A stretch of 32,418 bases of DNA, taken from Candidatus Zipacnadia bacterium. GTDB taxonomy: Bacteria; Armatimonadota; Zipacnadia; Zipacnadales; UBA11051. Both the position numbers and the translations under genes were made by a program. Within the stretch, counting starts at the first letter, position 1; every line of letters begins with the position of its first letter. The notes under the pieces were generated by a model. The model saw only the letters and a program-made list of their open reading frames with translations. It was not told where the DNA came from and ran no database searches. This document shows, in pieces, positions 1-32,418 of this stretch. Where the stretch lies: contig JALGTY010000008.1 in assembly GCA_029821145.1 (NCBI GenBank), positions 1-32,418 on the forward strand. Direction: 5' to 3'.

Positions 1-2247
<2,247 letters not shown>

Positions 2248-2312
2248 ACACAAACTATCTATGTTGATACTCGGCTCCTTGTAGGTATTAACCTACGTTT
2301 GGCTTTACTTTA

Positions 2313-2333
2313 GCCTATGCAGTTATCAAGGTG
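2313..2333 (-). promoter_or_regulatory. boxA-like motif ahead of 23S
   Basis: On the transcript strand the spacer reads GCACCTTGATAACTGCATAG, resembling the CTTGAAAACTGCATA type of boxA found ahead of 23S in many Gram-positive rRNA operons. A related CCTTGAAAACCGAATAG lies in the 16S leader (4903-4919). Such motifs normally recruit NusB/S10 for antitermination. The rest of 2248-2409 holds no gene, only a hairpin at 2356-2386 (TCAGCTATT/AATAGCTGA). Confidence 0.45.
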
Positions 2334-2409
2334 CGCTTCGTGCGCCAACTACTCATCAGCTATTAGAGTATACCCCAAATAGCTGACGACTAGCCGCTAG
2401 CGAAAGATC

Positions 2410-2485
2410 TGGTGGAGACGACCGGGCTCGAACCGGTGACCTCCTCCGTGCAAGGGAGGCGCTCTCCCAACTGAGCTACGTCCCC
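2410..2485 (-). tRNA. tRNA-Ala (anticodon TGC)
   Basis: The cloverleaf starts GGGGACGTAGCTCAG. The anticodon stem-loop carries TGC, followed by the GGTTCGAGCCC T-arm, acceptor CGTCTCC and an encoded ACCA end; 76 nt in total. Its 5' end is only 10 nt from the 3' arm of the intervening element at 2496. It is the second tRNA of the 16S-23S spacer, as in many bacterial rrn operons. Confidence 0.97.
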
Positions 2486-2495
2486 AGTGATAGAT

Positions 2496-2946
2496 GCGAG
2501 AAGCGGGAGGCGGGAAGCGAGAGAGTCAATGCCAGTTACGAGCCAGGACGCTGATGCGCTTGGCCAGTACTGTATACGCCTCAGAGAGCTTTTCCCACTC
2601 CTCTGTGTCAATGTACTCGAGTTCCTTGCACACATCAAGCAGTGCAATCATCTCATTGCAAGACCCTACCCCAGTGTCGAGGTAGGCCCTGAAGTCCTTC
2701 ACTGATCGTTTCTTGCCATAGCCCTCAGCAATGTTAGCCACTATTGACACTGCCGCGCGACGCATCTGACTCGCTAGCCCATACCGTTCACTCTCGGGCA
2801 GCCCCTCAACCAATCGGTAGCTACACGTTACCAGTTCGAGACCTTGCTGATAGACTTCCAGATCGCGGAAGCTGCGAATGGGCGTACTCATCTTCAACTC
2901 TTGCCTCCAGCCTTCCGTTTCCCGTTTCTCGCCTCCCGCCTCTCGC
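2496..2946 (-). mobile_element. Intervening-sequence (IVS) element in the tRNA-Ile/tRNA-Ala spacer
   Basis: The ends 2496-2524 and 2918-2946 are inverted copies of each other. As RNA, the 5' arm (starting GCGAGAGGCGGGAGGCGAGA) pairs with the 3' arm (ending CCCGCCTCCCGCTTCTCGC) over 29 positions: about 24 Watson-Crick pairs, two G-U and three A-C mispairs. The stem encloses an S23-type protein gene in the same direction as the rRNA. This is the architecture of 23S rRNA intervening sequences: a long terminal helix with an enclosed S23 gene. Here it fills almost the whole spacer, 10 nt from tRNA-Ala and about 9 nt from the end of tRNA-Ile. No convincing target duplication is visible. Mobility is inferred from the known family. 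Confidence 0.8.
2526..2897 (-). CDS. Four-helix-bundle protein, S23 / 23S rRNA intervening-sequence protein family
   Basis: A 123-residue protein, normal for the family. It shows the signature blocks: FRDLEVYQ near the N-terminus, then YGLASQMRRAAVSIVANIAE and GYGKK near the middle, then KDFRAYLDTGVGS. It is predicted all-helical. Family members are encoded in 23S intervening sequences of Leptospira and Coxiella, and as orphans elsewhere. Their biochemical role is unsettled; pentameric barrels and RNA association have been proposed. The first codon is TTG (2895-2897), 6 nt after a GGAGG. An ATG two codons later (2889-2891) lies 12 nt from the same GGAGG, so TTG has the better spacing. It is transcribed with the rRNA, which would give very high mRNA dosage unless the element's stem is cut or the upstream terminator acts. 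Confidence 0.92.
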   Translation of the reverse strand: MKMSTPIRSFRDLEVYQQGLELVTCSYRLVEGLPESERYGLASQMRRAAVSIVANIAEGYGKKRSVKDFRAYLDTGVGSCNEMIALLDVCKELEYIDTEEWEKLSEAYTVLAKRISVLARNWH

Positions 2947-2955
2947 TTCCATCAG

Positions 2956-3032
2956 TGGTGGGCAATCCTGGATTCGAACCAGGGACCTCGCCCTTATCAG
3001 GGGCGCGCTCTAACCAACTGAGCTAATTGCCC
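2956..3032 (-). tRNA. tRNA-Ile (anticodon GAT)
   Basis: The cloverleaf has acceptor GGGCAAT/ATTGCCC, D-arm TAGCTCAGTTGG, anticodon loop CTGATAA (GAT), T-arm GGTTCGAATCC and an encoded ACCA; 77 nt. It is the first spacer tRNA after 16S. The intervening element begins a few bases after its CCA. Confidence 0.97.
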
Positions 3033-3087
3033 CCCTGCCAACATCGCCGTCCCTTGCCCAATCGCTTTCAATGTGCGCGTGACACAC

Positions 3088-3115
3088 AAAAACGAGGGGG
3101 ATCAAGTCCCCCTCG
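3088..3115 (-). terminator. Intrinsic-terminator-like hairpin between 16S and tRNA-Ile
   Basis: In the transcript direction, CGAGGGGGA pairs perfectly with TCCCCCTCG around a 5-nt loop, followed at once by TTTTTGTGTGT. Strength and U-tract are those of a Rho-independent terminator, yet it lies inside the rRNA operon about 180 nt after the 16S 3' end. rRNA antitermination could override it. A processing role is the alternative. Confidence 0.6.
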
Positions 3116-3209
3116 CGGGAAAACCTCATCGTCAAATACGGCTTACAACTTCAATTTTGCTCTGTCACTCATAGTCGTGGTCTGATGCCACCCTAGCAAT
3201 TTGCTCAGT

Positions 3210-3234
3210 GATCCTCGAAAATCGAATAGCGTGC
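3210..3234 (-). other. 3' strand of the 16S rRNA processing stem
   Basis: These 25 nt complement leader positions 4896-4920 with only two differences, both allowing G-U pairs. Next to them, CAAGATCC in the spacer can pair with GGATCTTG in the leader, extending the helix. This is the usual long helix that closes on precursor 16S and is cut by RNase III. Confidence 0.8.
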
Positions 3235-3284
3235 GCCTAGCAGGATCTTGTTAGACCTGCAATCGCCAGATGGCGATGGCAGGA

Positions 3285-4817
<1,533 letters not shown>

Positions 4818-4895
4818 AAAACCGGAACTCCCTGCCCGGGCCAATGACCCGAGCTGGAGGGTAAACCATTGTTTAACCAAGATCCAAGCTTGACT

Positions 4896-4920
4896 GCACG
4901 CTATTCGGTTTTCAAGGATC
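4896..4920 (-). other. 5' strand of the 16S processing stem with boxA-like leader motif
   Basis: The leader segment GATCCTTGAAAACCGAATAG (and five more bases) is complementary to 3210-3234. It also contains the boxA-like CCTTGAAAACC. Closer to 16S, about 4827-4862 folds as a GC-rich hairpin (CTCGGGTC/GGCCCGGG). Confidence 0.7.
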
Positions 4921-4943
4921 GCATTATCCTTCGGCAAGAGTGT

Positions 4944-4972
4944 AGTATACTGCAAACGCCGCTCTATGTCAA
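4944..4972 (-). promoter_or_regulatory. rrn promoter (sigma70 type)
   Basis: TTGACA (4967-4972) and TATACT (4944-4949) are separated by exactly 17 bp. An A/T-rich stretch (TTCAAAAAGC, about 4975-4984) sits where an UP element would be. Transcription runs toward 16S, giving a leader of about 120 nt. Confidence 0.85.
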
Positions 4973-4984
4973 GAGCTTTTTGAA

Positions 4985-5394
4985 GAACCTTTACATCATT
5001 CTTCCTGCGACTTCTGCCACCAGCGCGCGACCGACAACTGTCCTACATCCTACCTCGGCCTCTGCGTCCATCACTTTAGCCACGCGCCTACTCCCGCACA
5101 GAATGCCGCTCGCACAGCGGAACATAAACCTCACTAACATAGACGCACACAACCGTCTCGGGGTTCACCTCCTCCTATCCACGACGACACCCAATCACTA
5201 CGCCGGCAACTAGTGTGCCAAACTGGCACTTGCATCGCTGCGGAGCAGGTGCGCTGCCCTGCCTGCACTTGCGTCCGTGCCCCCATAGTGGTATCATAAT
5301 CGCCACGATGACCTCTGCCAAGTGGCCCCAGTGCAGTGTGCCGGCGGGCTTCCGCCCAAGGCGGAGTCGGAGCTTCTCTTAGAAAGGCCATGGC
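4985..5394. other. Intergenic region upstream of the rrn operon
   Basis: No gene is supported in these 410 bases. The overlapping frames lack ribosome sites and family features. The only signal is a possible plus-strand promoter at 5269-5297. Confidence 0.6.
5269..5297 (+). promoter_or_regulatory. Possible promoter for the DUF1284-like gene
   Basis: TTGCGT (5269-5274), a 17-bp spacer and TATCAT (5292-5297) precede the coding start by about 100 nt. The match is moderate. Confidence 0.4.
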
Positions 5395-6360
5395 ATGATA
5401 AGCGAGACGACGCTGGACGATGGATTCTGCCGGACGCCAGTGATTACGATGTACGCGCGTCAACTGCTGAGTACGGTCTGTATTCTCGGCGGTGCCGAAT
5501 GTCCGTTACTGGACCGGGATAGGGCCGAGGAGATTCTCGACAAGGTCAAGCAAGATCCGACAGTTACTATCAGACTGGAATCGAACGCGGATGAAGTCCC
5601 CCACTACAGTAATGTTGACCCGGAGGATGCGTTCAATCGCAAGCGGGACCTGGACGTGCTCCAGAGACTTGGGTTGGTGCCAGGCTCAGTTCGGCGGGCC
5701 CGCTATCTGTACACGTTGCTCTTTGAGAGAATCGAGACGCCCAGCACTATCTGCGCTTACGACACGGCGGGGTGGGAGGGGTGTCCACTCGCCCAGAGCG
5801 GGGCCTACGAGAGTGTCCGCGCCCGAGGCTGGCAGGCGGTAGTCTACCAGCGCAGCGACGAGGAAATGCGGGAATACCGCGAGCGCAATGTCAAGCAGAT
5901 CGCCGAAGGGGAACAGCTATACGTCCGCCCCCACCACCTGATGTGCCTGTGCTGCTGGTACGCCGGGGGCCAGGGGCAGTCACCCCGGCCTAATGATACG
6001 CTCTACGAGATATTGCAGAGAATCCAGCGGGAGCCAGACGTGCCGATTACCCTCGTGGAGGGTTGCTGCCAGGCGTGTGAGTGCTGTGACGGCTTCCACC
6101 CGGAAACGGGGCGGTGTGTGCACGCTGGCGGACTGATTCGCGATTTCAAGAAGGACCTAGACGTATTCCAGAGGCTGGGCTTGATGCCGGGCGCGACCAT
6201 GGGAGCCAAGGAGTTGTTCAATCTATTGTTCGAACGCGTGCCCTCCGTGCGGGATGTCTGTGCCTATGGTGACGGAGTAGTGCGCTCTGAGGAATGGCAA
6301 ATATGTGGCAGCGTTGACCAGGAAGGTTACGAGCTGACCCGCCGAGCCGGCGTATTCTGA
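5395..6360 (+). CDS. DUF1284-like Cys/His-rich protein with internal duplication
   Basis: A 321-residue protein made of two related halves, about residues 19-141 and 176-313. The halves share RDLDVLQRLGLVPG (84-97) and KDLDVFQRLGLMPG (253-266), each followed by a LLFER and CAY stretch. The C-terminal half keeps a metal-site-like set: HH at 180-181, Cys at 184, 186, 187, 224, 225, 228, 230, 231 and 241, and His243. This recalls DUF1284 proteins, which are usually single-domain, about 140 residues, with an RxHHLLC start. The N-terminal half has lost nearly all of these. AGAAAGG lies 7 nt before the ATG. No export signal is seen and the function is unknown; metal or Fe-S binding is an inference from the Cys pattern. 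The family assignment is from memory of the motif only. Confidence 0.75.
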   Translation: MISETTLDDGFCRTPVITMYARQLLSTVCILGGAECPLLDRDRAEEILDKVKQDPTVTIRLESNADEVPHYSNVDPEDAFNRKRDLDVLQRLGLVPGSVRRARYLYTLLFERIETPSTICAYDTAGWEGCPLAQSGAYESVRARGWQAVVYQRSDEEMREYRERNVKQIAEGEQLYVRPHHLMCLCCWYAGGQGQSPRPNDTLYEILQRIQREPDVPITLVEGCCQACECCDGFHPETGRCVHAGGLIRDFKKDLDVFQRLGLMPGATMGAKELFNLLFERVPSVRDVCAYGDGVVRSEEWQICGSVDQEGYELTRRAGVF

Positions 6361-6485
6361 CCACGACGCCCGCGAAGCAGCCGCCAGACTTAGGTGCCGT
6401 TGAGACCTGTGCTCTGCGCACAGTCAGAATTTGACTATGGGTACATCGTTGTTGGAAAGAGTCCATAAGAGAGAAGGCTACTGCT

Positions 6486-7811
6486 ATGCCCAAGATTGTG
6501 ACTGAACTGCCCGGCCCCAAAGCCCGCGAGTATCTGGCAAAATCCGAGAAGTATGAGCCGCGCTCAATCGGCTACCAGGAGCCGCTGGTCTGGGAGAAAG
6601 CCAGCGGCTGCGTCATCACCGACGTGGACGGCAACGAGTTTCTCGACTGGTCCAGCGGTGTGCTGGTGACCAACGTCGGCCACTCTCATCCGTATCATGT
6701 CGAGCAGATCAAGGCCCAGGCGGAGAAGCTGTTGAATTGCTACGACTTCCTCACCACACCCCGCGCCGACCTGGCCCAGAAGCTGGTAGAGATCAGCCCG
6801 GACTATCTAGACAAGGCCTTCCTGGTCACCACCGGCAGCGACGCTACTGAGGCGGCGATCCGGATGGTCCGGCGCGCCCATGATGGCTGGGAGATCATCG
6901 GCTTCCACGGTGCGTTCCACGGTCGCACGCTCGGCGCAGCTTCCGTCGGTGCATCTCTGGGCGTCCACGCCGGCTACGGGCCGCTGGTGCCTGGCTGCAT
7001 CCACGCGCCTTTCCCATACTGCTACCGCTGCCCATTGGGGCTGGGTGATCCGGCGACATGCGGCTTCCAGTGCCTGGAGTACCTCGACTGGGTGGTTTCG
7101 CAGGAGAGCTGTGGCGAGCTGTGCGCGGTTATGACCGAGTCGTACCAGGGCGGGGCCGGCAGCATTATCCCCCCGCCGGGCTGGTTCGAGCAGCTTGATC
7201 AGTGGCGCCAGGAAAAAGGCATCTTCTTCATCCTCGACGAGGTGCAGTCGTCGTTCGGGCGCACCGGTAAGATGTTCTGTATGGAACACTGGGACATCCA
7301 CCCCGACCTGGTGACGCTGGGCAAGGGGCTGGGTTCAGGTATGCCCTGCTCAGCAGTGCTGGGCACTAGCGAGGTAATGGATGCCCTGCCGCCGGGCTCG
7401 ATGGGGTCAACCTTCGGCGGCAATCCGATCAGCTCAGCAGCCGCGCTGGCCTCGATCGAGATCATCGAGCGCGAGAACCTGGTGGAGAATTCTGCCAAGA
7501 TGGGCCAGATAATCCTGGACGCCCTCACCGAGATGCAGGACAAATACGAGCAGCTCGGTGACGTGCGCGGTATGGGGCTGGTGCTGGGCCTGGAGATGGT
7601 CGAGGACGAGAAGTCGAAGAAGCCGGCCAAGGACCTGGCCGCGCAGGTCGTCCATCAATGCTATTTGCACGGGCTGGCCTGCATCGCGCCCATCGGGATG
7701 TTCGGTAACGTGATTCGCGTCGCCCCGCCGCTGGTCATCACCGAGGAGCAGGTCAACGAGAGCCTGGAGATCTTCGCGGCGAGTCTGGAGGCGGCGCTGG
7801 CCGGAGCCTGA
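6486..7811 (+). CDS. Class-III PLP-dependent aminotransferase (GabT/ArgD-like)
   Basis: A 441-residue cytosolic fold-type I enzyme. Visible motifs are TTGSDATEAAIRMVR (phosphate-binding loop), GFHGAFHGRTLGA, the cofactor Asp in ILDEVQSSFGRTG (D251), the Schiff-base lysine in TLGKGLGSG (K280), and GSTFGGNP. The insert PYCYRCPLG with later Cys residues is typical of the 4-aminobutyrate/broad-substrate branch, also seen in archaeal-type enzymes. The expected reaction is transfer of an omega- or alpha-amino group to a 2-oxoacid; the substrate cannot be fixed from sequence. AGAGAAGG precedes the ATG. It faces the cellulase-like gene, which is convergent with a 42-bp gap and no clear terminator, so context gives no pathway. 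Confidence 0.9.
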   Translation: MPKIVTELPGPKAREYLAKSEKYEPRSIGYQEPLVWEKASGCVITDVDGNEFLDWSSGVLVTNVGHSHPYHVEQIKAQAEKLLNCYDFLTTPRADLAQKLVEISPDYLDKAFLVTTGSDATEAAIRMVRRAHDGWEIIGFHGAFHGRTLGAASVGASLGVHAGYGPLVPGCIHAPFPYCYRCPLGLGDPATCGFQCLEYLDWVVSQESCGELCAVMTESYQGGAGSIIPPPGWFEQLDQWRQEKGIFFILDEVQSSFGRTGKMFCMEHWDIHPDLVTLGKGLGSGMPCSAVLGTSEVMDALPPGSMGSTFGGNPISSAAALASIEIIERENLVENSAKMGQIILDALTEMQDKYEQLGDVRGMGLVLGLEMVEDEKSKKPAKDLAAQVVHQCYLHGLACIAPIGMFGNVIRVAPPLVITEEQVNESLEIFAASLEAALAGA

Positions 7812-7853
7812 GGCGGCACAGCTCACAGCAGCAGGACACATCACGACCGGGCA

Positions 7854-9194
7854 TCAGCCGGCCAGTATCCGCTGATTAATCCCGCGGACCCAGTCGCACT
7901 GGTCGTCATGGTACCACCCGGGCGTATTGGGGCGGACGTAGCCAGTGGGGAGAATCCCCCAGTAGCCCGCGGCAATAGCGGTGTTGACGGCAAGCTCCTC
8001 GCCGAAGCGCCCTTCGGGCATCTCTATCAGCCGCGAGTGAAGCGGCGGGTAGCAGATGTAACCTTCGTCCACTACCAATGGCAAGCCCCGCTGCTTCGCG
8101 AACTCCACTCCCGTCCGGAAATGTTTCTCGGTGGTTTGCTCGATGCGTGGCTGCATCTCATCAAAATGCTCGATGCACCACGCGTCATACTTCGCGTTGT
8201 CCACGTTATCGTAAAACCACACGATCGGATGCCAGGAACTTCTCACCCGGGTGGCCCGGCGCTTGAGCTCTTCCCATGGCATCGGATTGGGCTTTAGTAG
8301 CGAGCGGAGCAATTCGTTGCTCTCGGGGTCTGGTACGCTGGTCCGGTCGAACAACCTCGCCCCCACCGCATCCGCAATCGCCCGGGGGAGTGCATCAGGG
8401 TAGCAGTGGTGGTCGGCAACCTGGGCATTATCCGGCAGCAGCCTGGCCATGCTTTCCGCCGACCCCAGGTCAACTGTTATCAACAACTCAGGATGGTCCT
8501 CGCGCAGCAGGGCGAGTGCCTCTGCGGCCAGGTCACGCAGGCGATTAGAATCCGATTCGGGGAACCTGCCATGGTACCAGTCCTCGATTGTGGGAGGTTC
8601 CAGAGTCTGGTGCACAGGTGCGAATATGGGGGTGGAGTCCAGCTCGTTGACCAGTTCCACCAGGGCGAGCCGGTGGGATAGGTTGTGGTGTTTGAGGTCC
8701 TTCAGCAGCCAGTCCCATTGCTTGGCGAGCAGCATAAGACGGTCCTCGTAGGGGACCGCCATGAGCTCCTCACGGATGCGAACGTCAGCGATCTGGGCGT
8801 TAAAATCCTGATACAGCCAACTGGTGCCGATGATGTAGATGTCGTACTGCTCGGCCAGCTCGAAGAGCTGCATCACCCGCTCCCAGACGTCGTGGGTCCC
8901 GCCACCGCGACAGTTGACGCACTGAATGTTGTCACTGCACCCGGGTATCCACTCGGTGAACTCGAGGGGACCGCGCCGATTCCCGTCGGCGTCAAACAGC
9001 AGGCCCAGGCCCACGTCCGGTCGAATGCAGTTGAAGCCGCGCTCTTTGGTTTCCCGCACGGCTCGTTCCAGGTCGCCATACGCCTCGTCGGGAAGCGCGG
9101 AGGTGATCCAGTCCCAGCCGTAGTAGCAGATAGCGAGTCTCCGGGGCAGATGAGCGGGTATGCTAACCGGGTCGTGCTCGTGGGGGGCTTGCAT
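7854..9194 (-). CDS. Cytosolic cellulase-like glycoside hydrolase (GH-A clan)
   Basis: A 446-residue (beta/alpha)8-type protein. The probable acid/base is Glu184 in LVELVNELD and the probable nucleophile Glu377 in LPLVVDEGY, the usual strand-4 and strand-7 positions of GH-A clan enzymes. An early CYYGWDWIT block and a CIRPDVG block fit the first barrel strands. No signal peptide is present, so an intracellular oligosaccharide or glycoside substrate is more likely than a polymer. AGGAGG lies close upstream of the ATG. It follows rpsR on the same strand after 126 nt and may be read from the rpsR promoter. It resembles proteins annotated as cellulase-like sugar-binding family; activity is inferred. 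Confidence 0.75.
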   Translation of the reverse strand: MQAPHEHDPVSIPAHLPRRLAICYYGWDWITSALPDEAYGDLERAVRETKERGFNCIRPDVGLGLLFDADGNRRGPLEFTEWIPGCSDNIQCVNCRGGGTHDVWERVMQLFELAEQYDIYIIGTSWLYQDFNAQIADVRIREELMAVPYEDRLMLLAKQWDWLLKDLKHHNLSHRLALVELVNELDSTPIFAPVHQTLEPPTIEDWYHGRFPESDSNRLRDLAAEALALLREDHPELLITVDLGSAESMARLLPDNAQVADHHCYPDALPRAIADAVGARLFDRTSVPDPESNELLRSLLKPNPMPWEELKRRATRVRSSWHPIVWFYDNVDNAKYDAWCIEHFDEMQPRIEQTTEKHFRTGVEFAKQRGLPLVVDEGYICYPPLHSRLIEMPEGRFGEELAVNTAIAAGYWGILPTGYVRPNTPGWYHDDQCDWVRGINQRILAG

Positions 9195-9320
9195 GACGTT
9201 CCTCCTGGCGAGAGATTCCGGGGTCTGTATTCAACTCAATCAAGCACAGCCGCAGTTCCCGTTCATGCTGCCAGTATCTCACGAGCAGCCAGTTCCTCGC
9301 CAACAACTTAGGCGGGATCA

Positions 9321-9554
9321 CTACGCGATGGTATAGGGCACCAGGGCCATTTCCCGAGACCGCTTGATCTGTTGGGCAATCTGACTCTGGTGGCGCCGAC
9401 AGGTTCTGGTCTTGCCCGCTTTGCGGATGCGACCACGCTCGTCCAGGAAATCTTGCATGAGCCTGACGTTCTTATAGTCAATGACGTACCGTGTTGGGTC
9501 TGCACAGAACCGGCATCTTTGCCAGCGGCCCCGGGGGCGATAACCGTTACGCAC
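9321..9554 (-). CDS. rpsR: 30S ribosomal protein bS18
   Basis: A 77-residue protein with the S18 core: IDYKNVRLMQDFLDERGRI followed by KAGKTRTCRRHQSQIA, then IKRSREMALVPYT. Cys14, Cys17, Cys52 and His55 form a zinc-ribbon-like set, so this is the zinc-type (C+) version. S18 binds the 16S platform together with S6. The preferred start is GTG at 9552-9554, about 10 nt after AAGGAG; an in-frame TTG two codons upstream lies too close to the ribosome site. Usually rpsR sits with rpsF, ssb and rplI. Here it stands alone with its own promoter, so it may be a second copy. Confidence 0.93.
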   Translation of the reverse strand: MRNGYRPRGRWQRCRFCADPTRYVIDYKNVRLMQDFLDERGRIRKAGKTRTCRRHQSQIAQQIKRSREMALVPYTIA

Positions 9555-9637
9555 TCTCAAACCTCTCCTTGCAACTCATTCTAATAACCAAACATAGCTC
9601 TTCTCGCTGGCAGCAATTGCGAGCTGCCAACTGCCAT

Positions 9638-9666
9638 ACTATAGCAGAGACCCCTCGCCTGGTCAA
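9638..9666 (-). promoter_or_regulatory. rpsR promoter
   Basis: TTGACC (9661-9666), a 17-bp spacer and TATAGT (9638-9643) point at rpsR. The leader of about 75 nt can form a hairpin (TGGCAGC/GCTGCCA, about 9605-9628), placed where an autoregulatory S18 site could be. Confidence 0.75.
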
Positions 9667-9755
9667 GCTGCGCCGCCCAGTCGGGACTGTTCAAGACTCT
9701 AAGGAGAGCATTGCCAATTTGATGGGACGGCAGCAGCCCCGGCCTCTCCCTATTG

Positions 9756-9852
9756 GTAGGAGCGACATTCTTGTCGCGACCGTACCTGGCTAGGGATGGC
9801 CCTCGTACGACGTTGTAGCACTCTTCAGTCGCGGCACGAATGCCGCTCCTAC
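9756..9852. repeat. REP-like inverted pair
   Basis: GTAGGAGCGACATTCTTGTC (first 20 nt of 9756-9782) recurs inverted at 9826-9852 as GTAGGAGCGGCATTCGTGCC when read on the minus strand. Each unit is itself palindromic (GCGACA/TGTCGC and GCGGCA/TGCCGC) behind a GTAGGA head. The differences within each stem compensate. The layout is that of a BIME made of two REP units with a 43-bp spacer. The rest of 9590-10020 shows no gene. Confidence 0.75.
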
Positions 9853-10027
9853 GGGAATTAAGCGCAAGCTATCCCTACTGCTGCTTCTTCTCTCTTCCCC
9901 AAAATCCTGAAAGTTTCACACACTCCGGGGCCAGTCTCTGGGCACTTTATTCTGATTCCCCCACATCGCGGGCTCCCAGCCGCTGACGGAAAAATCCCTG
10001 GCTTAGCGATTAGAAATCATTATGACC

Positions 10028-10056
10028 TTGCACTGTTTGCCGATTTGGTGTATACT
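10028..10056 (+). promoter_or_regulatory. Cold-shock gene promoter
   Basis: TTGCAC (10028-10033), a 17-bp spacer and TATACT (10051-10056). The coding start is about 120 nt after the expected +1, a long leader as is usual for CspA-type genes. Confidence 0.75.
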
Positions 10057-10182
10057 ATTTTATGTTGTTGTAGCCAGAGCTTGTCGTGCGCAGTTCCGAG
10101 GTGCCGTATGGACAATCCTCCATAGGCCTTTCGGTCGTACAGCAGGACTGGCGCAAACCCTAGTAAGACGGAGGTTGTTCGT

Positions 10183-10425
10183 ATGGCAACTGGTAAGGTC
10201 AAGTGGTTCAATGATGCTAAGGGTTACGGCTTCATCGAGCGTGACGGAGGCGAAGACGTATTCGTGCACTACTCCGCCATCTCGGGCGAAGGCTACCGGA
10301 CCCTGGGCGAAGGCGCGGTCGTCGAGTTCGACATCGAAGAGGATAATAAGGGACCACGTGCCGCCAACGTGGTTATTATCCAAGCCGGCGGAGAGCAAGG
10401 CGGAGGCGAAGAGAGCGCGTGGTAG
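10183..10425 (+). CDS. Cold-shock domain protein, CspA family
   Basis: An 80-residue single OB-fold protein. RNP1 reads KGYGFIE (13-19) and RNP2 VFVHYS (26-31), after the family start [10 protein letters not shown]. The C-terminus has a glycine/glutamate tail (GGEQGGGEE) beyond the usual end. It binds single-stranded RNA and acts as an RNA chaperone in the cytoplasm. GGAGG sits 9 nt before the ATG. The 120-nt leader may make expression temperature-dependent. A hairpin (TGCCCCACG/CGTGGGGCA, 10431-10466) and then a true terminator follow. Confidence 0.95.
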
Positions 10426-10537
10426 CCACCTGCCCCACGCTATGATATTACATCGCTCGTGGGGCACAGGCAGTCGCGCTGGTTGTAGCAACTAGACACA
10501 GAGCTTAGTGGTAGGATACTACTAGCTTTGAGGTAAG

Positions 10538-10573
10538 GGAGCTGTAAGGCTGTTAGCCTGACAGCTCCTTTTT
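10538..10573 (+). terminator. Rho-independent terminator after the cold-shock gene
   Basis: GGAGCTGT (10538-10545) pairs with ACAGCTCC (10561-10568), with an inner AGGCT/AGCCT stem, followed by TTTTT. Confidence 0.9.
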
Positions 10574-10606
10574 GTTCGGGGGGATGATGGGCTCCGTAAC
10601 TGGGGC

Positions 10607-12214
10607 CTAGGCGGCCAGACCAGCCTCGATGGCGGCGCTCAGGTCGGCCACCGATGCGGGCTTAATCAGGATTTGGTCCACATACGTACTCTGGGTAGGA
10701 CTGAGCGGGTTATCCCATCCCGTCAGCAGTATTACGTGGGTCTCCCCGGAGGCCTGCTTAGCAGCCTGCGCCACTTTCGAGCCGGGAATGTCGGGCATCC
10801 CCAGGTCAGTTATGACCACATCGTAGTGTTGGATATTGATCAGTTGCAGCGCTTCTTCAGTGCGGGAGGCCACGCGGACGTCGTGGCCCATAGTGACGAC
10901 CGACTCACGCAGCAGGTCGCGCAGCACGGGCTCGTCCTCGACTACCAGGATCTGCGCGGCGTGGTCAGTGGCCGAGACCGCAGGTGATTCGCTGGAGGCA
11001 TCTTCGAGGTCCTGGACGATGCGCGGCAGCGTGATAGTGAAGATAGTACCTTCGCCGACGCTGCTGCCCACGGTTATCTGGCCGCCGTGCCGACTCACCG
11101 ATTGCTTGCCCAGTGCCAGGCCCAGGCCCAGACTGCTGCCTCCCTTGGTGGTGAAGAAGGCGTCAAATATGCGCTCCTGGACTTCCGGCGCCATACCCTC
11201 GCCGGTATCGGCGATGGTGACCGTTATCGTAGTGGGACCTGACTGGGTGGATATGGCAAGTCTACCTCCGTCGGGCATCGCGTCGCAGGCGTTCATAATA
11301 AGGTTGGTGAAGAACTGGCGGAGTTCGCTGGGACTACCTTCGGTGAGTGGCACCGGCGTCAGCCGCGCTTCCAGTTCGATGCGCCTGCCCTCAACCTGCG
11401 GCTCGTGGAACCAGCGATAGCGGGTGCTCTCAATGACCTCTTTGAGCAGCTCGTTAAGGTCCACAGGGACAAATTCCTCTCCGCTGGGCTCAGGGCTCCC
11501 GTAGCGCATGATTCTCTTGACCGTCTCTCCGCCATCCAAAGCCGCCTTTTCAATTGCCTGGAGTGCTTCGCGCATCTGCGGGTCGGCCACCTTCATAAGC
11601 AGCAACTGGCTGCGCCCCAGGATGGCAGCGAGCACGTTGCGGAAGTCGTGGGCGACGCCGCTGGCGATCTCGCCCAGCGCGCGCATGTGCTCGGCGTGCA
11701 AAGCCTCCTCGGTGAGTTGGACCCGCTCGGCCGTTTCCCGCGCCACGACCATATAGATCGCGCCTTGGCCGCTCTCCAGCTTGCTCACTGATACCTCAAC
11801 CGGTACTACCGTACCATCGCGGTGTTGCAGCTTCCCGCACACGCAGCTCACTTTGGCGAGCTGATCGGCTTCCTGCGCGGTTTCCGCCAGCCAGCGCCGC
11901 TCCTCGGGCGGCACCAGTTCTTTGAGGCTCAGACCGACCACTTCGTCATAGTCGTAACCGCTGATCTGCACTGCGGCACGATTAGCGTACTGGATATTGC
12001 GGCGCTCATCCACTAGCAGCAGCGCGTCAGGGCACGCCGCCAGCAGTTGCACAGCCACACTGGCATCGCTCAACAGATTATTTTGGGTATGCTCGTCGGC
12101 GGTTAGCATGAGGTCTGTTTGAGGTGGAACCTCCCAATCTTGGGGGCCTCCGCCTGCGATCAAGTCTGCTCGATACAGCAATAGAGCCGCTTTTCCTTTG
12201 TTATGTATCGGCAT
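10607..12214 (-). CDS. PAS-domain hybrid sensor histidine kinase with C-terminal receiver
   Basis: Up to 535 residues. Domain order: PAS (about 55-165), HisKA with His189 in GVAHDFRN, HATPase with N-box Asn304/Asn308 and ADTGEGM, SLGLGLALGK lid, and a receiver domain (about 420-535) with acidic E426/D427, phospho-acceptor Asp470 and Lys518. No membrane segment is visible, so it is a soluble sensor. The F-R-N after the His box is typical of the NtrB/hybrid group. The start is uncertain. The first ATG (12212-12214) lies inside a small hairpin (CGGCA/TGCCG) with no ribosome site; Met36 (ATG at 12107-12109) would leave all domains intact. It is divergent from the LOG-like gene and has no adjacent partner regulator. 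Confidence 0.9.
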   Translation of the reverse strand: MPIHNKGKAALLLYRADLIAGGGPQDWEVPPQTDLMLTADEHTQNNLLSDASVAVQLLAACPDALLLVDERRNIQYANRAAVQISGYDYDEVVGLSLKELVPPEERRWLAETAQEADQLAKVSCVCGKLQHRDGTVVPVEVSVSKLESGQGAIYMVVARETAERVQLTEEALHAEHMRALGEIASGVAHDFRNVLAAILGRSQLLLMKVADPQMREALQAIEKAALDGGETVKRIMRYGSPEPSGEEFVPVDLNELLKEVIESTRYRWFHEPQVEGRRIELEARLTPVPLTEGSPSELRQFFTNLIMNACDAMPDGGRLAISTQSGPTTITVTIADTGEGMAPEVQERIFDAFFTTKGGSSLGLGLALGKQSVSRHGGQITVGSSVGEGTIFTITLPRIVQDLEDASSESPAVSATDHAAQILVVEDEPVLRDLLRESVVTMGHDVRVASRTEEALQLINIQHYDVVITDLGMPDIPGSKVAQAAKQASGETHVILLTGWDNPLSPTQSTYVDQILIKPASVADLSAAIEAGLAA

Positions 12215-12350
12215 TTTGCCGAAAAAGTTTACCCCGGGGGCCCAGATCCGCAGCCCTCAGGGAGGTCGGCCTCCCGCAAACGGCGAAGCATTAGTCGAGT
12301 TCGGCGCGCCGGTGGCGCTTAGACGGTTCCATTTTGGGAGGTGCTCTACG

Positions 12351-12929
12351 ATTAAGACCAAGTTCGGCGTAATGGGCTCAGCGGGCGGGGAATTCATGCC
12401 TGAGATTATGGCTCAGGCCTTCAGACTGGGTGAACAGATTGCCAGCCACGAATGCATTGTCCTCACTGGCGCTTGCCCGGGCCTGCCCCATCAGGCCGTA
12501 CTGGGTGCCCGCAAGCACGGGGGCCTGGTGGTGGGCATTTCCCCCGCGTTAGGCCTTGACGAACACCGCAAGCGATACCTATCTCCCTACCAGGAGTACG
12601 ACATCATTATCTTCACGGGCAGCGGGCTGATGGGCCGGGAGATCACCACCATCAGGAGCTGCGACATCGTGGCGATCGTCGGCGGGCGCTCGGGGACCTT
12701 GGGTGAGTTCGCCGTCGCCTACGACGAGGGCAAAGTGATCGCTGTCCTCCAGGCCACCGGAGGCATCGCCGACCACCTGCCAGAAGTTCTTAAGGTGATA
12801 GATAAGGAGACCGGAGCAGAGATTATCTACGAAACCGATCCGGCAGCCCTGGTGGAAAAGGCCGTGGCTTGCCATGAGCGCCGCATAGCCGCGGGCACCG
12901 CCTATCTGGGGCCACGAACCACGATCTAG
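12351..12929 (+). CDS. LOG / TIGR00725-like nucleotide-binding protein, probable ATT start
   Basis: About 192 residues with a Rossmann-like fold of the lysine-decarboxylase-like (LOG/MoCo carrier-like) superfamily: first strand KFGVMGSAGG, then VLTGACPGLPHQA, and the signature VGGRSGTLGEFAVAYD. Members act on nucleotides or bind cofactors; the substrate here is unknown. GGGAGG (12336-12341) is followed 9 nt later by ATT at 12351. That start gives exactly the usual N-terminus, M-K-T-K-F-G-V. The next ATG (12372) would cut off the first beta strand and lies 30 nt from the ribosome site. The upstream ATG at 12198 has no ribosome site and adds 51 residues unlike the family. MBL-fold gene 12947 follows after 17 nt, probably co-transcribed. 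Confidence 0.8.
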   Translation: MKTKFGVMGSAGGEFMPEIMAQAFRLGEQIASHECIVLTGACPGLPHQAVLGARKHGGLVVGISPALGLDEHRKRYLSPYQEYDIIIFTGSGLMGREITTIRSCDIVAIVGGRSGTLGEFAVAYDEGKVIAVLQATGGIADHLPEVLKVIDKETGAEIIYETDPAALVEKAVACHERRIAAGTAYLGPRTTI

Positions 12930-12946
12930 TCCGGAGCAGGCCAGCT

Positions 12947-14392
12947 ATGCGACTACAATTTCTGGGCGCCGCCCGCCAAGTCACCGGCTCGATGTATCAC
13001 CTCGATACACCGGCCAGCCAGTTCCTGGTAGACTGCGGCTTCTACCAGGGCCAGGATCATCCCCGTGGGCAGAATCGCCGCGATTTTGGCTTCGACGTCG
13101 CCGAACTGGACTGGGTGCTACTCACCCACGCCCACATTGACCACAGCGGCTTGCTGCCGCGCCTGGCCACGATGGGATTCCGCGGCGAGGTGATCACCAC
13201 CCCCGCCACCGCCGACCTGTGTGAACTGATGCTGCTCGACAGCGCCCACCTCCAGGAGGAAGACGCCGCCTTTGACCTGAAAAAGTGGCGCAAGCACGGC
13301 CGGCGCGGCCCACCACCGCTGCCCCTGTACACGGTGGCCGACGCCCGCAACTGCCTGCGCAGCTTTCGATCGGTGCCCTACAACCGCACCAAAGAGCTGG
13401 CCCGGGGGTTGAGTGTACGCTTCCGCGATGCCGGTCACATCCTGGGTGCAGCCTCCATAGAGGTCTGGATCACCGCCGCCGGTCGGGAGCGCAAGCTGGT
13501 TTTCTCGGGCGACCTGGGCAGTTCCGCCCGCCCCATCATCCGCGACCCCCAACCACCCGAGCCCGGCGATATTGTGGTGACCGAGTCAACCTACGGTGAC
13601 CGCCTTCACGCACCCGTTGAGCAGACCACGGCCCAGTTCGAGCAGATCCTCAAACGGACCCTGACGCGGGGTGGTCAGGTGATCATTCCCGCCTTTGCAG
13701 TAGGCCGCACCCAGGCGGTGCTGTATGAACTGGCCAATTTCCTGCGCGAAGGGCGGATTCCCCAGATTCCCGTTTTCGTGGATAGCCCGATGGCTATTGA
13801 TGCGACCGACATATTCCGGCGCCACCCGGAGTGTTTTGACGAAGAGATGAATGAGCTGATGCGGTCGGGCAAATCGCCCTTCAGCTTCCCGCAACTGAAG
13901 ATCTGCCGCAGCCGCGAGGCTTCCATAGAGATTAACGACTTTGCCGATCCCTGCGTGATCATCTCGGCCAGCGGGATGTGCACCGGCGGGCGCATCCGTC
14001 ACCATCTCCGCCACCATCTTCGCCGCCGCAAGGACACATTGCTGTTCGTTGGTTATCAGGCTGCGGGAACGCTGGGCCGCCGGATTCTGGATGGTGCCCG
14101 CCACGTTACGATCTTTCCGGGCGAAACTCACAAAGTGCGCTGTCAGGTGGAGATGCTGACCGGGTTCTCCGCGCACGCTGACCGCACCGAGCTACTGACG
14201 TGGGTCGAGGCAGTTGGCGACGGCGCCGAGGTTATCTTTTGCACACACGGCGAAGAGCAGGCGGCTTTGGCGCTGGCCGAGGGCATAAGAGAGCGGCTGG
14301 GAGTACCCGTGTATGTACCCGAGATTCTGGACAGTTTCGACCTGCTGGAACCACGCGCAGGTCTTTCAGCGCAGGACGGCTCAGTACTCTGA
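12947..14392 (+). CDS. Beta-CASP metallo-beta-lactamase-fold ribonuclease
   Basis: A 481-residue cytosolic protein of the CPSF73/YSH1-like group. Metal ligands are visible: HAHIDH (61-66), His164 in DAGHILGAAS, and Asp189 in FSGDLG. The beta-CASP part follows with ESTYGDR, IIPAFAVGRTQ and ISASGMCTGGRI. The C-terminal RNA-specificity segment carries GFSAHADRTELL. The expected role is endo- or exonucleolytic RNA processing with two zinc ions. The start is ATG with GGAG about 13 nt upstream, 17 nt after the LOG-like gene. It ends facing the response regulator gene, with a 45-nt perfect hairpin between them. Confidence 0.92.
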   Translation: MRLQFLGAARQVTGSMYHLDTPASQFLVDCGFYQGQDHPRGQNRRDFGFDVAELDWVLLTHAHIDHSGLLPRLATMGFRGEVITTPATADLCELMLLDSAHLQEEDAAFDLKKWRKHGRRGPPPLPLYTVADARNCLRSFRSVPYNRTKELARGLSVRFRDAGHILGAASIEVWITAAGRERKLVFSGDLGSSARPIIRDPQPPEPGDIVVTESTYGDRLHAPVEQTTAQFEQILKRTLTRGGQVIIPAFAVGRTQAVLYELANFLREGRIPQIPVFVDSPMAIDATDIFRRHPECFDEEMNELMRSGKSPFSFPQLKICRSREASIEINDFADPCVIISASGMCTGGRIRHHLRHHLRRRKDTLLFVGYQAAGTLGRRILDGARHVTIFPGETHKVRCQVEMLTGFSAHADRTELLTWVEAVGDGAEVIFCTHGEEQAALALAEGIRERLGVPVYVPEILDSFDLLEPRAGLSAQDGSVL

Positions 14393-14576
14393 CCCGCCGG
14401 GCAGCGGTACTGCGGGCGCTAACCTACGTTATTTGCGAAGACAACCCGAATGAGCGTCTCAAAACCGTCCGAGGAGCTGTCAAAGCCCATTAACACCAAT
14501 TCGCAGTTCTCTCTGAATCACGAGGCGACACAATTATCAGCTACGTTGCTCAACTTTCAAAATTTTTGCCGGAAGG

Positions 14577-14621
14577 GTGTGGGAAACCCGCTTTTTTTCC
14601 AAAAAAGCGGGTTTCCCACAC
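14577..14621. terminator. Perfect 21-bp hairpin between convergent genes
   Basis: GTGTGGGAAACCCGC plus six T (14577-14597) is exactly inverted at 14601-14621 around a 3-nt loop. It lies between the 3' ends of the MBL-fold gene (plus) and the response regulator gene (minus), so it probably terminates both, though the T/A run lies inside the stem. The rest of 14393-14576 is relatively AT-rich and shows no gene. Confidence 0.6.
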
Positions 14622-14642
14622 GCCGTTCATCAGTTATCCCAG

Positions 14643-15347
14643 CTAAGCCGCCGCGTCCAGGTCCACGAACATATATCCCACGCCGGGGACGGTGACGATG
14701 CGTTCGGGCTGGCCGCGGCTCTCTTCGATCTTGGCGCGCAGGCGGCCGACGTGCACACACAGGGTACGGGTTTGGATGCTGCTGTCGTAGCCCCAGACTC
14801 GCCACAGCAGTTCTTCGGAGCGCCAGATGTGCCCGGCTTTGCTCATCAAGGCCCGCAGCAGCTCGAACTCCTTGGGCGTCAGGCTGACCGGCGCGTCATC
14901 AACCCAGGCCCGCCGGCTCCGGGTATCGAGACGGACGCCCGCGACGAGTAATGTGCTGAGGCCCACGTCATCCGACCACGGCTCGCCGGCGCGGCGCAGG
15001 CAGGCGGCTATGCGGGCGTGTAGTTCCCTGACCTCAAAGGGTTTGGCCAGGTAGCCGTCGGCGCCCAGCTCCAGGGCGGCCATCCGGTCACCCTGGTCCT
15101 GGCGCGCCGAGGTCACCAGTATAGGGACCATGCTCTTGGCCCGCAACTCCCCACACAGGTCCAGCCCATCGGCGTCGGGCAGCATCAGGTCGAGCAAGAT
15201 GAGGCTGAAACTGCGATTTTCGAAATAATGCCGGGCCTGTGCAGCGTTGTTGGCGACCGTGACCAGGTATCCGTTATCTTCCAGGCTGGAACACACAGAT
15301 TGGCAGAAGGTTGCGTCGTCGTCCACCAACAGAATTCGGGAGGCCAT
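14643..15347 (-). CDS. OmpR/PhoB-family response regulator (orphan)
   Basis: 234 residues. The N-terminal receiver has acidic DDD at 9-11, phospho-acceptor Asp53 (LLDLMLPDADG) and Lys102 (GYLAKPF). The C-terminal winged helix carries SLTPKEFELLRAL and ends VPGVGYMF. It is a DNA-binding transcription factor activated by a histidine kinase, but no kinase gene is adjacent. The leader contains a compound hairpin (15395-15445). The ATG is preceded by only a weak ribosome site. Confidence 0.94.
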   Translation of the reverse strand: MASRILLVDDDATFCQSVCSSLEDNGYLVTVANNAAQARHYFENRSFSLILLDLMLPDADGLDLCGELRAKSMVPILVTSARQDQGDRMAALELGADGYLAKPFEVRELHARIAACLRRAGEPWSDDVGLSTLLVAGVRLDTRSRRAWVDDAPVSLTPKEFELLRALMSKAGHIWRSEELLWRVWGYDSSIQTRTLCVHVGRLRAKIEESRGQPERIVTVPGVGYMFVDLDAAA

Positions 15348-15394
15348 TTAATCACCATTCATCCGATTGCCCCCCGCTGATCTCGAATTATCAT

Positions 15395-15445
15395 GCTGGC
15401 AGGGACCGATCTCGGTCCGAGGCCCCCCGAACCCTATCTGCCAGC
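15395..15445 (-). promoter_or_regulatory. Compound hairpin in the response-regulator leader
   Basis: GCTGGCAG (15395-15402) pairs with CTGCCAGC (15438-15445) and encloses a second perfect stem, GGACCG/CGGTCC (15403-15418). It lies 48-98 nt before the start codon. This could be an operator, an RNA leader element or a chance repeat. Confidence 0.35.
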
Positions 15446-15530
15446 CGAGCCAGGTATATGCCGGTCGTCTCGTACACTCATTCCGCTTACTCAGATTATC
15501 TATTGGCAGCCCCAGCTCCATTCTTTAGGC

Positions 15531-15563
15531 AAAAAACGGAGCCAGCAAATCCGCTGGCTCCGT
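15531..15563 (-). terminator. Rho-independent terminator after hppA
   Basis: On the minus strand, ACGGAGCCAGC pairs with GCTGGCTCCGT around a 6-nt loop and runs into TTTTTT. It lies 36 nt after the hppA stop codon. Confidence 0.92.
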
Positions 15564-15598
15564 TTGGTGTAACGACTATTTTGGCGGCCATCTAGCGC

Positions 15599-17851
15599 TT
15601 AGGCTGCCCCTTCGTCGTCTAGCGCCTGCTGCGTACCCAGCGACTCCTTGGGCTCACCTTTGGCGATTATCAGCGCAATGGCTACTACAACCGCCAGAAC
15701 CACCCCAATGATGTACAACCCGGAAGTGTACTGGTACATAGCAATGAACGGTACCACCAGCAACGCCACCATATTCATTACCTTAAGCAGCGGATTAAGC
15801 GCTGGGCCAGCGGTGTCCTTGAACGGATCGCCGACCGTATCACCAACTACTGCCGCTGTGTGCGCGTCGCTGCCTTTGCCACCGTAGGCCCCGTCCTCGA
15901 TCACTTTCTTGGCGTTATCCCAGGCGCCACCGGCGTCGCACAGCAACACCGCCAGGAGTTGGCCGACGACGATGATGCCCGCCAGGAAGCCGCCCAGCGC
16001 CGCCCACCCCAACAAGGCGCCCACGATGATCGGGCTGAGAATCGCCAGCAGCGCCGGCGCGACCAGCTCGCGCAGCGCCGAGCTGGTGCAGATGTCTACC
16101 ACCTTCGCCGACTCCGGCATCGCTGTGCCCTCCATCAGCCCCGGGATCTCCCGGAACTGGCGCCGCACCTCGTTAATGATCTGGAAAGCAGCCCGACTTA
16201 CCGCGCGGATGGTCATCGAGCTGAACAGCAGCGGCATCGCCCCGCCGATCAGCAAGCCAATGAAGACCCTGGGGTCATCCACAGATAGGCTGCCCTGCAA
16301 CTGCGCCAGAGCCTTGATGCTGACCGCCTCACTGGCTGCGCCGCCGCCGGTCACCTGAGCGATCTTCGACAGGTAGGAGCCGAACAGTGCTATTGCGGCG
16401 ATAACCGCCGAAGCGATGGCTATACCCTTAGTCGCGGCCTTAGTGGTGTTGCCGACCGCATCGAGTAGCTCCACGGCATCGGTGGCCTCCTCAACTCCCG
16501 CCATCTCCGAGATGCCCTGGGCATTGTCCACAACCGGCCCGTACGTATCCATGGAGATGATAACCCCGGTCGTCGTCAGCATACCCAGACCGCACAGCGA
16601 CACCCCGTAGAGAATATCCACGGTGCTACCGCCGGCGAAGATCACAACCGAGGCGAAGATCGCGCCGCAGATCACGACCAGCGCCCATGCCGAGCCTTCC
16701 AGGCCTTCGGCAAAGCCGGTCAGGATGGTGGTGGCACTTCCGGTCTGGGTAGAGTGCGCGATCGTTTTGACTGGTCTGAAACTGTGCGAGGTGTAGTACT
16801 CGGTGAGTTTGTAGATGGCGACGGCCAGTCCCAGGCCCGAGACCGTAGCCCAGAACAGCTTCATCCCCTCATGCGACGAGGTCACGTAACCTTTTGCGAC
16901 GATGAAAAAGCCAATGGCCGACAGCACAGCCGACCAGACCACACCCCGGGTGATGGAGGCCATGGGGTGTTCCTGGTCGTTGCGCATCTTTACGATCCAG
17001 ATACCGAACATCGAGGTGATGACCCCAATGGCCCGGACGATCAGCGGGAAGACGATCCACACCGTCGCCTTCCGGGGATCGTCCTGGAAGTGGGCCAGCG
17101 CCAGGATCATCGAGGCGACCAGGGTCACTTCGTACGACTCGAAGATGTCGGCGGCCATTCCCGCGCAGTCGCCGACGTTATCACCCACGTTATCGGCAAT
17201 AACCGCCGCGTTGCGCGGGTCATCCTCGGGGATGCCGGCCTCAAGCTTACCGACCAGGTCGGCGCCGACGTCGGCAGCCTTGGTGTAGATGCCACCGCCC
17301 ACCCGCATAAACAGGGCCAGCAGACTGCCGCCGAAGCCAAAGCCCAGCAGCACTTCGGTGGCGTGCTGTTTGTAGATCATGAATAGAACCGTCGCCCCGA
17401 GCAGGCCCATGGTAACGGTGAACATTCCGGTCACCCCGCCGGCTCGGAACGCGATAGAGAGGGCATCCGCGATGCTGGTGCGGGCCGCCGCGGTACAGCG
17501 GGTGTTGGCGCGCACCGCCAGGGTCATGCCGATATACCCGGTCAGGCCCGAGCCCAGGCAGCCCAGCAGGAAGGCCAGACCGCGGCCCAGCGCGGTGGCT
17601 GCGCCTCCGCGTATACCGCTGAGGCTCAGCAGCACAACCAGCACGACCACCAACCAGGCGATGGTCTTGAACTGGCGGCCCAGGTAAGCGTAGGCCCCTT
17701 CCTGAATCTGCGCGCCGATCTGCTGCATCTTCTCGGTGCCCGGATCCTGGGCCAGGACATTTCTCCTGAGGTATAGCGCGTACAGGACGCCGAGGATGCC
17801 GCTGGCAATCACTACCCACAGGATGGTTGACTCAAAACTGGTGAATTGCAA
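15599..17851 (-). CDS. hppA: Membrane-bound proton-pumping pyrophosphatase, K+-independent type
   Basis: A 750-residue integral membrane protein with about 16 predicted helices. It couples PPi hydrolysis to proton export. The PPi/Mg sites are visible: DVGADLVGK (194-202), DNVGDNVGD (220-228), and the C-terminal GDTVGDPFKDTAGP. The sequence GNTTKA places Lys at 471, the residue that replaces the K+ ion in K+-independent enzymes; known K+-independent members pump H+, not Na+. The start is TTG (17849-17851), 8 nt after a strong GAAGGAGG. It is a single-gene unit with its own terminator. It would let the cell recover energy from biosynthetic PPi. Confidence 0.96.
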   Translation of the reverse strand: MQFTSFESTILWVVIASGILGVLYALYLRRNVLAQDPGTEKMQQIGAQIQEGAYAYLGRQFKTIAWLVVVLVVLLSLSGIRGGAATALGRGLAFLLGCLGSGLTGYIGMTLAVRANTRCTAAARTSIADALSIAFRAGGVTGMFTVTMGLLGATVLFMIYKQHATEVLLGFGFGGSLLALFMRVGGGIYTKAADVGADLVGKLEAGIPEDDPRNAAVIADNVGDNVGDCAGMAADIFESYEVTLVASMILALAHFQDDPRKATVWIVFPLIVRAIGVITSMFGIWIVKMRNDQEHPMASITRGVVWSAVLSAIGFFIVAKGYVTSSHEGMKLFWATVSGLGLAVAIYKLTEYYTSHSFRPVKTIAHSTQTGSATTILTGFAEGLEGSAWALVVICGAIFASVVIFAGGSTVDILYGVSLCGLGMLTTTGVIISMDTYGPVVDNAQGISEMAGVEEATDAVELLDAVGNTTKAATKGIAIASAVIAAIALFGSYLSKIAQVTGGGAASEAVSIKALAQLQGSLSVDDPRVFIGLLIGGAMPLLFSSMTIRAVSRAAFQIINEVRRQFREIPGLMEGTAMPESAKVVDICTSSALRELVAPALLAILSPIIVGALLGWAALGGFLAGIIVVGQLLAVLLCDAGGAWDNAKKVIEDGAYGGKGSDAHTAAVVGDTVGDPFKDTAGPALNPLLKVMNMVALLVVPFIAMYQYTSGLYIIGVVLAVVVAIALIIAKGEPKESLGTQQALDDEGAA

Positions 17852-17948
17852 CTTTTCTACCTCCTTCGATAGATAAACAGCATACGGTACAACAAGCCAT
17901 ACAGCACATAACCCGGGCAGAGCTAGGGGTTGTGTTCAAGAAGTCTCC

Positions 17949-17977
17949 GGTAGGACAGGCGCGACGCCTGTCTTACC
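17949..17977. repeat. REP-like hairpin
   Basis: GGTAGGACAGGC (17949-17960) pairs with GCCTGTCTTACC (17966-17977) with one G-T difference around a 5-nt loop. It has the same GTAGG head as the elements at 9756 and 31204. No U-tract follows on either strand. Confidence 0.6.
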
Positions 17978-18017
17978 AGTCCGGGGAGGAATGTGGCTCC
18001 TAATGCAAGCTAAGCAT

Positions 18018-18968
18018 CTAACCGGGGAGCATTCCCCCTGCCAGGACTACGGCAATCCCGAATACTATACAATACCCCGAAAAATATATCAAGTTGCCCT
18101 GACGGACGGCTTTAACCACCAGATGCACGGCGAAATAGCCGGTAGCCGCTGCTACCAACCCACCCAATAGATACATCGCCAACTGGGCCGAGGCCACGGG
18201 CTGCTGGATCAGTCTGACTATTTCCAGCCCGCTGCCCCCCAGGATCACGGGCGCTGACAGCAGGAACGCGAAGCGCGGCGCCCAGTCGCGGTGCAGACCC
18301 CGCCCCAGGCCGGCGGCGATGGTGCTGCCGGAGCGGGATATCCCCGGTACCAGCGCGGCGGCCTGGGCCACCCCGATGACCAGCGCGTCAACCACCGTGG
18401 TACGTTCCTCTTCTTTTCGTCCGGACAGCCAGTTCACCGCCAGCAGGATAAGCCCGGTTATCACCAGCGCTGCCCCTACTGCCACTATGTTGCTGAACAG
18501 CTCCTCGACCTTGTCCTCGAACAGCACACCAGCAACTGCTGCAGGAATCGTGCCGACCAGCAGCAAGACAACCAGCCGCCGGCTCTGCCGCAGTCGGCCA
18601 TGCACCTCGGACTCATCCGGCAGCACGGCTACCTTATCTCGCGGGCCGGCTTCACTGCGTTCAACCGGCCCCTCCTGCTTTCCTCCCGGAGGGGCCTGTC
18701 GAGCAGGCCGAGCGTCCCCAGGCCTGTGAGGCTGGCCCTCATCTGGTGACCAGACAAGCAGACTGCGGATCATGTCGGCGAAATCGCGCCGGTAGTAGGC
18801 CACCACGGCCAGGAGCGTGCCGAAATGGGTGATGACGACGAAGGCGAGCGGCAGTTCCGGGCAGCCACACAGCCGGGAAAAGATCACCAGGTGTCCCGAG
18901 CTGGACACGGGCAGGAACTCGGTGGCACCTTGCACCGCTCCCAGGATGACTGCGACCAGCCAGCTCAC
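18018..18968 (-). CDS. uppP: Undecaprenyl-diphosphate phosphatase with enlarged cytoplasmic loop
   Basis: A 316-residue polytopic membrane enzyme that dephosphorylates undecaprenyl-PP to regenerate the lipid carrier. Motifs: GAVQGATEFLPVSSSGHL (Gln13, Glu17, His26) and LVPGISRSGST. It is about 45 residues longer than usual, because the loop after the third helix (about residues 73-120) carries a Pro/Gly/Arg-rich segment. That segment is encoded around a palindrome (GGCCCCTCC/GGAGGGGCC, 18667-18696). The start GTG overlaps the TGA of the upstream permease gene by 4 nt, so translation is probably coupled. It is the last gene of the rpiB operon. Confidence 0.94.
   Translation of the reverse strand: MSWLVAVILGAVQGATEFLPVSSSGHLVIFSRLCGCPELPLAFVVITHFGTLLAVVAYYRRDFADMIRSLLVWSPDEGQPHRPGDARPARQAPPGGKQEGPVERSEAGPRDKVAVLPDESEVHGRLRQSRRLVVLLLVGTIPAAVAGVLFEDKVEELFSNIVAVGAALVITGLILLAVNWLSGRKEEERTTVVDALVIGVAQAAALVPGISRSGSTIAAGLGRGLHRDWAPRFAFLLSAPVILGGSGLEIVRLIQQPVASAQLAMYLLGGLVAAATGYFAVHLVVKAVRQGNLIYFSGYCIVFGIAVVLAGGMLPG
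18667..18696. repeat. Palindrome inside the uppP coding region
   Basis: A perfect 9-bp inverted repeat, GGCCCCTCC and GGAGGGGCC, with a 12-nt loop. It lies within the extra, low-complexity part of uppP and keeps the frame. An in-frame insertion of a palindromic repeat is the simplest reading. Confidence 0.5.
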
Positions 18969-20086
18969 AACGGCTCCTCGTTAGCTTCGGCCAGGTCCTG
19001 GTACCACTGGTGAGTCACTTTGGCAATTGCGGCCACAGGCACCGCCACCAACATCCCCATTATACCGGCGAATTCGGCGCCAATGAGCAGAGCTATGATT
19101 ACCGTGACGGGGTGCAGCTTGATCTCCCGGCCCAGCACCACCGGCATAATCAAGTTAGCCTGGAGCAGGTTGAGTAACCCGTACAACAGCCCCACGATCA
19201 GCGCGCTGGTGAAGCCGTTTTGCAGCCAGGGAATCCCGATGATTGGTATTGCAACAACAATGGAGCCCACAATAGGAATCAACTGCGCCAGGCCGGTCAG
19301 CAGCCCCAGGAGCAGGAAGATGCTGACCTTTGCCCCGTAGAGGATAGCGGCGGTCAGACCTCCCATTATGAGGCACACCAGCAGCATCCCGCGGATATAC
19401 TTGTGCATGATGGCATTCAGTCGCCCGATCAGCTCGTCCACGCTATCCCGGTAGCGGATGGGCAAGAGGCCAAGAGTGCTGGCGCGGATCCTGCGGCTGT
19501 CGGTAACAAAGTAGAACGCCAGAATCGGCACCAGTACCAGCTCGACCAGGAAAAAGACGCCCGAGACCGCCTGTATTACCCACTCGAAGACTCTGCCCCC
19601 GATCTCCGACAAGCTCTCCGTCCAGGTACTCGAAGACTCTTCAATGAACCTCTTGATGTTCTCCGGCGCTTTCTCGGCGTAGGTCTGGAGCCAGTTGTCC
19701 GACAGCTCTTGCAGCCTGGTACTGGCCTTCTCGTACAGTATCGGCACCTCTTGCAGTTGCGCTGATATGCCCGATGAAGTCGCACGGAAGACAAGCCACA
19801 GCAGCACGGCGAGGACCACCATTACGAACACGGCCGCTATCGAGCGCCTGGTACGCTCGGGCAGGGGCACTGGTATGCTGCGCAGCCGCTCCACCGCCGG
19901 GCTGATGATGTAGGCCAGCGCGATGGCCAGCACCAGCATAACCGCAGTGCCGCCCACTCTGCTGAAGAAGCGCCCCAGCGTCGGCGGTGTCCAGAAGATG
20001 ACGTACAGCAGCAGACCGCTGACGGCGAGCGTAGCGATGACGCGCCGCGAGGTCCACGCCTGTTGGCTCTGGTTCTCCGCAGCCAT
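18965..20086 (-). CDS. AI-2E family (UPF0118/PerM-like) membrane transporter
   Basis: A 373-residue protein with about eight membrane helices: two at the N-terminus, a soluble helical segment (about 105-180), then paired helices. It includes the family stretch LVPILAFYFVTDSRRIR and a C-terminal block with GLAQLIPIVGSIVV and LLNLLQANLIMPVVLGRE. Family members export the AI-2 signal or ions (Na+/H+), and many have no known substrate. It lies 20 nt after wecB and overlaps uppP by 4 nt. The substrate here is unknown; the setting hints at envelope biogenesis. Confidence 0.9.
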   Translation of the reverse strand: MAAENQSQQAWTSRRVIATLAVSGLLLYVIFWTPPTLGRFFSRVGGTAVMLVLAIALAYIISPAVERLRSIPVPLPERTRRSIAAVFVMVVLAVLLWLVFRATSSGISAQLQEVPILYEKASTRLQELSDNWLQTYAEKAPENIKRFIEESSSTWTESLSEIGGRVFEWVIQAVSGVFFLVELVLVPILAFYFVTDSRRIRASTLGLLPIRYRDSVDELIGRLNAIMHKYIRGMLLVCLIMGGLTAAILYGAKVSIFLLLGLLTGLAQLIPIVGSIVVAIPIIGIPWLQNGFTSALIVGLLYGLLNLLQANLIMPVVLGREIKLHPVTVIIALLIGAEFAGIMGMLVAVPVAAIAKVTHQWYQDLAEANEEPL

Positions 20087-20106
20087 ATCCCTGCTCCTCG
20101 TCAGTC

Positions 20107-21273
20107 TTATTCCCGCGCAGGCGGCTCGAATTCCGCAGGCCGCTGCGGGCGAATGCCCAGGTGATACTCGAGTGCATCGCAGATGCGCACTGCCGCCTGG
20201 CCGTCCCCGTAGGGCGAGCCGCCGGCGGCCATCCGGGCGTAAGCGGTGGGGCTGGTGAGCAGGCGGTCGGCCTCCGCCACGATCTTATCGGTCTCGGTCC
20301 CCACCAGCCGGGCGACCCCCGCCTCAACGGCTTCGGGCCGCTCGGTGGTCTCCCGGGCGACCAGCACAGGCACCCCCAGTGAAGGTGCCTCCTCCTGGAT
20401 ACCGCCCGAGTCGGTGATGATCAAGTCGGCCCGCGCCATCAGCGCCACGAAGACCACATAATCGGGCGGCTCGACCAGTCTCACCCGCGGCACGCTCCCC
20501 AGCAATTGCTCCGCCGGCCGGCGCACCACCGGATTGGGATGCACCGGGTATATCAGCGTAACGTCAGGGTGCACGCCGAGAATCCGCCGCAGCGCCGCGC
20601 AAATCCGGGCGAACGGCTCCCCCTGGTTTTCGCGGCGGTGCAGCGTCACCAACAGCACCCGGCCGGGCAACTCTTCGACCCACGCCAGTTCTGTGCCGGC
20701 CAGGGTCGGCCTCTGCTGGCGGATCGTTTGCAGCGCATCCAGGACCGGGTTGCCGGTGACAAAGATCGCCTCCGGGCTGACTCCTTCCGCCCGGAGATTG
20801 CCAGCCGCGCGCGGGGTCGCCGCAAAGTGCAAATCGGCCAGCACGGTGGTCAAGCGCCGGTCCATCTCCTCAGGGAACGGGGAGAACTTATCACCCGTCC
20901 GCAAGCCCGCCTCGACGTGCCCCAGCGGTATCTTCTGATAGAATGCCGCCAGGCTCGCGGCAAAGGTCGTCGTCGTATCGCCTTGCACCAGCACAATCCG
21001 GGGCTGGAGTTGCCTCAGCGCTTCTTCCACACCGGTAAGGGCACCACTGGTAACTTCACTGAGGCTCTGCGCCGGCTGCATTATGTCCAGGTCCACATCC
21101 GGGCTGATATTAAAGACCGCCAGCATCTGATCGAGCATTTCCCGGTGCTGCGCGGTGACGATCACCTGGGGCACGAACAGTTCTGGTCGCTGGCTGAGCT
21201 GCGACCATACCGGGCCCAGCTTTATGGCCTCGGGGCGGGTACCGAAGACCAGGGCTACCGGTATCGGGCTCAT
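20107..21273 (-). CDS. wecB: UDP-N-acetylglucosamine 2-epimerase (non-hydrolysing)
   Basis: 388 residues with a GT-B-like fold. It interconverts UDP-GlcNAc and UDP-ManNAc for polysaccharide or teichoic-acid-type linkage units. Motifs in order: FGTRPEAIKLGPV, VQGDTTTTFAA, VEAGLRTG, PFPEEMDRR, VTGNPVLDAL, VTLHRRENQG and TDSGGIQEEAPSLGVPVL. The ATG at 21271-21273 overlaps the wecA stop (ATGA) and starts exactly at the family N-terminus. A longer frame extending to 21534 reads through wecA and is rejected. The last 25 residues are weakly conserved. Confidence 0.95.
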   Translation of the reverse strand: MSPIPVALVFGTRPEAIKLGPVWSQLSQRPELFVPQVIVTAQHREMLDQMLAVFNISPDVDLDIMQPAQSLSEVTSGALTGVEEALRQLQPRIVLVQGDTTTTFAASLAAFYQKIPLGHVEAGLRTGDKFSPFPEEMDRRLTTVLADLHFAATPRAAGNLRAEGVSPEAIFVTGNPVLDALQTIRQQRPTLAGTELAWVEELPGRVLLVTLHRRENQGEPFARICAALRRILGVHPDVTLIYPVHPNPVVRRPAEQLLGSVPRVRLVEPPDYVVFVALMARADLIITDSGGIQEEAPSLGVPVLVARETTERPEAVEAGVARLVGTETDKIVAEADRLLTSPTAYARMAAGGSPYGDGQAAVRICDALEYHLGIRPQRPAEFEPPARE

Positions 21274-22214
21274 CGCAGCCACAACCACAGGGCCGCTCCG
21301 CACAGTGCGGCGGTCAGCCCGTAGATTAGCAGTACGGTTTGCTTCTGGCTGAGTCCGCGGGCGAGCAGACGATGGTGCAGGTGGGTGCGATCGGCATTGT
21401 AGATCGGCTTCCCGTTGACCGCGCGCCGGATAGTGGTGCTCAGGGCATCGTATATGGGCACCCCCAGCACCAGCATCGGCACAAAGACGGCCAGTGCGGC
21501 GGTACTTTTGAACGCCCCCGTAACCGAGACACACGCCAACAGGTAGCCCAGGAACATCGCCCCGGTATCGCCCATAAAGATGCGGGCGGGGTTGAAGTTA
21601 TAGGGCAGGAAGCCCAGGCAAGCGCCGGCGGCAGCGGCACCCAGTACCCCGACCTGACTCATTCCCATGCTCAGGGCCATTACCGCCAGCGTACCCGCGC
21701 ACAGGACACAGACGCCGGCGGCCAGGCCGTCCAGCCCGTCAATCCAGTTGATGGCGTTAGTCATAAACACGATCCACAGTACCGTAAGCGGCCCGGCCCA
21801 GGCGCCCAGCGCCAGGTAGCTGCTGCCGCCGAACAGCGCCAGCGGATTGGTCAACCCTTCGACGCGCACGCCCCACTGCAGGGCGATGAGCGCCACGATT
21901 ATCTGCCCCAGAAAACGGGGCGCAGGCGACAGATGGTAGATGTCGTCAACCAGGCACAAGGCGGCCAGGAGCACCGAGCCGATCAGGATTCCTACAGTTG
22001 TCGGGTCGGCTAGGCCACCCGCGGCGGCCACGGCCAGCCAGAAGGCGATAAATATTGCCAGCCCCCCGGCCGTCGGGACCGGCTTGTCGTGCACCCGCCG
22101 CTGCTCGGGAAGGTCAACCAGACCGATCCTGGCTGCCCCCGCTCTCACCACGGGCGTGAGAACGGCCGCCAGGACCAGGGCTACGATCAAACCCACCAGC
22201 CACGGCCCAGCCAC
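21270..22214 (-). CDS. wecA: Undecaprenyl-phosphate GlcNAc-1-phosphate transferase (WecA/TagO type)
   Basis: A 314-residue polytopic membrane enzyme of the MraY/WecA superfamily. It transfers GlcNAc-1-P from UDP-GlcNAc to undecaprenyl-P and so starts an envelope glycopolymer. Visible motifs: LVDDIYHL (Mg-binding Asp pair), NAINWIDGLDGLA, NFNPARIFMGDTGAMFLGY, and the WecA-type HLHHRL loop near the C-terminus, which separates it from MraY. The start is GTG (22212-22214), 5 nt after the comEB stop. Translational overlap with wecB, which modifies the same nucleotide sugar, supports one pathway. Confidence 0.94.
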   Translation of the reverse strand: MAGPWLVGLIVALVLAAVLTPVVRAGAARIGLVDLPEQRRVHDKPVPTAGGLAIFIAFWLAVAAAGGLADPTTVGILIGSVLLAALCLVDDIYHLSPAPRFLGQIIVALIALQWGVRVEGLTNPLALFGGSSYLALGAWAGPLTVLWIVFMTNAINWIDGLDGLAAGVCVLCAGTLAVMALSMGMSQVGVLGAAAAGACLGFLPYNFNPARIFMGDTGAMFLGYLLACVSVTGAFKSTAALAVFVPMLVLGVPIYDALSTTIRRAVNGKPIYNADRTHLHHRLLARGLSQKQTVLLIYGLTAALCGAALWLWLR

Positions 22215-22219
22215 AGCAC

Positions 22220-22714
22220 CTATTCACCTTCCCTGGCCAACGGCCACTGAACCAGCTCAACGCCGGCCTCTTCAAGCAGCCCGGCCGCCAGCTCATCAGG
22301 GTAGTCGCCCTCGTAGACTATCCGCGTGACGTTGGCGTTGATTAGCATCTTCGCACAGGTGATGCACGGCCGAATGGTGCTGTAGCAGGTCACGTCCTGG
22401 AGGGCAACGCCGTGGACCGCCGCCTGGATGATGGCATTTTGCTCCGCATGCAGCCCGCGGCACAATTCCTGACGCTCGCCCGAGGGTATCTGCAACTTAT
22501 CCCTCAGGCAGCCGACTTCCTCGCAGTGGGGCAAGCCCTTGGGCGCACCGTTGTAGCCGGTAGCCAGGATGCGTCGGTTGGCCACCAGTACCGCGCCGAC
22601 TTGCCGGCGCAGGCATGTGCTCCGCCCCGCCACCTCGTGGCAGATCCTCATGAAGTATGTATCCCAATCCGGCCGCTCACCGCCGGGGCGGGGCGGGGCG
22701 TCTTGGTCACTCAT
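22220..22714 (-). CDS. comEB: dCMP/cytidine deaminase family protein (ComEB-like)
   Basis: A 164-residue zinc enzyme. HAEQNAII provides the zinc ligand His and the catalytic Glu; PCITCAKM provides the two zinc Cys. An N-terminal [17 protein letters not shown] block is typical of deoxycytidylate deaminases, which make dUMP for thymidylate synthesis. The name ComEB comes from the Bacillus competence locus, where it is likewise a dCMP deaminase homologue. It starts 5 nt after rpiB. Its place in an envelope operon is a conserved neighbourhood in several phyla rather than a pathway link. Confidence 0.94.
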
Positions 22715-22719
22715 ATTGC

Positions 22720-23184
22720 TTACCCCTGTTCGGCCAGATCGCTGCCGGCTTCAAGTTTGCGAACCAGTTCCCGGCGGCGCACGTGCCGCGGCTCTGCGGA
22801 GGGCTCAGTTCCCAGGAAGGCTCTCACGATTTCGGTAGCTAGACCGACTCCGACTACCCGCCCGCCCAGCGCAATGACGTTGGCGGCATTGTGACTGCGG
22901 GCCATCCGCGCGCTGTAGACATCGCTGCATAGAGCGCAGTAGACGCCTCGGACCTTATTGGCAGCAATACTGGAGCCGATGCCGGTGCCGCAGATGACAA
23001 TACCCAGGTCGGCTTGGCCGTCGCGGACGGCGCGGGCTGCTCGCGCGGCAAAGACAGGATAGTCCGCCACTTGCAGCTCGTCGGTACCGAAGTCAACCAC
23101 TTCGTGGCCCAGCGATTCAACCAGTTCAATCAGCACAGCGCGCAGGGCCAACCCGGCGTGATCGTTGCCTATCGCCACACGCAT
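22720..23184 (-). CDS. rpiB: Ribose-5-phosphate isomerase B
   Basis: A 154-residue RpiB/LacAB-fold protein. It starts [11 protein letters not shown], with catalytic Cys65 in [10 protein letters not shown] and substrate-binding [15 protein letters not shown]. It interconverts ribose-5-P and ribulose-5-P in the cytoplasm. GGGAGGGAG precedes the ATG at good spacing. It is the first gene of the six-gene operon rpiB-comEB-wecA-wecB-permease-uppP, whose gaps are 5, 5, -4, 20 and -4 nt. Only 25 nt separate it from the terminator-like hairpin at 23210-23246, so its promoter must lie upstream of that hairpin. Confidence 0.95.
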
Positions 23185-23209
23185 GTTGCTCCCTCCCGGT
23201 AGCTTTGCT

Positions 23210-23246
23210 GCTAAAACAGCTAAAAGCCTCCTGTTGACCAGGAGGC
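23210..23246 (-). terminator. Terminator or attenuator between the histidine kinase gene and rpiB
   Basis: On the minus strand GCCTCCTG pairs with CAGGAGGC around a short loop (23226-23246), followed by TTTTAGCTGTTTT. Upstream, GACCA can instead pair with TGGTC in the hairpin's first arm and loop, a possible anti-terminator. An extra hairpin, GTCTCC/GGAGAC, precedes it (about 23270-23292). Confidence 0.7.
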
Positions 23247-23335
23247 CTCGCGAGCTTGGTCTGGCGATCTGTCTCCCGGAGCGTGGAGACTAGGACGTAT
23301 TCACGTGCAGATATGACGGTACGCGGTGCGCCGCA

Positions 23336-25039
23336 CTACTGTTCAGCACTCTGTTCGATCTGGGGAACCTTCGGCAGGACAACGGTGAAGGTCGATCCCT
23401 CATCAACCTCGCTCCACGACAACGAGACTTCACCGCCGTGGGCGCGCGCCAGATGCCGAACCAGGTACAAGCCGATGCCGGTGCCTTTTATGCCCTTGCG
23501 CTTACTATCGCCCTCTACCATCTGGAACCGGTCGAAGATCTTCTCCCGGTGGCGCGCGGGAATGCCCAGCCCGTGGTCGGTGATGTCAATACGGATGGAG
23601 TCGCCCTCGTCTGTACCGCTGACTACAATATCGCCGCCGTCGGGCGAGTATTTGATAGCGTTACCCACCAGGTTATCCAGGATCTGGGCAACCTTGTCCT
23701 TGTCCGCTTCGATAGTTGGAAAGTCCGTGGGGACGGCGTTTACTAGATTATGACGCGAGGTGTATTCCTGCTGGGCGGTGAGTACTCGCTGGACCACCTC
23801 CGGCAGGTTCACTGGCTCGATAGTCATTTCCAGGGCGCGGCCTGACTCGATACGGGAGATATTGAGCAGGTCGCTGATCAACCGCGTCAGGCGGTCGCAT
23901 TCCTGGTCAATGATCTCGTAGAATTCGCGGCGGGTCCGCTCGTCGTAGAGCCCTTCGACGTCATCCAGCAGGGTAGAAATAAAGCCTTTGATGGAGGTCA
24001 GCGGCGTACGCAACTCGTGCGAGACGGTCGAGACGAAGGTGGTCTTCATTCGCTCGACGTGGCGAATATCGGTAATATCGGTAAATATCAGCACCACGTC
24101 GCTCACCGTGCCATTTTCGCCAACGACCATGCTAGTTTCAACACGGTGGACCTCTTCGTTATCCAACTCGACTTCAGTGGACTGCTCTCGGAACTCGCTG
24201 ATGGTTTCCTGCAGCAAGTTGAGTATCTGGTCGTCGCTGACGACCTCAGTAAACTGCTTGCCTTCATACCCATCGGCAGGCAGTTGCAGGACCTCACAAG
24301 CGGCGCGATTCATCAGCCGGATATCCCCTTCGGAGCTGACGACGATGACACCGGACCGCATACTTTCCAGCGCATCTTCCAGGCGCTCTTTTTCCTCGGT
24401 CAGCGTGATATAAAGCTGGGCGTTGGATATGACGGCGGCGGCTTGCTCCGCCAGCATTTCTAGCAGGCGCAGGTCATCCTGGTCGAATTCCTGCTCGTAG
24501 CGCTTATTGCAGACTTGGGCGACGCCGATCGTCCGCTCCTGGACAATGCGTTCTTCTTCGTTGCGCTGTTTGATGACCAGGGGCACAGCAATGCCGTTGC
24601 GAATGCGCAGGGCGGATACGATCTCGGGCAGCACACGCGCATCATTGAGCGCGTCGTTGTAGATGACAGACTCGCTGGACTCGTAGACTTCCCCGATGAT
24701 ACCCTCACCGGGTTTCACCACAGCATTGGCAGCCTGCTCTTCCGTCAAGCCCAACGAGGGGGGCAGCAGCGCCAGTTCCCCACTCTCACCGTGGTACAGG
24801 AAGATCATAACCTTCTCGCACTGGACGATCATGGCGATCTTGCTGATCAGCCGAGACATCGTCTGTTGGAGTTCCGGACGAGTAACGATTACCCCCGGCA
24901 TCTCAGCCATAGCGGTCGTGATCTGGAGTTCACTCTCCAGCTCCCGGATCTTCCCGTGAAGATCAGTGACCACTAGCCGATAGCGCTCTAGTTCCTTTCG
25001 CAGGGCCTCCGGCCCTTCGGGAGCTACGTCCTCGACCAT
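23336..25039 (-). CDS. GAF-PAS sensor histidine kinase
   Basis: A 567-residue soluble kinase. Order: N-terminal coiled coil (about 10-45), GAF domain (about 50-208), a linking coil, PAS domain (about 222-325), HisKA with His341 (VSHELRTPLTSIKG), and HATPase with Asn460, DHGLGIP, GTGIGLYLV and the final strand TFTVVLPK. It has no membrane helices and no receiver domain. The partner regulator is not adjacent; the orphan OmpR-type gene at 14643 is one candidate in the window. GGAGG lies 11 nt before the ATG. It is probably co-transcribed with the S1-domain gene 135 nt upstream. Confidence 0.93.
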   Translation of the reverse strand: MVEDVAPEGPEALRKELERYRLVVTDLHGKIRELESELQITTAMAEMPGVIVTRPELQQTMSRLISKIAMIVQCEKVMIFLYHGESGELALLPPSLGLTEEQAANAVVKPGEGIIGEVYESSESVIYNDALNDARVLPEIVSALRIRNGIAVPLVIKQRNEEERIVQERTIGVAQVCNKRYEQEFDQDDLRLLEMLAEQAAAVISNAQLYITLTEEKERLEDALESMRSGVIVVSSEGDIRLMNRAACEVLQLPADGYEGKQFTEVVSDDQILNLLQETISEFREQSTEVELDNEEVHRVETSMVVGENGTVSDVVLIFTDITDIRHVERMKTTFVSTVSHELRTPLTSIKGFISTLLDDVEGLYDERTRREFYEIIDQECDRLTRLISDLLNISRIESGRALEMTIEPVNLPEVVQRVLTAQQEYTSRHNLVNAVPTDFPTIEADKDKVAQILDNLVGNAIKYSPDGGDIVVSGTDEGDSIRIDITDHGLGIPARHREKIFDRFQMVEGDSKRKGIKGTGIGLYLVRHLARAHGGEVSLSWSEVDEGSTFTVVLPKVPQIEQSAEQ

Positions 25040-25174
25040 TTCTGCAGCATCCTCCTCGAACCTTTCTCCTTTGTTGGCTGGCGTTGCCGCGACGCAAGCT
25101 TTCCAGCGTGGTGGACCAACCGGCTATCTGAACCGCGCCCGAGAGGTGTGGAGTATCACGCAGCGTGCCTTGAC

Positions 25175-25558
25175 CTAGCCGCCGCGCCGCGAAACGCGGC
25201 GGCGGCGAATTTCGTTCTGGCGGCGGTTGCTCTCCTGCATAAACTTGGTCAGGCGCTTCTCAAAGTCTTCGCCAAGAGCACGGGACCGGGGCCGTGTGGC
25301 CGCCACCCGGTCTTGAAAGTCCGGATCGGCCTGCTTGATTGACAACTCCCACCGGCCCGGCTCTTTTTCCGCCAGCAGCTTAACTCGTACCACGTCTTCT
25401 TCGCGCAGATAGTCACTGACATCCTCAACGTAACCCTCCGCGATCTCCGAGATATGCACCAGCCCCGTCATATTATCGGGCAAGTCCAGGATTGCCCCGT
25501 AGGGCAGCAGTTTAGTGACCGTACCCTCTATGACTTCACCACTTGAAACCGCCATCAT
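25175..25558 (-). CDS. S1 RNA-binding domain protein (YugI/GSP13-like)
   Basis: 127 residues. One S1 OB-fold (about 5-78) with GEVIEGTVTKLLPYGAILDL and GLVHISEIAEGYVEDVSDYL, then a basic tail ending in RRRRVSRRGG. Small S1 proteins of this kind bind ribosomes or RNA. The consensus promoter at 25628-25656 drives it, with a leader of about 65 nt. Two ATGs are adjacent and either could be used; the ribosome site is weak (AGGTCG). It precedes the GAF-PAS kinase. Confidence 0.9.
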   Translation of the reverse strand: MMAVSSGEVIEGTVTKLLPYGAILDLPDNMTGLVHISEIAEGYVEDVSDYLREEDVVRVKLLAEKEPGRWELSIKQADPDFQDRVAATRPRSRALGEDFEKRLTKFMQESNRRQNEIRRRRVSRRGG

Positions 25559-25627
25559 AGTCTCAGCGACCTACTCCTATCTATCGCCAGCCGTCCAGGC
25601 ATAGGCTAGTCTTATTACTTTGTAGTG

Positions 25628-25656
25628 ATTATATCGGACGCCACCGAGGATGTCAA
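25628..25656 (-). promoter_or_regulatory. Consensus sigma70 promoter for the S1-domain gene
   Basis: TTGACA (25651-25656), a 17-bp spacer and TATAAT (25628-25633): a perfect match. The -35 box overlaps the stop codon of the upstream gene. Confidence 0.92.
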
Positions 25657-26435
25657 GCACACAGGTCGTGCGCCGCCTGGCGTATCTCGCCATTGGGATG
25701 ATGTTCAGCGACAAAGCCCAGCGCGGCCTTATCGCCGGCCCGCTCGAGTTCGCTGAGCTGTTCACCCAGCAGCCGCGCTACATTTTCCGCTACCGCCTTG
25801 AGCTTAGCCGACTCACTTATAGCGATGAGGTCCGCGGTTCGCTTCGCGCTGAGTAGCTCTGTCATCCAGCGCTTATGGTTGGCCAGCTTCATAGCTGCCT
25901 GCCGGCGCGTCTGGTCGAAAGGGCAGGCTTGGGCGATCACCAACAGGGCTGTACCCGGCCCCGGTTCGGGCAGCCGGCTGGCCAGTTGCGCCACGATCAG
26001 ATCGCGCACCGGATCGCGATCCACCTGGGCGGCGTGCCGGTGGGAGATGGTTCGCCGCTCGGCGGCCGCATCGGCCATCTCCTGCATGTCTTCCATAATG
26101 TGCTCCGGTACCCCGGCGGCATCTTCTTCCTCATCAATATCGCGAAACACCCGGCGGGCTGCACTCCCGGCCCTTGGCGCCTCCAGTCCAGGCCGGCGCA
26201 GTTGCCGCCGCAGGCAAGCCGCCCTGGCCAGGGGCTCGTACCGGCTCTGGGCCAGCAACTCATTCACGATCCGCCGCGCGGCCGCCTCCGTGGCGGTGGG
26301 CAGCAGCAACCCCAGCAGTTCCCATTGCTCGCCCTCCACCAGCTTTGCCAACGCCCGTTCGACATCCGCGGTGGTCGCGGCACTGATCATCGCCTCCACT
26401 TGCCGACTGTACTGAGCCAACTTGTTCAGGTCCAT
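25653..26435 (-). CDS. Unrecognised all-helical protein (HEAT-like)
   Basis: About 260 residues from ATG 26433-26435 (MDLNKLAQYS); a longer frame starts at TTG 26483. The sequence is Ala/Leu/Arg-rich with repeated helix pairs. The C-terminal part resembles HEAT or TPR-like units (for example DLIVAQLASRLPEPG and GDKAALGFVAEHHPNGEIR), with an acidic linker (DIDEEEDAAG) near the middle. I do not recognise a family. No signal peptide or membrane helix is seen. Coding is supported by continuous length and by codon use like its neighbours. It ends where the S1-gene promoter begins. The purine-rich stretch upstream (about 26530-26580, minus strand) makes the ribosome site hard to choose. Confidence 0.7.
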   Translation of the reverse strand: MDLNKLAQYSRQVEAMISAATTADVERALAKLVEGEQWELLGLLLPTATEAAARRIVNELLAQSRYEPLARAACLRRQLRRPGLEAPRAGSAARRVFRDIDEEEDAAGVPEHIMEDMQEMADAAAERRTISHRHAAQVDRDPVRDLIVAQLASRLPEPGPGTALLVIAQACPFDQTRRQAAMKLANHKRWMTELLSAKRTADLIAISESAKLKAVAENVARLLGEQLSELERAGDKAALGFVAEHHPNGEIRQAAHDLCA

Positions 26436-26595
26436 GTCCGCTCTGTCATCCTCCTCTGGGTCTTGGCGTCCGTGTTCCTCCAATTTTGCCCAGCGTTATC
26501 TGCTCTTGCATACGGTTGTCTATCTTCTCGTGCTGTTCCTCCCTTGCTCTCTTCCTTCCTCCCTCTTTTCCAGTGACCAGGACTTTTGGGAATAT

Positions 26596-26637
26596 TTTGC
26601 CAATACTCTTGGCAAATTCGTCACTATGCGCTACACT
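26596..26637 (+). promoter_or_regulatory. Promoter with an operator-like palindrome
   Basis: TTGGCA (26609-26614), a 17-bp spacer and TACACT (26632-26637). A perfect inverted repeat, TTTGCCAA (26596-26603) and TTGGCAAA (26609-26616) with 5-bp spacing, covers the -35 box, as a repressor site would. The expected start of transcription is near 26644. Confidence 0.6.
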
Positions 26638-26643
26638 ATATTC

Positions 26644-26767
26644 GAATTCGTAAGACGGTGTCGCCCTTTGACATGTAACCGACCCAAGCAAATGCCCAAA
26701 AAGCCCCCCGGTTAAAAGCTGGGGTTATCTGTCCCCTGCTGTGAGAATCAGCAGGGGACTTTTTTTG
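26644..26767 (+). ncRNA. Candidate small RNA or attenuated leader, about 124 nt
   Basis: It is bounded by the promoter at 26609-26637 and a strong terminator at 26731-26767 (GTCCCCTGCTG paired with CAGCAGGGGAC, then seven T). A second stem, AGCCCC with GGGGTT, lies just before it (about 26700-26726). No convincing coding frame is inside, and I do not recognise a known riboswitch class. It is either a free-standing sRNA or a terminator-controlled leader of the DUF4129 operon that starts about 100 nt later. Confidence 0.55.
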
Positions 26768-26868
26768 CGTGCTCCCCAGCGTGGCGGACAGCAGGACATG
26801 GCCACTTCCAAGGCGAAATGGGCAGAGGCTGCATATCTTTCCGATTTGCCAATGGCCACTGCAATCTC

Positions 26869-27621
26869 ATGACTAGCCGCGCCGCACACAACAAGGGTAT
26901 GATCCGGCTAGCGGCGGCTGTGCTGCTGATTACTGGCTTAGCCACTATAGCTACGCCCGCGGGCATTGCGCAAGGCCTGCCCCCCGACCGTCCACCCGAG
27001 CCGCTACTCCGTCAGCAGATCGCTGAGATTCTCAGCCACTCGGAATACCAGATCGGCCCTCCGCTATGGCTGATCAGGATTATCAACAAGGCGGGGGACT
27101 TTCTTCTCCGCCTGCTCCGCGCCATCTTTATGAACCCGGTGATGTCCCACCTCTACCAGACCATGCCCCTGCTATACTGGCTCCTGGTCATAGTCTTGCT
27201 GGCGGCCATAGTCCTGCTATTGTATCACATCGTGGTCACCATCCGGAGCGCCTTCGGCCGCCGGCATCGCCAGCGCCGCGAGCCAACTGACGCGGCCCGG
27301 TTGCCGGTCACCTCGCCGGGCGAGCTGCGCCGCCGCGCCCGCAGACTGGCCGACGGGGGTGACTTCGCCGCGGCGCTGCTGGCGCTGCACCAGGCCTGTT
27401 TGCGCTGGCTTGAGCGCCACGGTCACTTACGGTATCGTCCCTGGCTGACCAACGGCGAATACCTGGGCGCGGTACGCACCAAGCCGCAACTATTCCGCCT
27501 GCTGACGCCCCTGACCCGGGCGGCGGACCGCATCGCCTACGGGCGGCAGTCGCTGGCCGCTAGTGCTTATCTCGAGCTTGACGCCCTCGCCGACCAGCTC
27601 TGGCAACGGGCGGGTGGTTAG
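26869..27621 (+). CDS. DUF4129-domain membrane protein
   Basis: About 250 residues. Hydrophobic N-terminus (LAAAVLLITGLATIATPAG, signal peptide or anchor), a short extracytoplasmic segment, one membrane helix (LLYWLLVIVLLAAIVLLLYH), then a basic cytoplasmic stretch and the DUF4129 domain: AALLALHQACLRWLERHG, then RPWLTNGEYLG. Three ATGs are possible (26818, 26869, 26899). The last gives the neatest signal peptide, but none has a strong ribosome site. It is the first gene of DUF4129-DUF4350-MoxR-DUF58, a set often found together and linked to envelope assembly or stress; the biochemical role is unknown. Confidence 0.85.
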   Translation: MTSRAAHNKGMIRLAAAVLLITGLATIATPAGIAQGLPPDRPPEPLLRQQIAEILSHSEYQIGPPLWLIRIINKAGDFLLRLLRAIFMNPVMSHLYQTMPLLYWLLVIVLLAAIVLLLYHIVVTIRSAFGRRHRQRREPTDAARLPVTSPGELRRRARRLADGGDFAAALLALHQACLRWLERHGHLRYRPWLTNGEYLGAVRTKPQLFRLLTPLTRAADRIAYGRQSLAASAYLELDALADQLWQRAGG

Positions 27622-27623
27622 CC

Positions 27624-28925
27624 ATGCGTCATCTCCGATTGGTTCTGGTGATTGTTGGGCTGGTGGTATTCTTCACGCTGCTGATGGCGTATCTCACCTC
27701 GCGCTCGCCGACATACGACCTCACGGCCGATCACGCCAGCTTCCGCACCAATGAGTGGGGCACCAAGGCGCTGCGCGAGCTATGCAAGCGCAACGAGCTT
27801 ACCGTGCAGACTTACCGCCGGCCCTGGGATGAGTTTGCCGCTCCTGAGCGGGCGGTTATGTGTGTATTCGATCCCAATTTTGGCCCACAGAAACAGGGAA
27901 TCAAGGCCCTGGTCGAGTGGGTAAGAGGCGGCGGACACCTGCTGCTGGCTGTCAACACCGCCAGCGCACTCGGATTCAACCCTATGTACGAGCACCTGGA
28001 TGCCAATCACGTTATGCTTGGCTACCTGGGCCTGTTGACAAAGCCCCTGGGCAAATACGGGGAGACGGTGGCGGTACGCTCGGTGGTGCCTTCGCCGGTG
28101 GCCCATCAGGTCACCCGGCTGCTGGTGAAGTCTCCGGCCCGCCTGGTCGCGGCGCAGTCACCCGAAGACATCCAGCAGCACTGGGGCAACCGCGTAGGTG
28201 ACGACCAGAAGCTGCCCAAGATTACTCCGCTGGCGTTCGACGAGCGAGTGGCGCTGCTGGCTGATGAGGCGGGAGTGCTAGTGATGCGACTGAAGCTGGG
28301 CACGGGCCTGATTGACGTAATCAGCGACGCTGATATCCTGGGTAACGGGCAGATCGGCGAGGCCGACAACGCCGTCCTGGCGATGAATCTGATATACACG
28401 CGTGGCACGCCTACGACGGTCTACTTTGATGAGTATCATCATGGTCGGCGCACGCGGCCATTTGCTGACGAGCGTCTGCCGGGCGCCGCGATCTTTCCGG
28501 CAATCTGGGCCGCGCTGATCTGCCTGTTCCTATACCTGACCGGCAGCTTCTGGCGGTTCGGGCGACCGGTACCGCTGACGCCGGAGCCACGCCGCTCGCT
28601 GGCCGAGCATATCCAGGCCTTTGCCGGCCTTTACGACGGTGCTCAGGCCACCGGCGCGGCTATCACGATGATTGCCCAGCGCTTCCACTCGCGCCTGGCC
28701 CAGCTAACCGGGTTGGGCCCGGCGGCCTCGGCCCAGGATCTGGCAACGGCCGCAGCACGCACGGCAGACATAGATATACTGGCTCTGACGAGGTTACTTA
28801 CCGAATTGCAAGCCATTGACGCCGACACCCGACTTTCCCAGTCCGAGATGCTGCACCTGGCCCAACGTATTGCCTATTTCGAGGAGGCCCTAACTGATGG
28901 AAAGCCATCCGACTCCCCCCTCTAA
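27624..28925 (+). CDS. DUF4350-domain membrane protein
   Basis: 433 residues. An N-terminal anchor helix (LVLVIVGLVVFFTLLMAYL) is followed by an extracytoplasmic GATase-like region that includes NEWGTKALREL, a VRGGGHLLLAVNT strand and the DEYHHGRR motif. A second helix (AAIFPAIWAALICLFLYLTG, about 288-307) and a cytoplasmic helical tail follow. It begins 2 nt after the DUF4129 stop and overlaps the MoxR gene by 29 nt, so translation is likely coupled. DUF4350 proteins typically accompany MoxR/DUF58 genes; the function is unknown. Confidence 0.88.
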   Translation: MRHLRLVLVIVGLVVFFTLLMAYLTSRSPTYDLTADHASFRTNEWGTKALRELCKRNELTVQTYRRPWDEFAAPERAVMCVFDPNFGPQKQGIKALVEWVRGGGHLLLAVNTASALGFNPMYEHLDANHVMLGYLGLLTKPLGKYGETVAVRSVVPSPVAHQVTRLLVKSPARLVAAQSPEDIQQHWGNRVGDDQKLPKITPLAFDERVALLADEAGVLVMRLKLGTGLIDVISDADILGNGQIGEADNAVLAMNLIYTRGTPTTVYFDEYHHGRRTRPFADERLPGAAIFPAIWAALICLFLYLTGSFWRFGRPVPLTPEPRRSLAEHIQAFAGLYDGAQATGAAITMIAQRFHSRLAQLTGLGPAASAQDLATAAARTADIDILALTRLLTELQAIDADTRLSQSEMLHLAQRIAYFEEALTDGKPSDSPL

Positions 28926-29868
28926 GACACACCAGCTCGCCCAGCAAGTCACCCAGATGCTCAGCCGCGCGATAGTCGGCCAGCATGCGGTTATCGAGCA
29001 ACTCCTGGTCGCGGTCCTTGCCCAGGGGCACGTGCTTATGGAGGGCGTCCCCGGCGTCGCCAAGACCCTGCTGGCCCGGGGGCTGGCTGCCTGTCTCGGC
29101 CTGGAGTTCAAGCGCATTCAGCTCACTCCCGACCTGATGCCCTCCGATATCCTGGGCACCTACGTCTTCGACTTCACCACCAAGGAGTTCCACCTGCGCC
29201 GGGGGCCGATCTTCACCACACTGCTGCTGGCCGACGAGATCAACCGGGCGCCGGCCAAGACGCAGTCGGCCCTGCTGGAGGGCATGCAGGAGCGGCAGGT
29301 GACCATTGAGGGAGTCACTGACCAACTCGACGACAACTTCACGGTCTTTGCCACACAGAACCCGATTGAATACGAGGGCACCTATCCGCTGCCCGAGGCG
29401 CAGCTCGATCGCTTCCTGCTCAAGGTCATAGTGGACTACCCCACGCCGGAGGAGGAGGACGAGCTCCTGGCGCGGTTCCACCGCGGCTTTGATCCGCAGA
29501 AGCTACGCGAGGCCGGTCTGGAGCCGGTGATGACGGTCGCGGAGCTGGATGAGTGCCGCCAGGAGATCGTTAATGTCAACGTCGAGGAGGCGGTACTGCA
29601 CTATATCGGCGAGATTATCCGGCGCACCCGCGACAGTGGCCAGTTGGTGCTGGGGTGCAGCCCGCGCGCGGCGGTGATGCTACTCCAGGCGGCCAAGGCG
29701 CTGACGGCCATGCACGGCGCTGACTTCCTCACGCCCGACGACATCAAGACCATTGCGCCGGCGGTGCTGCGCCACCGCCTGATCCTGCGCCCGGAGGCAG
29801 ACATTGAAGGTCTCAGCCCTGACGACATCATCCAGAACATCCTGGCCTCGGTACCGGTGCCCAGATAG
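28897..29868 (+). CDS. MoxR-family AAA+ ATPase
   Basis: A 323-residue AAA+ protein. Walker A GVPGVAKT (50-57, Lys56), Walker B LLLADEIN (Asp113/Glu114), sensor 1 in FATQNPIEYEGTYPLPEAQLD (quoted in parts: FATQNPIEYEG, then LPEAQLD), and a C-terminal lid with GCSPRAAVMLL. MoxR proteins act as cytosolic chaperones that mature or activate partner proteins, typically vWA/DUF58 proteins such as the one encoded next. The ATG lies within the end of the DUF4350 gene. Confidence 0.96.
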   Translation: MESHPTPPSKTHQLAQQVTQMLSRAIVGQHAVIEQLLVAVLAQGHVLMEGVPGVAKTLLARGLAACLGLEFKRIQLTPDLMPSDILGTYVFDFTTKEFHLRRGPIFTTLLLADEINRAPAKTQSALLEGMQERQVTIEGVTDQLDDNFTVFATQNPIEYEGTYPLPEAQLDRFLLKVIVDYPTPEEEDELLARFHRGFDPQKLREAGLEPVMTVAELDECRQEIVNVNVEEAVLHYIGEIIRRTRDSGQLVLGCSPRAAVMLLQAAKALTAMHGADFLTPDDIKTIAPAVLRHRLILRPEADIEGLSPDDIIQNILASVPVPR

Positions 29869-29895
29869 TCAATTCAACAAGTTGAGCGGCTGAAG

Positions 29896-31206
29896 ATGAT
29901 TCTTACACCACTGGGTCTGGCAATTCTGCTCATCGGCCCGCTGCTAATCGTGCTGACCGAGCCTTACCCGTCGCTCGCGGGCCTGGGCTGGGGTTGGATG
30001 GTTTTCGTGGTGCTGGCGGCGGTGCTGGACAATCTGCTCTCGCGCCGCGCCAGCGTGGTGGAGGTCTCCCGGCGGATTGACGATCGGCTCTCGCTGGGCA
30101 CCGAGAACCGGGTAGAGATTGATGTTTACAGCCGCAGTGACCGGCCGCTTGACCTGCTGGTCAAAGACGATCCGCCCCTGGGCTTCCAGACGTCGCAGCG
30201 TCAGCACAACCTGAAGCTGGCCCCTTTCCAGACTCAACGCGTCGGCTATGACACCGTCCCCCAGGCGCGGGGCGACTACCAGTTCGGTGATATTCACCTG
30301 CGCGGCCGGTCGCGCCTGGCGCTGAGCTGGTGGCAGCGGCGCATTCCCGCCGAACAGGCCATCCAGGTTTACCCCGATCTCCTCCAGGTCCATCGCTACG
30401 ACTTGATGATGCGCAAGTCCCACTTGCAGCAGCCGGGCTTCCGGCTGTTACGACGCCTGGGCGAGGGTACCCAGTTCGAGAGCCTGCGCGACTACGTGCC
30501 CGACGACGACTTCCGCGACATTGACTGGAAGGCCAGCGCCCGCCGCAGCAAGCCGATTACACGCAACTACCAGATCGAGCGCAGCCAGAACCTCATAGTG
30601 ATGATTGACGCCGGCCGGATGATGTGCGCCCAGCTCAACGGTATGTCGAAGCTCGACTATGCCATCAACGCCGCGCTGATGCTGGCCTACGTCGCCATCC
30701 GCCAGGACGACGCGGTCGGGATGATGGTCTTTGCCGACACGGTGCAGACCTTCGTCCCCCCGCGCAAGGGCGCGGCCCAGATCGGCCGCCTCGCTGACCA
30801 GCTCTACGCCGTTGAGCCAACGATGATGGAGCCTGACTACAGCGCGGCTCTGACGACGCTGCATACTCGCAGCCGCAAGCGCGCGCTGGTCGTTATCTTG
30901 ACGGACATCATTGACAAGGAGGCTTCGCAGCAGCTTCTGGCGCACGCGGCGTCTCTCTACCCCCAGCATCTGCCGCTCGTGGTGACCATCCGCGACCCCC
31001 GCCTTGAGCAGACGGCCGACCTGGCCCCCCAGGATATCCCCGCGGTGTACCAACGCGCGGTCGCGGGCGGGCTGCTGCGGGATCGCCAGGGCGCGCTCCT
31101 GGCGCTGCGCCGACGCGGCGCCCGAATCGTAGACGCGCGGCCTGAGCAGCTCACCGTCGCCACCGTCAACACTTATCTTGCCATCAAGGCCCAGCAGCTA
31201 CTGTAG
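29896..31206 (+). CDS. DUF58 protein with vWA-like domain
   Basis: 436 residues. Two N-terminal hydrophobic helices (about 5-22 and 30-45) anchor an otherwise soluble protein. The DUF58 signature is EFESLRDY-like (here FESLRDYVPDDDFRDIDWKA), followed by a vWA-like domain with VMIDAGRMM in the MIDAS position. Only the first Asp of the usual DxSxS is kept; Ser positions are replaced by Gly and Met. It is the probable client of the upstream MoxR. The start is ATG, 27 nt after the moxR stop, with GAGCGG nearby. A REP-like hairpin follows immediately. Confidence 0.92.
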   Translation: MILTPLGLAILLIGPLLIVLTEPYPSLAGLGWGWMVFVVLAAVLDNLLSRRASVVEVSRRIDDRLSLGTENRVEIDVYSRSDRPLDLLVKDDPPLGFQTSQRQHNLKLAPFQTQRVGYDTVPQARGDYQFGDIHLRGRSRLALSWWQRRIPAEQAIQVYPDLLQVHRYDLMMRKSHLQQPGFRLLRRLGEGTQFESLRDYVPDDDFRDIDWKASARRSKPITRNYQIERSQNLIVMIDAGRMMCAQLNGMSKLDYAINAALMLAYVAIRQDDAVGMMVFADTVQTFVPPRKGAAQIGRLADQLYAVEPTMMEPDYSAALTTLHTRSRKRALVVILTDIIDKEASQQLLAHAASLYPQHLPLVVTIRDPRLEQTADLAPQDIPAVYQRAVAGGLLRDRQGALLALRRRGARIVDARPEQLTVATVNTYLAIKAQQLL

Positions 31207-31233
31207 GGGCGAATGTGCGGAGCACATCCGCCC
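31204..31233. repeat. REP-like hairpin after the DUF58 gene
   Basis: GGGCGAATGTG (31207-31217) pairs with CACATCCGCCC (31223-31233) with one mismatch. It follows the GTAGG head, which here overlaps the TAG stop codon. No U-tract follows. The rest of 31234-31419 shows no gene. Confidence 0.6.
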
Positions 31234-31419
31234 GCTGTTCGGCAACTGCCTCGCGGCGACAGCCAGCGGTCTGCTTGAGCGTTAGCGCATTCGGCGGATA
31301 TTGCCCCTGTGATTTCGAGCTGTCTTGCCGCGAAGGTTATTGTTCACGCCACAGAGAATGATAAGTCGTGATGTAGCTGGCCCTGTTGATCGCGACAACC
31401 CAACACCTGGAGGACAACC

Positions 31420-32415
31420 ATGTCGCATGAAGTAAGGATACAGCTCGGGCTGGACGGCGCTTTCGCTACCCGCCGCTGGGAGAATCCTGAGAACGTTATT
31501 CGCATCACCAAAGAACTGGGCTTCACTGTCCACGAGTACTGCTGCGACCACATTGACCCGTTTTTCATGGGCCCCCGAGAATTCACCATGGAAATGGCGC
31601 GCGAGGTCAAGCGCGCCGCCGAGCAGTACGGCGTGGAGATCTTCGACACTTACACCGGAATGTCCACCCACCGCTGGCACAGTTGGTCGCACAGCCGCCC
31701 AGAGCCGCGCGAGCGGATGAAGCAGTGGCTGATAGAGATGATGGATCTGACCCTCGAGATGGGCTGCGTACGCTGGGGCGGGCACGTTGACGCGCTCCCC
31801 GTGGAAGTCCTCGCAGACCCCGAGGAGACCAAGAAGAGGATCGCGCTGCTGTATGCCACCTGGCGCGAGATGGCGGTAGTAGCCCGGGACAAGGGGCTTA
31901 GGACTCTCTCCGTCGAGCAGATGTATACCCCCTCCGAGGTGCCCTGGACGCTCGAGCAAGCCGAGCAGTTCCTGATCGCCTGTAACGCCGACGCCGACGG
32001 CGTGCCGATCTACCTCACGCTGGACATCGGCCACCAGGCCGGACAGCAGTACGGCATGTCGGGCGCGGACCTGGATTACTTGGAGTGGACCCGCCGGTTT
32101 GCCCCCTTTGCCGAGGTCATCCACCTCCAGCAGACCACCCCCGAGGCCAGCTCACACTGGCCCTTCACCGCCGAGTACAATGAAAAGGGCAAAGTGGAGA
32201 TGGACAAGCTGATGGAGGCCATCGAGTACGCCCACGAAAACTGGGAGTCCAGCCCGGTCGCTGAAGTACTGGAACCGGTTAACTACAACATGCTGATCCT
32301 GGAGGTCATCCCCGCCTCCACCAAGAGCGAGGACAACCTCCTACGCGAGCTGGCCGAATCTCACGAGTATCTGCGTCAGTTCGTGCCCGCAGAAGGCATC
32401 ACGCTGACGGTGTGA
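31420..32415 (+). CDS. Sugar-phosphate isomerase/epimerase family TIM-barrel protein
   Basis: A complete 331-residue (beta/alpha)8 protein of the xylose-isomerase-like AP-endonuclease-2 superfamily. Likely divalent-metal ligands are Glu166 (LSVEQMY), Asp202 with His205 (LTLDIGHQ), a residue in VIHLQQT (His235/Gln237), and a C-terminal Glu in AEVLEPVN (282 or 285). These match the tagatose-3-epimerase-like geometry. It is soluble and cytosolic. The likely activity is isomerisation or epimerisation of a ketose or its phosphate; the substrate is unknown. GGAGG precedes the ATG at 6 nt. No partner sugar genes lie within the window. Confidence 0.85.
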   Translation: MSHEVRIQLGLDGAFATRRWENPENVIRITKELGFTVHEYCCDHIDPFFMGPREFTMEMAREVKRAAEQYGVEIFDTYTGMSTHRWHSWSHSRPEPRERMKQWLIEMMDLTLEMGCVRWGGHVDALPVEVLADPEETKKRIALLYATWREMAVVARDKGLRTLSVEQMYTPSEVPWTLEQAEQFLIACNADADGVPIYLTLDIGHQAGQQYGMSGADLDYLEWTRRFAPFAEVIHLQQTTPEASSHWPFTAEYNEKGKVEMDKLMEAIEYAHENWESSPVAEVLEPVNYNMLILEVIPASTKSEDNLLRELAESHEYLRQFVPAEGITLTV

Positions 32416-32418
32416 GCA

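Follow-up and report, generated by a model that had tools for sequence, protein, structure and literature searches.

The window, by which we mean the whole 32,418-nt stretch of DNA that was analysed, is one entire contig (C374) of a 603-contig MAG. Its minus strand carries an rRNA operon with a 16S rRNA gene (3295-4817), tRNA-Ile (GAT, CCA encoded; 2956-3032), tRNA-Ala (TGC; 2410-2485) and a 23S rRNA gene (1-2247) truncated by the contig end. The 470 nt that separate the CCA end of tRNA-Ile from the first base of tRNA-Ala (2486-2955) enclose, also on the minus and hence the sense strand of the operon, a complete S23 (four-helix-bundle) gene of 121 aa (2526-2891; ATG at 2891, stop at 2526, with a TTG at 2897 as a possible alternative start). 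The first-pass annotation had described a complete S23 gene on the rRNA strand, squeezed between two tRNAs, and both points are borne out: the ORF matches Pfam PF05635 (106.7 bits, E 8.6e-31) and TIGR02436 (E 2e-28), all of the genes named lie on the minus strand, and the stem described below ends 1 nt from the 3' end of tRNA-Ile and 2 nt from the 5' end of tRNA-Ala. The reading frame is unbroken, conserved residues are present, and the protein has a relative in the PDB (2gsc). No group I or group II intron RNA family matched within the window, and identity as a self-splicing intron was rejected on this ground; a search for phage carriage gave no match either.

The gene is enclosed by two inverted repeat arrays. 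The 5' arm of the transcript (2896-2954) consists of about seven GARRCGR heptads (period 7, 6.9 copies; GAAGCGA GAGGCGG GAGGCGA GAAACGG GAAACGG, continuing) and pairs with the 3' arm (2488-2524), in which sequence, repeat period and folding reveal about four complementary heptads. Over the 29 positions of 2496-2524 and 2918-2946 there are 24 Watson-Crick, 2 G-U and 3 A-C oppositions, exactly the count given earlier; 17 of the pairs are contiguous (2930-2946 with 2496-2512), and the stem runs 7 bp further outward, to 2488 with 2954. The heptad units and the outer stem that reaches both tRNAs had gone unnoticed in the first-pass annotation, which had proposed folding the element as a check. When this was done, the transcript strand gave a z of -3.7, and the arm duplex, at -67.1 kcal/mol, was more stable than any of 2000 dinucleotide shuffles (-45.4 ± 4.5). 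The hairpin is not due to chance. A GGAGG (2904-2908, minus strand) within one heptad of the 5' arm is, judging from the sequence, a possible ribosome-binding site that could serve S23 translation. Elsewhere in the MAG the GARRCGR heptad is matched only at chance level, which says little about the true host, the MAG being mostly another organism.

The rRNA region was best matched by three genomes of one genus, G008, G018 and G021. On the 16S side, the alignment with G008 (90.3% over 2007 nt) ends at 2954; on the 23S side (91.1% over 1254 nt, 96.6% across tRNA-Ala) it ends at 2486, and identity over the whole sequenced part of the 23S is 92.7%. The locus is syntenic, and each of the three congeners has a class-III aminotransferase gene on the same side. 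In the comparison with element-less spacers that had been suggested for this locus, 86 nt (G008), 12 nt (G018) and 96 nt (G021) lie between tRNA-Ile and tRNA-Ala instead of 470 nt, and the other spacers read hold 5-77 nt. The accompanying suggestion, a search of related spacers for S23 genes between tRNAs, returned no second copy, either in the rRNA operons that were read or across 291 genomes of the same phylum; many of the latter are drafts whose rRNA operons may be unassembled, making the absence weaker than the count suggests. The best match to the window S23 in these 291 genomes was a 23S copy in G047, at 42%.

The spacer element is thus sporadic and absent from close relatives, and by this sequence comparison the insertion is younger than the split from G008, G018 and G021, or else was lost in all three. 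No clear target-site duplication was found at the spacer insertion. The Ile-Ala gaps of G008 and G021 hold short-unit repeats of their own, which are also dispersed elsewhere in those genomes (fold against shuffles, z -3.1 and -1.7, respectively), and the site is therefore not a clean before-and-after pair. The aminotransferase of the contig is 83-86% identical to that of the G008/G018/G021 genus and at most 70% to that of the genus to which the MAG is assigned; the rRNA likewise places the contig in a genus other than that of the rest of the MAG, and the window contig (1-32418) is probably mis-binned. Separately, helix 45 of the 23S rRNA (window 838-967) bears a long hairpin extension without an ORF. 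It was considered as a relic of the spacer insertion and rejected, since the congeners have the same hairpin.

ORF-bearing intervening sequences (IVSs) of rRNA are a known kind of element, exemplified by those in 23S helix 45 of Coxiella burnetii and Leptospira, and the window element resembles them in its sense-strand S23 gene of about 120 codons, its overall length (~430-470 nt), its complementary arms, which pair into a stem of 24-28 bp, and its sporadic distribution. In Coxiella, heptameric repeats (GACAGAT) adjoin the ORF, the IVS is cut out by RNase III, and the S23p protein is probably not produced (PMC4990558). The window element differs in its location, the 16S-23S spacer between tRNA genes rather than a helix of mature rRNA, where an IVS replaces a hairpin loop inside the 16S or 23S gene and is excised by RNase III without ligation; excision of the window element would be by analogy. 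Genes of the 'four helix bundle' type (TIGR02436/PF05635), dispersed in operon spacers or beside tRNA and SRP RNA genes, share the protein family, the inverted heptad arms and the sense orientation, whereas the window copy groups with the lineage borne by rRNA and RNase P RNA and lies within an rRNA operon. STRRs are made of short tandem units of 7 nt and are described as gene-free repeats; they have such units and RNase P RNA as a site in common with the present family, but here the units form inverted arms around S23. The Avd protein of diversity-generating retroelements has a four-helix-bundle fold related to S23 (PMC10053308). Identity with it was rejected, as no match to the reverse transcriptase family PF00078 was found on the window contig or elsewhere in its MAG (G000).

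Taken together, we think it likely that the spacer copy is a non-ancestral insertion of a sense-strand S23 element with inverted short-repeat arms, which behaves like an rRNA IVS. At 41-48% identity, near relatives of the window S23 are encoded at the helix-45 position of 23S rRNA (Alkaliphilus, Sporomusa, Lentibacillus and G047), within the 16S rRNA of two Parcubacteria, within the RNase P RNA of two Clostridia and, in Chloroflexi, between the genes of operons (ahcY-metK and others, named by inspection of ORF translations). The earlier idea of an IVS-like unit placed in the spacer therefore stands as far as a sense S23 of a lineage that includes rRNA-borne copies is concerned; it is incomplete in that such units are not confined to rRNA, as these other sites and the wide dispersal of the family show. 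In a tree of 59 rows, one branch (support 98/99) sets off every one of the 18 rows of the window's lineage, whether borne by rRNA, RNase P RNA, the spacer or operons, and the window S23 belongs to a group of 7 rows that also holds the 16S copies and Chloroflexi operon copies (98/95). Forcing it to join the dispersed copies of its own order comes at a cost of 11.6 log units, yet this placement is not rejected (AU p 0.26).

Several of these loci are of interest in their own right. In the two Clostridia MAGs (L073:4823-5595, JAAXZE010000104.1; L076:3413-4034, JAAZJU010000155.1) the S23 element lies within the RNase P RNA gene, where it takes the place of the P12 loop and its heptad arms prolong P12; the L073 RNase P RNA is intact apart from the insert (model 1-367). 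In the Parcubacteria (L088:3812-7148 and L081) an S23 element sits early in the 16S rRNA, together with other large insertions, and the 16S of L081 additionally holds a group I intron. Plasmids are among the carriers of S23 genes, and plasmid AZO_p2 of Azospirillum lipoferum (L249:4001-4351) has an unannotated heptad-armed S23 gene in the 23S of a plasmid-borne rRNA operon. An S23 gene adjoins SRP RNA and/or a tRNA-Ser/Arg cluster in several families (L012, L013, L022, L025, L029, L154-L157, L169), with repeat units of ~9-12 nt that vary from species to species but mostly pair within each species. One scan of named genomes gave 44 S23 loci.

Arm anatomy was surveyed over 127 S23 loci with both flanks from several phyla, orthologues and near-copies included, so that the loci are not independent. 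The complementarity of a locus's own flanks had a median of 18, whereas flanks mis-paired across loci gave 8, and 78 of the 127 exceeded the 99th percentile of the mis-paired null; in direct orientation only 8 did. Significant short-period repeats, with p taken from 100 single-base shuffles that do not preserve dinucleotides, were present in 97 upstream and 85 downstream flanks. Control flanks had them in 16 of 123 cases, and ORFs in 2 of 135. Lags of 7 and 14 accounted for 61 of the 97 upstream and 58 of the 85 downstream flanks. The arms are inverted about the gene, and the unit is common to both arms of an element and different between elements, a pattern to which the window element, with its ~7-nt tandem units, conforms. 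At the SRP RNA/tRNA locus, pairing averaged 22.3 between an element's own arms and 11.1 between arms of different species, and the corresponding values for the 23S copies were 18.3 and 10.0; in Opitutia and Acidobacteria, which are shallower sets, own and cross pairing were about equal. The paralogues L135 and L143 share the same unit and are only 78% identical, and no recent pair of S23 copies with clean ends was found. Between tandem neighbours, S23 was in sense orientation 45 times and antisense 3 times (ORF-length heuristic, binomial p 1e-10, related loci included); tRNA neighbours in the surveyed loci were all on the S23 strand, and one S23 copy on a Nostoc plasmid is an exception, antisense to its neighbours.

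These regularities can also be read as those of a host gene, with a useful S23 protein being kept in stable-RNA operons, the arms acting as a processing signal that frees the mRNA, and the spacer copy being a relocated host gene. In several families of the order, S23 has been retained near SRP RNA and/or the tRNA-Ser/Arg cluster, which agrees with this, as do the arms there, which mostly stay complementary despite the change of unit, and the intact spacer ORF with its conserved residues. We nevertheless regard it as rather improbable: at least one S23 gene, mostly outside rRNA, is present in only 56 of 101 relatives, with copy numbers from 0 to 13, the congeners are without the spacer copy, and S23p had no growth effect in E. 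coli (PMC4990558).

The arms might instead be foreign to the element, dispersed short-unit repeats having pre-existed in the spacer before an S23 gene entered between them. In three congeners (G008, G021 and G026; loci among L207-L235) a 10-nt unit, CAGAYAACGR, forms direct arrays scattered through many spacers between genes and between tRNAs, with 36, 37 and 70 sites, respectively, against 4-8 for a reversed-pattern control, and in G008 and G021 the Ile-Ala gap itself is among these spacers. However, the dispersed arrays inspected are direct, while the S23 arms are inverted and share their unit; S23 copies within a single genome (G006) have differing units; and the window heptad is above chance only at this locus in the MAG. 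We consider such an origin of the arms unlikely.

An assembly chimera, in which rRNA fragments were joined around an unrelated S23 gene, is conceivable for a mis-binned metagenomic contig that ends inside the 23S, and the first-pass annotation had named such a misjoin as a finding that would undo its reading. It is largely refuted and, in our judgement, very improbable, because both flanks match the same congener with equal identity and synteny, the breaks coincide precisely with the tRNA ends, and the two tRNAs anchor the stem symmetrically. Between transfer to a new site and an ancestral spacer form, the two origins raised at the outset, the congener gaps and the other spacers favour later insertion; that the spacer form was the source of 23S IVSs is scarcely credible, having nothing beyond the location itself to recommend it, as no second spacer copy turned up in the spacers read or the 291 genomes and the window S23 is nested, not basal, in the tree.

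Under the favoured reading of a later insertion, an element made up of one four-helix-bundle gene flanked by two inverted arrays of short tandem repeats would have landed in the spacer of the rRNA operon, exactly between its tRNA-Ile and tRNA-Ala genes. Co-transcribed with the pre-rRNA, its arms would form an outer stem of 24 bp (7 bp plus 17 contiguous bp) with its base at the tRNA ends. RNase III, the gene for which is present in the MAG and in all three congeners searched, would most likely cleave this stem and free the S23 stretch, leaving the tRNA ends to be completed by RNase P and 3' nucleases; these enzymes could also suffice for tRNA maturation without any cutting of the stem, on which the first-pass annotation had made both tRNAs depend. 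The element would be neutral to the host because continuity of the transcript would be dispensable at the point of insertion. We infer that S23 protein would be produced from the spacer copy; production at rRNA level, as first proposed, is less certain in view of the probable lack of S23p in Coxiella. The protein may have a role in the element's own upkeep or spread. The distribution of the element and its absence in the congeners suggest that it may be mobile. A local reverse transcriptase was considered as mobiliser and rejected on the example of G006, which has seven S23 copies; within the limits of MAG completeness, neither G006 nor G014, also with seven copies, has a match to PF00078, and local reverse transcription is therefore not needed there.

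The spacer copy thus appears, from sequence comparison, to be one landing site of a wider family of sense-strand, hairpin-armed elements. As a tentative extension, to which we give somewhat less than even credence, S23 elements might constitute a phylum-crossing class of sense-strand transcript invaders (of 23S, 16S, RNase P RNA, the rRNA spacer, tRNA/SRP clusters and operon spacers), with a hairpin of ~7-nt units that change in step on both arms, and with a protein that recognises or maintains the hairpin and brings about spread with neither a reverse transcriptase nor a known transposase. A limited search of the open-access literature turned up no description of an S23 gene in a tRNA spacer, of RNase P RNA as a site for an S23 element or of the general heptad-arm anatomy. 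Until now the IVS has been regarded as a curiosity of 23S and 16S helices, and the S23 protein has been unexplained for decades. The copies in the spacer and in RNase P RNA, with the same heptad hairpin anatomy, suggest a single family that enters transcripts where continuity is dispensable, and what S23 binds and how the unit moves now become testable questions.

Follow-up and report, generated by a model that had tools for sequence, protein, structure and literature searches.

A predicted short transcription unit, candidate small RNA gene or leader, before a DUF4129-MoxR-DUF58 operon of Armatimonadota related to Candidatus Zipacnadia

Between a divergently oriented gene and a DUF4129-DUF4350-MoxR-DUF58 operon of a sediment-type bacterium, we describe a short unit made of a promoter and an intrinsic terminator, which would produce a non-coding RNA of about 124 nt and which is found between the same two genes in one relative (G008, JAUVXR010000013.1, 60% protein identity). 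This unit is a candidate for a new small RNA or for a leader. Its presence in one close relative and not in others points to a small RNA that is probably real but of local scope, and not to a general switch for the MoxR/DUF58 genes. The reading that we put first, with a little less than an even chance of being correct, is that of a stand-alone small RNA gene restricted to its lineage. A leader of the operon comes second and a functionless transcript third, because the antiterminator that the leader would use is not conserved and because little weight can be given to the failure to detect a promoter downstream of the terminator.

The predicted unit and its surroundings

The window, meaning here the whole stretch of 32,418 nucleotides that was analysed, is contig C374 of the genome bin G000. 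The unit lies between a divergent gene of 260 aa with no Pfam match (25653-26435, minus strand), which flanks it in the window and in G008 only, and four genes of the plus strand, encoding DUF4129 (26869-27621), DUF4350 (27624-28925), a MoxR-type AAA ATPase (28897-29868) and DUF58 (29896-31206). The preferred start of the DUF4129 gene is the ATG at 26869, which aligns with the DUF4129 ATG of G008, and the ATG at 26818 is also possible. On the minus strand, a promoter that matches the sigma-70 consensus at 12 of 12 positions (TTGACA-17-TATAAT, 25628-25656) stands directly before a gene for an S1-domain protein related to GSP13/CvfD.

The predicted promoter of the unit is of the sigma-70 type and lies on the plus strand. 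Its -35 box TTGGCA (26609-26614) and its -10 box TACACT (26632-26637) are separated by 17 nt and match the consensus at 9 of 12 positions in the promoter scan; the aligned boxes of G008, TTGACA and TATACT, have the same spacer and make a better promoter than that of the window (11/12). From the position of the -10 box we infer a start at 26644, so that the predicted transcript would cover 26644-26766 on the plus strand; its counterpart in G008 has the same length. The unit ends with an intrinsic terminator (26731-26766, plus strand) made of an 11-pair stem, GTCCCCTGCTG-7-CAGCAGGGGAC (26731-26759), followed by TTTTTTT. By script, only three terminators in 4901-32418, this one included, have a perfect stem with at least six G-C pairs. 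It ends 51 nt before the ATG at 26818 or 102 nt before the one at 26869. The unit thus has two features of a stand-alone small RNA gene, its own promoter, as judged from sequence, and its own intrinsic terminator. The promoter with its terminated unit of about 124 nt, and the very strong terminator about 100 nt upstream of DUF4129, had both been claimed in an earlier note on this DNA, and both are confirmed here. The same is true of the claimed absence of an ORF, since no long ORF was found within the predicted transcript, which holds merely an in-frame run of 15 codons.

Within the transcript, a C-rich stretch CCCCCC (26704-26709, plus strand; TCCCCCC in G008) has its 3' part inside a small hairpin, CCCCGGTTAAAAGCTGGGG (26706-26724, plus strand). 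The 124-nt RNA has a predicted folding energy of -41.4 kcal/mol (z -3.48), and none of 200 shuffles is as low; as the terminator alone would lower the energy, this is no evidence of further structure.

The -35 box is embedded in a perfect palindrome of 8+8 bases, TTTGCCAA-TACTC-TTGGCAAA (26596-26616, unstranded), whose arms have zero mismatches. Its right arm contains TTGGCA, so the overlap of TTTGCCAA-N5-TTGGCAAA with the promoter stands as it was first noticed, and the palindrome is a candidate operator. When 26484-26818 was shuffled 1000 times with its dinucleotides preserved, 54 of the shuffles contained some perfect inverted repeat with arms of at least 8 and a spacer of up to 10, and the palindrome by itself is therefore only mildly unusual. 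In the search through the genome suggested along with it, the palindrome occurs once in bin G000 with up to two mismatches allowed, a count of doubtful meaning because C374 apparently comes from another organism (see below); in favour of an operator, the half-site TTTGCCAA has 4 copies on both strands of the 32-kb window against 0.52 expected, all of them within 509 b (26344-26852). These copies include additional half-sites on the plus strand inside the divergent gene (26344-26351) and in the interval that separates the two candidate starts of DUF4129 (26845-26852). Any 8-mer reaches four copies in 5 of 1000 shuffles of 26301-26900, in a clustering test that is post hoc. The half-site is absent from 12 kb around the locus of G008 and the palindrome is not conserved there, and the -35 box of G008 carries another short inverted repeat, TGACATAATGTCA. 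From these sequences, an operator specific to the lineage of the window is possible. Among the matches listed, sites with up to 3 mismatches to the palindrome are more numerous than those of a reversed-pattern control in 7 of 8 genomes, a count from which we draw no inference as the control differs in composition from the palindrome. One site in G021 (L136, C4:32471-32491) shares 18 of the 21 bases of the palindrome and its spacer, and lies directly upstream of a gene whose translated start resembles that of an ECF sigma factor.

Conservation and distribution of the unit

In G008 the unit follows the same order: promoter, a diverged 5' half, the C-rich stretch, the small hairpin and a terminator with an identical stem. 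The distance from the -35 box to the terminator stem is 122 nt in the window and 123 nt in G008, and that from the stem to the start codon is 138 and 136 nt. The 7 consensus pairs of the small hairpin are all kept, with three one-sided changes that break none of them, and no column shuffle out of 1000 gives a consensus as stable. The consensus hairpin of the 5' half is weak (10/1000 column shuffles are as stable, and 68/1000 have as many compensatory pairs). Intergenic identity to G008 is of 20-53% per 30-column block at 26480-26629 and of 77% at 26749-26777. Since promoter, spacing, C-rich stretch, hairpin and terminator all match, the unit has been retained while most of the intergenic sequence diverged.

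The identity of the terminator stem has no particular weight in this argument. Indeed, another terminator of the same collinear block (23226-23247), taken as a control, likewise differs from its G008 counterpart in the loop but not in the stem; stem identity is thus ordinary for terminators at this distance, and the idea of a special conserved sequence was discarded. As read from the two sequences, the argument rests on the conserved promoter, the fixed spacing and the small hairpin. As far as two carrier genomes, too few for a proper covariation test, can show it, the structure and position conserved in G008 support a real short transcription unit. The expectation that both would be conserved among relatives is thereby borne out in one of them, and fails as a wider claim: the unit is present in 2 of the 46 genomes of the class (G000 and G008), and five DUF4129 loci differ.

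These five loci belong to one family (G018, G021, G030, G037 and G038) and have a different sequence upstream of DUF4129, which argues that the unit is not ancestral to the operon. In G032, DUF4129 is cut by the contig end and its upstream side is unreadable. The divergent gene has a different neighbourhood in G032, G021, G018 and G039. The unit goes with the order of the divergent gene and DUF4129, and this order is found in two genomes only.

A covariance model (R1) was built from the window and G008, which both score high by construction. In the class, 6 of 46 genomes have a match at E ≤1, and the matches are real only in G000 and G008; of the other four (G040, G030, G012 and G001), the two whose sequence was inspected, G040 and G030, were rejected as homologues. 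With laxer filters, the search of 15 genomes of the family gave nothing further below E 0.09. Across the 291 genomes of the phylum, G008 scores 90 bits and any other place 31.8 at most. There, 24 genomes have a match at E ≤0.1, with 28 places listed, 24 of them outside G000, G008 and G040. Among the 20 of these 24 that were read, 16 are a C/G-rich stem followed by at least four T, most of them directly after a reading frame, so that they resemble ordinary terminators, and none of the background places was accepted as a homologue. The covariance search proposed in the earlier note thus recovers the unit of G000 and G008, but nothing convincing in the class (46 genomes), the family (15) or the phylum (291). 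When the leader was compared as DNA with 61 genomes, only the window itself stood above chance (best other match 19 bases, E 0.02), and the unit of G008 was missed.

The pattern CCCCTGC-N3..14-GCAGGGG occurs in 20 of 28 genomes, partly as terminators at gene ends, and in G008 and G030 the single site precedes DUF4129. G030 was not counted as a carrier, its site following a short codirectional reading frame. In this genome the frame, which has about 77 codons in a translation made by eye, stops at the terminator just before DUF4129, and the sequence before DUF4129 in G037 looks related to this stretch. Viral contigs scanned for the 3' pattern gave 0 matches, and a protein scan of the genome contigs gave 6 loci, all in the same genomes. 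Searching the plasmid collection with 16S brought up no relative of use.

The kinship with G008 bears on the origin of the contig. Bin G000 is 87% complete and 7% contaminated, and it holds a second DUF4129 copy on C118. The DUF4129 protein of the window is 57-60% identical to those of G008, G018 and G021, which are of another family, and 27-33% identical to those of the two genomes of the bin's own genus with a match. Over a 2.4-kb stretch, identity is 81-86% to G032 and G008, whereas the genus of the bin reaches 74% at best. Contig C18 of G008 and the window are collinear over about 27 kb, with genes about 75-89% identical. C374, which also carries the rRNA operon, is therefore a probable contaminant of its bin. 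A stretch of the window that is missing from G008 holds, at about 14576-14622, a long near-perfect inverted repeat (GTGTGGGAAACCCGC...GCGGGTTTCCCACAC) whose loop contains runs of T and of A and which is likely a two-way terminator. According to PMC10290634, Candidatus Zipacnadia is a class of Armatimonadota.

Small RNA, leader or functionless transcript

If the unit is a small RNA gene, the sigma-70-type promoter at 26609-26637 would start an RNA of about 124 nt, ending at the terminator of 26731-26766, in which a variable 5' half would be followed by the C-rich stretch, the small hairpin and the terminator hairpin. Small RNAs with C-rich motifs act on G-rich ribosome-binding sites through their C-rich segment. 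Action in trans would be the most likely here, with the partly exposed C-rich segment reaching the G-rich ribosome-binding sites of putative targets. In the window, the level of the RNA would depend on a repressor bound to the palindrome that covers the -35 box.

The position of the unit, just before an operon and with no promoter detected after the terminator, would also fit a leader with conditional termination, which we consider possible but rather unlikely. The RNA would start at 26644 and usually stop at 26766. In response to a signal, the small hairpin would release its 3' arm, which would then pair with the 5' arm of the terminator and so allow read-through into DUF4129-DUF4350-MoxR-DUF58. 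The short distance from the terminator to DUF4129 (51-102 nt), its near constancy down to the start codon in G008 and the predicted pairing of the two arms (-12.2 kcal/mol in the window, -9.0 in G008) are all in its favour, and in the window the nascent RNA is predicted to fold into the antiterminator at 98-105 nt. In G008, however, the small hairpin persists in the predicted nascent fold, which means that the switch is not conserved and conditional termination is without comparative support; the conserved pair of mutually exclusive terminator and antiterminator that characterizes attenuation leaders is not found when the two nascent folds are compared. This counts in favour of the small RNA reading. 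Downstream of the terminator, our own scan, which is insensitive, detected no promoter in either the window or G008, but this silence says little since the scan is equally silent close before DUF4129 in G018 and G021. The unit also matches no known riboswitch or leader family. The earlier proposal of a small RNA or a leader for DUF4129-DUF4350-MoxR-DUF58 is thus partly supported: its short unit is found again in G008, but neither the palindrome nor the alternative fold that conditional termination would need is conserved there.

A transcript without function, in which a chance or relic promoter would be joined to a terminator whose only role would be to shield the operon from transcription coming from upstream, seems to us less probable again. 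This would account for the presence of the unit only where the divergent gene adjoins the DUF4129 operon, an order of two genomes, and for a terminator stem whose identity is normal when compared with 23226-23247; in each of G030 and G037, a short codirectional reading frame ends at a terminator located much as this one. An insulator, on the other hand, would not need the promoter and the small hairpin, which are kept too.

It is improbable that a repressor on the TTTGCCAA sites and an attenuating leader would jointly control the MoxR/DUF58 membrane-chaperone operon, even if the palindrome over the promoter and the half-sites about 250 b on either side would allow a DNA loop; the literature searched gave no description of such two-tier control of MoxR/DUF58 operons. 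Finally, a 15-codon leader peptide, read from TTG to TAA, that would control the terminator through its translation is very improbable and was rejected: both the window and G008 have its frame, traced by eye, open over the same length, but 15-codon open runs are common by chance, the start is a TTG with no clear ribosome-binding site, and by a count made by eye only 3 of 15 residues are common to both peptides and hence not conserved.

Relation to known regulatory systems

If transcribed, the unit would add a candidate small RNA or leader to the Armatimonadota related to Candidatus Zipacnadia, for which the accessible part of the literature on Armatimonadota and small RNAs apparently contains nothing on such RNAs, and it would provide a first handle on the control of the DUF4129-MoxR-DUF58 operon. 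We found no literature on DUF4129 together with MoxR and DUF58. Being limited to two genomes, the unit would not explain how such operons are regulated in general. In Riemerella anatipestifer, the accessible text of PMC11834572 reports that PhoP regulates moxR and that PhoPR controls the moxR/Bat operon. This is likewise an operon of the MoxR-DUF58 type under transcriptional control, but through a protein regulator, with a different operon make-up and in a different phylum, and that text notes no RNA element.

At the gathering score, no Rfam family was found for the unit, and the matches in the window are rRNA and tRNA only. With a relaxed threshold the matches are weak and not common to G008; the best one, missing in G008, is the anti-hemB small RNA (RF02837, which scores 22.7 bits where the gathering score is 49.5), a structural likeness below threshold with an RNA of an unrelated locus.

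Attenuation leaders have a promoter, a hairpin and a terminator shortly before an operon, with overlapping complementary arms. The unit has the same layout and overlapping arms, but its alternative fold is not conserved in G008 and it has neither a ligand domain nor a conserved leader peptide. Small RNAs of the RsaE/RoxS type are short independent transcripts that act in trans through C-rich motifs and end with an intrinsic terminator. Although restricted to two genomes, unlike these RNAs, the unit resembles them in its predicted short transcript, its C-rich stretch and its terminator.
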